From Oribacterium sp. WCC10 (GTDB lineage: Bacteria; Bacillota; Clostridia; Lachnospirales; Lachnospiraceae), in contig NZ_FOPH01000005.1 of NCBI RefSeq assembly GCF_900113415.1, positions 62,001 through 126,000 on the forward strand: 64,000 nt of DNA, in the 5' to 3' direction. Every line of letters begins with the position of its first letter. The stretch's first letter is position 1. The position numbers and the translations under genes are program-made. The notes beneath the pieces were generated by a model, which saw only the letters and a list, made by a program, of their open reading frames with translations, was not told the origin of the DNA and made no database searches. Below, in pieces: positions 1 through 64,000 of this stretch.

Positions 1-807
1 ATTCATCTTATAAATTCCTGCCTGAAGTCTAAGTGAATGCTTATCCGATGTGATCTGACTTCTCACAAGGGCTACCATATTGCGATACATGGTCTTGTCA
101 AAATTCTTCTCAGAAACGAAAATGGCAAACTTATCGGCATAAAGACGTCCGTAAATGTCATCAGCATACATAAGAGATCTGATGATACGGCCTGACGTCT
201 TAAGAATAGAATCTCCCACTTTATCTCCCATCATCTGATTAACAAGCTTAAAATCACGAATATTGGTTATGATGAGATAATGGGGTTCGGTATCGTTCTT
301 ATGAAGCTTACGGTACTCTTCAACCACATGATAGAAGCCTTCCCTGTTGAGAAGACCGGTCAGCGGGTCATGCATCTGTCTGTATCTGATACCCGCCTTG
401 TTCTTGGAACTAGGAATACAGTCATCTATGATGTATATGGAATTTCTCAATTTATGTTCAGATGTATACAGTTTCTGGCAGATAATGTCATAAACTCTTT
501 CGCCCTCAAGTGATTCATGTGCCTGGCACCAGTTTGAATACTCAAGCTTCTGAGAATATGGATCGATCCAGGCGAGAAACTCCTTTTCAAGTTCCTCACT
601 GCTGGTGACATTAAACATCTCAAAAGCCTTGGAGTTTGCATATGTCAGCCTGTCCTTATCATCGAAACATACAAGGATGAGATTGATAGATCTCATGGCC
701 TGCTGTAATAATGTAACAAGTTTTTCATTTGTTAATGCAGTATCCGTAAATGAATCTCTATATCCTATTAGATTTCCAAAGCGAAAATAAGCATCATCGT
801 TGAACAT
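1..807 (-). CDS. Degenerate GGDEF-domain protein, 3' end outside window
   Basis: Reading the minus strand from an ATG at 807, preceded by AAGGAAG, gives 269 codons open to the window edge, so the C-terminus is missing. Residues ~30-130 look like a PAS-type sensory domain. A GGDEF-type domain starts near residue 145 (MHDPLTGLLNREGF). The signature loop is YADKF (residues 223-227) instead of GGDEF, and the usual DxD-FK metal motif reads NIRDFK (182-187). Both changes predict loss of cyclase activity. In this family such degenerate domains often bind GTP or c-di-GMP, or sit in front of an EAL phosphodiesterase domain; whether an EAL follows cannot be seen here. No membrane segment is visible in the part present, so it is probably cytoplasmic. 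Confidence 0.75.
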   Translation of the reverse strand, partial: MFNDDAYFRFGNLIGYRDSFTDTALTNEKLVTLLQQAMRSINLILVCFDDKDRLTYANSKAFEMFNVTSSEELEKEFLAWIDPYSQKLEYSNWCQAHESLEGERVYDIICQKLYTSEHKLRNSIYIIDDCIPSSKNKAGIRYRQMHDPLTGLLNREGFYHVVEEYRKLHKNDTEPHYLIITNIRDFKLVNQMMGDKVGDSILKTSGRIIRSLMYADDIYGRLYADKFAIFVSEKNFDKTMYRNMVALVRSQITSDKHSLRLQAGIYKMN

Positions 808-1090
808 ATATTTCTTCCTTAGTTTAAAAGTTACGGCTTATTAATATAACATAGGTGCGTAATTCTATCCATTATTAATAAAACCGAACTTTAAGTAATT
901 AACGTGTAATTGTATAGATAAATATACTACATAAATGAAAAAAATTAAATCTCTGCTATTTGTTTAATAATTTAATTTTTTTATTACTATCATAACTAAT
1001 TATTTATCAAATAATTAAAAGCAGATATGCAGCACCAATTATTTCAAAAAAGTTAAGGGATTCGGCAAATCAGAATAATCGCCGTTTGAG

Positions 1091-1133
1091 TATAAAAAAA
1101 CACACAATGTGTAATCACATCATGTGTAAAATT
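1091..1133 (-). terminator. Terminator of the tRNA operon
   Basis: On the minus strand, just downstream of tRNA-Lys, an imperfect stem (ACACA..GTG paired with CAC..TGTGT) is followed by a run of seven T. The rest of the spacer 808-1145 is very AT-rich and shows no gene. Confidence 0.6.
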
Positions 1134-1145
1134 CAAATCAAAAGA

Positions 1146-1218
1146 TGAGGCTGACGGGATTCGAACTCGCGACAACTTGATTAAAAGTCAAGTGCTCTAC
1201 CGACTGAGCTACAGCCTC
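1146..1218 (-). tRNA. tRNA-Lys (UUU)
   Basis: The minus strand folds into a 73-nt cloverleaf: acceptor arms GAGGCTG/CAGCCTC with discriminator A, anticodon loop CTTTTAA (anticodon TTT) and T-loop TTCGAAT. It is the last gene of a four-tRNA operon. No CCA is encoded. Confidence 0.95.
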
Positions 1219-1223
1219 ATGTC

Positions 1224-1295
1224 CAGGGCCAGTTGGATTCGAACCAACGAATGCAGGCGTCAAAGGCCTGTGCCTTACCGCTTGGCGATAGCCCC
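1224..1295 (-). tRNA. tRNA-Gln (UUG)
   Basis: A 72-nt cloverleaf on the minus strand: acceptor GGGGCTA/TGGCCCT (G-U closing pair), anticodon loop CTTTGAC (anticodon TTG), T-loop TTCGAAT, discriminator G. No CCA is encoded. Confidence 0.93.
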
Positions 1296-1315
1296 ACTTT
1301 AGCCTGCTGGCTAAG

Positions 1316-1390
1316 GGTGGGTACCGGAACTCGAATCCGGGATCTCCAGAACCACAATCTGGCGCGATAACCAACTACGCTATACCCACC
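1316..1390 (-). tRNA. tRNA-His (GUG)
   Basis: A 75-nt cloverleaf on the minus strand, with the extra 5' G (G-1) facing discriminator C that is typical of tRNA-His. Acceptor GTGGGTA/TACCCAC and anticodon loop TTGTGGT (anticodon GTG). Confidence 0.94.
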
Positions 1391-1442
1391 ATATTACGGC
1401 CGCTCTCGCGAACCTTTATTGTTGTCTCTCTTAAGAGAGAAA

Positions 1443-1516
<74 letters not shown>

Positions 1517-1556
1517 ATTCGCTTTTTGTGTGTTGCTCTCTTCAAGCGACTCAGTT

Positions 1557-1585
1557 ATTCTAGCGAATACCCAAGGGAATGTCAA
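1557..1585 (-). promoter_or_regulatory. Sigma-70-type promoter of the tRNA operon
   Basis: The minus strand has -35 TTGACA (1580-1585), a 17-nt spacer and -10 TAGAAT (1557-1562), about 40 nt upstream of tRNA-Arg. This is one of the closest matches to consensus in the window, as expected for stable RNA. The rest of 1517-1824 holds no gene. Confidence 0.8.
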
Positions 1586-1824
1586 CAACAAATTTGAAAT
1601 TTTTGATTTATTTTTTCAAAAGACTCAGAAACCGCATAAAACCGTGGTTTTTGCCATATAAAAAATAGCTTCCTCCTGAAATAATCTTATTCAACGACAC
1701 CGAAAGTCATCTGTAACACACAATGTGTAAAAACCCCGATGTTAAATATCTTATTATCTATCCTGGTTTCTACTGAAGTATAACACTGCCAACACTTTCT
1801 ACTTCGACAATAAGATAAAAATAA

Positions 1825-1853
1825 TAAGTGGAAGCCATACTGACTTCCACTTA
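1825..1853 (-). terminator. Terminator after eda
   Basis: A 10-bp stem TAAGTGGAAG/CTTCCACTTA is followed on the minus strand by a T-rich tract, about 80 nt downstream of the eda stop. Confidence 0.65.
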
Positions 1854-1934
1854 ATTATACGAAAACTGTTATTCAGTGACTCCATAGTCATACTGACATA
1901 GGAAATAATCGCATTTATGAATAAAACTTCTATA

Positions 1935-2567
1935 TCAGTGTGTAAGATCGTATGCTTCCTGGCAAAGCTTTGTGATGCCATCCCAATCCTTGGCAGCAAC
2001 CATATCCTTCTTACATACCCATGTTCCGCCAACGCTGATGATCTTGTCAAATCCAAGATACTCGTTAACATTGTCGACATTTACTCCACCTGTAGGCATG
2101 AACTTAATCTGTGGGAATACGCTTGCAAGAGACTTGATAGTCTTCAGTCCACCGTAGTTTCCTGCAGGGAAGAACTTAACCATTGGAAGGTTATATCTTA
2201 ATGCATTGGTGATATCTGTTGGTGTACATGTTCCCGGGCAATATGCTACTCCATGTCCGATAGCGCACTGTGCTACTTCATCTGAGAATGATGGTGCTAC
2301 GATAAACTGCGCGCCTGCCTTGATGGCACGTGTGCACTGCTCACGGTCGATAACTGTTCCTGCACCTACAACTACATTAGGGCACTCCTTAGCGATACGT
2401 GCAATAGCATCAGCTGCTGCAGGTGTTCTGAATGTAACCTCAGCCATAGGAAGCTTACCTGCCTCGAGAGCTCTTGCAAGAGGAACCGCATCCTCAACAT
2501 CATCGATAACTACTACAGGACAAACCTTTACTTCAGCGAGCTTCGCCATAAATTCTTCTTGTGTCAT
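1935..2567 (-). CDS. eda: 2-dehydro-3-deoxyphosphogluconate (KDPG/KHG) aldolase
   Basis: A 210-aa TIM-barrel class I aldolase that splits KDPG into pyruvate and glyceraldehyde 3-phosphate, the last step of hexuronate breakdown. The Schiff-base lysine is K131 in MVKFFPA and the catalytic glutamate is E43 in AEVTFRT. The length is normal for the family, and an AAGGAG-like ribosome site precedes the ATG. It lies on the same strand as uxuB/uxuA but is separated from them by the rdgB-yfcE fusion, and has its own leader with a catabolite-repression-like site. No KDG kinase (kdgK) is visible, so that step must be encoded elsewhere. Confidence 0.93.
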   Translation of the reverse strand: MTQEEFMAKLAEVKVCPVVVIDDVEDAVPLARALEAGKLPMAEVTFRTPAAADAIARIAKECPNVVVGAGTVIDREQCTRAIKAGAQFIVAPSFSDEVAQCAIGHGVAYCPGTCTPTDITNALRYNLPMVKFFPAGNYGGLKTIKSLASVFPQIKFMPTGGVNVDNVNEYLGFDKIISVGGTWVCKKDMVAAKDWDGITKLCQEAYDLTH

Positions 2568-2708
2568 AACATATCTCCTTTATAAATGTTGTGCCGTAAG
2601 TTACGGCAACAAAGTCTGTATAAATCATACAAGTGGCAGAAATCCCCACTTACATGTGGCACACAACAATACAGATATTAAGTGCGTCACATACCGCAAA
2701 CGCTTTTG

Positions 2709-2722
2709 TGTAACCGCTTACA
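2709..2722. promoter_or_regulatory. Possible cre (CcpA) site upstream of eda
   Basis: On the minus strand the sequence reads TGTAAGCGGTTACA, a near-palindrome that fits the Firmicutes cre consensus (TGNAANCGNNNNCA). It lies ~140 nt upstream of eda. Carbon-catabolite control of eda would make sense; this is inference from the match alone. Confidence 0.45.
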
Positions 2723-2813
2723 GAAATCAATTATATATGATTATCATTGTTGTTACAAGAGCAAATTAGCTTTGTATTGTATTTTATTTAACCGGTTTAC
2801 ATATTCTAAAAAC

Positions 2814-2840
2814 AGCCCTTCCGTTTTTCGAAGAAGGGCT
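2814..2840 (-). terminator. Terminator downstream of the rdgB-yfcE fusion
   Basis: Stem AGCCCTTC/GAAGGGCT, followed on the minus strand by GTTTTT. Confidence 0.7.
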
Positions 2841-2861
2841 AAACCATAAACATTATATAAC

Positions 2862-2934
2862 GTGAGTGTCAACAGTATTTGCCACTCACCGATTAGCGCC
2901 AACGTACACATTCGTTTGCTACGTGCAAGCACGT
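2862..2934. repeat. GTGAGTG hairpin repeat, copy 1
   Basis: Member of a dispersed intergenic repeat. It starts GTGAGTGTCAA, pairs with CACTCAC to form a hairpin, then continues ATTAGCGCCAA..CACATTCG into a second small hairpin (ACGTGCAAGCACGT). It lies 41 nt past the stop of the rdgB-yfcE gene. Confidence 0.7.
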
Positions 2935-2974
2935 GATTTGGTACTTTTGACCCTTAAATCATTAAATCAATGCA

Positions 2975-4156
2975 TCATCTTTCCAGATATACCTGATGAT
3001 AGGTGAATTCACCATCCTCACTTATATCTATCACCATATATGAAGGGCGGCGATCCATCTGTCTCGGATAGCTGATAGACCCCGGATTCAGGCATGTGAC
3101 GCCATTCACAATCTTAAGGAAAGGCCTGTGAGTATGTCCGAACATGGCAATATCACAGCCCCTTGACTTTGCTTCCTCAGAAAGATTGTTGAGATCCATA
3201 TTCACGCCATAGTAGTGACCGTGAGTCATGAAGCACTTGTGCTTTCCAAACTCCGCCACTATATCCCTCGGCAGTTCCGTAAAGAAGTCATTATTACCCT
3301 GAACAAAGTAGCACTTCACTCCATCTCCGGCATACTGCTGTATCATACCCTCTGTTCCCTCGGAATCTCCAAGGTGAATAAGATAATCTATCATCCCGAG
3401 ACGACTGAGGACCTTTTTCAGATTTTTGTCGTCACGATGAGAATCACTTACGACGAGGATGGTCTGAAAGGGGCGGACAAGTCCGCTTACCTCCTCATTC
3501 TCGGGGAATGCTGCCTGATTTATTCCCCTTTTCTTATCATCTGCAAAGACTTTTTTGAGAAGATCTCTCATGGCTCTGAGAGCCTTGCCTCTATGGGACA
3601 TGCTGTTCTTCTCCTCCGGAGTTAGTTCTGCCGATGTTCTGCCAAGCTCCGGCAGATAAAGGATAGGATCATATCCGAATCCGTTCTCACCCTTTGGCTC
3701 ATCCGCAATAAGCCCCTCGAATATGCCTTCCGTATGGAAAACACGTCCGTCTGCAAAAACAGCGCAGATATTGCATGTAAAATGCGCCGCTCTCTCATCT
3801 CCCTCAGCGAATCTGAGTTCATGGATGATACGGGCATTCTTGACATCATAGGAAGTATCTTCTCCCAGATATCTCGCACTGTAGATGCCGGGAAGTCCAA
3901 ACATATAGTTTACGCAGAGTCCCGAGTCATCAGACATGATAATGTCATCATCCCTTAGCATACCGTGTGCCAGCATATAGCTTCTGATCCCGGCCGCCTT
4001 AAGCTCAGCATTGTCTGCAAATGTCTTGCCCGTTTCCACAGGTTCAAAATCTATGCCCAGTTCACTCTTCGCAACTATATCGTTAGCGACTTCTCCGAGG
4101 ATCTGTCTTACCTCGATGATCTTGTTTTTATTATGTGTGGCAAAAATAATTCGCAT
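2975..4156 (-). CDS. Fused RdgB (XTP/dITP pyrophosphatase) and YfcE-type phosphodiesterase
   Basis: 393 aa with two enzymes in one chain. Residues 1 to ~205 are a full HAM1/RdgB domain (start IIFATHNKNKI, then DDSGLCV, GENGFGYDP, SHRGKAL), which hydrolyses non-canonical purine triphosphates such as XTP and dITP. After a ~25-residue linker, residues ~230-393 form a metallophosphoesterase of the YfcE/MJ0936 type with metal motifs SDSHRDD, GDSEG, GNND, THGH and FGHTHRP. Neither half lacks a visible catalytic motif. The two genes are neighbours in many Clostridia, and here they are fused without a frameshift. The phosphodiesterase substrate is unknown. The gene sits between repeat copies 1 and 2 and is probably transcribed on its own. 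Confidence 0.9.
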   Translation of the reverse strand: MRIIFATHNKNKIIEVRQILGEVANDIVAKSELGIDFEPVETGKTFADNAELKAAGIRSYMLAHGMLRDDDIIMSDDSGLCVNYMFGLPGIYSARYLGEDTSYDVKNARIIHELRFAEGDERAAHFTCNICAVFADGRVFHTEGIFEGLIADEPKGENGFGYDPILYLPELGRTSAELTPEEKNSMSHRGKALRAMRDLLKKVFADDKKRGINQAAFPENEEVSGLVRPFQTILVVSDSHRDDKNLKKVLSRLGMIDYLIHLGDSEGTEGMIQQYAGDGVKCYFVQGNNDFFTELPRDIVAEFGKHKCFMTHGHYYGVNMDLNNLSEEAKSRGCDIAMFGHTHRPFLKIVNGVTCLNPGSISYPRQMDRRPSYMVIDISEDGEFTYHQVYLER

Positions 4157-4360
4157 AATTTTGTCTCTTTCTGAATGTATATTCGGGGCATGTATTCTTA
4201 CATTCCGGTGCTTTTCTTCAGCTGTAATACATATGTACTAATGCAAGTCTCTTCGGCCGAACGACATAAGCGTTCAATCATACTATACCCCCGCATCATT
4301 TAATGATACCGCAGAAACAGCAATTCATAAAAGACAAAATCAGAAATTTTTTCAAATATT

Positions 4361-4435
4361 GATAGGTGAGTGTCAAAACATTTACCACTCACCTATCAGC
4401 GCCAATGCACACATTCGTGTGTGATGTGCCGCTGA
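4361..4435. repeat. GTGAGTG hairpin repeat, copy 2
   Basis: Best-formed copy. A perfect 12-bp stem GATAGGTGAGTG/CACTCACCTATC closes a 13-nt loop and is followed by GCGCCAATGCACACATTCG and a second hairpin. It lies 22 nt past the uxuB stop and could also act as a 3'-end stabiliser or terminator. The rest of 4157-4456 shows nothing else. Confidence 0.75.
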
Positions 4436-4456
4436 CATCATATCGTGCTCTTTACA

Positions 4457-6067
4457 TCAGCCGAGATACTTTACAAGTGTGGCTCTCACTGCGCCGGCAC
4501 CTGCGATTTCTTCCTTGAAAAGCTCTTCTATTCTCTCACCGAGACCGACCTGATAGAGATCTGATCCGAAAATGTTTGCATTGGAAAGAACAGGTTTTAA
4601 CTTATCACCAACAGTCTCAGGTTTTCCAAATTCGATGCCGCTGAGAGCCTCTGTAAGCGAATCAAGCATAGGATCTGATGAGCGCTCAAATGCTTCGCCA
4701 TTGTCATTTATGCCAAGAAGGTATCTGAGCCAGCCTGCGATGGCAAGAGGGATAGCCTCAAGCTTCTTTGCATCGCCGTACTTTGCAACATAGCTCTTGA
4801 TGGTCTCGCCGTAACGGATTCCAACCTTCTGCGATGTGTCTGTTGCAATACGCTGAGGTGTATCCGGCATAAACGGGTTAGGAATACGCTCGTTGATGAC
4901 TTCATTAACGAAAGCCTCAGGTGAGAGGATGCCCGGATCTGTAACTACCGGCATGCCCTCTACAGGTCCGATACGGTGTACCAGTTCCTTTAACTCCTTG
5001 TCCTTCATCTCGTCAGCGATAAGGTCATAGCCGAGTACACATCCGTAAACAGCAAGCGCTGTGTGAAGAGGGTTAAGGCAGGTTGTTACCTTCATTCTCT
5101 CTACCTTATTGACAGTGTCACGATCTGTCATGTAAACGCCGGCCTTCTCAAGTGCAGGACGTCCGTTAGGGAACTTGTCCTCGATAACGAGATACTGAGG
5201 GCCTTCTGCATTAACGAAAGGTGCAATGTAGGTGCGCTTTGATGTGATAACCGGAGCCATATCCTCGATTCCAAGCTTCTCAAGCTCTGCTTCAACGGAC
5301 TCAGCCGGTCTCGGTGTGATCTTGTCAATCATTGACCATGGGAATGCCACAAACTTCTCATCCTTAAGATATGAAATGAAATCAGCCGGAACAAAGCCCT
5401 TTTTCTCCCATTCCTCTGCCATGGTAACGATAGAACTCATAAGCTTCTCGCCGTTATGTGAGCAGTTATCGCAGCTTACGATGGCAACAGGATACTTTCC
5501 TGCCTTGAAACGTTCGAAAAGAAGTGCTGTTACGATAGCCATGGCAGCCCCCGGTTTCTCGGGACCGTTGTCGATATCTGCCTGAACGAATGGAAAATAC
5601 TCGCCGGAAGCATTCTTAAGCGCATAGCCCTTTTCTGTAATGGTAAAGCTTGCCATCTGGAAGTCAGGGTTTGTGAAGATTTCCTTGAGACGGTTCCAGT
5701 CAGCCGGAACCTGAGACTGAGCCTTGATGGCTTCAGTAAGGGAACCGATAACCTGCTTCTCTGTTGAACCGTCTGCTTTTAATGTTACGCCCAGTACGAG
5801 ATTGTCATATGGAGTATATATCTTGTCCACTACATCGAAGTCAAATGTCTCTACACATGTGATTCCCTTATCAAGAGCACCTTCCTCGATAAGTCTGTCA
5901 GCAATTCCGCCGATAAAGATACGGAAAATGTTTCCGATTCCGAAGTGTACCCATACAGGTGATTTCTTTGTATTCTCAGCTACCTTTTCAATGTCGTAGG
6001 CAGGAAGCTTTACTCCTGCCTTCTGCCATGCTTCTTTGTCCTTTAATCCATCAAGAGTTAAATGCAT
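4457..6067 (-). CDS. uxuB: Fructuronate reductase (mannitol dehydrogenase family)
   Basis: 536 aa, NAD-dependent interconversion of D-fructuronate and D-mannonate in glucuronate catabolism. It has a Rossmann motif near the N-terminus (WVHFGIGNIFR) and the family active-site stretch K-x5-N-x2-H (KVTTCLNPLHTA). A longer reading back to 6340 exists, but its first 91 residues lie inside uxuA in another frame. The ATG at 6067 has GGAGG at the right spacing and the family's usual N-terminus, so it was chosen. The gene begins one base after the uxuA stop, so the two are translationally coupled. Confidence 0.92.
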   Translation of the reverse strand: MHLTLDGLKDKEAWQKAGVKLPAYDIEKVAENTKKSPVWVHFGIGNIFRIFIGGIADRLIEEGALDKGITCVETFDFDVVDKIYTPYDNLVLGVTLKADGSTEKQVIGSLTEAIKAQSQVPADWNRLKEIFTNPDFQMASFTITEKGYALKNASGEYFPFVQADIDNGPEKPGAAMAIVTALLFERFKAGKYPVAIVSCDNCSHNGEKLMSSIVTMAEEWEKKGFVPADFISYLKDEKFVAFPWSMIDKITPRPAESVEAELEKLGIEDMAPVITSKRTYIAPFVNAEGPQYLVIEDKFPNGRPALEKAGVYMTDRDTVNKVERMKVTTCLNPLHTALAVYGCVLGYDLIADEMKDKELKELVHRIGPVEGMPVVTDPGILSPEAFVNEVINERIPNPFMPDTPQRIATDTSQKVGIRYGETIKSYVAKYGDAKKLEAIPLAIAGWLRYLLGINDNGEAFERSSDPMLDSLTEALSGIEFGKPETVGDKLKPVLSNANIFGSDLYQVGLGERIEELFKEEIAGAGAVRATLVKYLG

Positions 6068-6068
6068 T

Positions 6069-7175
6069 TTAGTTTCCTCCAAGTCTCTTCTCACTCTTCT
6101 CGATTGCTTCCCAGAGTCCCTGAATGTATGTAGCACCGAGGGCTCTGTCATAGAGGCCGTATCCCGGCATAACACCCGGCTTGCCAACCTCATCCCAGAT
6201 GTTTCTTCCGTGGTCAGGTCTGATAGGACCATCGAAGCCTGTCTCGTAAAGTGCACGAACGATTTCATACATGTCGAAGTTTCCGTCGCTTGAGATATGG
6301 CATGCCTCCTGGAAGTCGTAGTTCTCACGTGATGTATCATTGAATCTTAAGTTTCTTACATGAGCAAAATGTATACGTCCCTTAAGTACACGGATCATGT
6401 GAGGAAGATCATTCTCAAGGTTGGTACCGTATGAGCCCGAGCAGAATGTAACACCGTTATGAACATCATCAACTGCCTTCATGAGACGAAGGATGTTTTC
6501 CTCAGAGTTAATGATTCTTGTAAGACCGAATACTGACCATGCAGGATCATCAGGATGAATAGCCATCTTGATATCGTACTTGTTACATACAGGCATGATT
6601 GCTTTAAGGAAGTATACAAGGTTCTCAAAAAGCTTTTCGCCGTCAACATCCTTGTACATATCGAAGAGGTCCTTGAGCTTGGCCATACGCTCAGGCTCCC
6701 ATCCGGGAAGAACTGTGCCCTGAGACATCTTCTCCATCGATGAAGCAAGGTCTGAAGGGTCGATGGCATCGATAGCCTTCTGGCTGTATGCAAGAACTGT
6801 AGACCCGTCAGGATTCTTACGGGCAAGTTCTGTTCTTGTCCAGTCAAATACAGGCATGAAGTTGTAGCATACAAGATGAATGTCTTCCTTACCAAGATTC
6901 TCAAGAGTCTCGATGTAGTTTGCGATGTACATGTCACGATCCTTATCGCCAACTTTTATGGAATCACAAACGTTAACTGACTCGATACCGCTGATGTGAA
7001 GACCTGCAGCCTCAACCTCTTCCTTTAAAGCGTGGATTCTCTCCTGTGACCAGACCTCACCGGGAGTTGTATCATAAAGTGTTGTGATAACACCGGTCAC
7101 TCCGGGAATCTGTCTGATCTGCTGTAAGCTGATGGAATCAAACTTTGAACCATACCAACGAAATGTCATTTCCAT
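6069..7175 (-). CDS. uxuA: Mannonate dehydratase
   Basis: 368 aa, a TIM-barrel enzyme converting D-mannonate to 2-keto-3-deoxygluconate. Family stretches visible are MTFRWYG at the N-terminus, HPDDPAW, CSGSYG, HFAHVRN and RPDHGR, which supply metal-binding His/Cys/Asp residues. The length is normal. AAGGAG lies 9 nt before the ATG at 7175. It is the first gene of uxuA-uxuB and is divergent from the GntR regulator, with which it shares a 470-bp control region carrying GTATAC sites. Confidence 0.95.
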   Translation of the reverse strand: MEMTFRWYGSKFDSISLQQIRQIPGVTGVITTLYDTTPGEVWSQERIHALKEEVEAAGLHISGIESVNVCDSIKVGDKDRDMYIANYIETLENLGKEDIHLVCYNFMPVFDWTRTELARKNPDGSTVLAYSQKAIDAIDPSDLASSMEKMSQGTVLPGWEPERMAKLKDLFDMYKDVDGEKLFENLVYFLKAIMPVCNKYDIKMAIHPDDPAWSVFGLTRIINSEENILRLMKAVDDVHNGVTFCSGSYGTNLENDLPHMIRVLKGRIHFAHVRNLRFNDTSRENYDFQEACHISSDGNFDMYEIVRALYETGFDGPIRPDHGRNIWDEVGKPGVMPGYGLYDRALGATYIQGLWEAIEKSEKRLGGN

Positions 7176-7433
7176 AACGAAAATCTCCTTTTTGTATAAT
7201 GCTTTTTCATTTGAGGGCAGTCGGCGTTGTATTCATCTTCTGTACTTAATTCACATATAAGAAATACCTGCATTGCATTCGCAAAAAACGGTCTTTCATA
7301 CATGACACAATGCAGAATCAGCTCAATTCATATAGAGCGGATAATACAATGATGTAATACAGGGAAACTTATATCCCGCAGTTCACCGGGGTACATCTCG
7401 TAATGAATGACGATATCCTCTGCCTCTCAAAGT

Positions 7434-7627
7434 GTATACCAGTTTTTACTGTTTCATGGTAATTCGATTTCAGAACATTGTCAACATTGTTTTAATATTT
7501 CCACCATATATTTTTTGCTATTCCTGATTTACAATAGCATTGTTTTTATGTATACCACATCGGCTCATTGGAGAAGTCACTTGATTTCAGCTCTTTTTTA
7601 CTTTATTTTAGATATATATTTGTATAC
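7434..7627. promoter_or_regulatory. Three GTATAC operator-like sites between uxuA and its regulator
   Basis: GTATAC followed by CA or CCA occurs at 7434-7439, 7550-7555 and 7622-7627. FadR-subfamily GntR proteins such as UxuR/ExuR bind palindromes with a TGGTATACCA-like core. The third site lies only 18 nt before the regulator's ATG, which fits autorepression. The remainder of 7176-7645 shows no gene. Confidence 0.55.
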
Positions 7628-7645
7628 CAGATCGTGAGGTTTCTT

Positions 7646-8380
7646 ATGGACAAGTTGAGCACAAATAAAAGTGATACCAGAAATGATTCCATCGAAGCGC
7701 CAAAGCTTCCGGATGAGATTCATTACTATCTATGGAATAAAATCGCAACACTGGAATTAAAACCCGGTGTGAAGCTTAGCGAGTTAGGTCTTGCCGAACA
7801 GTTCAAATGCAGCCGTATCCCTGTTCGCGAAGCAGTTCGTCGTCTGAATGTGGAAGGAGCACTTGACTCTCAGCCCCAGAGAGGAAGCTTTGTCAGCAAG
7901 ATTAACTTTGAGGAAGTCAGAAAGGTTCGTTATCTCAGAGAAGTCCTGGAAACAAGAGTGGTTCTGGACGCCTACGATGCCGGACTTTTAACTCCTCTCA
8001 TCCCTCTGCTCCGCGGTATGGTGAGGGATCAGAAAAATCTGATTTCCTTTAATGAGCTTGAAAAGCTTACGGAACTTGATACACAGTTCCATGATTTCTT
8101 CTATCATTTACAGAATAAGGAATTTGTTCAGTCCCATACGGGAAGACACGACATCCATTACATCAGAGCAAGACGTTTTGCACTGGGAATAGAGCGAAGC
8201 GACAAACAGCGCTATGATGACAGCATTAACATAGTTCTTCAGCACGAACGGATGATAGATGCCATAGAGAAGAAAGACAGAACCGCCCTTTCGGATGAGC
8301 TGATACTCCACTTCAGGAACATTAACCATACATTGGAAAATATTGTGAATAACGAAGAGTTCAGCGAGTATTTCGAGTGA
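7646..8380 (+). CDS. GntR/FadR-family transcriptional regulator, UxuR-like
   Basis: 244 aa. An N-terminal winged helix of GntR type (residues ~25-90, with LAEQFKCSRIPVREAVRRL as recognition region) is followed by an all-helical FCD ligand domain whose metal-site pattern includes D-x3-H (DTQFHDFF) and later H residues. Longer in-frame starts upstream exist, but ATG 7646 has a GAGG site and gives the normal FadR-type length. Divergent from uxuAB and upstream of an SDR oxidoreductase, it probably senses a uronate or its keto-derivative and represses both directions through the GTATAC sites. Confidence 0.85.
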   Translation: MDKLSTNKSDTRNDSIEAPKLPDEIHYYLWNKIATLELKPGVKLSELGLAEQFKCSRIPVREAVRRLNVEGALDSQPQRGSFVSKINFEEVRKVRYLREVLETRVVLDAYDAGLLTPLIPLLRGMVRDQKNLISFNELEKLTELDTQFHDFFYHLQNKEFVQSHTGRHDIHYIRARRFALGIERSDKQRYDDSINIVLQHERMIDAIEKKDRTALSDELILHFRNINHTLENIVNNEEFSEYFE

Positions 8381-8541
8381 TATGATGGTATGAGTGTCCA
8401 AAAGACCGCGGCAAAACAAAATATTGCACATATGTATGCGTGCAACAGCCCTCATGTATTGGTACTTTTTTCTTAGTTAAACGTTTTCGTGACTATAATG
8501 TTCACTAATTGACGTTTTCAAATGTTAAAGAATTAATAAAT

Positions 8542-8576
8542 TTGACTAAATTTACAAAAAAGGTATAATTGTATAC
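8542..8576 (+). promoter_or_regulatory. Promoter with overlapping GTATAC operator, upstream of the SDR gene
   Basis: -35 TTGACT (8542-8547), 16-nt spacer and -10 TATAAT (8564-8569). GTATAC occupies 8571-8576, i.e. the expected transcription start. A repressor bound there would block initiation, which links the SDR gene to the UxuR-like regulon. Confidence 0.65.
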
Positions 8577-8698
8577 ATCGAATAAAAACTAGATCATTGA
8601 CAGATGTTGTGTCAGGTTTTCAGCAGCCTGGCATGCAAAGTCAGCCCATTCGCGAAGCGAAAATCCAATGGACTGATGTTCCGGAAAGAGGTACGAAG

Positions 8699-9472
8699 AT
8701 GAAGGAGTATTTTGACTTAAAAGGTCAGGTAGCAATTGTTACAGGATGTTCTACAGGTCTTGGTGTTCAGATGGCCAAAGCACTTGCAAATCAGGGTGCA
8801 TCCATTGTCCCTGTAGCCCGTCGCCAGGATAAGATCGAGGAAGTTGCCCAGGAACTCACCAAAGAATTCGGCGTTGAGACATTACCTATACGTTGTGATA
8901 TTACAAGCACAGAGATGGTTGAAGAGCTTATAGACAAGGTTCTTGAGAAGTTCGGAAAGATAGATATTCTCATCAACAATGCAGGTACCGGCGCAGTTGC
9001 TCCGGCTGAAGATATCACTGACGATCAGTTCTATAACGAAATCAATATCGACCTTTTCGGTTCATTCAGAGTTGCCCGTGCAGTTGCCAAGAAAGCTATG
9101 ATTCCTGCAGGATACGGTCGTATCATCAACATAGCTTCCATGTACGGTCTTGTCGGAAACAAGATTGCTCCTGCAAGTCCATATCACGCAGCAAAGGGCG
9201 GTGTTGTAAACCTTACAAGAGCACTTGCTGCTGAATGGGGCAAGAACGGTATCACTGTAAATGCTATCTGTCCCGGTTATTTCTGGACTCCGCTCACAAA
9301 GGAAACTCTTGATTCAGAGTGGTTCAAAGAGTATGCAAAGGGCGCCATCCCTATGGAGCGTTACGGCAAGGAAGGCGAGCTTGATACTACTGCCATCTTC
9401 CTTTCATCAAAGGCATCAGCTTATGTAAATGGTGTTATGATTCCGGTTGACGGCGGATACACAGCTATTTAA
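8699..9472 (+). CDS. SDR-family oxidoreductase, KduD/gluconate 5-dehydrogenase-like
   Basis: 257 aa classical short-chain dehydrogenase. The NAD(P) motif is TGCSTGLG (residues 15-22), NNAG follows, and the catalytic residues are S147, Y162 and K166 (YHAAK). The 8597 start would add 34 residues before the usual N-terminus; ATG 8699 with AGAGG before it is preferred. Closest family feel is 2-deoxy-D-gluconate 3-dehydrogenase (KduD) or gluconate 5-dehydrogenase. Together with the uronate genes and the shared GTATAC motif this suggests reduction or oxidation of a keto-uronate intermediate. The exact substrate cannot be decided from sequence. Confidence 0.85.
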   Translation: MKEYFDLKGQVAIVTGCSTGLGVQMAKALANQGASIVPVARRQDKIEEVAQELTKEFGVETLPIRCDITSTEMVEELIDKVLEKFGKIDILINNAGTGAVAPAEDITDDQFYNEINIDLFGSFRVARAVAKKAMIPAGYGRIINIASMYGLVGNKIAPASPYHAAKGGVVNLTRALAAEWGKNGITVNAICPGYFWTPLTKETLDSEWFKEYAKGAIPMERYGKEGELDTTAIFLSSKASAYVNGVMIPVDGGYTAI

Positions 9473-9493
9473 GAGAATTTTTCATTATTCAAA

Positions 9494-9527
9494 GGCGGTT
9501 CTTCTCGACGAGATGAACCGTCTTTTT
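9494..9527 (+). terminator. Terminator after the SDR gene
   Basis: Stem GGCGGTTC/GAACCGTC followed by TTTTT. Confidence 0.8.
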
Positions 9528-9638
9528 AGTTCGAGAAAAGCTTTAATTGCGTTCCCTTAGTATTTTACATAAAACCCTTTCAGATCCGGATATGGTGACA
9601 CATAAGTCCGGACCAGCATATAATTTTGTGTATTTTCA

Positions 9639-9666
9639 TTGTCTTAAATTATTCAAATAGTATAAT
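9639..9666 (+). promoter_or_regulatory. Probable promoter of the diguanylate cyclase at 9721
   Basis: TTGTCT (9639-9644), 16-nt spacer, TATAAT (9661-9666), 55 nt before the start codon. Confidence 0.5.
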
Positions 9667-9720
9667 AAAGTTGATAAATAATGGCATGATTGTTAACTAA
9701 TTATGGAGATTTGATCAGAA

Positions 9721-11397
9721 ATGAATAAACCGCGAGGACCATACATTTCTATACAGACAAAGTTTGCTGTTCTGATTCTGGCATGCACTTTGTTCACAAC
9801 AACGATCATTGGAAGCGTTGGATTAAATGCTTCTGTCAAGCTTGTTGACTCTTCTTCCGTAAAAATCCTGAATCTTACAGCTTCGGATTCTGCCAATTAT
9901 CTCAATAACAAGATGCACAACATGGAGCAGTTTGTCCAAAGAAATTCAAGATATGCGGCAGCACGGATAGACCAGTGGCAAAGCCTGAAAAAGCCTCTAT
10001 ACAGAAGAAAGTACCTTTCCGATATGGAGGTTGCTTTGGCCTACATGACCAGCTATGATGACAGTATTTTTTCATATTATTTTCAGCTTGATCCTGATAT
10101 TTCTTCCGGTGTTTCCGGCTTCAGCTATTTCCGTACGGCCAATGAAGACGATTTTATCAAATATCATACTGTCGACTTTACCAATTACGACGAAGAATCT
10201 CCGGAAGTCAGTTGGTTCTATCAGGCAAAGTATGCAGGAACCGACCTTTGGATCAGGCCCCACTATGATGAGAACTACGATAATTTCATGATTTCCTACG
10301 TTAAACCGGTATACAAAGACGGTGTGTTCATAGGTGTTATGGGAATGGATCTTAATTTCACAAGCATCATTGACTATCTTGACAGTATTGAACCTTATAC
10401 CGGAAGTGTAGCCGGTCTTGTCGATACAAAAGGGCATGTAGTTCATCACAGATATCTCAAAACAGGAATGAATCTCGGTTCTGTCTCTCCTGAAACCACC
10501 AGGATCACCCAGCGTATCAGGACTGAGAATAAGAGTGAAGAGCCGGTTGATTTTCAGTATACCGGAACATCATACAAGGTTATCTGGAGAACTCTTGAAA
10601 ACAATATGAAGCTGGTGATAACCGCTCCCTCAGATTCCATTAATGCCGAAAAAAGCGCTTTTATAACAAGAATGATATCCGCATCGATCATGATAACACT
10701 TGCCTTCTTTCTTCTAACCATGGTCATGGTGCAGCATATCATCAATCCAATAAAGAAGCTCAGGGCTTTCGCCTCCGGAATCTCAGAGGGCAAGCTTGAT
10801 CTTCAGATGACACCGGAGTCCAACGATGAGATAGGTGATCTCACCGCAAGTGTTTCAAAGAATGCGAAGGAACTTAAGCAATATATCGAACAGGTCAAGG
10901 TTCTTGCCTACAGAGATGCTCTTACAGGAGCAAAGAGCAAAATCGCCTATCAGGAGTATGTGAATAATGCTTCCATAATGATGAAAAGTCGCACAAAGCC
11001 TTTCTCCATCATTGTTTTCGATATCAACAATCTCAAGAAGGTTAATGATCTTTACGGGCACACTTTGGGTGACCGGTATATCATTAACTGCTGTTACTGT
11101 TTCAGGAAGAATTTTATTCACAGTCCGTTTTTCAGAATCGGCGGCGATGAGTTTGTGGTTTTTCTGTACGATACCAATGATTATGATGAGCGTTACGCTA
11201 TTTTGGAAAATATAGAGCAGGAGATGTTTGCAAAGGATGATCCTGATAATCCGATTGAGAACAGAATCTCTGCGGCTTATGGTATCGCGGATTTTGATCC
11301 GGAGACTTCGCCGATGAATATGACTTTTGATGAGCTGTTCGATATCGCGGATGAAAGGATGTACGAAAAGAAGCGTGCGATGAAGGGCGAACTGTAA
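9721..11397 (+). CDS. Membrane diguanylate cyclase with Cache sensor and HAMP
   Basis: 558 aa. A transmembrane segment (~14-35), a long extracytoplasmic Cache-type sensor (~40-305), a second transmembrane segment (~312-336), HAMP (~337-390) and a GGDEF domain (~405-555). The active-site loop is intact GGDEF at 474-478, and the metal motif FDINNLKKVND is present. No RxxD inhibitory I-site is seen ahead of GGDEF, which suggests weak product inhibition. The start has GGAG ~12 nt upstream. It is monocistronic, with its own promoter and a large hairpin with a T-run downstream. The ligand is unknown. Confidence 0.9.
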   Translation: MNKPRGPYISIQTKFAVLILACTLFTTTIIGSVGLNASVKLVDSSSVKILNLTASDSANYLNNKMHNMEQFVQRNSRYAAARIDQWQSLKKPLYRRKYLSDMEVALAYMTSYDDSIFSYYFQLDPDISSGVSGFSYFRTANEDDFIKYHTVDFTNYDEESPEVSWFYQAKYAGTDLWIRPHYDENYDNFMISYVKPVYKDGVFIGVMGMDLNFTSIIDYLDSIEPYTGSVAGLVDTKGHVVHHRYLKTGMNLGSVSPETTRITQRIRTENKSEEPVDFQYTGTSYKVIWRTLENNMKLVITAPSDSINAEKSAFITRMISASIMITLAFFLLTMVMVQHIINPIKKLRAFASGISEGKLDLQMTPESNDEIGDLTASVSKNAKELKQYIEQVKVLAYRDALTGAKSKIAYQEYVNNASIMMKSRTKPFSIIVFDINNLKKVNDLYGHTLGDRYIINCCYCFRKNFIHSPFFRIGGDEFVVFLYDTNDYDERYAILENIEQEMFAKDDPDNPIENRISAAYGIADFDPETSPMNMTFDELFDIADERMYEKKRAMKGEL

Positions 11398-11434
11398 ACC
11401 TTGTTCAAGTTTATTTTGAAATGGTACGAAAAAT

Positions 11435-11583
11435 GCAAGTGGCGCGCACCGGCCCACTCGATTGAAAGAACAAACTTTCTTCCATAGTTCGTACTGTTCG
11501 CACTAAAGTGCGTACTGTACGAACATGTCAGTCAGTCTGTTCTTTCAACTCGCAAGCCTTGGCGCACATCCCCTTGCTTTTTT
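11435..11583 (+). terminator. Very long multi-stem hairpin ending in a T-run
   Basis: Nested stems are GCAAG/CTTGC (outer), GGCGC/GCGC, TTGAAAGAACA/TGTTCTTTCAA, and an inner GTTCGTACTGT..GTACGAAC arm around GTGCG, separated by asymmetric internal loops. TTTTTT follows at 11578-11583. It ends the cyclase gene and can serve as terminator, but at ~145 nt it is far longer than needed. Confidence 0.55.
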
Positions 11584-11644
11584 CTCACATATATTCCGAT
11601 GATGCATAACACGCACACCTTCACCGGAGATGAAGAATAAAGTA

Positions 11645-11872
11645 GGATAACGCCGATGGCATCCTTTTATAAAACGTTAGCTGAGGACACGAAAAATCAT
11701 AATAGAACCCCTTAGATAAATTTAGTGAATTTTCCTTGACACCCTCGTCAATGCCGGAGTTTTCATCAGGAAAACCCGGCAATTGGCGAGGGCTTAATTT
11801 ATCTTAGGGGTTCTGTTATAGATTTTTCTTCCGCAAGCTTCCCGTTTTTTAAAGGATGCCTCTGGCGCTATC
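11645..11872 (+). ncRNA. ~225-nt multi-stem hairpin element, copy A
   Basis: Outer stem (GATA, CGCC, GGCATCCTTT pairing with AAAGGATGCC, GGCG, TATC), then a conserved asymmetric loop containing GCTGAGGAC..GAAAAAT opposite CCGCAAGC..CCCG, then a middle stem GAACCCCTTAGATAAATT/AATTTATCTTAGGGGTTC, a one-sided bulge TTTTCCTTGACA, an inner stem CCCTCG/CGAGGG and a terminal hairpin GTTTTC-ATCAG-GAAAAC. Copies B and C keep the same layout with different stem sequences. It lies between convergent genes. Whether it acts as RNA or as a DNA element is unknown; strand is given by alignment with copy C. Confidence 0.6.
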
Positions 11873-11927
11873 CTCACAAACAGTTCAACTGCTTAATTTC
11901 AATATTTATCAGAAAACAGAATTTCCT

Positions 11928-14900
11928 TTACGCTTTTGTGACAGTGATCACAATCTTGCCTGTGTAGGTTCCTGCCTTGATGTCTGTCTTCTTACCGTCT
12001 ACTGTCATCTCCAGCTTATATCCTGAAGGTGCTGTTATGGAAGCATTGTCCTCAATGGTGAGACTTCCAAGGTATGAATCGTGTGTCACTGTCCATACTG
12101 AGTCTCCCGAGAATGTTGCACTGATGCCGAAGTTTCCTTCTGCTCCATAATAGTTTCCGTTAAGGCTTGTGGTCTCGCCCTTTGAATTTGTGTAGCTGAG
12201 GCCATCAACATCCCAAAGACCGTTTGAACCGTCTGCGAATGAACCTGTAAAGTCAGAGTTCTTAAATGTTACTGTAAGTGATGATGAACGGCTGCCGCTC
12301 ATGCCTTCAACTACTCTTTCGATGTCACCTTCGTTCCAGATGATGCCTGATGCGTCAGAATCCTCGAAGGTGATTACAGGTGCCGAACCCGCTTCCGATG
12401 CTATAAGGTAGTTGTAATCATCGCCGTTTGTATTTTCAAACTTTGAATTTGTAAAAAGAAGGTTTTCACCTGCTGCCTCAAATTCCATCACAGAACTTAC
12501 AGTTCCGCCGTATGCGCTGCCCACAACAAGGTACGGAACATCTGAATAGTCTGTGGTTCCTGTATAAGCCCCGGCTGAGTAGTTATAATAGGTGTTATCA
12601 AGTACAGAGCTTCTTAACTTTGTATCCTCTGTGTATGTCTCACCTGCAATTTCGCTTAATGTCTCAAGAAGTTCCTTCTTTGCAGAATCCGATACATCGT
12701 AATTCTCACAAAGCTGTCCGATGGTCATGTCTGCATCACTCATCATATAGTGCATGAGTTCTGTGCTTCCGGATGCCTTCTCCCAGGCGTCTGCAGCGGC
12801 CCTGGCCTTTGCACCTGTGATGTAGTTTGACATGCTCTTTGCTGCGCGGACTGTAACATTATCAAAGATTGAAGTTGAATCGGTGTTGATACCTCCGCGG
12901 TTCTTGATACCCATGACACCTTCAAGTATCGTGTTCTTCATCTTATAGGTTCCGCCTGATGCGATAACCGCTGCGGCATCAGCCTTTGAAATGAAGCTTG
13001 AGTCCTCTGCTGTTATTACGCCGCCTCCGATAACATAAGCGCCGGCTGAACGATTACCGTAAACTGTTGCAGAGAAGTTCTTTACGTCTACAACACCGTT
13101 ACCGAAGTCATTGGCAAGAGCTGAGGCCTGGCCTACCGAATAGCTGCCGTCGATACCTGTTGTACCGGTAACATCCTCCAGGTAAGCGTATCCGCCGTAA
13201 ACAACGTCTGCCACGTGATTGTTCCAGCCTTCGAGAGTAAAGTCAGCATTATATACATAAACCGATGCTGTGTCTGACTTCGCATCACTTTCGCCGGTCT
13301 TTGTGCCGGAGCCGCCTGCGATGACACCGTTTGCTCCGTCTCCGTTGGCATAGAATGTGCTGGTTTCGCCGTCAGTGCTGCCTACTGTCACGATACCACC
13401 GTTTGTTGCATAAAGAAGTGCATTCATGCCCCACTCCATGGCGATCTCAACATTGTAGCTTGAGAGGCCTGTAAGGTAAGACATCTTCGCCCAGTTGGCA
13501 CTTGCTGTTGAAGTTCCGTTAATGTGTGAAACCGTAATGCTTGCGTAGTCGTCGGCCCAGACAAGAGAACGCTCTTCGTTAGCTTCTGCTCCGATGGCAT
13601 CGCCGTCCTTTGATGTATCTATGGTAAGGTCATCCTCTTTCACATCCTCGGACTCTCCGCTTGCCTTCACAACACTGTCTGCAAAGCTCAGATATATCGG
13701 ATTCAGAGTGTCTCTTGCAGTGAGACCGTCAAGATTCTCATTGTCACTCTTTATGACTGTGGAATCATATGAGTAGTTTACTGAGTATGGAGAGTAGTAG
13801 ATAATGTCTACGTCGCCGTCATTATCAGTATCCTCATAGCTCATGTAACGGTAATTTCCGGAGCCTGTTGCCGGAAATGCTCCGGTTATGGCATCCTTTT
13901 CAACCTCTTCACCGGTCTTTACATCGTATGCCTTGACATTCTTGTCAAGAGTCACCTTATCACCGTTAATATAGTAGCCTTCCTCGAACTTGAGCACTGA
14001 CTTAAGTTTACTGTAGGACTCATCTGACTCAATCTTCTCTTTCAGTTCCTTTGCGTCATCATTTGACAGATACCAGAGAGTCTTTGTAAGGTCTGCCGCC
14101 TTAACTTTGTCCTTGAAATCATCAAAGATCTCCACCTTCTCCTCTTCCGCAACATATGCGTCTCCGGAGAATGTTACAGTTGAGCCGGAAACATTAACAT
14201 CAGTTGCTTCACCGCTGGCACTTACTGCAATTGCAGTGATGTCGTCTGTGCCGATCGAGTAATTCTTGTCAGATGAAACATTAAGGTAGGTTCCACCGGC
14301 AATGGCTGCCGATTCTGAATTCTCAAGCTCCACAGTGATAAGCTCTGTACCGCTTGTGACTACGTCCTTGCCACCTGCACGAGTCTTCGTGGTGCTTTCA
14401 GGGAGATAAAGGACAGCATTACCGCTTGACTGGAAAGCCGCGTCATCAATGTTTACATCAGGGTTAGCAAATGAAATGATGGTTGCTGTGTTAAGGTCAT
14501 AGAATGCCCACTCGGAAACCGTTTCCACCGTATCCGGAACGTAAACCGCCATGATCTCACTGTGGTGGCCGAATGCCTGGGCCGAAATCTCTGTCACGGG
14601 CGCACCGCCGAGAACTGACGGGATGATGACAACGGCCGAATCCTTACCTGCATAGTAGGTGATGGTACTTGTCACCTTTTTGTTCTCACCCTCTCCCGTT
14701 GTGATGACATCAAAGGACCAGTCGCCCTCGGTTACGGAAACCTTTGTACTTGTCTCCTGTGCTCCCGGCATTCCTCCTGGGCCTCCAGGACCGCCCGGGC
14801 CTCCGCCAGGCATTCCGTCAGGGGCCTCCCCCGGTGCTCCATCAGGGGCATTTGAGTTTTCCTCCTGTATGCCCGTTCCGGCTTCAGAAGATGTATTATC

Positions 14901-15017
14901 TTCAGCGGAAGCTGTTGTCGCCTCAGGGATAGAAGTCACGCCGCAGGCAGTAAGACCGGAAGTGCTTAATGCCACAGCCATTACATATGGAAGTACCTTG
15001 ATATTTTTTCTCTTCAT
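11928..15017 (-). CDS. Large surface lipoprotein: LRR_5 segment and beta-helix-like C-terminal region
   Basis: 1029 aa. ATG 15017 follows AAAGGA and opens a lipoprotein signal with lipobox LTAC; a longer reading to 15077 runs into a repeat and is rejected. Then come an acidic, low-complexity region, a collagen-like Gly/Pro stretch (many GGP/GPG triplets, residues ~60-85), and one or two BspA-type leucine-rich LRR_5 units (AFGHH, VPDTVETVSEWAF). The rest is rich in Asn, Ser, Thr and Gly with short beta-strand repeats, as in right-handed beta-helix or DUF4353-like carbohydrate-binding proteins. It is probably an adhesin or a polysaccharide-binding protein on the outer membrane face. No catalytic motif was recognised. 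Confidence 0.7.
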   Translation of the reverse strand: MKRKNIKVLPYVMAVALSTSGLTACGVTSIPEATTASAEDNTSSEAGTGIQEENSNAPDGAPGEAPDGMPGGGPGGPGGPGGMPGAQETSTKVSVTEGDWSFDVITTGEGENKKVTSTITYYAGKDSAVVIIPSVLGGAPVTEISAQAFGHHSEIMAVYVPDTVETVSEWAFYDLNTATIISFANPDVNIDDAAFQSSGNAVLYLPESTTKTRAGGKDVVTSGTELITVELENSESAAIAGGTYLNVSSDKNYSIGTDDITAIAVSASGEATDVNVSGSTVTFSGDAYVAEEEKVEIFDDFKDKVKAADLTKTLWYLSNDDAKELKEKIESDESYSKLKSVLKFEEGYYINGDKVTLDKNVKAYDVKTGEEVEKDAITGAFPATGSGNYRYMSYEDTDNDGDVDIIYYSPYSVNYSYDSTVIKSDNENLDGLTARDTLNPIYLSFADSVVKASGESEDVKEDDLTIDTSKDGDAIGAEANEERSLVWADDYASITVSHINGTSTASANWAKMSYLTGLSSYNVEIAMEWGMNALLYATNGGIVTVGSTDGETSTFYANGDGANGVIAGGSGTKTGESDAKSDTASVYVYNADFTLEGWNNHVADVVYGGYAYLEDVTGTTGIDGSYSVGQASALANDFGNGVVDVKNFSATVYGNRSAGAYVIGGGVITAEDSSFISKADAAAVIASGGTYKMKNTILEGVMGIKNRGGINTDSTSIFDNVTVRAAKSMSNYITGAKARAAADAWEKASGSTELMHYMMSDADMTIGQLCENYDVSDSAKKELLETLSEIAGETYTEDTKLRSSVLDNTYYNYSAGAYTGTTDYSDVPYLVVGSAYGGTVSSVMEFEAAGENLLFTNSKFENTNGDDYNYLIASEAGSAPVITFEDSDASGIIWNEGDIERVVEGMSGSRSSSLTVTFKNSDFTGSFADGSNGLWDVDGLSYTNSKGETTSLNGNYYGAEGNFGISATFSGDSVWTVTHDSYLGSLTIEDNASITAPSGYKLEMTVDGKKTDIKAGTYTGKIVITVTKA

Positions 15018-15050
15018 ATATGATGTCCTTTCCGAACGCTTTAAAATCAT

Positions 15051-15118
15051 GTGGGTGTCAAAAGCAGTTGCACTCACTGATCATACCTCAGTGCACAGAT
15101 TAGTGTGAAATGAGCTGC
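15051..15118. repeat. GTGAGTG hairpin repeat, copy 3 (diverged)
   Basis: GTGGGTGTCAAAAGC..GCACTCACTGAT, then GTGCACAG..TAGTGTG, immediately upstream of the lipoprotein start. Stem pairs are kept though the second half has diverged. Confidence 0.55.
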
Positions 15119-15210
15119 ACCGATTAATGTTTTGCAACAAGTTCTCACGTAATCTAACAATTCAATCTGAAAGGAAACTGAAAAAACAATTAAAATAATG
15201 AACACATGAC

Positions 15211-15256
15211 GTGAATGTCAAAAGCATTTGCCACTCACCGATTAGCGCCGGTGCAC
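15211..15256. repeat. GTGAGTG hairpin repeat, copy 4 (short)
   Basis: GTGAATGTCAAAAGCATTTG, CCACTCACCGATTAGCGCCG and GTGCACAC match copies 1 and 2 closely and then stop. Confidence 0.6.
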
Positions 15257-15442
15257 ACAAAGTATCATATTCCCAGCCAATAACTTCATGTTATAGCCAG
15301 AAGTGCAAAACGCATACAGGCATATCATAAATTTATATCATAACTTATTTTATATGGATTACTTGACGCTTTAAAGTGTTAATGTTACGATAATCGGGCA
15401 ATCAAATATACGTAGAAGTTATTAGAAAAGTGGTTTCTATTA

Positions 15443-15626
15443 CCGTAGGTTTCATACGGAACCTGCAAAACAGCAAACCTGCCGAAGGAGTAAAACTCTC
15501 AGGAGTCTGTAAAGACGGAGACTAATAACGGAGTGAACTCTGGAGAAACTCTTTAAAGAGTGCCGAAGGTGCAAAGGCACAGGACTTGTTCCTGCCCCAA
15601 TCTCTCAGGCAAAAGGACAGAGATAT
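15443..15626 (+). promoter_or_regulatory. Tandem glycine riboswitch
   Basis: Two aptamers in a row: the first contains CTGCCGAAGGAGTAAAACTC and AAGACGGAGAC, the second GTGCCGAAGGTGCAAAGGC and AAAAGGACAGAG. The linker between them is short (~5-7 nt). These are the diagnostic glycine-binding cores. The next gene downstream on the same strand is an AGCS alanine/glycine:cation symporter, a known partner of this class. About 410 nt separate the second aptamer from the start codon and no clear terminator or ribosome-site sequestering hairpin was identified by eye. Confidence 0.93.
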
Positions 15627-15676
15627 TCAATGATGTAAAAACTGATCGTATTTGAATTTTATGATACAGCATATCA

Positions 15677-15730
15677 AGCGCGATAGTACACATAGCGCAG
15701 ATTAGTGAGTGACCTGACTGTTGACACTCT
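15677..15730. repeat. GTGAGTG hairpin repeat, inverted copy inside the riboswitch leader
   Basis: Read on the minus strand it gives GAGTGTCAACAG..CACTCACTAATCTGCGC, matching the family consensus. It lies between the glycine aptamers and the symporter start, so it would be part of that transcript. Confidence 0.55.
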
Positions 15731-16038
15731 TATCATTTTATTCTTAATCGACATAGCATTTCGCTCATTATCATTACACCATGATCAATCCCCATAACAC
15801 TTGTTTTGTGAGGATTCAGTTTCAGGAAAAGCTTTTACAGATCCTTGAGACCATGTTTTCCTGACAGGAGCTGCCGTCATTTTACATCTCAGAAGTGGCA
15901 GGTTTATAGTTCAGAACCGGTCATACATATCACCCGCTTATGCGGTATCTCAACACTTTCTCATTTTTCTGTTTATTCCGTATTTTATCATTACTCCTTA
16001 TATTCTTTTAGCTTCATCATTTTAAAGGGGAGTATGTA

Positions 16039-17436
16039 ATGATGGACGCACTTAACAACATCGTATCGATTCTGGATGACAAAGTATGGTTTATCCTTCT
16101 TTTTCTGCTTGTAGGAAGCGGAGTTTATTTTTCCATCCGTACTAATTTCGTTCAGATTCGCAGATTTCCGCATGCGTGGAACAGAGTATTCGGAAATTTT
16201 TCCATGAAGGGTGAAGCTTCCGGAAATGACGGAATGAGTTCTTTCCAGGCACTTGCTACAGCAATCGCCGCTCAGGTAGGTACCGGTAATATCGCAGGTT
16301 GCGCAACAGCACTTGTTGGCGGTGGTCCGGGCGCAATCTTCTGGATGTGGGTTGCAGCATTCTTCGGCATGGCTACAATTTACGGCGAGGCTGTTCTTGC
16401 TCAGAAAACCAAAACCAAGGACGAGCACGGTGAAGTTATCGGCGGTCCGGTCTACTACATTACCAAAGCATTCACAGGCGGGTTCGGAAAGTTCCTTGCA
16501 GGATTCTTTGCCGTTATGATCATTCTTTCACTCGGCATCATGGGAAACATGGTTCAGTCAAACTCCATCAGTGATGCATTTTTCAATGCTTTCGGCGCGC
16601 CAAAGTGGATCATCGGTGTGTTTGTGGCTATCGTTTCTGCATTTATCTTCGTTGGCGGAATCGGTCGTATCGCTTCTTTCACTGAGAAGGTTGTTCCATT
16701 CATGGCAGGTCTTTACATTATTGCAGCAATCGTGATCATTGCCATCAATCATGCCAATATCATCCCCGCTGTGGTTTCTATCTTCACCGGAGCATTTACT
16801 CCACAGGCTGTTGCAGGTGCAGGCACAGGTATCACAGTACGTCAGGCACTCCGTCTCGGTGTTGCCCGTGGTCTTTTCTCCAACGAAGCAGGTATGGGTT
16901 CAACTCCTCACGCACATGCTCTCGCCAAAGTAAAGAATCCTCAGGAGCAGGGTGAGGTCGCTATGGTAGGTGTATTCGTAGATACTTTCATCGTACTTAC
17001 ACTTACAGCTCTTGTAATCCTCTCATCAGGCGTTCTCGGTTCATCAGTACCTTATGCAGGTGAGATCACCGGTACTCCAGTCGCACAGCTTGCATTCTCA
17101 ACAGGTTTCGGCGGTTTCGGACCTATGTTCGTAGCCATCTGTCTTCTGTTCTTTGCATTCTCAACCATCATTGGATGGTTCCTTTTTGCAAGACAGAATG
17201 TGACATATCTCTTCGGAAAGAAAGCTGTTATTCCTTTCGCTGTTGTTGATGTGGTTTTCATTTTCATCGGATCACTTTTAAAGGTTGAATTCGTTTGGAA
17301 CCTTCAGGATCTTTTCAACGGAGTCATGGTTATCCCTAACCTTCTCGCACTTATCGTTCTTTCAGGTGCGGTTGCGACACTGTCTCACGGAAAAGACGTG
17401 GATCTTGATTCAAAGGAAGAGCGTAAAAGCGCTTAA
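16039..17436 (+). CDS. AGCS-family alanine/glycine:cation symporter
   Basis: 465 aa, ~11 hydrophobic segments. Family signatures: GTGNIAGCATAL near residue 80, a Gly-rich GGPGAIFWMW, and ARGLFSNEAGMGSTPHAHA, the conserved AGCS stretch. It imports small neutral amino acids with Na+ or H+. AAAGGGGAG lies 7-8 nt before the ATG at 16039 (a second ATG at 16042 is equally possible). Its position behind a tandem glycine riboswitch indicates that glycine is the main regulated substrate. A strong terminator follows. Confidence 0.93.
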   Translation: MMDALNNIVSILDDKVWFILLFLLVGSGVYFSIRTNFVQIRRFPHAWNRVFGNFSMKGEASGNDGMSSFQALATAIAAQVGTGNIAGCATALVGGGPGAIFWMWVAAFFGMATIYGEAVLAQKTKTKDEHGEVIGGPVYYITKAFTGGFGKFLAGFFAVMIILSLGIMGNMVQSNSISDAFFNAFGAPKWIIGVFVAIVSAFIFVGGIGRIASFTEKVVPFMAGLYIIAAIVIIAINHANIIPAVVSIFTGAFTPQAVAGAGTGITVRQALRLGVARGLFSNEAGMGSTPHAHALAKVKNPQEQGEVAMVGVFVDTFIVLTLTALVILSSGVLGSSVPYAGEITGTPVAQLAFSTGFGGFGPMFVAICLLFFAFSTIIGWFLFARQNVTYLFGKKAVIPFAVVDVVFIFIGSLLKVEFVWNLQDLFNGVMVIPNLLALIVLSGAVATLSHGKDVDLDSKEERKSA

Positions 17437-17449
17437 TAAGAAATGATGA

Positions 17450-17488
17450 AGAACCTGTGGGGCATCCCCTCGCAGGTTCTGTTTTTTT
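17450..17488 (+). terminator. Terminator after the AGCS symporter
   Basis: Stem AGAACCTG/CAGGTTCT with an inner GGGG/CCCC, followed by TTTTTTT. Confidence 0.9.
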
Positions 17489-17527
17489 ATGTTCAGATAT
17501 GAAATATGCTTTTTACTTTAATCATTG

Positions 17528-17751
17528 CAAAAGCCGGTGTCCATCCGTTAAAAAGCGGGGCGCTTGTGGCGGAAAAATTAAAAATTGAACCCTAAGAGGC
17601 AGTAGGCCCTCGCCAATATTTGAGTTTTCCCGATGAAAACTCAAACTTGTCGAGGGTGTCAAGGTAAATTACACCAACTGCCTCTAAGGGTTCGATTTAT
17701 ATTTTTCACGTCCTCAGCTTAACGCTTTTAAACAGACGGACACCGGCTTTG
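17528..17751 (-). ncRNA. ~225-nt multi-stem hairpin element, copy B
   Basis: Same layout as copies A and C but in the opposite orientation. Outer stem AAGCCGGTGTCC/GGACACCGGCTT, middle stem GAACCCTTAGAGGCAGT/ACTGCCTCTAAGGGTTC (one unpaired base), inner CCCTCG/CGAGGG, terminal GAGTTTTC-ATCGG-GAAAACTC. The internal loops GCTGAGGAC..GAAAAAT and CCTTGACACCCTCG match copy A almost exactly. It lies between convergent genes. Confidence 0.6.
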
Positions 17752-17814
17752 TTCTGCCTGTCCCAAACAAAAGAGTCATCTAAGTTACTACGATATGATT
17801 ATTTTCCATTAGAG

Positions 17815-17900
17815 CTGTCAACGTCAGGGTACGAATTTTCATATTGATTGATGCTTCACATGGAAAATTCGATACGAGAAATGCCACAATCAGTACCTTT
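17815..17900. repeat. TTGATGCTTC structured repeat, copy 1
   Basis: ACGAATTTTC pairs with GAAAATTCG around a loop containing TTGATGCTTC, followed by GAGAAATGC and CAATCAG. A second copy at 27983 has GGATTTTC/GAAAATCC at the same stem, a compensatory change. It starts 8 nt past the carB stop (minus strand). Confidence 0.6.
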
Positions 17901-17907
17901 TAAATTC

Positions 17908-20900
17908 TCATTTTATTCCGGCGTGCCACTCCTGAAGTGACTTTATCTTGTTCTCTCCGTGCTCCTTCACATACTTTATTCCCTCAGCCGCAGCCTTTGC
18001 TGCCGCAACTGTAGTGATATAAGGGATCTTCGCCTTGATGGCAGATTTACGAAGATAACTGTCATCATGGATACTATCCTTTCCTATCGGCGAGTTGATG
18101 ACGAGATCGATCTTTCCGTTGGTTATCAGATCCATGATATTTGGACGTCCTTCATAAAGCTTCTTTACTTTCTCAGCAGGTACTCCGGCTTCTGTAATAA
18201 GCTTATGAGTATTATCCGTAGCTACGATGCTGAAACCTGCCGCATGGTACATTTCCGCAACCTCTGCTGCATACTTATGATCTCTTGTATTCAATGAGAT
18301 AAGGACTGTTCCTTCAAGCGGAAGCTCAGCTCTTGCACCCTCTTCTGCCTTGAAGAAAGCTTCACCTGTGGTTTCCGCAAGTCCCAGAACCTCTCCTGTA
18401 GAACGCATCTCAGGTCCAAGTATCGGGTCAACCTCCGGGAACATATTGAACGGGAATACCGCTTCCTTCACACCGTAATACGGTATATTCTTATCTGCAA
18501 GTGTCGGAACAGGAGATGGCCTTCCGGTAAGTTCCCCTGTGATAATGTCTACTGCAAGAGGCACCATGCTGATACCGCAAACCTTTGAAACCAGAGGTAC
18601 GGTACGTGAAGCCCTCGGGTTTGCTTCGATGACATAAACCTTTCCGTCTTCTATCGCATACTGCATGTTCATAAGTCCCACAACATGCATTTCCTCAGCT
18701 ATCTTTCTTGTGTACTCCTTGATGGTCTCAAGGTTCTCCTTCGGAATATGCCTTGAAGGAATGATGCAGGCAGAGTCGCCTGAGTGTATACCCGCAAGCT
18801 CAATATGCTCCATAACTGCCGGCACGTAAGCATGGGTTCCGTCGCTGATGGCATCAGCCTCACACTCCATTGCATTGTTGAGGAAACGATCAATAAGTAT
18901 AGGTCTGTCAGGTGTTACTCCGATGGCAGCATTCATATAGTCTGTGAGAGTATCGTCATCATAAACCACTTCCATACCTCGACCGCCAAGGACGAAGGAT
19001 GGACGAACCATAACAGGATATCCAATCTTATGAGCCACATCCAGTGCTTCCGATACCGTGGTTGCCATACCGGCTTCAGGCATAGGGATTCCCAGCTTAT
19101 CCATCATCTTACGGAAGAGATCACGATCTTCTGCCAATGCTATAACCTCCGGACTGGTGCCGAGAATCTTTACACCGTTCTTCTCGAGACTTTCTGCAAG
19201 ATTAAGCGGAGTCTGACCACCAAACTGAGCGATGACACCAACGGGCTTTTCCTTCTTATAAATACTCAAAACATCTTCAAGAGTGAGTGGTTCAAAATAA
19301 AGTTTATCTGATGTATCGTAATCTGTAGAAACTGTCTCAGGATTACAGTTAACGATTATTGTCTCGAAACCAAGCTTCTTAAGAGACTGAGCGGCATGTA
19401 CACAACAGTAGTCGAATTCGATACCCTGACCGATACGGTTAGGACCTCCGCCAAGAATCATTACCTTCGGACGGGCAGCACTGGTATCGGTCTCACAATA
19501 TCCTATCTTGGAGACGTCCTTTGAGCATCCACATCCCGTTGATTCAGCGCTTATAGAAACTGTATCACTGTCATCATTCAGCGAAATCACAGCATTATCA
19601 TATGTGCTGTAATAATATGAGCTGTCTTCGGTTCCGCTGACATGCACGCTGTCCCAGCTTTCGGTAATTCCCAGAGTTTCGCGTCTGTTTCTGATATCAT
19701 CCTCAGAAACCTCAAGTATCTTTGCAAGGTACTTGTCTGAGAAGCCATCCTGCTTTGCCTGAATGAGCATTTCATCCGAAGGAACCGCACCTTTGTTTTT
19801 GAGGAGTTCTTCCTCTTCCTCCACCAGTTCTTTCATTTCTTCAAGGAAATACTTCTTCACCTTTGTAAGTTCAAAGATCTCATCAACGGTTGCTCCCTTT
19901 CTGAGTGCTTCGTACATGATGAAATGTCTTTCACTTGATGGTGTGATAAGAAGTTTCAAAAGCTCTTCCTTTGAAAGTTCATTGAAATGCTTAACAAACC
20001 CCAGACCGAAACGATCCTTTTCAAGGGATCTGACAGCCTTCTGAAATGCTTCCTTATAGCTCTTTCCGATACTCATGACTTCGCCGACTGCACGCATCTG
20101 TGTGCCAAGCTTATCCTCGACACCCTTAAACTTCTCGAACGCCCAGCGTGCAAACTTGACTACCACATAATCTCCGTCCGGAACGTATTTATCAAGTGTT
20201 CCGTATTTACCACATGGCAGATCCTTTAATGTAAGTCCTGTCGCAAGCTTTGCTGATACAAGGGCAATAGGGAAACCGGTAGCCTTTGATGCAAGAGCCG
20301 AAGATCTCGATGTACGAGGATTTATTTCGATAACAACTATACGGTCTGAAACCGGATCATGGGCGAACTGAACATTGGTGCCTCCGATAACTCCGATATG
20401 CTCAACGATCTTGTACGCCTGTCTCTGAAGCTCATCCTGAAGTTCCTTTGAGATGGTAAGGAATGGCGCGGTACAGAAGGAATCCCCTGTGTGTATACCT
20501 ACGGGATCAACATTTTCGATGAAACAGATGGTGATCATGTTGTTGTCCTTGTCGCGGACAACCTCAAGCTCCAGCTCTTCCCATCCGAGGATTGATTCTT
20601 CAACAAGTACCTGATGGATGAGGCTTGCCTGCAGGCCTCTGGCACATACAGTCTTAAGCTCATCTCTGTTGTAAACAAGACCGCCGCCGGCACCGCCCAT
20701 TGTGTAGGCAGGACGGAGCACTACAGGATAAGAAAGCTGGTCCGCTATCGCCAATGCTTCGTCCACACTGTAGGCAACTTCACTTCTCGCCATCTGAACA
20801 CCAAGGCTGTTCATTGTCTCCTTGAACTCGATACGGTCTTCTCCACGCTCGATGGCATCAACCTGAACGCCGATGACCTTGACACCGTACTTATCAAGAA

Positions 20901-21219
20901 TGCCTTCCTTATAAAGTTCTGAGCAAAGATTGAGACCTGACTGACCACCAAGGTTCGGCAGCAATGCATCAGGGCGTTCCTTTGCGATAATCTGCTCCAA
21001 ACGCCTTACATTCAGAGGCTCTATGTATGTGATATCCGCCATCTCGGGATCCGTCATGATGGTAGCAGGATTGGAATTAACCAGAACTATCTCATAGCCC
21101 AGGCTTCTCAGCGCCTTACAGGCCTGTGTTCCGGAATAGTCAAACTCACAGGCCTGGCCGATAACTATCGGGCCGGAACCTATGATTAGTATCTTATGAA
21201 TATCTGTTCTCTGTGACAT
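17908..21219 (-). CDS. carB: Carbamoyl-phosphate synthase, large subunit
   Basis: 1103 aa; makes carbamoyl phosphate from bicarbonate, ammonia (from the glutaminase subunit) and ATP for arginine and pyrimidine synthesis. Two ATP-grasp halves are clear: N-half motifs SGPIVIGQACEFDYSG and EINPRTSRSSAL, C-half GGGPNRIGQGIEFDYC and EANPRASRTVPL, plus the C-terminal MGS-type regulatory domain. Between the halves (about residues 545-590) there is a ~35-residue insertion rich in Ser/Asp with a GCGC motif and a further Cys, absent from the E. coli and B. subtilis enzymes. The small subunit carA is not next to it. GGAGGA precedes the ATG. Confidence 0.95.
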   Translation of the reverse strand: MSQRTDIHKILIIGSGPIVIGQACEFDYSGTQACKALRSLGYEIVLVNSNPATIMTDPEMADITYIEPLNVRRLEQIIAKERPDALLPNLGGQSGLNLCSELYKEGILDKYGVKVIGVQVDAIERGEDRIEFKETMNSLGVQMARSEVAYSVDEALAIADQLSYPVVLRPAYTMGGAGGGLVYNRDELKTVCARGLQASLIHQVLVEESILGWEELELEVVRDKDNNMITICFIENVDPVGIHTGDSFCTAPFLTISKELQDELQRQAYKIVEHIGVIGGTNVQFAHDPVSDRIVVIEINPRTSRSSALASKATGFPIALVSAKLATGLTLKDLPCGKYGTLDKYVPDGDYVVVKFARWAFEKFKGVEDKLGTQMRAVGEVMSIGKSYKEAFQKAVRSLEKDRFGLGFVKHFNELSKEELLKLLITPSSERHFIMYEALRKGATVDEIFELTKVKKYFLEEMKELVEEEEELLKNKGAVPSDEMLIQAKQDGFSDKYLAKILEVSEDDIRNRRETLGITESWDSVHVSGTEDSSYYYSTYDNAVISLNDDSDTVSISAESTGCGCSKDVSKIGYCETDTSAARPKVMILGGGPNRIGQGIEFDYCCVHAAQSLKKLGFETIIVNCNPETVSTDYDTSDKLYFEPLTLEDVLSIYKKEKPVGVIAQFGGQTPLNLAESLEKNGVKILGTSPEVIALAEDRDLFRKMMDKLGIPMPEAGMATTVSEALDVAHKIGYPVMVRPSFVLGGRGMEVVYDDDTLTDYMNAAIGVTPDRPILIDRFLNNAMECEADAISDGTHAYVPAVMEHIELAGIHSGDSACIIPSRHIPKENLETIKEYTRKIAEEMHVVGLMNMQYAIEDGKVYVIEANPRASRTVPLVSKVCGISMVPLAVDIITGELTGRPSPVPTLADKNIPYYGVKEAVFPFNMFPEVDPILGPEMRSTGEVLGLAETTGEAFFKAEEGARAELPLEGTVLISLNTRDHKYAAEVAEMYHAAGFSIVATDNTHKLITEAGVPAEKVKKLYEGRPNIMDLITNGKIDLVINSPIGKDSIHDDSYLRKSAIKAKIPYITTVAAAKAAAEGIKYVKEHGENKIKSLQEWHAGIK

Positions 21220-21302
21220 GCATAGTCCTCCGTATAAATAAACATTTATAAATGATTATAACATCATTTTGCATAAATATACTATTAATTTGAATTTTTA
21301 TC

Positions 21303-21345
21303 AAAAAAGCATCGATGATAGGCCTCGCTCCTTATCATCGATGCT
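21303..21345 (-). terminator. Terminator after the zinc-ribbon gene
   Basis: Perfect 13-bp stem AGCATCGATGATA/TATCATCGATGCT, followed by six T on the minus strand. Confidence 0.85.
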
Positions 21346-21432
21346 TACACTATTTCTTGTTTTCAATTCAGAAGACATTGTATACACCTTCCATACGATT
21401 GATAAACATATCAGTCAACTACAGGATATACT

Positions 21433-21804
21433 TTAATCCCAAAACATATCTGTTTCTGCTGTCACTTTTCCGCCACACTTTGGACATATAAGTTTTGTGA
21501 GATTCTCATCCTGCGGCACAACCTCCATTTTACAATCAGGGCATGGTTCATAAAATTGTATTTCCCCTCTTACTATGGAGGGAACACTTACAAATTTTTC
21601 ACAGGAATTACATTTGCAAACGCGATATGCGAAACCATAGGGCGGAACAGGTGCGTCCTTAATCAAAGATTTGACCTTAGATGTGTATTGGGACTTGAAG
21701 CTTTTAATGACAACTTTTCGGTCAGAGGCCATCATCCCATACCCCTGATCCACTGTCCACTTCTCTCCACACTCATTGCATTTCAACGTATATCTGACGC
21801 CCAT
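21433..21804 (-). CDS. Hypothetical protein with four CxxC zinc knuckles
   Basis: 123 aa, not recognised as a named family. It has Cys pairs CNEC (near residue 9), CNSC (~65), CPDC (~89) and CPKC (~108), enough for two zinc ribbons. The middle section is basic. No membrane segment or signal peptide is present, so it is probably cytoplasmic and may bind nucleic acid or protein; function cannot be stated. It has its own terminator and is flanked by carB and the flagellin gene with no sign of an operon. Confidence 0.7.
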   Translation of the reverse strand: MGVRYTLKCNECGEKWTVDQGYGMMASDRKVVIKSFKSQYTSKVKSLIKDAPVPPYGFAYRVCKCNSCEKFVSVPSIVRGEIQFYEPCPDCKMEVVPQDENLTKLICPKCGGKVTAETDMFWD

Positions 21805-22059
21805 TTAGATTTATCATCTCCTTTATTGAAATATGTAGCAAGTGTCATAAAACCCGCCACTTTCTTTTTATGTTCTAACCAATTCTCTAATATGCTGCAA
21901 TACAGGAATTCTGACGAACTCCAAGTATATTTTCTTCTATTTACCCGGGTTAATGAATTCACAGTGTATTAGAGTCACTGAGCCATAATAAAGTCCGGCT
22001 AATTAGCGACCATTTCCTCGGCCAAACCATCAAGTACAGACATTTAAACTGACTTCACA

Positions 22060-23823
22060 TCATCCGAGTAATGACAAAACTCCCTGTGGTGACTGATTTG
22101 CCTGTGCAAGCATTGACTGTGCTGCCTGCATCATAATGTTGGACTTTGTATGTTTTGAAATGGACTTCGCCATGTCTGTATCACGGATCCTTGACTCAGC
22201 TGAAACCGTATTTTCATTTGAAACTTCAAGGTTATTCAAAGTATGCTCCAGGCGATTCTGCTTTGCGCCAAAATAGGCTCTTGTAAGAGATGTACTGTTT
22301 ACGGCCTCCTGGAGTTTACCCATAGCATCATTGGCTCCCTGACGACTCAGGACATCCACATCCGACAGCCCAAGACCTTCACTTGACATATCAAACTTGA
22401 ATATCTCTATGGTTTCCTCCGCCGAAGGCCCTATCTGCAATGTAACACTACTGTTTACATTTCCAAAAGCTGATGCATCCACACCAAGGACATTGAACGT
22501 AGAACCTGAATAATTGTTATAATAACTGTTGTTGCTAAGTGAAGAATTTAATCCTGATACAACACTTCCGCATCCGGTGCTGCCTGCTTCCTTCGAAACA
22601 TTAACAAGGAAATTCACCAGATTATCACTTGAATTCCTGCCCGAAAAGTCGCTCATTATATCCGATTCGGTTCTACCGGTTGTGTCATAGATAGCCTGTT
22701 CCAATGTTTTTCCATTGTTAATGATCTCACCGAGAATATTGTTTATACCTGTTGCAATTTTCGAGGCATTTCCGGTGACACCAAGCGCTATGGAGCCATC
22801 CGATGCCGCGGAACCACTGGCAAGATAGCCGATATAGGCAGTCATCAATGCTCCGGTTCCGTAAACTTCACTTGTGGGTCCTCCATGGTTTCCCAAGGCA
22901 TTCTTCACAGAGGCAACACGGGCTTCATCTGTTGATGCACTGTTCGCAGCAGATCTTACATCCAGATTCCATCCGGCGCTAAAAATTCCTCCTACCGCTT
23001 GAGCTGTGCCTTCTACAAACCACTGGTTATCGCCTTCTTTTAATTGAGCCATTCCACTTCCTGCATTTCTCAATGCAACACCCATGACTCCATGCATCAT
23101 CTCATGAGCAAGAGTTGATTCATAGGTCGCGGTACTGTAGGAATCAATTTTTTGAAGATCCGCATTAACAACTATGTATCCCTTGCCGCCGGACATAGTT
23201 CCCCCGGCATTGGCGAGAGTAGTACCCGGCAGACTTTTTAATGTGATATTCACATCAGTATTTGGATATCCATTCCTTAGGGAACTGAATGTATTTAATA
23301 TCGACTGACCTGTGTTACAAACTATATTTTTTACATCTTTCTTGGCCTGTTCGATTTCTTCATCACTTAGCACGGATGCCGTACTGTCAATATTGCCGGC
23401 TGCATGAAGTCCTTTCAGCATATGTACGCCGTTAAATTCCGTGGTTTCAGATATTCGGTCAATTTCTTTTTTCAGCTCCTGAAACTCCGCATCTATGTTC
23501 TTCCTGACATCATCTGTATAAGTATCATTAGCTGCCTGAGTGGCCAATGTTGTCCCTCGTTCAAGCATGGCATGAACTTCAGTTAGAGCACCATCTGCGA
23601 TTTGAATCATGGAAATGCCGTCCTGTGCATTATTTTTGGCCTGATCAAGTCCATTGATCTTGTTTCTCATTGACTCAGAGATAGCAAGCCCTGCCGCATC
23701 ATCTGCTGCACGGTTTATCTTATATCCGGATGAAAGTTCTCTTAGACTTTTGTCTAAGTCACTCTGATTCCGTCCGAAATTCCTGTATGCGTTTAAAGCC
23801 GATATGTTGTGCTGTATAATCAT
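22060..23823 (-). CDS. Flagellin with inserted zinc metalloprotease domain (flagellinolysin type)
   Basis: 587 aa. Residues 1-138 and ~495-587 are the conserved flagellin D0/D1 helices (start MIIQHNISALNAYRNFGRNQ; end AQSMLAQANQSPQGVLSLLG). The variable middle, ~140-430, is replaced by a peptidase: the zinc motif HEMMH at 240-244 and a third ligand E271 in WFVEGTAQ, the gluzincin arrangement HExxH..E. Such proteolytic flagellins (flagellinolysins) were described in Hathewaya (Clostridium) histolytica and are known across Clostridia; there they assemble into filaments and cut protein. The gene is alone, with no chaperone, hook or motor gene nearby. AAGGAG precedes the ATG. Confidence 0.93.
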   Translation of the reverse strand: MIIQHNISALNAYRNFGRNQSDLDKSLRELSSGYKINRAADDAAGLAISESMRNKINGLDQAKNNAQDGISMIQIADGALTEVHAMLERGTTLATQAANDTYTDDVRKNIDAEFQELKKEIDRISETTEFNGVHMLKGLHAAGNIDSTASVLSDEEIEQAKKDVKNIVCNTGQSILNTFSSLRNGYPNTDVNITLKSLPGTTLANAGGTMSGGKGYIVVNADLQKIDSYSTATYESTLAHEMMHGVMGVALRNAGSGMAQLKEGDNQWFVEGTAQAVGGIFSAGWNLDVRSAANSASTDEARVASVKNALGNHGGPTSEVYGTGALMTAYIGYLASGSAASDGSIALGVTGNASKIATGINNILGEIINNGKTLEQAIYDTTGRTESDIMSDFSGRNSSDNLVNFLVNVSKEAGSTGCGSVVSGLNSSLSNNSYYNNYSGSTFNVLGVDASAFGNVNSSVTLQIGPSAEETIEIFKFDMSSEGLGLSDVDVLSRQGANDAMGKLQEAVNSTSLTRAYFGAKQNRLEHTLNNLEVSNENTVSAESRIRDTDMAKSISKHTKSNIMMQAAQSMLAQANQSPQGVLSLLG

Positions 23824-23968
23824 TACTACTCCTTGTAATCTGTAAATAGAACTTCCCTGTTCTATCGATACCGGTTAACCGATATCAAAAAAGTGCAAAA
23901 TACCCCCTATTCTGTTTAGAGTGTTTATCGGCAAAGAATCTGAAATCCATAAGAGGTTTTTATTTTTT

Positions 23969-25375
23969 TCATTCCGAACGTTCTGCTTTCATTTCCTTCT
24001 TTCTCTGATACATAGCCTCATCTGCACGACGGAACACATCTTCTACGCTTTTATCTTTTTTCCTGTCAAAGTATGCTACACCGAATGCTGCAGAAAGTGC
24101 TTCCCACGGTTCAGCATTGTCTCCGGCCGCACATTCACTTAATGCCTTTTCAAAATTTTTAATGAGACAATCGGCATTAGCCAGATCTTTTTTCTGAAGG
24201 ATGATGACGAACTCATCACCGCCTATCCTGTAAACCGGGGAATGAACAAATATATCACATACTACAGAACAGAAATTTTGTATGAGAATGTCCCCATATC
24301 TGTGACCATAGGTATCGTTAATCTTCTTAAGAAAATTAACATCCATCATGATAATTCCGAATTCATTGATAAGCTGTCCTTCTATCAGTTTATTTATCTG
24401 TTTTACTTTCTCATCGTAAGCGCGCTTATTTCTTAAACCTGTTAGAGAATCTGTGCTTGCCACTTCTTTCATATGGACAGTTTCTTTCTCTGCAGAGATA
24501 ATCCTGAACATGTAGTCCTTCATATCTTCTGTCATCTGATTAATGGTATTGCTCAGGGATTCGACCTCATTGTGTATATTAAGGTCAGGTTTCTCAAATA
24601 TAAGCTTGTCCGGAGAACTTACCTCCCTGCTTTTTTTAATATATCCGATAGCACTCTTTTCCAGCATCTCTATAGGATCCGTAATGTTTTTGGATGCCCA
24701 GGTGATGAAACCGACTATAAAGACAGCACCGGTAAGAATGATAAGGATAAGGTTGGTTAAAGTCCTATACAATATATCCTGAGACATCTGCGTCAGATCT
24801 ATATCAACACCAAGAAGTGCATACAGCACCCCTGAGGAATCCCTAAGCGCATAATATCCGCAATAGGAATGCCCCCAGTATGTTTTACTTTCCATGAATA
24901 CAATTTCTTTTTCGCCCATTATTCTATGGAGATCATCCACTTCCTCTTTAGTGTATTCGTCCTCTGTTATATCTCCAAGATATATATTTCCTTCTGTATC
25001 CTCATAACGGTCATAGTTGTTTTCCGCTGACACAACAATCAGAACATGGTTTCCACCATTCTCTCTTAAAGGTTTTATGACATAGAGATACTGCGGATCC
25101 AGATCTTCTTTGACATCATCCAGAAATACCATCATATCTTTATACTTTTGGCTTTCTGTTTTTGTTTCCATACATCTTTTCAAGTCATCATTATCAATAT
25201 ACCCGATGACATAATTGATGATTTGTCTTATATGATCCTGACTTTCTTTAATGAACAGATTTTTATAATTGAAATATATATTGATACCCAGTAAAAGGCA
25301 AAGTACAACCACAAAAGATATACATCCATACTGGATACTCCTTTTTAAAGGCCTGTTAATCCTTTTCTTTTCCAT
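23969..25375 (-). CDS. Membrane diguanylate cyclase with Cache-like sensor
   Basis: 468 aa from ATG 25375, which has AAGGGA 6 nt upstream; the longer GTG reading at 25393 would swallow that site. Transmembrane segment ~15-37, extracytoplasmic sensor ~40-205 (with YYALRDSSGVLYALLGVDID, typical of Cache), second segment ~206-226, linker, then GGDEF domain ~300-465. The loop is intact (GGDEF 385-389) with metal motif MMDVNFLKKIND. No RxxD I-site. It lies upstream of the flagellin gene on the same strand, but 145 nt of spacer argues against a tight operon. Ligand unknown. Confidence 0.88.
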   Translation of the reverse strand: MEKKRINRPLKRSIQYGCISFVVVLCLLLGINIYFNYKNLFIKESQDHIRQIINYVIGYIDNDDLKRCMETKTESQKYKDMMVFLDDVKEDLDPQYLYVIKPLRENGGNHVLIVVSAENNYDRYEDTEGNIYLGDITEDEYTKEEVDDLHRIMGEKEIVFMESKTYWGHSYCGYYALRDSSGVLYALLGVDIDLTQMSQDILYRTLTNLILIILTGAVFIVGFITWASKNITDPIEMLEKSAIGYIKKSREVSSPDKLIFEKPDLNIHNEVESLSNTINQMTEDMKDYMFRIISAEKETVHMKEVASTDSLTGLRNKRAYDEKVKQINKLIEGQLINEFGIIMMDVNFLKKINDTYGHRYGDILIQNFCSVVCDIFVHSPVYRIGGDEFVIILQKKDLANADCLIKNFEKALSECAAGDNAEPWEALSAAFGVAYFDRKKDKSVEDVFRRADEAMYQRKKEMKAERSE

Positions 25376-25511
25376 AAACATTCCCTTTTGCACAGAAATA
25401 TTTATACGTCTAAAAGAATACCGTCATAAAATATCATTAATATAAATTTTCACGTTCCCTTTATCATAAAATTCGTTAGTGCATAACCTGTGGTCATAAG
25501 TTTAGAAACAA

Positions 25512-25540
25512 TAAAAGAGACCGGCAAAATGTCGATCTCT
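25512..25540 (-). terminator. Terminator of the arabinose operon
   Basis: Imperfect stem AGAGATCGACA/TGCCGGTCTCT followed by TTTTATTG on the minus strand, ~30 nt past the araB stop. Confidence 0.65.
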
Positions 25541-25569
25541 CTGCTAAACAGGTATTTAAATCGTATTCA

Positions 25570-27171
25570 TCACCACTTCATCGCATCAACAGCAGCTTTT
25601 TCAACCGCGATACCGTCTCTGTAATGCTTTGTAAATGTCTCAAAACCTTCCACATCCTCAGGATCCGGAGCCACTGTTGTTCCGGACTGGTCGGCAAATA
25701 TCTCCTTTGCAAGGAAATCTCCCAATGTTCCTGCATCCTTTCCACGATGCATATAAAGAGCAAGAAGTGCCTCGCCCCATGGTCCGCCTTCGCTTGCAGT
25801 ATCCATCACAGTAACAGGAGCATTAACCGCTGCTGCAAGATACTTCTGGGCAACGCCCTTTGTCTTGAAGAGTCCGCCATGACCGGTAATACTCTTAACC
25901 TCTACCTTCTCATCCTTCAGAAGGATATCGAGTCCAAGCTTTACAGCTCCAAGTGAAGTGTAGAGATGGGCTTTCATGAAGTTTGCAAGATTAAACTTAC
26001 TGTCCGGTGTACGCGCAAACAGCGGTCTTCCTTCATTGAGATGTGTGATACCCTCTCCCGAGTAATATCCGTATGGCAGAAGTCCGCCGCAGTCCTTATC
26101 TCCATTTAAGGAATTGGTGTAAAGCTTTCCGTAAAGTTCACCCATGTCTACCGGATGACCCATAAGCTCAGAAAATTCCTTAAAGAGATTCACCCATGCA
26201 TTAAGATCTGATGTTCCGTTATTGGCATGAGACATGGCAACAGGGTAACCGTCCGGTGTTGTAACCATGTCAATCTCGCGATAAAGTTTTGACAGCTTCT
26301 TATCCTGAGAAAGCACAAGCATGGCAAAGGTACTTGTTCCGGCTGAGACATTACCGGTACCGGGAGCTACTGAATTGGTAGCAACCATACCGGTTCCCGC
26401 ATCGCCTTCAGGCGGACACAGAGGTACTCCAGCCTTTAAAGTTCCGGTTTTGTCAAGAAGCTTTGCGCCTTCTTCTGTTAATGTTCCAGCCTTTTCACCT
26501 GCCACAAGAACCTTTGGAAGAATATCCCGAAGTGTCCATGGATATCCCTTGTCCCTGATGAGAGCATCAAACTTCTCTGCCATCTCTTCATCGTAGTCAA
26601 GTTTCTCTGAATCTATAGGGAAGATTCCCGCTGCATCACCTATGCCGGTAACCTTCTCTCCTGTCAGCTCCCAATGTATAAAAGAATCAAGTGTTGTCAC
26701 AAAAGAAAAATCCTTAACGAAATCTCTGTCTTCCAAAACCATCTGATAAATGTGAGCTATGGTCCAGCGTAGAGGGATGTTAAACTGAAATTCCTTTGTT
26801 AGCACATCTGCAGCCTTTTCGGTATTGCTGTTTCTCCAGGTCTCAAACGGGCTAAGAAGCCTGCCATCCTTATCAAAAGCAAGGATTCCGTGCATCATGG
26901 CACTGATACCAAGCGCACCATAGGTTTCGGGGACTATACCATACTGCTCTTTTACGCTCTTTACCAGGGAACTGTAGCATCCCCTTAGTCCTCCATGAAT
27001 ATCTTCCATTGTATAGGTCCAGATATCATTCACCAGCCGGTTCTCCCAATCATGGAAACCTGTGGCAAGTACATGTCCCTTATCATCTGTAAGAACCGCT
27101 TTAATTCTGGTGGAGCCAAACTCGATTCCCAGGGCGGTCTTACCCTCCTGTATATTTTCTTTTGCACCCAT
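25570..27171 (-). CDS. araB: L-ribulokinase, FGGY family
   Basis: 533 aa sugar kinase phosphorylating L-ribulose to L-ribulose 5-phosphate. The N-terminal phosphate-binding motif is GIEFGSTRIKAVL, with the second ATP-site motif GTGNVSAGTSTFAM and the C-terminal adenosine-site stretch GHGGLFKTKG. It belongs to the FGGY subgroup common in Lachnospiraceae arabinose operons rather than the E. coli AraB type; the assignment to ribulose rests mainly on araA and araD directly upstream. AAAGG precedes the ATG. It is the last gene of the operon. Confidence 0.85.
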   Translation of the reverse strand: MGAKENIQEGKTALGIEFGSTRIKAVLTDDKGHVLATGFHDWENRLVNDIWTYTMEDIHGGLRGCYSSLVKSVKEQYGIVPETYGALGISAMMHGILAFDKDGRLLSPFETWRNSNTEKAADVLTKEFQFNIPLRWTIAHIYQMVLEDRDFVKDFSFVTTLDSFIHWELTGEKVTGIGDAAGIFPIDSEKLDYDEEMAEKFDALIRDKGYPWTLRDILPKVLVAGEKAGTLTEEGAKLLDKTGTLKAGVPLCPPEGDAGTGMVATNSVAPGTGNVSAGTSTFAMLVLSQDKKLSKLYREIDMVTTPDGYPVAMSHANNGTSDLNAWVNLFKEFSELMGHPVDMGELYGKLYTNSLNGDKDCGGLLPYGYYSGEGITHLNEGRPLFARTPDSKFNLANFMKAHLYTSLGAVKLGLDILLKDEKVEVKSITGHGGLFKTKGVAQKYLAAAVNAPVTVMDTASEGGPWGEALLALYMHRGKDAGTLGDFLAKEIFADQSGTTVAPDPEDVEGFETFTKHYRDGIAVEKAAVDAMKW

Positions 27172-27253
27172 ACTGTTGCCTTTCTTATGTCTCTTTTACT
27201 TGAATTGATCTGATCACAAAACAAAACTGTCCTTCATCAATATGAGTCTTTCC

Positions 27254-27952
27254 TCAGCTCTTCTGTCCGTAGTAGGCATTGGGTCCGTGCTTTCTCAGGA
27301 AATGTTTGTCGAGTATGTTCTGCGGTCCTCGCTGTACATTTGGATCAACGATTCTCGTGTATAAATCCATCTTGGCTACTTCTTCAAGAACCTTTGCATG
27401 GTAAACAGCTTCATTTACATCCTTACCAAATGCAAAAGGACCATGATTTCTGCACACAACTCCCGGTACATATACAGGATTCAGGTGACGCTCCGTAAAA
27501 GTCTCAATGATGACCTTTCCGGTATTGCCTTCATAGTCTTCCTGAATCTCTTCTGTGGTGAGAGCTCTTGTACACGGAACATCGCCATAGAAATAATCCG
27601 CATGTGTTGTTCCATAGAATGGTACATCCTGTCCTGCCTGTGCAAATGCAACAGCGTGTGGTGAATGTGTATGAACCACTCCACCGATCTCCGGAAATGC
27701 CTTATAAAGTTCAAGATGAGTTTTTGTATCTGAAGAAGGACTCAGCTCTCCCTCGATTTTATTGCCCTCAAGGTCCATGACAACCATGTCCTCCGGGCGA
27801 AGCTTTTCATAGGATACTCCGGATGGTTTGATGACAAAGAGCCCCTTCTCTCTGTCAATTCCGGAAACATTGCCCCAGGTGAATATCACAAGGCCAAGTT
27901 CCGGAAGCCTCATATTGGCCTGATATACTGATTCTTTTAATTCCTCTAACAT
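27254..27952 (-). CDS. araD: L-ribulose-5-phosphate 4-epimerase
   Basis: 232 aa class II aldolase-fold epimerase that converts L-ribulose 5-phosphate to D-xylulose 5-phosphate. Visible signatures: [27 protein letters not shown], the zinc motif [10 protein letters not shown] and the later ligand in [10 protein letters not shown]. Normal length. GGGGAG precedes the ATG. It lies between araA and araB. Confidence 0.95.
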
Positions 27953-27982
27953 TATCTCCCCTTCTCTCTATATCCCGGTTAC

Positions 27983-28065
27983 CTGTTGACGAATGGCACG
28001 GATTTTCAAAGAAAGTTGATGCTTCGCTCGAAAATCCGGCCAGAGAAATGCTATCATCAGCGTTT
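27983..28065. repeat. TTGATGCTTC structured repeat, copy 2
   Basis: CTGTTGAC, CGGATTTTC paired with GAAAATCCG around AGTTGATGCTTCGCTC, then AGAGAAATGC and ATCAG. It matches the copy at 17815 in loop and flanks while the stem pair differs. It lies ~115 nt past the araA stop, inside the araA-araD spacer. Confidence 0.6.
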
Positions 28066-28181
28066 CCCTATGATTAATTCCTTTCCCCCGCCGCATCAAC
28101 ACTGTTCCGCATCAGATCTTATTAATATCAGTGCTGTCGCACCGGAAAAACTGACGGTACGCGGATTAATCTTTGTTTCTT

Positions 28182-29624
28182 TTATCTTCTGTCTCCCAAA
28201 TAAAGAAGATCTGCCTCGGTTGTATCTTCTCCGATAGTCACAAGCTCTGTTCCTGTGAGCTTTGCAAAAAGGGCAATGTCTTCTCTTGTAAGTGCTGTTG
28301 AGATAACGCTGTGATGTGCTCCTCCTGCATAGCACCATCCTTCGGTTCCTATACGGAAGTTTGGCTTATGACGGAACATAATTCGGGCAACAGGAAGCTT
28401 CGGCATAGGCTCTGCCTGCTTGACAAGCTCGATATCCGCACAAATGATACGGAAACGGTCTCCCATATCAACCATTGTCACCTGAATAGCATCTCCGGTA
28501 ACTCCGTCAAATACAAGACGAGCCGGATCCTCCTTACCGCCTATACCAAGAGGATGTACCTGAATCTCCGGCTTTGTTGCTGCAAATGCAGGCGGTACCT
28601 CAAGCATATGAGATGCCAGTTCTACTTCCTGTCCCTCTGTAAGATCATAGGTGTAGTCCTCGATGAAGCCTGTTGCGCCTTTTCTGCTTTCCGACATCTT
28701 CATTAGAACAGCGGATAATGCCGAGATCTTGTAATCTCCCTCCGGTCCGAAACCAACACCCTTAGCCATGAGATTCTGTGCCGCGATACCAGGAAGCTGC
28801 TTAAGATTATGAAGATCCTGGAAGGTGTCTGCAAAAGCTCCGATTCCATTCTTATCAAGGAACTTATCGAGAGCCACTTCCATCTTTGCCTGCTCACGAA
28901 CGGCCGAAACATTGTCTGTCTTCATGGTGTAGAGTTTTTCGTACTCTGCCATCTTCTCATCTACTTCACCGTCAGAAACATTTGCCATGATATCCACCAG
29001 GTCACCGATACCAAAGTAGTTACACTCCCAGCCGTAACGGATCTGTGACTCTACACGATCACCGTCTGTAACCGCTACTTCACGCATGTTGTTACCAAAG
29101 GAGGCAACACGGAGATGATGTGAATAGTCGATAGCCTTAGCAACCTCTGCAAACTGACGAATCTTTTTGAGTACGCTCTCATTCTTATAGTAGCCGGCCA
29201 CAACCTCATGTGCGATTCCGAGACGGGCTACGATGAAACCATATTCACGATCGCCGTGAGCAGACTGGTTGAGGTTCATGAAGTCCATGTCGATACTGTC
29301 ATAAGGAAGCTTTTCATTGTATTGTGTATGAAGATGCAACAGCGGCTTGCGAAGCTCCTGAAGTCCCTTGATCCACATCTTTGCAGGCGAAAAAGTATGC
29401 ATCCATGTGATGACACCGATACAGTCATCGTCAGTTGAAGCTTTTCTCAAATCTTTGATACAGGTTTCTGAATCCACAACTGTGGGAAGAAGTTCAACCG
29501 AAACAAGCTCCTGTAATTTATCATCTAAAAATGCCGCCATCTCTGCTGCGTCCGCTGCAACCTGACGGAGACACTCCTCTCCGTAAAGGTCCTGGCTTCC
29601 TACTACAAAATATAATTTCTTCAT
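28182..29624 (-). CDS. araA: L-arabinose isomerase
   Basis: 480 aa, metal-dependent isomerisation of L-arabinose to L-ribulose. Family landmarks: N-terminal FVVGSQDLYG, TWMHTFSPAKMWI, HLHTQYNEKLP, GEGDYKIS-like EGDYKISALS, and the C-terminal metal histidine region in WCYAGGAHHSV. Length is close to the usual ~500. AAAGGAA precedes the ATG. It follows the inner permease gene by 22 nt and heads the catabolic half of the operon. Confidence 0.96.
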   Translation of the reverse strand: MKKLYFVVGSQDLYGEECLRQVAADAAEMAAFLDDKLQELVSVELLPTVVDSETCIKDLRKASTDDDCIGVITWMHTFSPAKMWIKGLQELRKPLLHLHTQYNEKLPYDSIDMDFMNLNQSAHGDREYGFIVARLGIAHEVVAGYYKNESVLKKIRQFAEVAKAIDYSHHLRVASFGNNMREVAVTDGDRVESQIRYGWECNYFGIGDLVDIMANVSDGEVDEKMAEYEKLYTMKTDNVSAVREQAKMEVALDKFLDKNGIGAFADTFQDLHNLKQLPGIAAQNLMAKGVGFGPEGDYKISALSAVLMKMSESRKGATGFIEDYTYDLTEGQEVELASHMLEVPPAFAATKPEIQVHPLGIGGKEDPARLVFDGVTGDAIQVTMVDMGDRFRIICADIELVKQAEPMPKLPVARIMFRHKPNFRIGTEGWCYAGGAHHSVISTALTREDIALFAKLTGTELVTIGEDTTEADLLYLGDRR

Positions 29625-29646
29625 AATTATTCCTTTCTTTCATTGA

Positions 29647-30681
29647 TTACTTACTGCGGTTCTTTAGATAAGCAAACACACTCTGCAGGATGATAAAGAA
29701 GCAAAGAAGTGCTGCTGTTGCGATATTGGCCCAGCTTGAAAGAAGCTTACCGTTGGTATTTACAAGTGTTGTGATTGTTCCTGTGATCATCACACCAAAG
29801 AAGGATCCGATGACATTACCGACACCACCTGTGAGAAGGGTTCCACCGATAACCGATGAAGCGATGGCATCCATCTCAAATCCTGTAGCCTGCTGTACTG
29901 ACCCTGACATTGTGTTCAGACAGTAGCAGATACCACCGATGGAGCAAAGGAATGATGAAAGAATATAAGCCTTCATCTTGATCTTACGTGTATCCAGTCC
30001 CATCATGGCTGCGGAAGTCTGGTTACCGCCAACTGCGTAGAGGGAACGTCCGAACTTGGTATACTTCAGCAGGAAGAATGTTGCTGCAACAACAAGAAGG
30101 GCTATGACTACTGAAATACGGATAAAAGGAACCTGAAGCTTTCCTTTTTTATTGATATATCCGAGAAATGCCGGAAGCTGTATCTTGAAATTTGCCCAGG
30201 TATAAAAAAGCTTATTTGTAGTTTCTGTAATAGAAATCTGATCAGTACAGATAACTGCGGTCATACCTCTCGCAAAGAACATTCCCGCCATGGTAATGAT
30301 AAACGGCTGAATCTTCATATAACCGATGAGATATCCCTGAATCGCGCCGAATACAAGACCAATGATAAGAATCAGAATGATGAGCGGAATACACGGAAGA
30401 TTCAGCTTCCCCATTCCGTATGCAAGGATCATACAGTCCATAGCCACAAGTGAACCTACGGAAATGTCAATGCCTCCACACAGCATGACACAGGTCATTC
30501 CGCTTGCCACACATATAAGTCCGGCATTTGTGATAAGCAGATTCAAAAATGTCTGAAGATGAGTAAATCCTTTGGCGCTGTAAACCATACAGCCGATGAG
30601 ATACATTACGAAGAACAGGCAGATAGTGATCACCAAAAGCAGGGTATTGCCGTTCAGTCTGTCCAGTATTTTCTTATTCAT
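29647..30681 (-). CDS. Sugar ABC transporter permease (YjfF/RbsC-like)
   Basis: 344 aa, ~8-10 transmembrane helices, CUT2-family permease (BPD_transp_2). Characteristic stretches are GGIDISVGSLVAM, a GYMKIQPFIITMAGM-type segment and IGGTLLTGGVGNVIGSF. It forms a heterodimer with the adjacent permease at 30681-31748. Its ATG overlaps the stop of that gene (TAATG), so the two are translationally coupled. Substrate inferred as L-arabinose, possibly the furanose form, from the araA-araD-araB genes downstream and the YtfQ-like binding protein upstream. Confidence 0.9.
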   Translation of the reverse strand: MNKKILDRLNGNTLLLVITICLFFVMYLIGCMVYSAKGFTHLQTFLNLLITNAGLICVASGMTCVMLCGGIDISVGSLVAMDCMILAYGMGKLNLPCIPLIILILIIGLVFGAIQGYLIGYMKIQPFIITMAGMFFARGMTAVICTDQISITETTNKLFYTWANFKIQLPAFLGYINKKGKLQVPFIRISVVIALLVVAATFFLLKYTKFGRSLYAVGGNQTSAAMMGLDTRKIKMKAYILSSFLCSIGGICYCLNTMSGSVQQATGFEMDAIASSVIGGTLLTGGVGNVIGSFFGVMITGTITTLVNTNGKLLSSWANIATAALLCFFIILQSVFAYLKNRSK

Positions 30682-31748
30682 TATGCGGCCTCCTTATTCT
30701 GAGTGATCTTTTCCTGTACGAGTTTTTTCGCTCTGCGTTCTGAAATGTATGCCTTAAATGCCGGTGCCTGAGCTGTTACGATGAGAATAACTATGACAGC
30801 TTTAACTACCGGTGCCTGATCAGTGGATACACCCATTGCCAGAAGTGTTACGGTGATTGCCTGAATTGTATAGGCGCCGATGATTGAACCTGCCATGTTG
30901 AAGCGTCCGCCGCCAAGTGAATTTCCACCGAGGGCAACTGCAAGAATAGAATCAAGTTCGTAGTTGAGACCGATGTTGTTGGAATCGGCTGAATAGATAC
31001 GTGATGAAGCGACTATTCCCGCGATACCTGCACAGAGTCCGCAGATCAGGTAGCAGAAAAAGCAGATTCGGCTTGAACTGAGACCGGAGATTCTTGCAGC
31101 TCTCTTATTGATTCCGACTGACTGAATGTAAAGTCCCATCGCAGTTTTCTTCAGAAACAGCATTACGATGGAAACCACTATGACTGTAATGAATATCGCG
31201 GTAGGAACCGGACATCCCGGGATGAAATTACCGAAATACTTGTACGGCTCATAACGGATGTATGTGATCTGATTGTTGCAGAGAAGAAGTCCGATGGCTC
31301 TTGCTGCCGTAAAAAGAATCAGCGTTGCAACCATTGGCTGGATATTCAGCTTTGATACGAGGAAACCATTGAAAGCTCCGCAGCACATTGAAAGAGCAAG
31401 GCCAAAGAGGATACCGACTGCAAGCGGTACTGCAAGGGTTGTGGTACTGTTTACACCATATCCCGCAAGCATCATACAGGTTCCGCAGGCCGTAAGACTC
31501 ATTACTGATCCGACAGAAATATCTGTTCCTGCCGATACCGCAACAACCAGTGTCTGTCCAACCGCAAGTATTGCGATCTCAGAACCACGGTTCAGGATGT
31601 CTATGATACGTCCATAAAGGACTCCATTCTGAATATTTATCGCAAAGAAATCCGGGCTCTTGACCAGATTGATCAAGAGTACCAGCATCATCATTGCAAA
31701 CGGAAGGAAAAGCTGATTTTTTGTTAATGTCTTTGCTTTACCCATCAT
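30681..31748 (-). CDS. Sugar ABC transporter permease (YtfT-like)
   Basis: 355 aa CUT2 permease with ~9 helices; SAGTDISVGSVMSL and ALGGNSLGGGRFNMAGS are the diagnostic family stretches. The start codon overlaps the end of the ATPase gene (ATGA). Second half of the membrane channel for the arabinose-type sugar. Confidence 0.9.
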   Translation of the reverse strand: MMGKAKTLTKNQLFLPFAMMMLVLLINLVKSPDFFAINIQNGVLYGRIIDILNRGSEIAILAVGQTLVVAVSAGTDISVGSVMSLTACGTCMMLAGYGVNSTTTLAVPLAVGILFGLALSMCCGAFNGFLVSKLNIQPMVATLILFTAARAIGLLLCNNQITYIRYEPYKYFGNFIPGCPVPTAIFITVIVVSIVMLFLKKTAMGLYIQSVGINKRAARISGLSSSRICFFCYLICGLCAGIAGIVASSRIYSADSNNIGLNYELDSILAVALGGNSLGGGRFNMAGSIIGAYTIQAITVTLLAMGVSTDQAPVVKAVIVILIVTAQAPAFKAYISERRAKKLVQEKITQNKEAA

Positions 31749-33268
31749 GATTTTTCACCTCCTGCAATCGCTCCCATGACAGCCTGCTGGGTCATTGCAC
31801 CCTCTTCCGAAGAGATCTCTCCAACCTTCTGACCGTCACGCATTACGCACATTCTTGTACATGTACGGATCATTTCTTCGATTTCCGAGGAAATAAATAC
31901 TACACTCATTCCCTGCTTCGCAAACTCAAGCACAAGTTTCTGGAATTCGGTTTTTGTTCCGATATCGATTCCTCTTGTAGGCTCATCAAGTATCAGGAAA
32001 TCAGGATGTGTACACAGCCACCGTGCGAGGATCACCTTCTGCTGATTTCCACCGGACAGCTGATTGATCGGTGTCTCTCTCGAAGCAGTCTTGATCTGAA
32101 GCATCTTTATATATTCGTCAGCTATTCGAATCTGTTCCTTCAAAGGAATCGCCTTGAATACACCATATCTCGCCTGCAATGCAAGTATGATATTTTCACG
32201 TACACTGAGTTCTCCTATACATCCGTCAGCCTTTCTGTCGTCAGGAAGATATCCCATGCCTGCGCGGATAGAATCAATCGGGGATTTAGCCTTGAGTTCC
32301 TTTCCATGCATACTGAGCTTTCCACCTGTCGGCTTATCTGCTCCGTAAATGCAGCGAACCATTTCTGAACGTCCGGAACCGAGAAGTCCGGTAATACCTA
32401 CAACCTCTCCCTTATGGATTTCAAAGTTAAATGGTTTGATGGTTCCCTTATGGCTGAGATTTTCTGCCTTTACCACAACCTCATCAGAGAAGTTGCTGTG
32501 ACCTTCTGCCTTGATGGCGGCAAGATCGTCGAAATCCTTACCAAGCATGGCAGCTACAAGCTTTACACGAGGAAGTTCCTGTACGGAATAATCACCTACA
32601 AAAGTACCGTTTCTCATTACAGTTATACGGTCACAGACCGCATATACCTGCTCCAGGAAATGTGTTACAAAAAGGATTCCGACGCCTTTTTTCTTGAGAT
32701 CTGTCATAAGCTTAAACAGCTTCTCAACTTCATTATCATCAAGAGAACTTGTAGGCTCATCAAGAATCAGAACCCGGCAATCCATATCTACAGCACGGGC
32801 AATTGCTATCATCTGCTGAATTGCCAGTGAATAATTTTCAAGTGTTTTGGTTACATCGATAGGAATCTGAAGATCATCCATGATCTTCTTCGCTTTCCTG
32901 TTCATTGTCTTCCAGTCTACTGTCCCAAGCTTTGTTTTCGGTTCACGACCTATGAAAAGATTTTCGGCAACGCTCAGATTCGGACAAAGGTTAACTTCCT
33001 GATATACAGTTGCAATGCCTATCTCCTGAGCATCCAGAGTTGAATGGTTGTAGATATTCCCCTCTACACCCTCCATATAAACTTCACCGGAATCACGCTC
33101 ATAGACACCGGTAAGACATTTGATGATCGTTGATTTACCGGCACCGTTTTCTCCCATGAGTGCGTGAATTTCTCCCTTACGAAGAGTAAGCTGAGCATGA
33201 TCCAGAGCCACAACACCCGGGAAGGTCTTGGTGATATTCCGCATTTCTATCAGTACGTTCTTATCCAT
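31745..33268 (-). CDS. Sugar ABC transporter ATPase with two nucleotide-binding domains (YtfR/AraG-like)
   Basis: 507 aa with tandem ABC domains, as usual in CUT2 systems. The N-domain has a canonical Walker A (GENGAGKST) and Walker B (LILDEPTSSLD); its signature loop is degenerate (LENYSLAIQQ). The C-domain has a degenerate Walker A (GLLGSGRSE), normal signature LSGGNQQ and Walker B (LILDEPTRGID). This asymmetry is typical of the family. GAGGA precedes the ATG. It is separated from the binding-protein gene by 230 nt that carry hairpins. Confidence 0.93.
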   Translation of the reverse strand: MDKNVLIEMRNITKTFPGVVALDHAQLTLRKGEIHALMGENGAGKSTIIKCLTGVYERDSGEVYMEGVEGNIYNHSTLDAQEIGIATVYQEVNLCPNLSVAENLFIGREPKTKLGTVDWKTMNRKAKKIMDDLQIPIDVTKTLENYSLAIQQMIAIARAVDMDCRVLILDEPTSSLDDNEVEKLFKLMTDLKKKGVGILFVTHFLEQVYAVCDRITVMRNGTFVGDYSVQELPRVKLVAAMLGKDFDDLAAIKAEGHSNFSDEVVVKAENLSHKGTIKPFNFEIHKGEVVGITGLLGSGRSEMVRCIYGADKPTGGKLSMHGKELKAKSPIDSIRAGMGYLPDDRKADGCIGELSVRENIILALQARYGVFKAIPLKEQIRIADEYIKMLQIKTASRETPINQLSGGNQQKVILARWLCTHPDFLILDEPTRGIDIGTKTEFQKLVLEFAKQGMSVVFISSEIEEMIRTCTRMCVMRDGQKVGEISSEEGAMTQQAVMGAIAGGEKS

Positions 33269-33421
33269 TTTCCCATCCTCATTAACTTCATATTTAGCGA
33301 AATCTTTGTCTTATCTATAAAAGGGATGGCTCTTTCGAACCACCCCCGTCTGGCTTTCCCCGCACTTATGTGCGCAGCCTGTGAGCCGCACTGAGGCTGA
33401 AGTATTTAGATTGTATGATTT

Positions 33422-33446
33422 GAAAAATGCTTTGTAGAGCATTTTC
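33422..33446 (-). terminator. Attenuating hairpin between binding protein and ATPase
   Basis: Stem AAAATGC/GCATTTT with following TTTTTC on the minus strand, ~55 nt past the binding-protein stop. It probably lets the binding protein be made in excess over the membrane parts. The spacer 33269-33499 holds a few other short stems and no gene. Confidence 0.55.
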
Positions 33447-33499
33447 TCACCCGAAGGTATTTGGAAACGCTGAGTTAATCAATGTTTCTTCAGATCCGA

Positions 33500-34636
33500 T
33501 CAGTAAGCTGCATCAACTACTGCCTGATCAACTACTACAAGCGGCTCTGTAACTTCCTTACCGGAGTTGTTTGTATATGTGATATCTGTAAGCTTATCCT
33601 CAGCTACATACCAAGGCTCTGCCATGAATGTCTTCTGGTCTACAGTCTCACCTGCTTCAAGCTTCTTGATGATGTTGAGACAGTCAGGTCCCTGAAGAGG
33701 ATTGCACTGGAAGTCTGCATTGATCTCACCTGCAAGAACCTTCTGAAGTCCTGCTGTACAAGCATCAAATGAAATAACGATTACATCACCGTCTACGCCG
33801 TAGGAAACGCCTGCTGCCTTCATTGCATCGATGGCACCGAATGCCTCATTATCGTTCTGGCATACAACTACGTTGAACTGTCCGTTGTAAGACTTAAGGT
33901 AAGACTCCATAACCTTCTGGCCGCCTTCCTGTGTGAAGTCACCGGTCTGCTCATCGATCTTGTTCCACTTCTCAGCTTCAACATACTTGTCAAATCCATC
34001 TGAACGTCCGATCTGTGCTGAAGAACCTGTTGTTCCCGAAATAACAAGAGCATTAACCTCTGAGATACCCTTATCAGCTACATAAGCCTTAAGCCATGCA
34101 CCTGCTGCAAGTCCTTCGTTTGTAAACTCGGAACCAACCCATGATACATACTTGTCTGAATCATCGATGGTACGATCGATAACGATAACAGGGATACCTG
34201 CATCATCAGCTTCTGTAAGAACTGTGTCCCAACCTGTAGATACGATAGGATCGATAACGATGTAATCAACACCCTGCTGTATGAAGTTACGTACTGCTTC
34301 AAGCTGTGCGGCAGAATCATTGTCACAATCCACAAACTGAAGATCGATTCCGTTTTCCTTGCTGAGTGCGCTCTGTACGGAATTTGTTGATGCTGTACGC
34401 CAGTCTGACTCATGTCCAACCTGAGCGAATCCGACTGTTATTGTTTCTCCGTCGGCTGCTGCATCCTTTGCTGCCTCTGTAACCTCAGCTACTGCCTCAG
34501 CAGCTGTTGTCGCCTGTGTTTCTGCTGCCTTTGTCTCAGCAGGAGCCTGAGTTGCGGTAGGTGTTGATGATCCACATGCTGCAAGCATGGATGTTGCCAT
34601 AGCGGCTGTTAACAGAATAGATAATGCTTTTCTCAT
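33500..34636 (-). CDS. Sugar-binding lipoprotein, YtfQ-like (arabinose operon)
   Basis: 378 aa. Lipoprotein signal with lipobox LAAC, an Ala/Thr/Glu-rich tether, then a type I periplasmic binding fold (TITVGFAQVGHESDWRTA, YIVIDPIVSTGWDTVL, IPVIVIDRTID). The VGFAQVGHESDWR start is typical of YtfQ-type galactofuranose/arabinose binders. AGGAGG precedes the ATG. It is the first gene of the transporter-araA-D-B operon, with a good promoter upstream and a hairpin downstream. Closely related in sequence to the sensor protein at 37997-39037. Confidence 0.92.
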   Translation of the reverse strand: MRKALSILLTAAMATSMLAACGSSTPTATQAPAETKAAETQATTAAEAVAEVTEAAKDAAADGETITVGFAQVGHESDWRTASTNSVQSALSKENGIDLQFVDCDNDSAAQLEAVRNFIQQGVDYIVIDPIVSTGWDTVLTEADDAGIPVIVIDRTIDDSDKYVSWVGSEFTNEGLAAGAWLKAYVADKGISEVNALVISGTTGSSAQIGRSDGFDKYVEAEKWNKIDEQTGDFTQEGGQKVMESYLKSYNGQFNVVVCQNDNEAFGAIDAMKAAGVSYGVDGDVIVISFDACTAGLQKVLAGEINADFQCNPLQGPDCLNIIKKLEAGETVDQKTFMAEPWYVAEDKLTDITYTNNSGKEVTEPLVVVDQAVVDAAY

Positions 34637-34695
34637 AAAATCCTCCTAAAAATGTTTTCGTTCTCTCGGAACTCTCAGTTCCTTTTGTTGTATTT

Positions 34696-34724
34696 ATTAT
34701 CCTATTTTAAGATTGCATTATCAA
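34696..34724 (-). promoter_or_regulatory. Promoter of the arabinose operon
   Basis: Minus strand -35 TTGATA (34719-34724), 17-nt spacer, -10 GATAAT (34696-34701). Just upstream is a doubled TGCACTATGCACC-like motif (34731-34747), and AATACAA..TTGTGATT (34795-34811) lies further towards the divergent regulator. These could be sites for the response regulator or AraR. The rest of 34637-35018 is AT-rich without a gene. Confidence 0.65.
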
Positions 34725-35018
34725 TTTTATTGGTGCATAGTGCATAACTTTCATCATTATCACAGTACATATTTATGTTTTTGATGTATAATTAAAATAC
34801 AAATTGTGATTGATTTCATATAAACAGGGTGAAATTTTAAGATGATCCTGCGTAAACGGTTAAAAATTTTCGATTTTCTCTTCGGATTTGCATTAATTTT
34901 CACTTGAAAAATGCATAATTTTATTTTTTAGCGAATGTTTTTTAAGCAGGTTTAAAGCTCATTTTGAAAAAAACGACTGAAATTTTTCACTTTTTTTGTT
35001 TTATTTAAGGAGTCTTCC

Positions 35019-36143
35019 ATGATCAATGAAAATACTCATCCAAAAAAAATCGAAAAAATTCCGGGTATCAGTAAATCCGAACAATTAAAAAAGCATTTGC
35101 TCATGGAGATAGAGCAAATGCTTCTTAAAAAAGAACAAACTCTTGATACAGAACAGGAACTGATGCTTCGTTATAGTGTAAGTCGTCAGACAGTTCGTAA
35201 AGTTCTGAAAGAACTGATATCCGAGGGATATCTTTACTCCCGTCAGGGAAGTGGTACATATCTTACAGGGAAATCGCCTGATGAGGGTAAAAATGTGGTT
35301 GAGATTCTGATGGCCACCCCTGACGATTACATTTTCCCTGAACTCATCGCTACTCTTCGTCAAAAGCTTGGGACCATGGGTTTCCGGATCTCACTTACAG
35401 AAACCGGAGGAGACTTCTATTCAGAAAGAAAATGCCTGGAGAGTTTCATCAAAAACCCACCTCGTGCGATTATTTCAGAATGTTTCTCATCTTTTAGAAG
35501 CCCGAATCTTGATCTCTATTCAAAACTTCAGCGAAGCGGGACTTCACTGCTTTTTCTGTATGGAATCTACCCAAACTTTCCGGCATGGTCTACCGTTAAG
35601 GATGATAATTACAGTGGCGCATACAGTCTTGTTCAGAATCTTGTCCGGCGGGGACACAGCTCATTCGCCGGAATTTTTGTTTCTGACAGTATCCAGGGGC
35701 AGGAACGTTTCGCAGGATATATTGACGCCCTCCGGGATCTTGATCTGAACTTTTCAAGGTCACACATTCTGATGCTCAACAAAAAAGACTTTAATGATCT
35801 GCTTAACCCGTCTCTTAAGATCAGACTTATGGACTTCACAAAGGATGTACTGTATGAGTCTTCTGCCCTGGTGTGCTTCAATGATGAGGTCGCTTACCGC
35901 CTGCTTCCTATCCTGACAAAACTGCAAATACGTGTTCCGGACGATCTCAGCATCGTAAGCTTCGACGACAGCTATCTCAGTCAGATTGAACATATCCGCA
36001 TCACTTCACTGTCCCACGAAAAGCACAGTTTCTCTGATGCAGTTGCAGCTTCTTTGACCGGACTTTTATCAGATACAAGAGCAGAAACAGTGGTAGTGCC
36101 CTGGACATTGACAGAAGGCAACAGTGTTGAGGAGAAGTATTGA
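35019..36143 (+). CDS. AraR-like regulator (GntR DNA-binding domain plus LacI-type sugar domain)
   Basis: 374 aa. Residues ~18-90 are a GntR winged helix (EQELMLRYSVSRQTVRKVLKEL) and ~95-370 a LacI/type I periplasmic-binding sensor (VVEILMATPDDYIFPELI, ALVCFNDEVAYRLLP, SIVSFDDSYL). This combination is that of B. subtilis AraR, the arabinose repressor. It is divergent from the arabinose operon. AAGGAG precedes the ATG. Codons ~25-35 contain a perfect 12-bp inverted repeat (35091-35102/35112-35123). Confidence 0.88.
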   Translation: MINENTHPKKIEKIPGISKSEQLKKHLLMEIEQMLLKKEQTLDTEQELMLRYSVSRQTVRKVLKELISEGYLYSRQGSGTYLTGKSPDEGKNVVEILMATPDDYIFPELIATLRQKLGTMGFRISLTETGGDFYSERKCLESFIKNPPRAIISECFSSFRSPNLDLYSKLQRSGTSLLFLYGIYPNFPAWSTVKDDNYSGAYSLVQNLVRRGHSSFAGIFVSDSIQGQERFAGYIDALRDLDLNFSRSHILMLNKKDFNDLLNPSLKIRLMDFTKDVLYESSALVCFNDEVAYRLLPILTKLQIRVPDDLSIVSFDDSYLSQIEHIRITSLSHEKHSFSDAVAASLTGLLSDTRAETVVVPWTLTEGNSVEEKY

Positions 36144-36296
36144 AATGTGTGTCAACACATGTATAACAATTCATCCGGGTTTTGAATTTTGATGATAACC
36201 AAAGAGCATCCCGTTTTCCAATGGATGCTCTTTGGCTCGAACTAATTCAATACCCGGCTAAACTGTTACAAACATATTTCTATGACTACTCATATA

Positions 36297-37898
36297 CTAA
36301 GCAGTTGTCCTGGTACGGTATTCCTTCGGCGACATGCCCTGAGTCTTTCGGAAGACAAAACTGAAATAATGCGCATCCTTATATCCAATGGCCTGCGCCA
36401 CCTCCGCAGTATGAAGCTTCTTTGTACTCAAAAGTTCCTTCGCCTTATTCATACGCAGCTCTGTCAGATACTCAGTAAAGGTCCTGCCCATTTCCTGCGA
36501 GAACATTGAACTGAAATATGTGCTGGAGATGCCAGCCACAGTAGCCACAGAATTCAGCGATATGTCTTCATCCATATAGTGCTTCCCGATATATGGCAAT
36601 GCCTCCTGCACCACAGTATGACTCTTGTTTTCAGATTCCTGATCCCTGAGAGAGAATGCAAGTCTGAGCATGCTGATAACATAATCCGGAATCTTATCAC
36701 TGCCTCCTTCCAGTTCATGAATATCAAAAGGAAGCTTCTTTAAAAACTCATCCTGATCCATGCCATAGTTCTCTACAAAACGGATAACCGTAAAACGAAT
36801 ACTGAGTATAAGATAGCTTCGGAAGATCTTCGATTTAAGTACATCCTTAAGGCTCTCAAGATAACCGTTCACAAATTCTGCAACATCACTCACATCCCCG
36901 TCTCTGAGGAAACCGGTAATGATGGAAGGATCCACATTCTCAGCATTAACACTATCAATACTTCGTTTTTCATCAGAAGGCAAAAGAGCTGCATCTTCCG
37001 GCAATAGAATATTTCGTTCAGGCCGCCAGAAACGTTCGGCAAATCTATGATTGGTCTTTTCAAAGCATTCCGCCAGCTGACTAAATCGATCTACAGGTTC
37101 ACCTGCGGCAACGTACCATTGCATGGGAATACGCTGATCGGAAGCAAGGCGTTTTATTTCAGAAACTCCTCTCTCCGTATAATCACGAACAGTGTCAGCA
37201 TCTCCTCGAACTATCACGCAATAGGAATTGAGACTCCATTTTGAAAGAATATATGCCGGAAAGCGGAGAAAAAATGCAAGAATGGAATTCTGTCTGATGC
37301 GAAAATCTTCACTTTCGTCCTTTTTCTTATCACTCAGGCTGAAAAGCAGAATATTGTAGCAGGCTGAGTTCACACTGAACTGAAGTCTCGCTGCCTCTTC
37401 ATACATCTTTTCAACAGTCAGTCTGCCCTCAAACAGTGCTTCAAGAAATGCCCTTCTCTGATACTGCTCATACTCCCTTGACTCCAGCTGATACTTCTCC
37501 TGATAGTCCTTCTGCTCTCTTTCATAATCTATCTTATGCTTTACTTCATCCAATGCATTCTTTATGGTTCGACGTGTGATCGGCTTACTGAGATACTGAT
37601 CGACACCTTCCTGAATGGCACGTCTGGCGTATTCAAAATCATCGAAACCACTCATTATGATCATTTTCATTTTTGGAAATTCCTGACCTACTATATGACA
37701 AAGAGTCAGTCCATCCATAAATGGCATACGTATATCCGTGATAAGCACATCCGGAACTATCCTCCTTATCATCGGAAGCGCCATCTCTCCGTCAGACGCC
37801 TCTCCGGCAAACTGAAAACCATATTCCTCCCAGGGGATATTGTCACGGAGTCCCTCCCTTACTGTCACTTCATCCTCTACCAAGAAAAGCTTTAACAT
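36297..37898 (-). CDS. Response regulator, YesN-type (REC plus AraC helix-turn-helix)
   Basis: 533 aa from ATG 37898, with GAGGAG before it; the longer reading to 37964 lacks a ribosome site. REC domain at 1-125 with phospho-acceptor D55 (DVLITDIRMP), acidic pair in VEDE and K in LSKPI. A long middle region (~135-420) of YesN type is unrecognised otherwise. The C-terminal ~100 residues are an AraC double helix-turn-helix (SLNSVATVAGISSTYFSSMF, EVAQAIGYKDAHYFSFVFRK). It works with the histidine kinase and binding lipoprotein upstream in the same operon, and probably activates sugar-uptake genes nearby. Confidence 0.92.
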   Translation of the reverse strand: MLKLFLVEDEVTVREGLRDNIPWEEYGFQFAGEASDGEMALPMIRRIVPDVLITDIRMPFMDGLTLCHIVGQEFPKMKMIIMSGFDDFEYARRAIQEGVDQYLSKPITRRTIKNALDEVKHKIDYEREQKDYQEKYQLESREYEQYQRRAFLEALFEGRLTVEKMYEEAARLQFSVNSACYNILLFSLSDKKKDESEDFRIRQNSILAFFLRFPAYILSKWSLNSYCVIVRGDADTVRDYTERGVSEIKRLASDQRIPMQWYVAAGEPVDRFSQLAECFEKTNHRFAERFWRPERNILLPEDAALLPSDEKRSIDSVNAENVDPSIITGFLRDGDVSDVAEFVNGYLESLKDVLKSKIFRSYLILSIRFTVIRFVENYGMDQDEFLKKLPFDIHELEGGSDKIPDYVISMLRLAFSLRDQESENKSHTVVQEALPYIGKHYMDEDISLNSVATVAGISSTYFSSMFSQEMGRTFTEYLTELRMNKAKELLSTKKLHTAEVAQAIGYKDAHYFSFVFRKTQGMSPKEYRTRTTA

Positions 37899-37924
37899 GT
37901 TATCTCCTCGATTTAAAACTATGG

Positions 37925-37995
37925 CAATGCACATTGCACACGAATATTTGTGCCTTGTTATCACCTGTGAGTGCCTGAGCCATTGCCACTCACAG
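37925..37995. repeat. GTGAGTG hairpin repeat, inverted copy
   Basis: GCACATTGCACACGAATATTTGTGC then CTGTGAGTG paired with CACTCACAG. On the minus strand it has the family order. It fills the spacer between the sensor lipoprotein and the response regulator. Confidence 0.55.
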
Positions 37996-37996
37996 A

Positions 37997-39037
37997 TTAA
38001 TATGATCTCTCGTCTACATACTTGAGAGCATTATCTATCGTAAATACTTCTTCATCCATGTAGTATTCCTTAGCCACCTGATTCCCGCGTTCCAGTTCAT
38101 GAATCACTTCCGCAAGTTTCTCTCCGCTTGAAGGTTTACACTCCACGTCCACATCAATGATCCCCTGCATTACCATCTCAAGTCCCTGCCGGCTTGCATC
38201 AAATGAAACAATGATCGGTTTTTCATCCCCGTAAAGATCCATTCCCGCATCCTTCATCGCCTGTAAAGCACCGATAGCCATATCATCATTCTGGCACACC
38301 ACAACATCTATATCATCGTACTTCTGAAGAAAACCGGACATAACCTCCTGTCCTTTTGCCGTGGTAAACTCCCCGTCCTCTCTGTCAAGCATCACCCAGT
38401 TCTTATGTTTCTCACAAACAGTGTCAAATCCCATGCTTCTGCCAAGCTGACTGGATGATCCACGGGTGCCGATGAGCTCGATAATGTTTATCTTGTCATG
38501 ATTTTTTCCACGTTCTTCAAGTATCTTTTCAAGCCACAGTCCTGCATTCTCACCTTCCTTACGCATATTCTCTCCGATCCATGTGGTATATAAAGATGAG
38601 TCGGCGGAAACCTGACGATCCACGAGAATCACCGGAATATTCGCATCTTTAGCCTCTTTCAGCACTGTATCCCACCCGTCCTCCGTTACCGGACAAAAAG
38701 CAATATAGTCCACCTGCTGCGAGATAAATCCGCGGATCGCCTTGATCTGATTCTCCTGTTTCTGCCGGGCATTATTGAACTGAAGAAAGAAGCCATCGTC
38801 CACCGTCAGTGCGTCCCGGATGCTAATGCTGTTGGCGCGGCGCCATTTAGACTCTGATCCAAGCTGTGAAAATCCGACTCTTATGAGATTTTCCGCCGGT
38901 TCGGTTTCTGCAGGCCTCACATTCTGACTTGTTTCATCAACATTAAATGGTGAACAGGATGAAACCGAAACAGCAAACAATAATAAAAGTAATGAAAACA
39001 CTACTTTATGAGTAATCTTATAACCGTTATATATCAT
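37997..39037 (-). CDS. Sugar-binding lipoprotein of a three-component sensor
   Basis: 346 aa. Lipobox VSSC after a hydrophobic signal, then a type I periplasmic-binding fold. It parallels the arabinose operon's binding protein over the whole length (IRVGFSQLGSESKWRRANS against ITVGFAQVGHESDWRTAST; GWDTVLKEAKDANIPVILVDR against GWDTVLTEADDAGIPVIVIDR). It has no transporter genes of its own and lies between the kinase and response-regulator genes, so it most likely presents the sugar to the kinase. The ribosome site is weak (GGAT). Confidence 0.88.
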   Translation of the reverse strand: MIYNGYKITHKVVFSLLLLLFAVSVSSCSPFNVDETSQNVRPAETEPAENLIRVGFSQLGSESKWRRANSISIRDALTVDDGFFLQFNNARQKQENQIKAIRGFISQQVDYIAFCPVTEDGWDTVLKEAKDANIPVILVDRQVSADSSLYTTWIGENMRKEGENAGLWLEKILEERGKNHDKINIIELIGTRGSSSQLGRSMGFDTVCEKHKNWVMLDREDGEFTTAKGQEVMSGFLQKYDDIDVVVCQNDDMAIGALQAMKDAGMDLYGDEKPIIVSFDASRQGLEMVMQGIIDVDVECKPSSGEKLAEVIHELERGNQVAKEYYMDEEVFTIDNALKYVDERSY

Positions 39038-39092
39038 GAGTATCTATCATCCATATACGCTTTGACAAAATGTCTTTTAGCGTAAATAAACC

Positions 39093-40577
39093 TTATTGTA
39101 CCAATTCTTCTACTTTACTTTTTTCTGCAGTTTCCCTGGGAATACGTACCGTGACTTTCGTTCCGCCACCCGGTTCAGAATCGAGAGTTAACCCGTATTC
39201 CGGACCAAAGTTCATACGTATGCGCTCATTTACATTGGCCATACCGAAACCGGAATCCGTATCCTTACAAGGCTTTGTGATGGCAACGCGAAGCTTTTCA
39301 AGTGTTTCGCTATCCATGCCTATGCCATCGTCTGAAACTGTGAATACTATATCTTTATCCCCAAGCTCCCCTGTGATGCGAATCATACCCTTGTCACGTT
39401 TATTCTTAATTCCATGATACAAAGCATTTTCCACAAGGGGCTGCAAAGTCATCTTAAGGATCCTGTACTCATAGAGCAGCGGATCCATACTGATCTCATA
39501 CTCGAGAATGTCATGATATCTGAACTGCTGGATTTCAAGATAACTCCTGATGTGCTGTTCCTCCTCACGAATACTTATATACTCGTGACCGTGGCTCAGT
39601 ACGAGACGGAAGAAATTACTTAGAGATACCAGCATATCTTCAGCCTCATCAAGCTTACGCCCTTCTATGAGCCATATAATGGTATCCATAGTATTATAGA
39701 GAAAATGCGGATTGATCTGTTCCTGCAGAAGTCTTAGTTCTGCATTCCTCATCTTCTTTTCATCATCACGGATCTGCTGCATCATCTTTTCCAGACTTTC
39801 AGCCATATCGTTGATTCGCTCACCAAGTTGAGAGATTTCATCTCCGGACGTACAGTCTGCCCTTGCCTGAAGATTTCCATGGGAAATCTCCTGGGCAACA
39901 TACCCAAGCCGCTCCACAGGGACAGTAATGCTTCTTGAAATATGAATAACAATCAGGAGAAGTACTCCTACTATAAAAACCAGAAGTAAAGCTATAAATA
40001 CAACAAAATATCTGACCCGCACACGAAGTTCTGTCTTCATATGCTGCATGATCATCGTCTGATAATAAAGATAATACTGGATATCGTCCTGAATCAGTTC
40101 AGTGAGAATATAGACATTGTCATTTAACATCTGAATATTCGCATCATAATGACTTCCATCTGACAGATTTCTCTCGATGTCTCCGATACGCAGTTCCAGT
40201 GTATTGACATTTCTGAGCAGATTGTTTAACCAGTTACGACTTTCGATGTCCTGGGTTTTTTCCTCCAATGCAGAGAAGCTTTCCCTGATTTCCCGAAGAG
40301 AATCATAAGGATCACTTAGTTCCGGATCATCACCTATGGTTTCAAATGAAGCTCCACTGACTACGATCTTATAGAGATTCTCATCCACTGCTTCTTTAAA
40401 CTTAAGATTGTACTGATTTGCTACTTCCATGTTACTTACGATCGCATCATAGTCATTGCTATAGCTTCGCAATGCAAATATCAGATATGCAGCTACAAGA
40501 ACCAGGGGTATCATGGAGACAGAAGCCAAAAGAGCCAGTCTCTTACGCAGCGACAGATTATCCAAGACAAAAACCAT
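39093..40577 (-). CDS. Sensor histidine kinase, YesM/LytS-type
   Basis: ~494 aa. Two transmembrane segments (about residues 20-40 and 185-205) flank an extracytoplasmic helical domain. HAMP follows, then the His_kinase domain with H-box QINPHFLYNTMDTI, and an ATPase domain with N-box LQPLVENALYHG and G-box DDGIGMD plus GFGMANV. Start uncertain: ATG 40577, or a TTG at 40562 that has AAAGG at better spacing; a TTG at 40607 is also open. First gene of kinase - binding protein - response regulator. Confidence 0.9.
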   Translation of the reverse strand: MVFVLDNLSLRKRLALLASVSMIPLVLVAAYLIFALRSYSNDYDAIVSNMEVANQYNLKFKEAVDENLYKIVVSGASFETIGDDPELSDPYDSLREIRESFSALEEKTQDIESRNWLNNLLRNVNTLELRIGDIERNLSDGSHYDANIQMLNDNVYILTELIQDDIQYYLYYQTMIMQHMKTELRVRVRYFVVFIALLLVFIVGVLLLIVIHISRSITVPVERLGYVAQEISHGNLQARADCTSGDEISQLGERINDMAESLEKMMQQIRDDEKKMRNAELRLLQEQINPHFLYNTMDTIIWLIEGRKLDEAEDMLVSLSNFFRLVLSHGHEYISIREEEQHIRSYLEIQQFRYHDILEYEISMDPLLYEYRILKMTLQPLVENALYHGIKNKRDKGMIRITGELGDKDIVFTVSDDGIGMDSETLEKLRVAITKPCKDTDSGFGMANVNERIRMNFGPEYGLTLDSEPGGGTKVTVRIPRETAEKSKVEELVQ

Positions 40578-40857
40578 CCTTTGTGCAAAATGTACATAAT
40601 TCCGCAAAGATGAACTAATTTTAGCACAAATGATAAAAAAAAGACAGGCAAAAGCCCGCCGGTATCCATTGAAAATGTCTGATTTGTACAGTTCAGCAGA
40701 TGATTGGTTAAATACAAACCAGATCTAATCATTTTAAAACGGGTCGCTTCGACGGAATAAGCTAAAACATATCCCCCTCTGATTCTGATTAAACTCATAT
40801 TATCTGAATGAACTGTTATTATGATTATAAATATTTCAGATGGATAAAAAACTTGAG

Positions 40858-41081
40858 CAGAGCCGGAGGGTATCTGTTGAAATGCGTAGAGGCGAGGTGT
40901 GAAAAAATCAAAATCGGACCTCTTAGTGGCAGTTGGTTTTCTTTTCCTTAGCCCCCTCGCCAAGTTTTAGTTTTCATCAGGAAAACTAAAACATTGGCGA
41001 GGGCCTACTGCCACTTAGAGGTCCGATTATAGATTTTTCCGCCGAGGCGACCCGTATTTCAACAGATACCCTCCGGCTCTG
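40858..41081 (+). ncRNA. ~225-nt multi-stem hairpin element, copy C
   Basis: Best outer stem of the three: 22 perfect pairs from CAGAGCCGGAGGG through TATCTGTTG with its complement at 41054-41081. Middle stem CGGACCTCTTAGTGGCAGT/ACTGCCACTTAGAGGTCCG, bulge TTTTCCTTAGCC, inner CCCTCGCC/GGCGAGGG, terminal TTTTAGTTTTC-ATCAG-GAAAACTAAAA. It lies between two minus-strand genes, upstream of the kinase and downstream of the AraR-like gene. The remaining part of 40578-40857 shows no gene. Confidence 0.6.
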
Positions 41082-41105
41082 ACCAAACGCCACACCACCG
41101 AATTG

Positions 41106-42227
41106 TCACCTTATATCTTTCACGGAATTACCGGAATTGAACGTAACCGGAAAACGGTATGCGTAATTATGATGTGGCCATTCACGGTCATTCATCATAC
41201 GAAGAAGATTATGAGCCGCCAGCTTTCCCAGTTCAAATTTCGGATGCACCACCGATAAGATATTGATATCCCCGGTTTCCTGCATTTTCGCATCATCAAA
41301 GGAAACAAGAGAGACATCATCAGGAACTTTCACACCACGTTCTGTCAGAAAATCCATATATCGATATGCGATCTCATCATTGTACAAAACAAGTGCTGTA
41401 CACTCCTTTGTCCTTCGATAGAACTCCATCAGACTTTTCCTGCTGAATTTTTCCTCCATATCCTTTGTGGTATACCATCGCACCCAATCATCATCATAAC
41501 GAAGTCCAAAATCCGACAGACACTCCGTAAATCCGCGATACCGCTCCATACCCTGCATATCATCAGACTTAAACATGGCACCGATCTTTCTGTGACCGTT
41601 TTCTATCAGATGTTTAGTCAGCTCATAACTGCTCTTCGAATCAGACATTTCAACACTGTCAAAAGAAATGTTTGAATAATGATTATGAATAAATATAGTA
41701 GGGATATTTTTTCGTCTGATTTCTTTATACAGACGAAGATTCGGATTGGGAAAACTGGTACGTGTACCCTCTATGATAAGTCCGGATACACCTGCCTTGA
41801 GAAAATTCTCAAGGTACATGGTTTCCTCATTCAAATGATTTCTCGTAATTGCGACATCGATTTGAAATCCCTGTTCCTTCATAACCGATTCGATACCGGC
41901 ATATACTTCCGGAAACAAATAATCGGCAAAATAGCTCAGGATCAAACCTATATGCGGCTTGTTATCACCATCATCTCCTGCCTCTGTATGGTAGGAGACA
42001 TAAGTCCCGCTGCCACGGACTCTCCGGATCATCCCTTCCTGTTCCAGTTTTTCAAGGGCAGCACGCACCGTTTGTCTGGAGTAACCAAACTTCTTTTCCA
42101 GTACATGCTCGGACATGAACTTGTCACCGTCCTTCAACACTCCACTCATGATAAGTGTCCGGCCCCATTTATACAGTTTCTGATATTTCAAACTTTCATT
42201 AATATGTTTGTGGATTTCCTTTGCCAT
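41106..42227 (-). CDS. Second AraR-like regulator (GntR plus LacI-type sugar domain)
   Basis: ~373 aa. GntR winged helix (~25-90; VLEKKFGYSRQTVRAALEKLEQEG) and a LacI-type sensor (PHIGLILSYFADYLFPEVY, ALVLYNDEIAYRYMDF, SLVSFDDAKM). Same architecture as the gene at 35019 but clearly diverged. ATG 42227 is chosen; a GTG nine bases upstream (42236) is also possible, and neither has a strong ribosome site. It is the last gene behind the second ABC transporter, 58 nt past its inner permease, and probably controls it via AATACAA-type sites near 47.1-47.3 kb. Confidence 0.87.
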   Translation of the reverse strand: MAKEIHKHINESLKYQKLYKWGRTLIMSGVLKDGDKFMSEHVLEKKFGYSRQTVRAALEKLEQEGMIRRVRGSGTYVSYHTEAGDDGDNKPHIGLILSYFADYLFPEVYAGIESVMKEQGFQIDVAITRNHLNEETMYLENFLKAGVSGLIIEGTRTSFPNPNLRLYKEIRRKNIPTIFIHNHYSNISFDSVEMSDSKSSYELTKHLIENGHRKIGAMFKSDDMQGMERYRGFTECLSDFGLRYDDDWVRWYTTKDMEEKFSRKSLMEFYRRTKECTALVLYNDEIAYRYMDFLTERGVKVPDDVSLVSFDDAKMQETGDINILSVVHPKFELGKLAAHNLLRMMNDREWPHHNYAYRFPVTFNSGNSVKDIR

Positions 42228-42285
42228 ATCACTCACTCTTTTTTTCGGGCAAGAGGCATTTACATGCGATTTACATCATCATATC

Positions 42286-43263
42286 TTACTTGATAACCTG
42301 TAATGACTTCCGATCGGCAAAAACCGCCACAAATACCAGGAATACTATTCCCTGAATAAGCTGCATCATCTGTGTTGAAAATCCCATCATAGTCAAACCA
42401 CTGTTCAGAACGATATACAGAAGTGAACCTACGATAATATTTTCAAAACGCACTTTGGCACCACCCGAAATAGGCATTCCTCCAAGTACCAGAGCGATCA
42501 GAATCTGCGTCTCCAGCTGGCTGCCGCCCGATGATGTAACCGATCCTACCTTGATTACATTGATGAATGCAGCAAAACCCGTGATGGCTCCGGACAATAC
42601 ATAAACAAAGAACTTCATCTTATCCGTACGGATACCTGAAAACATAGCGGCTTTTTCCCCTGCCCCTATTGCCTTAAGATAGGTTCCGAATTTTGTAAAT
42701 CTGAAAAGCACGAAACCAACAACAAGTATAAGTAATGTAAGAAACACTTTCAATCCTGTACTGTCATAGTTGATGAGAGCCGCAGATCCTGCAACCGGAG
42801 CATTGGTTGTCATATACTTTATAAATCCACGAAACAAAAACATGGTACAGATAGTAACGATAAATGATTTGATCTTACGGTATACATAGAAATATCCGTT
42901 AAATGCTCCTATCAGAGCACCTGTCAGAATTCCACATATTATACTTAACGGAATGTTGATTTTCGATACCATACACACCACTATGGATGCAATTCCAAGT
43001 ATGGATCCCTGTGAAAAATCAAGGCCTCCCATGGTCATGATGAAAAACACACCTGTGGTGGCGATCATAGTCACATAGATCTGTGAAAGAACCAGAGACA
43101 TATTTTTGATCATTCTGAAATTTGTCAGTATATTAAAAATCAAAAATACTATGATCAAACCAACGATGGGCAGAAATGTTTTCACCATGGATATCATGGA
43201 TACATTACTCTTTTCCTTCATTTCTTTAGCTGTTGTTATCTCAGTTTTACCTACTGCAACCAT
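42286..43263 (-). CDS. Sugar ABC transporter permease (second CUT2 system)
   Basis: 325 aa, ~9 helices, BPD_transp_2 family: MGGLDFSQGSILGIASIV and LVLGGMPISGGAKVRFENIIVGS are diagnostic. AAGGAGGG precedes the ATG, 9 nt after the ATPase stop. Substrate unknown. Confidence 0.9.
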   Translation of the reverse strand: MVAVGKTEITTAKEMKEKSNVSMISMVKTFLPIVGLIIVFLIFNILTNFRMIKNMSLVLSQIYVTMIATTGVFFIMTMGGLDFSQGSILGIASIVVCMVSKINIPLSIICGILTGALIGAFNGYFYVYRKIKSFIVTICTMFLFRGFIKYMTTNAPVAGSAALINYDSTGLKVFLTLLILVVGFVLFRFTKFGTYLKAIGAGEKAAMFSGIRTDKMKFFVYVLSGAITGFAAFINVIKVGSVTSSGGSQLETQILIALVLGGMPISGGAKVRFENIIVGSLLYIVLNSGLTMMGFSTQMMQLIQGIVFLVFVAVFADRKSLQVIK

Positions 43264-43272
43264 AATCCCTCC

Positions 43273-44772
43273 TTAAACCATCATCGTGATCAGATTGTTT
43301 TCATCGAGAGTTTCATGTCTTTCAATCTCTCCGCTGATCATTCCGTCTTTCATAATGATGATACGATCACACATTCCGATGAGTTCCATCAGCTCTTCAG
43401 ATATCATGATGATAGACTTCCCTGCCTTTCTCATTCTGTCCATAAGCTGATATATATCCTGCTTTACCTTAATGTCGATACCTCTTGTGGGACTGTCCAG
43501 AACGACTATATCAGAGTCCTTTCCGATCCATCTTGCCAGAACAACCTTTTGCTTGTTTCCACCCGAAAGATCCGATACAAACTGATCAACATTAACCATT
43601 TTTACAGACATTTCCTTCGCGAATTTATCAGCAAAACTTCGAAGTTTTTTGTCACTCAGCATATGTCTCTTATCTGAAAGTTCGTCCAATGAAGGAAGGC
43701 ATATATTATCCATGATACTTTGATTCAATACGACAGATTCATTGTCTCTGTCCTTTGATGTATATGCGATACTGTGCTGTATAGCTGTGGGGATATCGTT
43801 GATCTCTGTTCCATCCTGAAGTGTAACTGAACCCTTTCTGTCATAGGATGCACCGAAAATAGCCTTTCCTACTTCATGCATACCTGATTCTGATAATCCG
43901 CCAAAACCTAAAATCTCACCCTTATGTAGTTCAAAGTCAAGATTGCTGATAAGTCCGGGAACCGAAACATCCTTAACCGAAAGAACGACTTCCGGAGATA
44001 CGACGCTGCCGTAATCAGATCGATAGTAGTCTCCTGTTACTTCACGACCAACCATAAGACGTTTCAGGTCCTCTTCTCTGACATCCCTGCTCTTTACGGT
44101 GTCAATGTAAACTCCGTCACGTAATATGGTTATGGTATCAGAATGATCCAGTACTTCCTGAAGATCGTGGGATATGAAGATGATCGTATTCCCCTTGTCC
44201 CTTATCCTGTCCATCACCTTATAAAGCTCATTTCTTCCCTCCTGGGAAAGAGCCGTTGTCGTTTCATCAACAACCACAATCTTAGGATCAAAATAAGTTG
44301 CCTTTACGATCTCTACAAGCTTACGGTCCTCAAAATTATAATCATCAATCATTCGCTGTGCTTTGATACGGTCAAAACCATAGTTATGAAGAAGCTCATT
44401 AGCCTCTTTGATCATCTGTTTTGTATTTTTGATTCCATACTTTACAAAGCGATCTTCATGCCCCAAAAATATATTTTCAGCTACAGTAAGACCGGATAAT
44501 GTTCCAAGCTCCTGCACTATGATGGAAACTCCGTGATCATTGGCATCAACCTGATTTTTGGGATGTATCTCCTCCCCATCCAGCACAAAGATACCGCTGT
44601 CGATACTGTATATACCCGTCAGCATATTGGTAAGTGTGGATTTCCCGGATCCGTTTTCTCCGATAAGAGCATGAACTTCTCCCTTATTGACTGAAAATGA
44701 AACATCCTTAACTGCCTTCGTAATACCGAAGGACTTGCAAAGATTTTTTACCTGTAAACGAACTTCACTCAT
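43273..44772 (-). CDS. Sugar ABC transporter ATPase, tandem domains (second CUT2 system)
   Basis: 499 aa from ATG 44772 (GGAGG upstream; the 44790 GTG lies before that site). N-domain Walker A GENGSGKST, Walker B VVVDETTTAL; the signature loop is degenerate. C-domain has degenerate Walker A (GGLSESGMHE), signature LSGGNKQ and Walker B VVLDSPTRGID, where the usual catalytic Glu after Asp is replaced by Ser. Thus the N-domain supplies the Walker residues and the C-domain the signature, as in other CUT2 ATPases. The N-domain E-T-T rather than E-P-T is slightly unusual. Confidence 0.9.
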   Translation of the reverse strand: MSEVRLQVKNLCKSFGITKAVKDVSFSVNKGEVHALIGENGSGKSTLTNMLTGIYSIDSGIFVLDGEEIHPKNQVDANDHGVSIIVQELGTLSGLTVAENIFLGHEDRFVKYGIKNTKQMIKEANELLHNYGFDRIKAQRMIDDYNFEDRKLVEIVKATYFDPKIVVVDETTTALSQEGRNELYKVMDRIRDKGNTIIFISHDLQEVLDHSDTITILRDGVYIDTVKSRDVREEDLKRLMVGREVTGDYYRSDYGSVVSPEVVLSVKDVSVPGLISNLDFELHKGEILGFGGLSESGMHEVGKAIFGASYDRKGSVTLQDGTEINDIPTAIQHSIAYTSKDRDNESVVLNQSIMDNICLPSLDELSDKRHMLSDKKLRSFADKFAKEMSVKMVNVDQFVSDLSGGNKQKVVLARWIGKDSDIVVLDSPTRGIDIKVKQDIYQLMDRMRKAGKSIIMISEELMELIGMCDRIIIMKDGMISGEIERHETLDENNLITMMV

Positions 44773-44786
44773 TGCCCCCTCCTTCG

Positions 44787-45755
44787 TCACTTTACAATTT
44801 CACCCTTATTGATCTTTGTGGTTACCGTGATAATGATCAGGAGTGCAAAACCTGTGATTACATCCTGAATGGCAGTCGGGGCACCCAAAGCAATAAATCC
44901 GAAAAATATGATGTTGATGATGAACTCACCGATGATGATAGCCTGTAAAGGTATGCCGTATTTTTTGAAAGCAACTCCAAAGAAACATCCCATCGTAGGG
45001 ATAAAGTTACGGCTCATGGATGCCATACCGGTAACAGCCACCATTGAGGAACCGTAACTGATAGTCAGAACTGCCATGATGCCTAAAAAGCCGCCGCTTA
45101 AAATAAATGCGAGAACTTTATATTTGTTGACATTGATTCCCATATTCTTTGCTACAAATTCATTGCTTCCGATGGCGTACGTATATGTACCGATCTTTGT
45201 ATAATTCAGGAATACATAAGCCACTAAAAAGGCAGCAATCGCAAGAACTATATCTCCCGGCATCTGACCGAACATACGAAGTCCTGCAGGTAATGTCTGC
45301 TCCACACCTCCTGCGATGTAGTTTGCAACAGCTTCATAAATAAGAGCGAGACCCGTGGTAACTATCATAGACGGGATACGGAGTTTTACATAAAAGCTTC
45401 CGTTAAATAATCCTACAAGACATCCGCAGCATAAAGCTCCAAGAACAAGACCGATATATCCAAGTCCGAATTTTGTTGCAAAAACACAACCTACTATTGC
45501 TGAAAGCATTATGTTTGCGCCGATTGAAAAGTCAAACATGCCCATGACCATGACAAAATAAAATCCTACAGCGCCTACGCTGGCGATCAGACTGGCCTGA
45601 AAATAACTGAGCATATTGTTTAATGATCCGAAATTATGTGGTGTGAGTATCTTAAAAATACTCCATGAAAGCACAACCAGGAAAAGTAAAATCAAATACC
45701 CTCGAAGGCTTCCTTCGATCTTTTTTTGATCCATTGTCACAGTGGCAGAATTCAT
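44787..45755 (-). CDS. Sugar ABC transporter permease (second CUT2 system)
   Basis: 322 aa, ~8-9 helices. MGMFDFSIGANIMLSAIV and KLRIPSMIVTTGLALIYEA are family signatures. AGAGG precedes the ATG. It lies between the binding-protein and ATPase genes. It pairs with the permease at 42286-43263. Confidence 0.9.
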   Translation of the reverse strand: MNSATVTMDQKKIEGSLRGYLILLFLVVLSWSIFKILTPHNFGSLNNMLSYFQASLIASVGAVGFYFVMVMGMFDFSIGANIMLSAIVGCVFATKFGLGYIGLVLGALCCGCLVGLFNGSFYVKLRIPSMIVTTGLALIYEAVANYIAGGVEQTLPAGLRMFGQMPGDIVLAIAAFLVAYVFLNYTKIGTYTYAIGSNEFVAKNMGINVNKYKVLAFILSGGFLGIMAVLTISYGSSMVAVTGMASMSRNFIPTMGCFFGVAFKKYGIPLQAIIIGEFIINIIFFGFIALGAPTAIQDVITGFALLIIITVTTKINKGEIVK

Positions 45756-45785
45756 TTCATTACCTCTTCTTTATTTTTAAAAACC

Positions 45786-45820
45786 GAGCCGGTATCTGTG
45801 CCTATGCTCGATACCGGCTC
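45786..45820 (-). terminator. Attenuating hairpin after the second binding-protein gene
   Basis: Perfect 11-bp stem GAGCCGGTATC/GATACCGGCTC followed by GGTTTTTAAAAA on the minus strand, between the binding protein and permease. Same arrangement as at 33422. Confidence 0.75.
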
Positions 45821-45848
45821 ATTTTCTGTTTCGTAACAGATTTATAAT

Positions 45849-47018
45849 TTATTTTCCTGCACGAGAGGCTGCATCCTCGATAGAGATCTTTGCAGCTGCC
45901 TCCTTCAATCCTTCAAAATCAAGCTTTGACATCTCAACAAGCTCATCATCAGTGTATGGAAGCTGATCTACGAAATACTTCTCATATGCCTTGTAGTCAT
46001 CTGCGGATGAAACAAAAAGATAAGGGAACGGAACATCATTGAACTTTCCTTCGAATCCTGTGTAGTTGCCCTTGATTGCATTGTAAACCATCATAAATGC
46101 GATCAAAGGATCACAGTAATGTCCACCGGATTCACCTGCCATGGAACCGTTTGCAAGTCTCTCTCCAAGATCCGGAAGGAAGTCTGTTGACACGATATCG
46201 ATATCATTTGTCTTTCCTGCACGCTCAACTGCTGCGATAGCACCCTGAAGAGGATCTCCGCCACCGCCGGCCGGAATCAATGCATCGAGAGACGGATCAG
46301 CGGACATCAAAGCTTCAGCAGCCTTGGAACCGCCTTCAGAAGTAGTTCCTGCGTACTGCGGCTCAGAAAGCTTTGCCTGATCATCAGGATGCTCACTGTT
46401 CCACTTCTCTACTCCTGCCTTATAGCCTTCCCATCTGCCGAGCCATGTAGCATCACCCTGCTCCCATCCGATGAGACCGATGTTTCTATCTCCCTTTTCA
46501 AGGAGAATGTTTACAAGCTTCTCACCATTCTCAGGCTCGTTCTCATGAACAGCGCCTACGAAATACGGAGAATCTGTAGCGGCTTTATAGATATCTGCGC
46601 TATTGTCCTTTGAGATAACACGGAAGAACTGCGCGAGATAAACCTTATTGTCATTACATGTCTTAATCGCAGAAGTCATCTCCGTATCTGAAGAGTTACA
46701 AATAACAATGCCCTGACATCCTGCTGCAGCAAGCTGCTCAACAGAAGCAGTTACCTTCTCGGAAACATGTCCCTGGTCAACATACTGAACCTGAACTCCC
46801 AATGACTTTGCAGCTTCATCCAGAATCTGCTTACACTGGGATCCGAGAACATCTGTTGAAGACCAGATGGATACACCGATCTTTATGTCCTTATTGTCAA
46901 TTGTCTGTCCTCCACCTGCTGCAGATGCAGATGCTGAAGAACCACCACAAGCTACAAGTCCGGTAACCATAGCTACGGACGCTGCAACGGCCGCAACCTT
47001 TTTGAGAATTTTTCTCAT
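45849..47018 (-). CDS. Sugar-binding lipoprotein of the second CUT2 ABC transporter
   Basis: 389 aa from ATG 47018 with GGAGG at good spacing (a TTG at 47039 would precede that site). Lipobox LVAC, short Ser/Ala/Gly tether, then a type I periplasmic-binding fold (DIKIGVSIWSSTDVLG, GIVICNSSDTEM, DALIPAGGGGDPLQGAI). It is only distantly like the YtfQ-type proteins. No catabolic enzyme lies nearby to suggest the sugar. Confidence 0.9.
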   Translation of the reverse strand: MRKILKKVAAVAASVAMVTGLVACGGSSASASAAGGGQTIDNKDIKIGVSIWSSTDVLGSQCKQILDEAAKSLGVQVQYVDQGHVSEKVTASVEQLAAAGCQGIVICNSSDTEMTSAIKTCNDNKVYLAQFFRVISKDNSADIYKAATDSPYFVGAVHENEPENGEKLVNILLEKGDRNIGLIGWEQGDATWLGRWEGYKAGVEKWNSEHPDDQAKLSEPQYAGTTSEGGSKAAEALMSADPSLDALIPAGGGGDPLQGAIAAVERAGKTNDIDIVSTDFLPDLGERLANGSMAGESGGHYCDPLIAFMMVYNAIKGNYTGFEGKFNDVPFPYLFVSSADDYKAYEKYFVDQLPYTDDELVEMSKLDFEGLKEAAAKISIEDAASRAGK

Positions 47019-47080
47019 CACAAAACCTCCGTTATTCAATTAATCACGATCCTGGTTGTTTTCCACAACGCTTTAACCGT

Positions 47081-47109
47081 AGTTTAACAGCGGCCTTGTG
47101 CAATCGCAA
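47081..47109 (-). promoter_or_regulatory. Promoter of the second ABC transporter
   Basis: Minus strand -35 TTGCGA (47104-47109), 17-nt spacer, -10 TAAACT (47081-47086). The AATACAATACAA motif at 47108-47119 abuts the -35 box, a plausible repressor site. Confidence 0.5.
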
Positions 47110-47319
47110 TACAATACAAGACATTAGATATAAATAGTTGTATTGTTATTACATCATTTTCACCATCGAATAAGTGCTGTTTTTATTAAAGATATATATA
47201 TTGCACAAACCATCGCCTTTTTACGTCACTTTTGATAGACATAAAATAGTGGTGTTTTATAAATTAATTAATTTTCGCTATCTTTCTATAGAAATACAAT
47301 ACAACTTCGTATTTGTATT
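47108..47319. promoter_or_regulatory. Repeated AATACAA / TTGTATT operator-like sites
   Basis: AATACAATACAA at 47108-47119 and 47293-47304, the inverted form TTGTATTG at 47138-47145, and TTTGTATT at 47312-47319, which makes an inverted pair with 47293. Likely sites for the AraR-like protein at 41106-42227. The rest of 47019-47523 is AT-rich and has no gene. Confidence 0.45.
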
Positions 47320-47523
47320 ATTTGCTAAATCTGTTTACCTCAACTGATAGGATACACAGTTAACAACTCCCTTATCCTAGACTATTCATTTGCATTATCC
47401 TAAAACAGATATTTCATAGAATTAATACACCACAAAATTTTTTGATTATTTCTTGTGACCTCTCCACTTTGAATTCTGTGTATATAGTTAGAACTATTAA
47501 AAACCAAAGAAAAGGAGACAATC

Positions 47524-48291
47524 ATGAGAAATATCAAAAAAACAACTCTTGGCATAGGAATCACAGTATTAATCTTATCTTCAGCCATTTTAACCGCCTG
47601 CGGAACCAATGAGATTCCTACTATTTCGCCACAGACGCAGAGCATCGCATCAGATCCGGCAGCATCCAACACCATAACCGTATCGTCATCAGGTAAAGTC
47701 ACTGCAATCCCCGATATGGCGGAGATAACATTTTCCATAAATACAGAGGACAAGGATGCAAAGTCAGCTCAGGAAAAGAACAGCCGTGAATCGCAGCAGG
47801 TAGTTGATAAACTTAAAGAACTTGGTGTTGATGAAAAAAGCATTAAGACTTCAAATTATGACATCTATCCTCAGTATGACTATGATGCCGAAGGCGGAAA
47901 CCGCATCGCAGGATATACCGTGGATACCACCCTTACTGTTAGTGATCTCAAGATCGAAGAGGCCGGTAATGTCATATCTCAATGCGTAGATGCCGGAATC
48001 AACAGCATGAATAACATCACCTATTCCTGCTCGGGATATGATGACGCCTATAATGAAGCTTTGAAGGAGGCCGTCGCAAATGCTGATATAAAGGCCAGGG
48101 CTCTGGCTGAAGCTTCAGGAAATAAAATCATTGAACTAAAGAACATCACAGAAGGATATCAGGATTATTCCCTTCAGTATCGATCTCAATCAGTCGTGAA
48201 GAACTCTCCGGAAGCCGCTTCCGATGCTGTCATCATGCCGGGAGAATCAGACATTGAAGCAAATGTAACCGTAACCTACAGTATCGGCTGA
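47524..48291 (+). CDS. SIMPL-domain (DUF541) lipoprotein
   Basis: 255 aa. Lipobox LTAC, a Ser/Thr/Pro-rich tether, then the DUF541/SIMPL domain (~50-255): TITVSSSGKVTAIPDMAEITFSI at the start, SNYDIYPQYDY and GYTVDTTLTVSDL in the middle, and VTVTYSI at the end. The family forms ring-shaped oligomers in some bacteria; its function is unclear. AAAGGAG precedes the ATG. Single gene, divergent from the ABC operon. Confidence 0.88.
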   Translation: MRNIKKTTLGIGITVLILSSAILTACGTNEIPTISPQTQSIASDPAASNTITVSSSGKVTAIPDMAEITFSINTEDKDAKSAQEKNSRESQQVVDKLKELGVDEKSIKTSNYDIYPQYDYDAEGGNRIAGYTVDTTLTVSDLKIEEAGNVISQCVDAGINSMNNITYSCSGYDDAYNEALKEAVANADIKARALAEASGNKIIELKNITEGYQDYSLQYRSQSVVKNSPEAASDAVIMPGESDIEANVTVTYSIG

Positions 48292-48320
48292 TAAAAAGCA
48301 GTGATTCCTTAAACCATAAT

Positions 48321-48348
48321 AAGCGGTTGGCTACAATGCCAACCGCTT
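48321..48348. terminator. Shared hairpin between convergent genes
   Basis: 10-bp stem AAGCGGTTGG/CCAACCGCTT between convergent genes. T-runs are poor on both sides, so terminator activity is likely but not certain. Confidence 0.5.
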
Positions 48349-48354
48349 ATAACA

Positions 48355-50328
48355 TTAATCCCACCAGTAACTTCCGTAATATGATGTGATTTTGCCGCCT
48401 TCCAGACTCACCTCAAATACTCCCGACAATGCAGGCCCGTACCTGAGATACTGATCCGTATCTTCACTCATAAGCTTATAGTTTCTTATGATCCATTCAT
48501 AAGGCGTGTCACCCTTTTCATAGTTTCCAAAGCTTCCGGTTTCGGCAGATCCGTCAAATACCGCGTCACCAAAAACGAGAAGATTGCATGTAACCGGATC
48601 ACCATCAGCAGGATATGGTATCGAAAGCATTACATCCTGAAGCAACACACCATCCTTCAGTACTGAAATATTTTCACCGTTATACATGGTATACCAGTAT
48701 TTATCTCCCATGTATGTTCCGGCATGTTTCACGTAGGCATCCGAAAAGCCGGTCGCCTTAAGCTTAGAAAGTACCTCTTTGGCATCACCTTCCGTTGTGT
48801 ACAATCCGGTTGTGGCAGCATAGTAAGGTTCCTTGTTAAGGCCTGAAAAATCAGGCGTATATACAACGAAGCTTCCTGCAAAACCAGCCTCTTCAAGTTT
48901 CTCTACAGCACCCGCGCACTCATCCTTATCTTTTGACGCCGATACAAATACACCGTAATAATCCTGTGATTTTAGTTCATCGTAATTCTGATAACCACCA
49001 TACATACCGAACGATGATGAGTCAAATTCAAGCTCATCCATGGTAGTCACATGAACATTACCATCACTTACCCGCTTGTATTTTCCGGCCGCCGGGATTT
49101 CCAAAGCCTCATCAGCATTTGAAGTATTCAAACTAAGGTCATCACCGCTCACTTTATAATCGCACGACATTTCCAGAGGCATTCCTCCATATCCCAGGCG
49201 GTTTGCCGTGTATGTAAATGTCCCATTCCTTAAATCACATCCTCCCGCAATATAGAATACTTCTTTGGAGGAATCCTTCCTGTACATATAAAGATCCGAG
49301 CCTGTAAATTCAAGATAAAGGTTCGAACCTTTACTATCATCAAGAAGCCATAGTCCCTGTAACTCTTTATCTCCTGCCTTATCATCCCGATTCAGATATA
49401 CGAATGCATCCTCTACCCTGTCATCCTTCAGAAAAAGTCTGCTGTCATCATATTCCGGCACAAGGAAATCATCATTTTTAAATCCCTCAAAAACAATCCC
49501 GTCGTCCGTTACAGTGATAGTACCTTTATGCCCCGGATCCCAGTACTTTCCGGCATTTGACATCACTGAGAATCTGAGTTCATTTACATTCACCGCATCT
49601 CCATCTTCGCTTGTCATCTCATCCGGATCATAAGGAATAAACTCACAGCCCCAAAAGCTGTATGCTTCAAGACGTTCATAATCCCCCGGCATTGCCCGTC
49701 CGCAATAAGCATACAGATTATTGCCAAATGGAATAACTTCCATGATATAGAATTCTTCATTACCATTTTCATCGCTGCTGTGATAGCTGTATTTACCGGC
49801 CAAACGCTTAGCCAGCGATTTCTTTCCGGAATCTGCAGCAGCTTTCATACTCTTTGTCTTCTGTACAGATTTTTTGTCTTCAGTCCCGTTTCCGGACCCG
49901 TTTTCCTTAACAACATCTCCTGTCCAGTCGATGATGCCGCCAAATTCATAGACATTTTTATATCCCATGTCTGCAAGTTTCTGCGCAGCTTCCTTACTTC
50001 TCCTGCCGCTGCGACAGTATACAAGGATGATCTGGTCAGAATCGGATAATTCTTCCGGAGGGTCATTTTCTATGCTTTCGTTTGGTATAAGTATGGCTCC
50101 GGGTATATGTCCTTCGTCATACTCATCCTGTCTCCGCACGTCCACTATCACATGCCCGTCATCCTGTTCCATCATGCGTTTTGCTTCATCCTGAGATATC
50201 TGGTTATACGGAAAAGTCTGAAACATGCCGTCTCCGTCCATCACCTGATCTTTTGCTTCACATCCCGAAAGTAATATCACTGCAGTTCCCGCAACAGCTA
50301 TAAAGTATTTACTGAGTATTCTGTTCAT
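48355..50328 (-). CDS. Lipoprotein with rhodanese domain and SPOR-like C-terminal region
   Basis: 657 aa from ATG 50328 (GGAG upstream; the 50358 reading is an extension). Lipobox LSGC. Residues ~40-145 are a rhodanese domain with intact active-site loop VYCRSGRRS (catalytic Cys) and the sequence DVRRQDEYDEGHIPGA. The central region (~180-450) is unrecognised and looks like small beta domains. Residues ~470-580 resemble a SPOR repeat pair (YYGVFVSASKDKDE, GLYTTEGDAKEVLSKLKATGF). A surface-anchored rhodanese is unusual; it may handle sulfur species or act as a phosphatase-like binder. Function inferred only at domain level. Confidence 0.75.
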   Translation of the reverse strand: MNRILSKYFIAVAGTAVILLSGCEAKDQVMDGDGMFQTFPYNQISQDEAKRMMEQDDGHVIVDVRRQDEYDEGHIPGAILIPNESIENDPPEELSDSDQIILVYCRSGRRSKEAAQKLADMGYKNVYEFGGIIDWTGDVVKENGSGNGTEDKKSVQKTKSMKAAADSGKKSLAKRLAGKYSYHSSDENGNEEFYIMEVIPFGNNLYAYCGRAMPGDYERLEAYSFWGCEFIPYDPDEMTSEDGDAVNVNELRFSVMSNAGKYWDPGHKGTITVTDDGIVFEGFKNDDFLVPEYDDSRLFLKDDRVEDAFVYLNRDDKAGDKELQGLWLLDDSKGSNLYLEFTGSDLYMYRKDSSKEVFYIAGGCDLRNGTFTYTANRLGYGGMPLEMSCDYKVSGDDLSLNTSNADEALEIPAAGKYKRVSDGNVHVTTMDELEFDSSSFGMYGGYQNYDELKSQDYYGVFVSASKDKDECAGAVEKLEEAGFAGSFVVYTPDFSGLNKEPYYAATTGLYTTEGDAKEVLSKLKATGFSDAYVKHAGTYMGDKYWYTMYNGENISVLKDGVLLQDVMLSIPYPADGDPVTCNLLVFGDAVFDGSAETGSFGNYEKGDTPYEWIIRNYKLMSEDTDQYLRYGPALSGVFEVSLEGGKITSYYGSYWWD

Positions 50329-50503
50329 AACAAATTCTCCATCCACATAACACTTCACGCACCATTCTTATAGAAATATTATAACCCATTTTATGAAAAG
50401 AAGTTTTGAATAAAATCATGTTTATAGTAAAGGTCCTACTGTCCGATGTTTCAAATAGGTAATCCGGGAGTCGGTGTTAAGTCATGTCGGGGAGGATACA
50501 TAA

Positions 50504-51811
50504 ATGAAGAAGAAAAGAAATGGCTCTTCAGCAGTAGTTAAGATGAAAAACGGATGGTTCAGGAGGATTGCGGTGTTGCTCTGCACTGTCCTGATTTTGG
50601 ATGCATCGCCCGTAGATTCCATGGCAGCTCTCCGGGCATGGCAGCCTGAAAACAACGGTCCGTCGTTCGGCATTCAGAATGAAAATGAAAGTGAAACCGG
50701 AATGGACACGACCGGAACTTCAGTTGTGAAGGAATTCGGGCCTACCGGCGCAGATGAGGAACCGACCAAAACAAGTGAGCCCTGTAAGCTGACACTGATA
50801 GCAGCCGGCGATAATCTGATTCACAAAACCATAGTAGACAAGGCATGGCGTCCTGCATTAGGAACACATGATTTTCATTTCCTGTATACGCCTATTCTCG
50901 ACACTATACAGTCCCGGGATCTGGCTGTCATAAACCAGGAAACCATATTCATTTCCGACAATTCTCTGATCAGTGATTATCCCACTTTCGGAACCCCACA
51001 GATCATGGGTGAGGCGCTTGTGGACAGTGGATTTGACATTGTACTTTCGGCCACGAATCACACTTGGGATAAGGGAGTCCGGGGTGTGACCGACACTCTG
51101 AATTACTGGAAGATATTCCATCCGGAGATAACACTTCTGGGAATCCATGACTCACCGCAAGCCTTCAACACCATCGACTACGTGGAAAAGAACGGCATAC
51201 GTCTCGCGATGTTCAACTACACCTATGGGCTCAACGGTTTCAGAGTGCCCGGTTCCCTATACTACATGGTGAACCTGCTGGGACAGTCAGACAAGTTCCT
51301 GAATGACGTAAGGATCGCAGAAAATGAAGCAGACTTGACAGTCTGTTTCCTTCATATAGGAGAAGAATACCGGTATCAGCCCACGGCCTTTCAACAGGCT
51401 TACGTTCAATCCCTTATAGATGCTGGAGCAGACCTGATCATCTGCTCGCATCCCCATGTGGTTGAACCGGCAGCTTACATTAATACAATGTCAGGAAACA
51501 ACGGTCTGGTATTCTGGTCCTGCGGAAATCTGATTTCAGCGCAGTCAAAGATTCCGCGAATTCTCGGCGGGCTTGCGGATGTAACAATCGAAAAAGATGA
51601 TTCCGGCACCAAAATCACTTCCTGGAGTTTCATCCCAACGGTCACTCATTTCTCCGGAATGGACGTGCGGGTCTTTCTCCTTAAGGACTATAACGATGCG
51701 TTGGCCTCAGTTAATCACGCAAACTTCAACGACGGCCCGCTCACCACGGATAAACTGTGGAATCTGTGGACTTCCATTACGGGCTTCAGCAGAGAATCGT
51801 ACACTCCCTGA
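50504..51811 (+). CDS. CapA-family (PgsA-like) metallophosphatase-fold protein
   Basis: 435 aa. Membrane-anchor or signal segment (~20-42), low-complexity linker (~45-95), then the CapA/poly-gamma-glutamate synthesis domain: AAGDNLIHKTI, VINQETIFI, SATNHTWDKG, LHIGEEY and CSHPHVVEP. These carry the Asp, Asn and His residues of calcineurin-like metal sites. CapA proteins act in the export or anchoring of poly-gamma-glutamate, but stand-alone members have unknown roles and no pgsB/C is seen here. GGGGAGG precedes the ATG. Confidence 0.87.
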   Translation: MKKKRNGSSAVVKMKNGWFRRIAVLLCTVLILDASPVDSMAALRAWQPENNGPSFGIQNENESETGMDTTGTSVVKEFGPTGADEEPTKTSEPCKLTLIAAGDNLIHKTIVDKAWRPALGTHDFHFLYTPILDTIQSRDLAVINQETIFISDNSLISDYPTFGTPQIMGEALVDSGFDIVLSATNHTWDKGVRGVTDTLNYWKIFHPEITLLGIHDSPQAFNTIDYVEKNGIRLAMFNYTYGLNGFRVPGSLYYMVNLLGQSDKFLNDVRIAENEADLTVCFLHIGEEYRYQPTAFQQAYVQSLIDAGADLIICSHPHVVEPAAYINTMSGNNGLVFWSCGNLISAQSKIPRILGGLADVTIEKDDSGTKITSWSFIPTVTHFSGMDVRVFLLKDYNDALASVNHANFNDGPLTTDKLWNLWTSITGFSRESYTP

Positions 51812-51880
51812 CCTTTTAAGTACTTTCGGAAAGCCTGTCAGCGGCTCCACCTGTTTGCTTTTTTCCTTTAGTTAATATAC

Positions 51881-51921
51881 AAAAAAGCTGCTGATACAAA
51901 TATCCGTATCAGCAGCTTTTT
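51881..51921. terminator. Bidirectional terminator
   Basis: Stem AAAAAGCTGCTGATAC/GTATCAGCAGCTTTTT between convergent genes, with A and T runs on both sides. Confidence 0.88.
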
Positions 51922-51932
51922 CACATATTCTA

Positions 51933-52433
51933 TTATACAGCTTCTTTAGCAGCTGTCTCAGGCTGTTTTGAAATCGATCTTACAACAAATCCAAAAATAT
52001 TTCTCACAAGCGGACCTGCAAAAAAGATCTGCCAGCAGAGTGCCATAGGGAAATTCATGGCTGTAGTCTGAAGCCACACTGCTACAAACTGTGTACCTGC
52101 ATTCTTGAAAAGAATTGTGGCAGCAAGGCTCATCAATGGACACATCAGACACACTGACATTGCAGATATTGCAAGAATGATCATTATCATCGGATCCTTA
52201 CCCGGTGTAACAAATCTGAAGGCAAGAATCTGTGCAAGCTTTCCTACAAACAAAAGCTCAAGTACGACGGCTATCGGCCACATGATGATCATTTCTTTAA
52301 ATGCAGCAATAAATACGAAATTCTGCATTCCGCCGACATTAAGAGAAATGTTATAGCAGATCATCGCATAAACCATGACAAAAGCCATAAAAACAGTAAA
52401 AACAACATCCTGAAACTTATTCTGTGGTAACAC
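51933..52433 (-). CDS. DUF2798-like membrane protein
   Basis: 166 aa, four hydrophobic segments. The start is placed at GTG 52433: AAAGGAG lies 8 nt upstream and the protein then begins LPQNKFQDVVFTVFMAFVMVYAM, the usual DUF2798-type N-terminus. A TTG at 52547 would add 38 residues without a ribosome site. Integral membrane protein of unknown function. Confidence 0.75.
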   Translation of the reverse strand: MLPQNKFQDVVFTVFMAFVMVYAMICYNISLNVGGMQNFVFIAAFKEMIIMWPIAVVLELLFVGKLAQILAFRFVTPGKDPMIMIILAISAMSVCLMCPLMSLAATILFKNAGTQFVAVWLQTTAMNFPMALCWQIFFAGPLVRNIFGFVVRSISKQPETAAKEAV

Positions 52434-52654
52434 GCTAAGGTTCTCCTTTCGAAAAACAGAAGACTTCAGTGTGTTGTTCGTTATCACCCTGTCATGGGTG
52501 TGCGTTTCCAATGATACCTGACCTGCATCTTCATTTACTTTAATCAACGAGTTGGCATTATATCAGAAAAAAATCCGGTATGTAATACCTGTTTTTAATT
52601 TTTTATTTTAGACCATTCCAAATAGCAACAACTCAATCGGGATAGGAGTTTAGA

Positions 52655-52699
52655 AATAGTCAGAGGGGAGGCCATGCAAGACCAGCCCCTCTGACTATT
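52655..52699 (-). terminator. Long hairpin after the 52754 gene
   Basis: Perfect 14-bp stem AATAGTCAGAGGGG/CCCCTCTGACTATT, with a second small stem CCGGG/CCCGG next to it at 52700-52716. T-run is weak. Confidence 0.55.
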
Positions 52700-52753
52700 C
52701 CGGGTTCATGTCCCGGATGAACTGTTACACCTGAAAAGCAATCTTTTGAATCA

Positions 52754-53653
52754 TCAAAAGAGGTCAAGTGAACTGTCAAGATATATCTCTTCCCTGACTT
52801 TAAGCTGATACTCCGGTTTTGTCATGTAGTAAAGCAAAAATTCAAGAATAATGGCACTGCCAAGGCTGCGCCCTTCTATTTTGAATTCAGAGAAGCCCAT
52901 CGGTATATAAACACTCCTGATATCCTCTATACCTATGAATCCGGGATTTTTCATTGCCTCTGAAAATCTGTATCCATACCTTGCATCCGGCGAAACACAG
53001 ATATGATCATCACAATCTTCACCCAGACTCTTTCTGCTGACATTTTCATAACAGTTTTTTCTGTCGAAACATCCAAACCAACAACATTCATTGCACAGGA
53101 ACTCTATCTTTTGTTTCTGTGGAACAGTAAGTGTATTCAGCTTATCGAACTCTTTGTTAAGTCTGAAATCAGGAACGACATAACGAAATTCCTTTCTGTC
53201 CAGTTCATTCCTGAAATCCTCAAAATCAGTCAGGACTTTGGTGGTTGATGAAACAAAATAGAATCCCGGATGATTCCTTTTTATATGATCAAGAAGCAGA
53301 TCAGAATGAATGATTATTCCATTCATAACACCGCTTGTATCCTCAAACATGTCGCACAAACGATTACATTTCCTGTCATAGAGATGCTTTTCACTTATCA
53401 ATGAATTGCTGAAAGTCAACCGGGCCGATATTTCATATTCCTTCATCAGTGAAAGAACATTATCAGGATTTTCTTCACCGAACCCGACTCTTCCGCCGCC
53501 CCAGAGACAATCCCCCGGAGCTCCGTATATTGATCCTATTTCACACCAGTCATAGAAGTATTCCCGATGCTCTCTGAAAAGAGGAAGGAAAACTTTGTAT
53601 AATTCATAAAACTCAAAAAGCCCGGGCAAATGATAATGAATAGTATTTTCCAT
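52754..53653 (-). CDS. Hypothetical protein with Cys cluster, possibly U32-peptidase-like TIM barrel
   Basis: 299 aa, not firmly recognised. The middle has FLCNECCWFGCFDRKNCYE, a cluster of five Cys, and before it VVPDFRLNKEFDKLNTL. That order (LNR-like strand, then N-E-C with further Cys) resembles U32-type proteins and related TIM barrels that bind iron-sulfur clusters. No signal peptide or membrane segment. AAGGAG lies 13 nt before the ATG, longer than usual. A hydrophobic patch near the C-terminus (SAIILEFLLYYM) is probably a buried helix. Function cannot be given. Confidence 0.6.
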   Translation of the reverse strand: MENTIHYHLPGLFEFYELYKVFLPLFREHREYFYDWCEIGSIYGAPGDCLWGGGRVGFGEENPDNVLSLMKEYEISARLTFSNSLISEKHLYDRKCNRLCDMFEDTSGVMNGIIIHSDLLLDHIKRNHPGFYFVSSTTKVLTDFEDFRNELDRKEFRYVVPDFRLNKEFDKLNTLTVPQKQKIEFLCNECCWFGCFDRKNCYENVSRKSLGEDCDDHICVSPDARYGYRFSEAMKNPGFIGIEDIRSVYIPMGFSEFKIEGRSLGSAIILEFLLYYMTKPEYQLKVREEIYLDSSLDLF

Positions 53654-53933
53654 ATTTTTCTAAACTCTCCTTTGAATAGCACCGAAAAAATCTGCATGTG
53701 ATTATACATTTAGAACACATCACTGACAAACCTCTTTTTACATTCATATTTGTATCCATCATCAAAAGCAAATACTTAACTTTAATGTGATAAAACGCTA
53801 TTTGAATGATAAAATAATGTAAGGGTGAATATTATCAAAGAACGGGTTTGCACAATGCTTGTTACTTTAATAACCAATCCGAGTACGAATACCATAGTCG
53901 TTTTTCATAGCAAAAGAATGGGATTTATGATTG

Positions 53934-53973
53934 TTAATCAGTATCAGTGAGCGGCAGGTCTTTTTGACACTCT
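53934..53973. repeat. GTGAGTG hairpin repeat, inverted short copy
   Basis: Read on the minus strand it gives GAGTGTCAAAAAGACCTGCC then GCTCACTGAT, matching the family's first hairpin. It lies ~45 nt before the deacetylase start. The rest of 53654-54017 holds nothing else visible. Confidence 0.45.
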
Positions 53974-54017
53974 CGTTATGAAATGAATAATCGGAACGCA
54001 GTATAGAGGGAGGATAT

Positions 54018-55046
54018 ATGAAATCAACGAAGTTTTCCGCAAAAGTTCTTGCGACTTTTATTCTGACAGGAGCATTGGCTGTTCCGGCTTTTGCCGGAGC
54101 CACACTCAGGGGCGTGGATTATATCAATAATCCATCAGGTGCCTCGCCATCCATCGACGCAAAGAATCTCCGAAACGAACAGGATGCGGATTCTCAGAGT
54201 CAAACAGCAGAGACAATAAATGATGACGTCGAAAAAACAGAAACAGGAAAAGTAACAATAATAGACGGTATTCGTGTGCCAACAAACATAAAGTCGGATG
54301 AAGCCATTCTTGCAGACTTTGCACAGCTTTCCGGAGGCGGCGCAAACATGGACTGGGGAAATTATTATCCTTCTGCAAATTCAATACCTGTCGGCAATGC
54401 GGATGAAACCTGGTTGAGGAATTTTGGCGCATATTCAAGAGAAAACACTACCGATAAGGTATGCTACCTGACATTTGATCTCGGGTACGAGAATGGTCAT
54501 ACTATATCCATCATGGAGACACTAAAGAAGCACAATGCTCCGGCAACTTTCTTTGTCACAGGTGCCTGCATTAAGTCAAATCCGGAAATCGTGCTTGCCA
54601 TAGCGAAGAATGGTTTTACAGTCGGAAATCACACATTGAACCATAAGAATATGTCCAATGTCACCACAAAAGAACTGTTTTATACAGAAGTAAATACTGT
54701 TGAAGAACAATACGAAACACTTACCGGTCATCCGATGAACCGATACTATCGTCCGCCTGAGGGAAAGAGCTCGCAGGCCCAGCTGCTGCTTGCGAGAGCC
54801 ATGGGATACAAAACCATGCTCTGGTCTGTTGCCTACAAGGATTATGACGAAAAGGCACAACCCGGCAGAAGCAGCGCATTGGCAACACTTAATAAACGAA
54901 TCCATCCGGGCGCAATCGTACTTTTGCATGCCACATCCAGCACCAATGCATCGATTCTGGATGAACTTCTTACAGGATGGGAAAGCGCAGGATATACTTT
55001 CAAGTCTTTGGATGAACTTCCGGAAAATGAGTTTTCAGGAGTGTGA
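54018..55046 (+). CDS. PdaA-like polysaccharide (N-acetylmuramic acid) deacetylase
   Basis: 342 aa. Signal peptide with cleavage after AFA (~26), linker, then a NodB domain (~145-335). Motifs: TFDLGYENG (catalytic D154), zinc-binding H205 and H209 in NHTLNH, and RPPEG (245-249). TFDxGYENG is the PdaA form, which deacetylates muramic acid in peptidoglycan to form delta-lactam, notably in spore cortex; homologues also occur in non-sporulating Lachnospiraceae. GGGAGG precedes the ATG. The last codons overlap a GTGAGTG repeat. Confidence 0.88.
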   Translation: MKSTKFSAKVLATFILTGALAVPAFAGATLRGVDYINNPSGASPSIDAKNLRNEQDADSQSQTAETINDDVEKTETGKVTIIDGIRVPTNIKSDEAILADFAQLSGGGANMDWGNYYPSANSIPVGNADETWLRNFGAYSRENTTDKVCYLTFDLGYENGHTISIMETLKKHNAPATFFVTGACIKSNPEIVLAIAKNGFTVGNHTLNHKNMSNVTTKELFYTEVNTVEEQYETLTGHPMNRYYRPPEGKSSQAQLLLARAMGYKTMLWSVAYKDYDEKAQPGRSSALATLNKRIHPGAIVLLHATSSTNASILDELLTGWESAGYTFKSLDELPENEFSGV

Positions 55047-55110
55047 GTGATATATTTATTTGACACTCACTGATTAGCGCCAACGCACACATTCGTGTAC
55101 GTGCTGCATA
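55044..55110. repeat. GTGAGTG hairpin repeat, copy overlapping a stop codon
   Basis: GTGAGTG..CACTCACTGATTAGCGCCAACGCACACATTCGTGT. Its first bases are the TGA stop of the deacetylase gene, and it ends 12 nt before the end of the convergent GGDEF-EIIC gene. Confidence 0.7.
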
Positions 55111-55121
55111 TCATCATAATT

Positions 55122-57419
55122 TTATAAAGCCTTTTGATTCAAATCAGGCAGTATCTTTCTTCGCTTCTTGAGCATTCCGAGAATCAGGGCAGTAAACATG
55201 GCTCCGGTCCCGATGGCTGCACAATACAGCAAAGGATGTCCCACTACAGGAAGTACAAATATACCCCCATGCGGAGCAGGCAGGGTACATCCAAATACAG
55301 AAGACAGCAATCCCGCCAATGCTGAACCCGCGATACAGGACGGAATAACTCTCGTGACATCAATTATCACATAGGGGAGTGCCCCTTCAGTGATAAACGA
55401 GAGTCCCATAAAAAGGGAAAATACTCCGTTATTTTTTTCCTCTTTACTGAACCTGTCTTTAAATATAAATCCGGATATAGCTATACCTATAGGCGGTACC
55501 ATACCACCGGCCATGACTGCTGCCATGATCACTGTGTCTTTAGCAGCAATTGAAGCCAAACCATAATTATATGCTATCTTGTTAATGATTCCTCCCATGT
55601 CAACAGACATCATCCCTGCTGCCAGAGTACAAACCAAAGCCGGGCTCTGACCCCTGGCACTGTTCAATATCATATTAAACAAGGAACCAAGAGCTGATGC
55701 CGCAGGGGTTATGAGGAAAAACGATATAGCCTGCACGATAGTCAGATTGAAAACGGGATATATAACTATAGGCGCCGCTCCTCTGATGAATCTTGGAAGT
55801 CTTTCCGTAAACAGACTTATCTCTCTGCTTATGATGCCTGCAGCAAGTCCCGCTATGGTGGCTCCTATGAATCCCGAATTGGAATCAATCACCATATATC
55901 CCCCTACAAAGCCAGCCATGAAGGCCGACTCTCCTGCCAGGCTATATGCCATAAATGCCGAAAAAACAGGCAGCATAAAATTGAAAGTGGTATCTCCCAG
56001 AAACTTAAGGTACGTTGCCACCGATGTAATGGATCCAAGTTCGGAGCGTTCGTCTACAGACAATGTAGAGAGATCAATGCTGGCGGCATCAAAGAGAAAT
56101 GCCGTTGCTATAAGTATTCCTCCTGCCGCCACAAAGGGTGTCATCCACTTTACCGCAAATACTATACTTATCAGAAACCTTTCGCGAAGCATGCGTATGA
56201 GATCTCTGTCCTGATTTCTCAAATCAGTCTTTTCTGACTTTTCGGAATTCAATGACATACCTTCTGTTGTTTTAAACTCTTTAAGGATTTTTTCTCTGCG
56301 ACTGCCGCTCTCTTCAACCACGGAAAGGAGGGATTCAGTAAACACCGTTACAGTATTACGTCCCTTCTTTTTAGAATCATAGAGGGCAACATCCGCATAT
56401 TCGCACACCTCTGCCAATGTCTTTTCTCCATCCACAGGAGTAAGGCCCACACTAATAGTAAAAGCCGGCTCATCTTTTTGTGAATCCTCACGGATTGTTT
56501 TGCACAGTTCAAAAAGACCGGTTCTTGCATCCTCCACCGAAAGATTAATGAGACCTATAAATTCATCTCCGCCCCATCTGCCAGCTATTCCGCCGGTTTC
56601 TTCCACAAACTTCTTTATATGATCCGCCAGAAGAACAAGGGCTGCATCACCCACAGAATGACCGTTCTGATCATTTATCTGTTTAAAATAGTCTATATCA
56701 AGCAGAAACAGGGATTTATCTGTTCTTTCATCATAAGCTCTCAGAACTCTTCTTTTATATTCGGCAGTGAAGGATTTTCTGTTTGCAAGCCCCGTCAGTT
56801 CATCCATGGTAGCCAGTCGTATGATCTTAACCTTATATCTCGAAATGATGTTTGATATAAGAACTATAAGAATGATGGCAAGAATCACGCCTATGGAAAA
56901 AAACACCACATACTGCATTCGCTGAATCTGTCTTTCTTTGGAACCGTCATTTGCTACCACAAGACGGTATTCTCCATCAGAAAAGCTACGTATGATACAG
57001 ATTTCCATATCCGCAAGAAACAGAGGTGTCTTACCGTTCTGTATCTTAAAGACAGATTTGCCGTCCTTCAACCCCTCAAGATAAGAAGCTTTAAATTCAG
57101 AGGCATTGTCAACTCCCTCTGCCAGAACATTGCCTTCAGCATCTGTAAGCCACATAGAGATACCTTCATCTGCATAATCCGCAGCATGGACGGTAAAGTA
57201 CTCTGAAAGAATCTCCCCTCTGTTCTCACCGGTCGTATTCTTTGCTTCCTCATCCATCAGATAGAACAGTTCAACAGACAGCATCTTTGTTTCAGATTCC
57301 TGATACCTTAATGTGAGGCTGGTACTGAGATAGGCAAACGAAAGCAAAATAAGTGCAAAAGCCCCTGCTATAAACAGGAAAATGATGCTAAGTTGTCTCT
57401 CATTTGTTTTATCCTTCAC
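55122..57419 (-). CDS. Fusion of membrane sensor, GGDEF diguanylate cyclase and fructose-type PTS EIIC
   Basis: 765 aa. TM1 ~12-32, extracytoplasmic sensor ~35-165, TM2 ~170-190, GGDEF domain ~195-365 with intact GGDEF at 283-287 and metal motif DIDYFKQIND. A polar linker (~366-410) leads into a complete EIIC domain (~411-750, ~9-10 helices) of the PTS fructose family: MTPFVAAGGILIATAF, MVPPIGIAISGFIF, GLSFITEGALPYV and CTLPAPHGGIFVLPVVG. No EIIA or EIIB is fused or nearby. The start is GTG with AAGGAG. No frameshift separates the halves. It may couple substrate occupancy or PTS state of EIIC to c-di-GMP production. Confidence 0.92.
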   Translation of the reverse strand: MKDKTNERQLSIIFLFIAGAFALILLSFAYLSTSLTLRYQESETKMLSVELFYLMDEEAKNTTGENRGEILSEYFTVHAADYADEGISMWLTDAEGNVLAEGVDNASEFKASYLEGLKDGKSVFKIQNGKTPLFLADMEICIIRSFSDGEYRLVVANDGSKERQIQRMQYVVFFSIGVILAIILIVLISNIISRYKVKIIRLATMDELTGLANRKSFTAEYKRRVLRAYDERTDKSLFLLDIDYFKQINDQNGHSVGDAALVLLADHIKKFVEETGGIAGRWGGDEFIGLINLSVEDARTGLFELCKTIREDSQKDEPAFTISVGLTPVDGEKTLAEVCEYADVALYDSKKKGRNTVTVFTESLLSVVEESGSRREKILKEFKTTEGMSLNSEKSEKTDLRNQDRDLIRMLRERFLISIVFAVKWMTPFVAAGGILIATAFLFDAASIDLSTLSVDERSELGSITSVATYLKFLGDTTFNFMLPVFSAFMAYSLAGESAFMAGFVGGYMVIDSNSGFIGATIAGLAAGIISREISLFTERLPRFIRGAAPIVIYPVFNLTIVQAISFFLITPAASALGSLFNMILNSARGQSPALVCTLAAGMMSVDMGGIINKIAYNYGLASIAAKDTVIMAAVMAGGMVPPIGIAISGFIFKDRFSKEEKNNGVFSLFMGLSFITEGALPYVIIDVTRVIPSCIAGSALAGLLSSVFGCTLPAPHGGIFVLPVVGHPLLYCAAIGTGAMFTALILGMLKKRRKILPDLNQKAL

Positions 57420-57578
57420 GGCTTTCTCCTTTTCAAAAAGCTATGTCAGGTGATAAATGTCAAAAGTCAGAATTGAATCGTTACTCGCCGGGCGCTTAAG
57501 CACACTTACCCACTCTTCACTGCATGGGATTCGGATACTTACCTGCGACTCATTATCTTAGTATATATCGACAACTAA

Positions 57579-57788
57579 GCAGTTTTTCATCAGTGTTTCC
57601 TCAATGCCCACATAGGATATTCCTTTGCATTTCAGGTTTTAGGTTATCTCACTTGGAACAATAACGTTAACTATAAAACCATTTTGCAGGAGTACAAACA
57701 GTATCTTGACGAGTATGTTTACGAGAAAATATGGTCTGAGCTATCTCCGACTGATAAGCGGTCAAGAAAGCTATATTCAAATCCCTAA
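57579..57788 (+). pseudogene. Remnant of an AAA+ ATPase
   Basis: A short open stretch (no start codon, no ribosome site) encodes the tail seen in clostridial AAA+ ATPases with a C-terminal winged helix: FAFQVLGYLTWN, ILQEYKQYLDEYVYEKIWSELSP, and then stops. A TAA at 57576 and the loss of all ATP-binding motifs show that it is a dead fragment. The rest of 57420-57876 holds no gene. Confidence 0.6.
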
Positions 57789-57798
57789 ATAAAAAAAA

Positions 57799-57820
57799 TG
57801 CCCTCGGGGTAGAGAGGGCA
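57799..57820 (-). terminator. Terminator of the UroD-family gene
   Basis: Stem TGCCCTC/GAGGGCA followed on the minus strand by eight T. Confidence 0.85.
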
Positions 57821-57876
57821 CAGTTGTGGGTATATATCTTAAAGAGAGGAGAGATTCTCTTTAAAACCGGATTTAA

Positions 57877-58911
57877 TTATGATGCGGAAGAAATAGCTGA
57901 ATTGCATGCAGCGTAATTTTTACATGCTTCGCGTACCCAGTTAAAACGATCCTCATCTATATCATTGGGAACGGTGCAGTCGGCACCAAGAATGATACCG
58001 GTCTGTCCGCATTCTGAAAGAAGTGCATATGTAGCCTTTTCAAGCTCTTCTCTGGAGCCTTTATATATGATGCCATCCTGTGAGAAGCCTCCAATGATGC
58101 ATCTACCTTTAAACAGCTTCTTGGCTTCCTTGAGACTTGTACCTTCTGCGACAACTGCTACACTGTATGCCGCAGCATCATAGCCTTTGTAAAGCTTTAA
58201 ATCATTTCCATGACCATGATATCCGCAAATATGTAAAATATTTGTATTTCTTATTTTTTTTGCTTCATCAAGTATCTTCTTCTCAGTAGGTGCAACATAT
58301 TTCTTATGGAAAACTTCATTGAAGAAACCGCCCTGATTGTTGCAGCTTAAATAGATACCGTCAGCACCACATTCTTCAAGTAGAACTCTGTTAAGATCGA
58401 TGATACCTTCAGTTAAAATATCCAAAGCATATTTTACAGCAACAGGATCTTCTATGATAAACTGCTGCATGATATCTTCCTGTGCTCCAAATACAGGAAG
58501 TCCCTGAGTAAAAGCATTTCTAAGAACCCAGGCAGCAGAGAAACAGGTCACGTATACAGGAGAGTCAACTCCCTCATAAATCTGCATAACCCTTTTCGTC
58601 AGCTCTATCTGAGCCTTCGCATAAGGTGTATCAAGCATCGGCTTTTTGATTTTGTATAAATCAGAAGCCTTTTCTATTCCGCTGACATCCAGGGGCATCA
58701 TCATGAGAGTATCATTCATTATCTTGATGATATCAGGAACAAACTTTTCCAAAGATGGCTTATGAAGGTTAATATTGGCTTCAAATGCATCCGGGTTAGA
58801 CAAACCCATATTCCATACATTTGGTGAAGTAAAATGATGAAAAAAAGCTACCGGAACTCTGTCTACCGGCTGATTTGAAAATGCCCTCTTGATTCTTTCC
58901 CTGTTTGTCAT
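57877..58911 (-). CDS. Uroporphyrinogen decarboxylase-family protein
   Basis: 344 aa TIM barrel of the UroD/MtbA type (N-terminus TNRERIKRAFSNQPVDRVPVAFF; later GADGIYLSCNNQGGFF and HICGYHG). The HICGYHG stretch supplies the His/Cys used as zinc ligands by corrinoid methyltransferases, while the Arg residues of haem UroD are absent. It is therefore more likely a methyltransferase-related enzyme than haem-pathway HemE. No corrinoid protein or partner is adjacent. Divergent from a LysR regulator. Confidence 0.8.
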   Translation of the reverse strand: MTNRERIKRAFSNQPVDRVPVAFFHHFTSPNVWNMGLSNPDAFEANINLHKPSLEKFVPDIIKIMNDTLMMMPLDVSGIEKASDLYKIKKPMLDTPYAKAQIELTKRVMQIYEGVDSPVYVTCFSAAWVLRNAFTQGLPVFGAQEDIMQQFIIEDPVAVKYALDILTEGIIDLNRVLLEECGADGIYLSCNNQGGFFNEVFHKKYVAPTEKKILDEAKKIRNTNILHICGYHGHGNDLKLYKGYDAAAYSVAVVAEGTSLKEAKKLFKGRCIIGGFSQDGIIYKGSREELEKATYALLSECGQTGIILGADCTVPNDIDEDRFNWVREACKNYAACNSAISSAS

Positions 58912-59290
58912 GATTTTCTATTCCTCCTTGATAAGAACAGATCTCATGATCATATACCGAAAATGTATCGCAAGGATTTGCGGCAGGATTTTGTCGAAAG
59001 CTTGTGATTTATCGTCTGCAAAGTATATGATTCATACACTTTGGGATGCTGATATCATCATGAACTGTTTGTTCCTTCAAAATTTTTAAACTCTACATGT
59101 TAAATAATATACTCTCAGTATAATTCCTTGTATAATATATAAAAATCTTTAACATATGAAAAAAAGCTATAACATATTACTGTCAGGTAATAAATATATT
59201 TACTAAATTGGTCGACATAGTTTAGTAGTTGATAAATATAGAATGACTTGAGTGTCAATGAACCGATGTTTACAAACCCGGGAGAATGCC

Positions 59291-60259
59291 ATGAAGATAA
59301 GTTCTCTTAAATATTTTATCGCAATAGCCGAAACAGGTTCCATTAATAAAGCCGCCAAAAAACTGTTTGTTGCTCAACCCAGTTTGACAAAATCCATCAA
59401 ACTGATGGAAAGCGAACTTGGTGTTACCCTTTTCGAAAGAAACAAATCAGGAATACAACTGACCAGTGAAGGCGAAAAAATATACAAAGAAGCACAAATT
59501 GTGCTGGATTACTATAACGGATGGAAGCAGCTTTCCAAGGAAAATGATCCCATGACTATCTATGCATACACCCATATTTCACTTGTAGGTTTCCTTATTC
59601 CAAAACTGCATATTCCTTTCCAGAGGAATCACACTAATGTGCTTTTGAAATATCAGGGAGATGCGGCTCCTGAAAAAATGGTATCTTTGAAAAATACGAA
59701 TCCTGCTTTGGCAATCTGTCTCAACCGTATAGGTGACCATGAAGATTCATTCAATACAAACGGGATAAAAAGAGTAACTCTGATGGAGGGATATTACGGA
59801 TGCCTTGTCAGTACAGACAGTCCGCTTTCCAGGTTCAAAACCGTACATTTCTCCGATCTCAAAGGCTATTGTCTGGCATTTCCCAGTCATTCATCTACTC
59901 TTGATGAAAATGTTTCAGAGGTACGGGCATATTCCATGCTTTCAGGTTTTGTTCCTGATCTGGTCAAGGAAATCACTATCGGTAATGTTATCACCGTTGA
60001 TTCTGTCCAGACAGTTATTAAAATGGCCAGCGAACAGCCGGAAGTTTTCGCGGTCAGCTTCTTTCCTGCCAACACACGTTATGCCGATTATCAAAATGGC
60101 CATATGGTATGTATACCTTTCTACGAAAAGGAAACCAAAGGTGAAATCAGTCTGGTTTATTCGGACAAACATTATAAGAGCATTTCCGCATACAGGGATT
60201 TGGTAGAACTGATAAAATCCGAGGCGGAATCATTCATAAAAAAATCAATTGAAGCTTGA
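59291..60259 (+). CDS. LysR-family transcriptional regulator
   Basis: 322 aa from ATG 59291 with GGGAG before it; an earlier GTG/ATG (59252) gives a 13-residue extension not seen in the family. N-terminal winged helix (KISSLKYFIAIAETGSINKAAKKLFVAQPSLTKSIKLME) and a LysR substrate domain after ~90. It is divergent from the UroD-family gene across 379 bp (58912-59290), probably its target. No other feature is visible in that spacer. Confidence 0.87.
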   Translation: MKISSLKYFIAIAETGSINKAAKKLFVAQPSLTKSIKLMESELGVTLFERNKSGIQLTSEGEKIYKEAQIVLDYYNGWKQLSKENDPMTIYAYTHISLVGFLIPKLHIPFQRNHTNVLLKYQGDAAPEKMVSLKNTNPALAICLNRIGDHEDSFNTNGIKRVTLMEGYYGCLVSTDSPLSRFKTVHFSDLKGYCLAFPSHSSTLDENVSEVRAYSMLSGFVPDLVKEITIGNVITVDSVQTVIKMASEQPEVFAVSFFPANTRYADYQNGHMVCIPFYEKETKGEISLVYSDKHYKSISAYRDLVELIKSEAESFIKKSIEA

Positions 60260-60324
60260 TGGTATTCATTGTTCAGGATAGGGTTTAATCCATTTCCCCG
60301 GTACGGTTTATCCAAAAACATTCA

Positions 60325-60356
60325 GGGATCAGACGTTCATGTCTGACCCCTTTTTT
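60325..60356 (+). terminator. Terminator after the LysR gene
   Basis: Stem GGG-TCAGAC/GTCTGA-CCC followed by TTTTTT. Confidence 0.85.
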
Positions 60357-60466
60357 ATCTTCTTATCGCTGATGAATTAAGTTCATCCACATATTTACTA
60401 TATAACCAAGGCATGCTATGAAGACTCAAATCTGCATAACCGTGCATAATTTGAATTATCATAACC

Positions 60467-61567
60467 TCACATCATCTTCTTATATTTTTCCACAGTATCT
60501 TTTATCCTTAGGGCGGGTTTAGTCAGATTATGTAAGGATTCACCCTTGTTCATGGTATCAATGATAGCTGCTATATATCTATCCATATTGATGCTGAAAT
60601 AGTATTCCTTCGAAAGCATCTCCTCTTTCTGATAGATAAGATTGGTTGTGAATATCTTGGTGAAATCCCCATTTTCGTATGCTCTATCGAACTTTTCAAA
60701 TCCCCTTGAGAACAGCCCGAATGTGGCAAATACAAAGATCCTTTTGGCTCCCCGGTCTTTGAGCTTAAGTGCTGCATCCAGAATGCTTCCGCCGGAATCT
60801 ATCATATCGTCTATGACGATAACATCCATGCCTTCGACATTTCCACCGCAAAAATCATGTGCAATTATAGGATTGCTGCCATTCACTATAGTCGTATAAT
60901 CACGTCTTTTATAAAACATTCCGATGTTTACCCCGAAAAGAGAGGCTAAAAAAACCACTCTTTCCGTTGCACCTTCATCCGGAGCTACAAACATGAGATG
61001 TTCCCCGTCTATAATTAAATCTTCGTACTCGGTCAGCAGTCCCTGTGTGAACTGAAGTGCAGGTGAAACATTTTCGATTCCCTTTAACGGTACCACGTTC
61101 TGCATTCTCGGGTCATGAGCATCAAATGTCACAATATCATGTACTCCCATGGCTTCCAGTTCCTGGAGCATAACTGCACAGTCAAGAGATTCGCGCATAG
61201 TCTTCCTATGCTGCCTGCTTTCATACAAAAACGGCATAATAACGGTTATCCTGGACGCCTTTCCGTTACAGGCCGCAATGATACGTTTCAGATCCTGATA
61301 ATTATCGTCCGGAGACATTCTGTTAAGACTGCCATCCATCTTATAAGTCAAAGAATTGTTACATACATCTACCATAATGTATATATCTTTATCTCTGACA
61401 GACTCTCTTATTATTCCCTTGGCTTCGCCACTGTTAAATCTTGGACATTCACAGGGAATAAAAAAACTTTCTCCACGCCAGCTCTCCAGAATCTTATCAA
61501 CTTTCTTTCCTGATTTTATAGCTGATTCAAGGGCTATGATACCCAGTTTCCCTGTATTTCTCACCAT
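60467..61567 (-). CDS. Ribose-phosphate pyrophosphokinase (PRPP synthetase), divergent class
   Basis: 366 aa from ATG 61567 (GGAGGG 6 nt upstream; the TTG at 61573 is rejected). It makes PRPP from ribose 5-phosphate and ATP. The PRPP-binding loop reads IVIDDMIDSGGSIL, and HDPRMQ and PDEGATER correspond to the catalytic flexible loop and ATP-binding parts. It is ~50 residues longer than the usual 315-aa enzyme and differs in the flag region (MPFLYESRQHRKTMRE instead of the common YGYARQDRK type). It may be a second, specialised PRPP synthetase. An exceptionally long hairpin lies just upstream. Confidence 0.85.
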   Translation of the reverse strand: MVRNTGKLGIIALESAIKSGKKVDKILESWRGESFFIPCECPRFNSGEAKGIIRESVRDKDIYIMVDVCNNSLTYKMDGSLNRMSPDDNYQDLKRIIAACNGKASRITVIMPFLYESRQHRKTMRESLDCAVMLQELEAMGVHDIVTFDAHDPRMQNVVPLKGIENVSPALQFTQGLLTEYEDLIIDGEHLMFVAPDEGATERVVFLASLFGVNIGMFYKRRDYTTIVNGSNPIIAHDFCGGNVEGMDVIVIDDMIDSGGSILDAALKLKDRGAKRIFVFATFGLFSRGFEKFDRAYENGDFTKIFTTNLIYQKEEMLSKEYYFSINMDRYIAAIIDTMNKGESLHNLTKPALRIKDTVEKYKKMM

Positions 61568-61605
61568 TTCCAACCCTCCTCGCAGGATTTCAATACAAAT
61601 TCAAA

Positions 61606-61665
61606 AGCTTCTCTATATCCTTATTTCGTCAGATTTATTTTAAGAAATAAGGATATAGAGAAGCT
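61606..61665. terminator. 22-bp perfect hairpin between the cyclase and PRPP synthetase genes
   Basis: Stem starting AGCTTCTCTATATCC with its exact complement ending AGAGAAGCT, a 16-nt loop, and TTTT on the minus strand. It ends the cyclase transcript and lies 38 nt before the PRPP synthetase start, so it may also act in that gene's leader. Confidence 0.7.
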
Positions 61666-61729
61666 ATCATGTTGAAGGATATGGTATAGCTTATGGTCCA
61701 TGTCCACAGAAATACGCAAATACAGGCTG

Positions 61730-63238
61730 TCAGGAGTCCCTTGTTTTTGCGCCCATAGCTTTTAGCTCCTGCTTGCGCACATACATCATTTTATCGGCTC
61801 TTTCAAATATATCCCGAACATGGTGGTCTCCCTCTTCCAGCACGGCATAACCAATCGATACAACGACACCGTTTTCGTGAATATTGGCTTCTACCTTCCT
61901 GTTCATGGTACTTATGGTCTCATTCATGGAATCATAGCCTTTATCCTGAAGTAATACCACAAACTCATCTCCACCTACTCTGAAGACTGCGCCATGTATG
62001 AATATTTCGCATATCAATGCACAGGCATCTTTGATAAGCTTATCCCCCGCAGCATGTCCTAATGTATCATTGATATGTTTAAGACCGTTTATATCACAAA
62101 CAACAACTGCCAGATGTTTGAGTTCATTATTATGAATTTTCCGGTTCAAATCATTTTCATACTCTAAATACGCGTGCTTATTTCTTACACCGGTCATAGA
62201 GTCTTTGGTTGCCATATTCTGAAAAGCTATTCTCGTTTCTTTCTCTGCGTTGAGCTTCTCTTTGGATAATTCCCTTAATTCCAGAAAAAGAATAGCAGCC
62301 AGAATCAGTTCTGCAAAAAACGTGAAAGTAATCTGTTTCCTGTTGGCTAAAAGATTGTTCTCGCTAATGTCACGAATCTGATCCAAAATAACGTTTTCAT
62401 GGATCAAAACAGTAAACTCCCATCCTGTATTCAGAAGAGGAACGTAACACAACGTTTCAGTGACACCGCCATATATAAACGTCATGCTTCCCCCTACATC
62501 GTTAGCAAAATGATCCATATTTTCTTTCCATACATCCTCAGAAACAAGACCCTTTGTTGCGTCAAATATATTATGATATGAAATAGCCGGACCAAGTTCC
62601 GTGCCGGACAGATTACTTCCGTTTTTTGAATATAAAGCGAAATATGTACTGCTCTTATTATCAACCGAAAGGAGGTCAATGATATCCTTAATGTCTATCT
62701 GAATGAAGCAGGCTTTGAAGGGTTTACCCATGATAGTAAGATCCGGTGTCGGAATAGCGAGGCACAACTGTTTGTAAGAACCATAAATGGAAACTGTACT
62801 GATAGTACGATCAGTCATTGTTTCTTCCGATAAGAATTCATGTCTGCTTTTTCCGGTATATGTAGTATATTGCGTGTACACAACATTATCCTGATCTACC
62901 AGTGCGAATCGGTTAAGAGATAATAGGTTTTTGATTTTTCCCAGGGTTTGTCGTAATTCTTCCTGTGATTCGATGTCTTCATGCTGAATATAGTCCAAAG
63001 CCGTTTCCATCTGAATGAATTCGCTTTCAATTTGATTGGCAACAGTATGAGAACGACGATCTGCTATTGATTCAAGATAAAATCGGCTTACTGTAAAAAT
63101 AGCTTCTTCTGTCTTAAGAATCGTATTATGCGACGAGTGAATTGAATTGGCAGTCACCATTGCAATTATCAGCAAACTGCCTATGATTGCTGTAAGCAAA
63201 AATGTTCTATTCGTTATCTGTTTCATTTTCATCTTCAA
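61730..63238 (-). CDS. Membrane diguanylate cyclase coupled to a sugar-binding protein
   Basis: 502 aa. TM1 ~10-32, extracytoplasmic double-Cache-like sensor ~40-300, TM2 ~303-322, then a GGDEF domain (~335-500) with intact loop GGDEF 422-426 and metal motif CDINGLKHIND. No RxxD I-site. The start codon overlaps the stop of the upstream binding-protein gene (ATGA), so both are made together. The most likely role is c-di-GMP output in response to a sugar or similar ligand presented by that protein. Confidence 0.9.
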   Translation of the reverse strand: MKMKMKQITNRTFLLTAIIGSLLIIAMVTANSIHSSHNTILKTEEAIFTVSRFYLESIADRRSHTVANQIESEFIQMETALDYIQHEDIESQEELRQTLGKIKNLLSLNRFALVDQDNVVYTQYTTYTGKSRHEFLSEETMTDRTISTVSIYGSYKQLCLAIPTPDLTIMGKPFKACFIQIDIKDIIDLLSVDNKSSTYFALYSKNGSNLSGTELGPAISYHNIFDATKGLVSEDVWKENMDHFANDVGGSMTFIYGGVTETLCYVPLLNTGWEFTVLIHENVILDQIRDISENNLLANRKQITFTFFAELILAAILFLELRELSKEKLNAEKETRIAFQNMATKDSMTGVRNKHAYLEYENDLNRKIHNNELKHLAVVVCDINGLKHINDTLGHAAGDKLIKDACALICEIFIHGAVFRVGGDEFVVLLQDKGYDSMNETISTMNRKVEANIHENGVVVSIGYAVLEEGDHHVRDIFERADKMMYVRKQELKAMGAKTRDS

Positions 63239-64000
63239 ATATCACCATAAAGCAGTTCAAGCATCAATGCAGCGTCTCTCTGATAGATAATGGTAGTTAT
63301 CTCATTAGTTTTATCCGGAAATAACTCTCCTGGCATATTTCCATCAGCAATTTTCACTGCTACCTGAATCGTATCAAATCCGATTGAATAGCAATCCTGC
63401 ACTCCGAGACAATAAATCACTCCCTCATCCAGATAGCTTAATGCTTCCTGATCATGATCCATGCCGACAATAACTGCTTTGCTGCCTGTTTCTTTAACAG
63501 CTCTGGCTGCACCTACGGGGTTACTCATATTACAACAGATAATTCCATCCAGATCCGGGTTTTTTTTCAGGATATTCAGGGTAAGTCCGTATGCCAGATC
63601 AACAGAGTCCATATCATATTCCGTGGCTACGATCTCCATGTCACCATACTTTGCAATAGTGTCTCTGGCCCCTCTTGCCCTGTCTTCATGACATGGGGCA
63701 CCTCTGCTCCCCACAAGTATAGCTACCTTTCCTTTGTACGAAAGCTTTTCGCAAAGGGCTTCCGTTAAGTCTGCACCATCCGCATAATTATGTGTATTTC
63801 CAACGTATGCGATCCTTTTACAACCTGCGGCTGCGTCTGAACTTGAAAATGTCATTACTTTTGATCCTGAGTCAACCATTCTGTCAATTATCGGAGATAT
63901 AACAGACTCGTCTGCAACATCGACGCCGATCACATCATAGTTTTTTTGTTCTGCCTGAAGAAGCCGTTTTGTCTGATCTTCAGCAGAAGCGCCTTCAGGT
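63235..64000 (-). CDS. Periplasmic sugar-binding protein, 5' end outside window
   Basis: Reading frame stays open to the window edge, so the N-terminus (signal and first strands) is missing; the first visible residues are PEGASAEDQTKRLLQ. Type I periplasmic-binding fold: NYDVIGVDVADESVISPIID, GKVAILVGSRGAPCHEDRARG and DGIICCNMSNPVGAARAVKETG. A GTG at 63933 is not the real start. The stop overlaps the downstream cyclase's start. No transporter gene lies on the visible side. Confidence 0.82.
   Translation of the reverse strand, partial: PEGASAEDQTKRLLQAEQKNYDVIGVDVADESVISPIIDRMVDSGSKVMTFSSSDAAAGCKRIAYVGNTHNYADGADLTEALCEKLSYKGKVAILVGSRGAPCHEDRARGARDTIAKYGDMEIVATEYDMDSVDLAYGLTLNILKKNPDLDGIICCNMSNPVGAARAVKETGSKAVIVGMDHDQEALSYLDEGVIYCLGVQDCYSIGFDTIQVAVKIADGNMPGELFPDKTNEITTIIYQRDAALMLELLYGDI

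What the first reader, a model, noticed from the sequence alone, without database searches (positions are those of the whole stretch)
11645..11872. Family of ~225-nt multi-stem hairpins with compensatory changes (three copies)
Copies at 11645-11872, 17528-17751 (reverse) and 40858-41081 share the loops GCTGAGGAC..GAAAAAT (altered in C), CCTTGACACCCTCG-like bulge and GTTTTC-ATCAG-GAAAAC tip, while outer and middle stems differ yet stay paired (GATAAATT/AATTTATC, GAGGCAGT/ACTGCCTC, GTGGCAGT/ACTGCCAC). That pattern suggests selection on structure, not a recent simple repeat. All lie between genes, and lengths agree within 4 nt. It may be a small RNA, or a single-strand DNA element. It may belong to a known long-stem RNA such as the skipping-rope family; I cannot confirm this.
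Basis: seen in the sequence. Interest (0 to 1): 0.8.

Follow-up and report, generated by a model that had tools for sequence, protein, structure and literature searches.

The report
Long-hairpin jumping DNA in Oribacterium
The three matching hairpins belong to a family of short, non-coding mobile DNA elements scattered through rumen Oribacterium genomes; they resemble an RNA gene because their two arms change together, but the evidence points to DNA that once jumped and is later re-copied between sites.

Summary
In detail: the window holds three diverged copies of one hairpin family (fold z -13 to -18). In 34 copies, 54 of 68 pairs show changes on both sides. The family is dispersed: 26 loci in fetched parts of the own genome, matches in 10 of 17 same-genus genomes and in 1 of 200 sampled family genomes, the own one. 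No Rfam family reaches its threshold.

The RNA reading is not favoured. Non-Watson-Crick stem cells are A·C nearly as often as G·U (142 to 186), against 6 to 156 in RNase P of the genus. Copies lie in both orientations, close behind genes.

A minority of copies reach about 282 nt with ends GTAACAGTTCAGC...GCTGAACTGTTAC, and some have exact 8-bp target duplications, one in the own genome at a site unoccupied in five relatives. This is a long-hairpin MITE. In 6 of 10 orthologous pairs the interior is closer to paralogs than to the ortholog. The transposase is unidentified (IS66-like is a guess), and most copies, A-C included, have no recognisable ends.

The parts
11645..11872 (+). Copy A: paired part of the hairpin element
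   Evidence: Fold z -13.2; family model, core 11683-11835, 155.0 bits
17528..17751 (-). Copy B: paired part of the hairpin element
   Evidence: Fold z -13.8; family model, core 17565-17715, 150.2 bits
40858..41081 (+). Copy C: paired part of the hairpin element
   Evidence: Fold z -18.1; family model, core 40894-41046, 169.5 bits
40901..40906 (+). Copy C: A-rich helix (5' side), nearly invariant in the family
   Evidence: Columns 50-54 of the alignment vary little
40924..40924 (+). Copy C: unpaired T in the middle of the 5' CTTAG, opposite the T of the 3' CTTAG
   Evidence: Fold; both CTTAG motifs recur across the family
40937..40953 (+). Copy C: 17-nt bulge on the 5' arm only
   Evidence: Fold; TTTTCCTTAG consensus in 34 copies
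40954..40986 (+). Copy C: 5' side of the distal stem, tip loop ATCAG (40976-40980) and first tip-stem bases of the 3' arm
   Evidence: Fold, alignment

Best explanation
The hairpins are diverged copies of a non-autonomous DNA transposon (a MITE) of the genus Oribacterium. The complete form is about 282 nt in most of the genomes studied, almost wholly one imperfect inverted repeat, with ends GTAACAGTTCAGC...GCTGAACTGTTAC. A transposase acting in trans (IS66-like by its end sequence and 8-bp duplication; not identified) inserted it with an 8-bp target duplication, and copies are found mostly behind genes. In most copies the outer ends are no longer recognisable. The interior stays base-paired through DNA processes: interiors appear to be replaced from other copies, and template switching between the two arms may add to this. 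Shown: the family, the shared ends and 8-bp duplications in a minority of copies, unoccupied sites for one copy, interiors closer to paralogs than to orthologs in 6 of 10 pairs, near-symmetric mismatches. Inferred: the transposase type, decay of the ends, and conversion or template switching as the mechanism.
For: Dispersed, diverged copies in one genus. Ends at constant offsets: 5' end in 21, 3' end in 13, both in 8 of 99 copies; reversed control 1 and 1. 8-bp duplications (at least 7 of 8) in 5 of 9 two-ended copies of G008 (permuted mean 0.55, max 4) and in 8 of 49 G008 copies regardless of ends (permuted 0.92, max 5). Own-genome copy L167:4335-4616 flanked by ACATTTTC on both sides; the orthologous gap in five relatives is 45-122 nt without the element. 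The same ends bound other non-coding repeats, 11 of 28 with 8-bp duplications (permuted 0.36). G·U 186 and A·C 142 in stems, against 156 and 6 in RNase P. Interiors closer to paralogs in 6 of 10 orthologous pairs. No long ORF: longest ATG-started (or M-containing) stretch median 18, maximum 46 residues in 86 copies.
Against: Most copies have no recognisable ends, A, B and C among them. The duplication test is negative or at chance in the other genomes: G000 1 of 25, G004 0 of 16, G014 1 of 25, G012 0 of 15; the five two-ended copies of G004, G012 and G014 have none. L167, the dissected copy, has poor ends (7 mismatches of 24, the most the rule allowed). No transposase carrying these ends was found. 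A slight excess of G·U remains (p 0.017), and the one-sided-change contrast with RNase P is weaker (150 to 107 against 18 to 5). The invariant bulge, loops and A-rich helix are not explained by arm homogenisation. In 4 of 10 orthologous pairs the ortholog is closest.
Confidence: 0.7

Rival explanations
1. A structured non-coding RNA gene family: the hairpin is transcribed and selected for its fold; its dispersal is secondary.
For: Strong covariation; stable folds; invariant unpaired pieces; slight G·U excess.
Against: G·U to A·C is 186 to 142 against 156 to 6 in RNase P; both orientations to neighbouring genes; patchy presence, 10 of 17 genomes; no Rfam family; transposon-like duplications in a subset.
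Confidence: 0.12
2. A REPIN-like single-strand DNA element moved by a Y1 (RAYT or IS200-type) transposase that recognises the folded hairpin.
For: Extragenic hairpins with compensatory changes are described for REPINs (PMC3116915, passages). GTAG occurs near the hairpin foot in part of the copies: 18 occurrences at offsets -42 to -36 among 58 copies of G004, G012, G014 and one uncultured record.
Against: No Y1 transposase in the own genome, though four F1-free or F1-rich relatives differ freely (6 of 10 genomes with the family have Y1, 3 of 7 without). The element's ends were not found in the flanks of the 30 Y1 loci fetched. 8-bp duplications are not expected of this mechanism (recalled).
Confidence: 0.08
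3. Not a mobile element: terminator hairpins that grew and were kept matched in place by template switching.
For: Copies lie behind genes; in one orthologous pair (L176/L131) the only two differences in 253 positions form one compensated A-T to T-A pair; template switching can restore stems (PMC8794818, abstract and passages).
Against: A specific shared 153-nt core at unrelated loci, shared ends and 8-bp duplications in some copies; homogenisation should erase the conserved bulge and loops.
Confidence: 0.05

Closest known systems
Bacterial MITEs
   Same: Short, non-coding, dispersed, terminal inverted repeats, target duplications in a subset of copies
   Different: Almost the whole length is one hairpin with invariant loops and covarying stems; no partner transposase identified
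IS66 family ends
   Same: Ends starting GTAA and 8-bp duplications; a passage of PMC11946415 gives 20-30-bp repeats starting GTAAGCG and 8-bp direct repeats for IS66
   Different: Fifth base onward differs (GTAACAG); no IS66 gene with these ends among 24 fetched IS66 loci (nothing with fewer than 3 mismatches of 13)
REPINs
   Same: Extragenic hairpins with compensatory changes, many copies (PMC3116915 passages)
   Different: About three times longer than typical REPINs (recalled), no Y1 transposase in the own genome, 8-bp duplications in some copies
Rfam RNA families, Clostridiales-1 in particular
   Same: Covarying structure; Clostridiales-1 is also multi-copy in this genus
   Different: No Rfam family reaches its threshold on copies of this family

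Membership tests
MITE | Short, non-coding, many dispersed copies | tested here: met
   26 loci in fetched parts of the own genome; longest M-started stretch median 18, maximum 46 residues in 86 copies
MITE | Terminal inverted repeats | tested here: met
   In a minority: 8 of 99 copies with both ends, 21 with the 5' and 13 with the 3' end; control 1 and 1. Not recognisable in A, B, C
MITE | Target-site duplication | tested here: met
   In a minority: 5 of 9 two-ended G008 copies and 1 of 10 elsewhere; at or near chance over all copies of G000, G004, G012, G014
MITE | Autonomous partner with the same ends | tested here: inconclusive
   Repeats with these ends break contigs of G004 about 300 nt inside, so their genes could not be read; one peptide from such an end had no Pfam match
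IS66-derived MITE | GTAA-starting ends and 8-bp duplications | tested here: met
   definition from a passage of PMC11946415
IS66-derived MITE | IS66 transposase gene bounded by these ends | tested here: inconclusive
   IS66 DDE matched in 8 of 10 genomes with the family (one below the cut-off) and 2 of 7 without; none of 24 fetched loci has the ends with fewer than 3 mismatches, but flanks were 1.5 kb at most
REPIN/RAYT | Y1 transposase (RAYT) in the genome | tested here: not met
   0 matches to PF01797 in the own genome; 9 of 17 in the genus
Structured RNA of Rfam | Match at a family's gathering score | tested here: not met
   Window and five loci, three of them with copies of this family
Structured RNA in general | Stem tolerates G·U but not A·C | tested here: not met
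   186 to 142 here, 156 to 6 in RNase P; weaker by one-sided changes, 150 to 107 against 18 to 5
Structured RNA in general | Discrete transcript | not testable with these tools
   No expression data

The most novel reading that the evidence does not exclude
The hairpin interior is a working part of the element and not just a pair of arms: the invariant A-rich helix, the CTTAG loops, the one-sided 17-nt bulge and the fixed tip form a single-stranded DNA (or RNA) docking structure used in its spread, and the element propagates partly by overwriting the interiors of resident hairpins, a conversion-like homing, besides inserting with 8-bp duplications.
Probability: 0.2. Interest if true: 0.75.

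Novelty: new variant of a known kind. Interest (0 to 1): 0.5.

Why it matters
Covariation is commonly taken as strong proof of a functional RNA fold. Here 54 of 68 pairs covary in what looks like a DNA element, whose mismatches are nearly strand-symmetric and whose interiors seem to be exchanged between loci, so covariation alone would have suggested a false RNA family. Comparing G·U with A·C counts is a cheap check that could be applied to other candidate RNAs. The family also offers insertions, stubs, nested copies and orthologous pairs in one genus, in which gene conversion and template switching in long palindromes could be measured.

Tried and rejected
Known RNA: Rfam at gathering and permissive thresholds; the weak matches (microRNA, snoRNA and a few bacterial models) are far below their cut-offs. 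A hammerhead-like CTGA..GAAA core was considered and rejected because CTGA is not conserved across the family (motif recalled). REP/RAYT: no Y1 gene in the own genome, and the ends were not found beside 30 fetched Y1 loci. IS66 partner: not confirmed; a 53-residue peptide from an end-bearing repeat matched no Pfam family. Phages and plasmids (copy C) and viral contigs (pattern): no matches. Hits of the pattern in Yanofskybacteria, Sutterella and one uncultured Clostridia record were not confirmed; the model confirmed 61 of 64 stretches. The BLAST survey and MAFFT junctions were too crude and were redone. L115, L105 and L092 were first taken for empty sites; they look like internal-deletion stubs or a plain terminator and are not counted. 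L150 against L173 and L154 against L208 are absences without a clean junction and are not counted either. Clostridiales-1 as a second RNA control gave G·U 37 and A·C 27, against my reading that true RNAs differ from this family; its alignment yielded only 26 pairs and the family is itself dispersed here, so I do not rest on it, but the G·U test has then one RNA control only. In one search the F1 label is a crude pattern and mislabels some rows; only the unlabelled group is quoted. Literature: no paper of the held library joins Oribacterium with 'intergenic repeat' or 'inverted repeat'; MITE searches with IS66 or Lachnospiraceae gave only listings, none on this family by title. Other papers were seen as listings only, or as passages (PMC2864571; PMC3116915; PMC11946415; PMC8794818, abstract and passages).

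Full report
WHAT IS THERE. The three copies are at the stated coordinates and fold far better than shuffles, z = -13.2, -13.8 and -18.1. A family model (R1, 153-position core, built from 34 copies) finds these three loci in the window and nothing else convincing. By the ORF list A and B lie between convergent genes and C between two minus-strand genes. The organism is an Oribacterium: a 22-base pattern from the bulge and distal stem hit 64 stretches of public genomes, chiefly Oribacterium sp. KHPX15 and NK2B42, an Oribacterium MAG (RUI013) and a Lachnospiraceae MAG (S9M_St_59); the model confirmed 61 of 64. By shared contig lengths these are handles G014, G004, G012 and G008. That they are rumen isolates is recalled, not from a call.

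DISTRIBUTION. The model matches 10 of 17 genomes of the genus, unevenly: 43 matches in G000, 32 in G004, 83 in G008, 40 in G012, 45 in G014 (both strands of one locus can count), one to five in G001, G010, G011, G015 and G016, none in seven. In the fetched parts of the own genome there are 26 loci, one of them weak. Of 200 genomes drawn from the family only the own one matched, with stricter filters. Blast of copy C against plasmid and phage records and the pattern against viral contigs gave nothing. Among 85 copies compared, the closest pair within a genome is 86-93% identical, so no recent burst is visible.

STRUCTURE. On 34 copies 92.4% of stem cells are standard pairs and 54 of 68 pairs have changes on both sides; none of 500 shuffles reaches either value. 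In 85 copies it is 66 of 69 pairs. Hypervariable but matched stems alternate with nearly invariant pieces: GAAAAAT/ATTTTTC, the CTTAG/CTTAG loop, a 17-nt one-sided bulge and the tip.

WHY NOT RNA. Selection on an RNA fold tolerates G·U but not A·C. In 85 copies (5,865 cells) G·U is 186 and A·C 142. RNase P from 15 genomes of the genus, handled the same way, gives 156 and 6 (Fisher p about 4e-23, though cells are not independent). Counting only one-sided departures the contrast is weaker: 150 to 107 against 18 to 5. A slight G·U excess remains (p 0.017). A second control, Clostridiales-1, gave 37 to 27 on a poor alignment, so the test rests on one RNA family. Of 98 copies with a neighbour on both sides, 25 lie between convergent genes, 7 between divergent genes and 66 in tandem, against 73, 79 and 384 of 536 intergenic gaps of at least 30 nt in the same loci; in tandem settings 25 read with and 41 against the genes; the median distance is 25 nt to a neighbour's 3' end and 108 nt to a 5' end (simple ORF calls).

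ENDS AND MOBILITY. Some copies have longer arms ending in GTAACAGTTCAGC...GCTGAACTGTTAC at constant offsets. Allowing three mismatches, 21 of 99 copies have the 5' end, 13 the 3' end and 8 both; the backward pattern occurs once on each side. With a looser rule 19 of 131 copies have both ends. In G008, 5 of 9 have a direct repeat of 8 bp agreeing at 7 or more positions (permuted mean 0.55, maximum 4 in 2,000), four of them exact; elsewhere 1 of 10. Regardless of ends: 8 of 49 in G008 (permuted 0.92, maximum 5), but 1 of 25, 0 of 16, 1 of 25 and 0 of 15 in G000, G004, G014 and G012. The five two-ended copies of G004, G012 and G014 have no duplication. Copy L167:4335-4616 of the own genome (282 nt, ends with 7 mismatches of 24) is flanked by ACATTTTC on both sides and interrupts what reads as an intrinsic terminator. 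The orthologous gap in G016, G011, G014, G015 and G008 is 122, 65, 62, 114 and 45 nt, with terminator-like hairpins and no element; in G010 (159 nt) and G004 (509 nt) it holds other sequence; four further genomes with partial matches were not examined. The same ends are common in G004 (104 sites), G014 (58) and G000 (11), against 0 to 1 per strand for the backward pattern. They bound other non-coding elements of 46 to 569 nt, 11 of 28 with 8-bp duplications (permuted 0.36, maximum 3).

WHAT MOVES IT. Ends starting GTAA with 8-bp duplications fit IS66 as described in a passage of PMC11946415. An IS66 DDE gene is matched in 8 of the 10 genomes with the family (G011 below the cut-off) and in 2 of the 7 without, a weak association among related genomes; the two exceptions, G010 and G012, are 73% and 77% complete. 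None of 24 fetched IS66 loci carries these ends with fewer than three mismatches. The assignment is a guess. Y1 transposases are absent from the own genome, present in 6 of 10 genomes with the family and 3 of 7 without, and the ends were not found beside 30 fetched Y1 loci.

HOW THE ARMS STAY MATCHED. In 6 of 10 orthologous pairs without the second element, the distal hairpin of both members is closer to a paralog in its own genome than to its ortholog, for example L205 to L089 0.99 against 0.85 to L177; in the other four the ortholog is closest. One copy (L181) serves in two of the pairs, and for two of the six (L160/L180, L158/L128) the outer stems agree at only 47-68%, so their orthology rests on the flanking genes. 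One pair (L176/L131) differs in 253 positions only by one compensated A-T to T-A pair. This fits replacement of interiors from other copies, and possibly template switching, which can restore stems (PMC8794818, abstract and passages only). Pure homogenisation should erase the conserved bulge and loops, so some constraint on the interior is likely; that is the room left for the novel reading.

LIFE HISTORY. Complete copies sit inside others at the mid-stem (L099, L186, L185 and its ortholog L203, L116). Stubs exist, one (L190) explained by deletion between the two CTTAG repeats. A second element of about 79 nt sits at the same place of the 3' arm in 12 copies seen, and at five orthologous loci one genome has it and another lacks it, which suggests repeated insertion at one position.

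VERDICT. A long-hairpin MITE family, new to the resources searched here, of a known kind with unusual structure. The RNA interpretation is unlikely but not excluded without expression data.

Noticed in passing
L113:1779-2011, L132:1725-1959, L136:1058-1292, L188:5042-5275, L092:7441-7674 and seven more copies: A second, three-stem element of about 79 nt is inserted at the same place of the hairpin's 3' arm in 12 copies; at five orthologous loci it is present in one genome and absent in another. Related sequence occurs at about 30 places of the own genome (33 matches).
   Followed up: partly
G000 genome (41 matches), G007 (65), L254:1359-1499: The Rfam RNA Clostridiales-1 (RF01699) is a high-copy dispersed repeat in part of this genus, in places in tandem, and nearly absent (0-3 matches) from the genomes richest in the hairpin family other than G000.
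   Followed up: partly
L288, L301, L411-L420, L424, L327-L334: Ends GTAACAGTTCAGCC...GGCTGAACTGTTAC bound other non-coding repeats of 46 to 569 nt, among them 61-nt mini hairpins; 11 of 28 have 8-bp duplications.
   Followed up: partly
L181:3258-4998 against L200:3325-4979: An inverted segment between two genomes ends close to a copy of the hairpin (core L181:5094-5248), as if copies could serve as recombination sites.
   Followed up: no
L099, L186, L185, L116: Copies nested in the mid-stem of another copy are bounded by direct (C)TTAG or (C)GTAG motifs.
   Followed up: no
window 11462-11548: Another inverted repeat (24-nt arms, 79% complementary) lies just beside copy A.
   Followed up: no
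window 15530-15630: Glycine riboswitch (RF00504) on the plus strand, ahead of the ORF 16039-17436.
   Followed up: no
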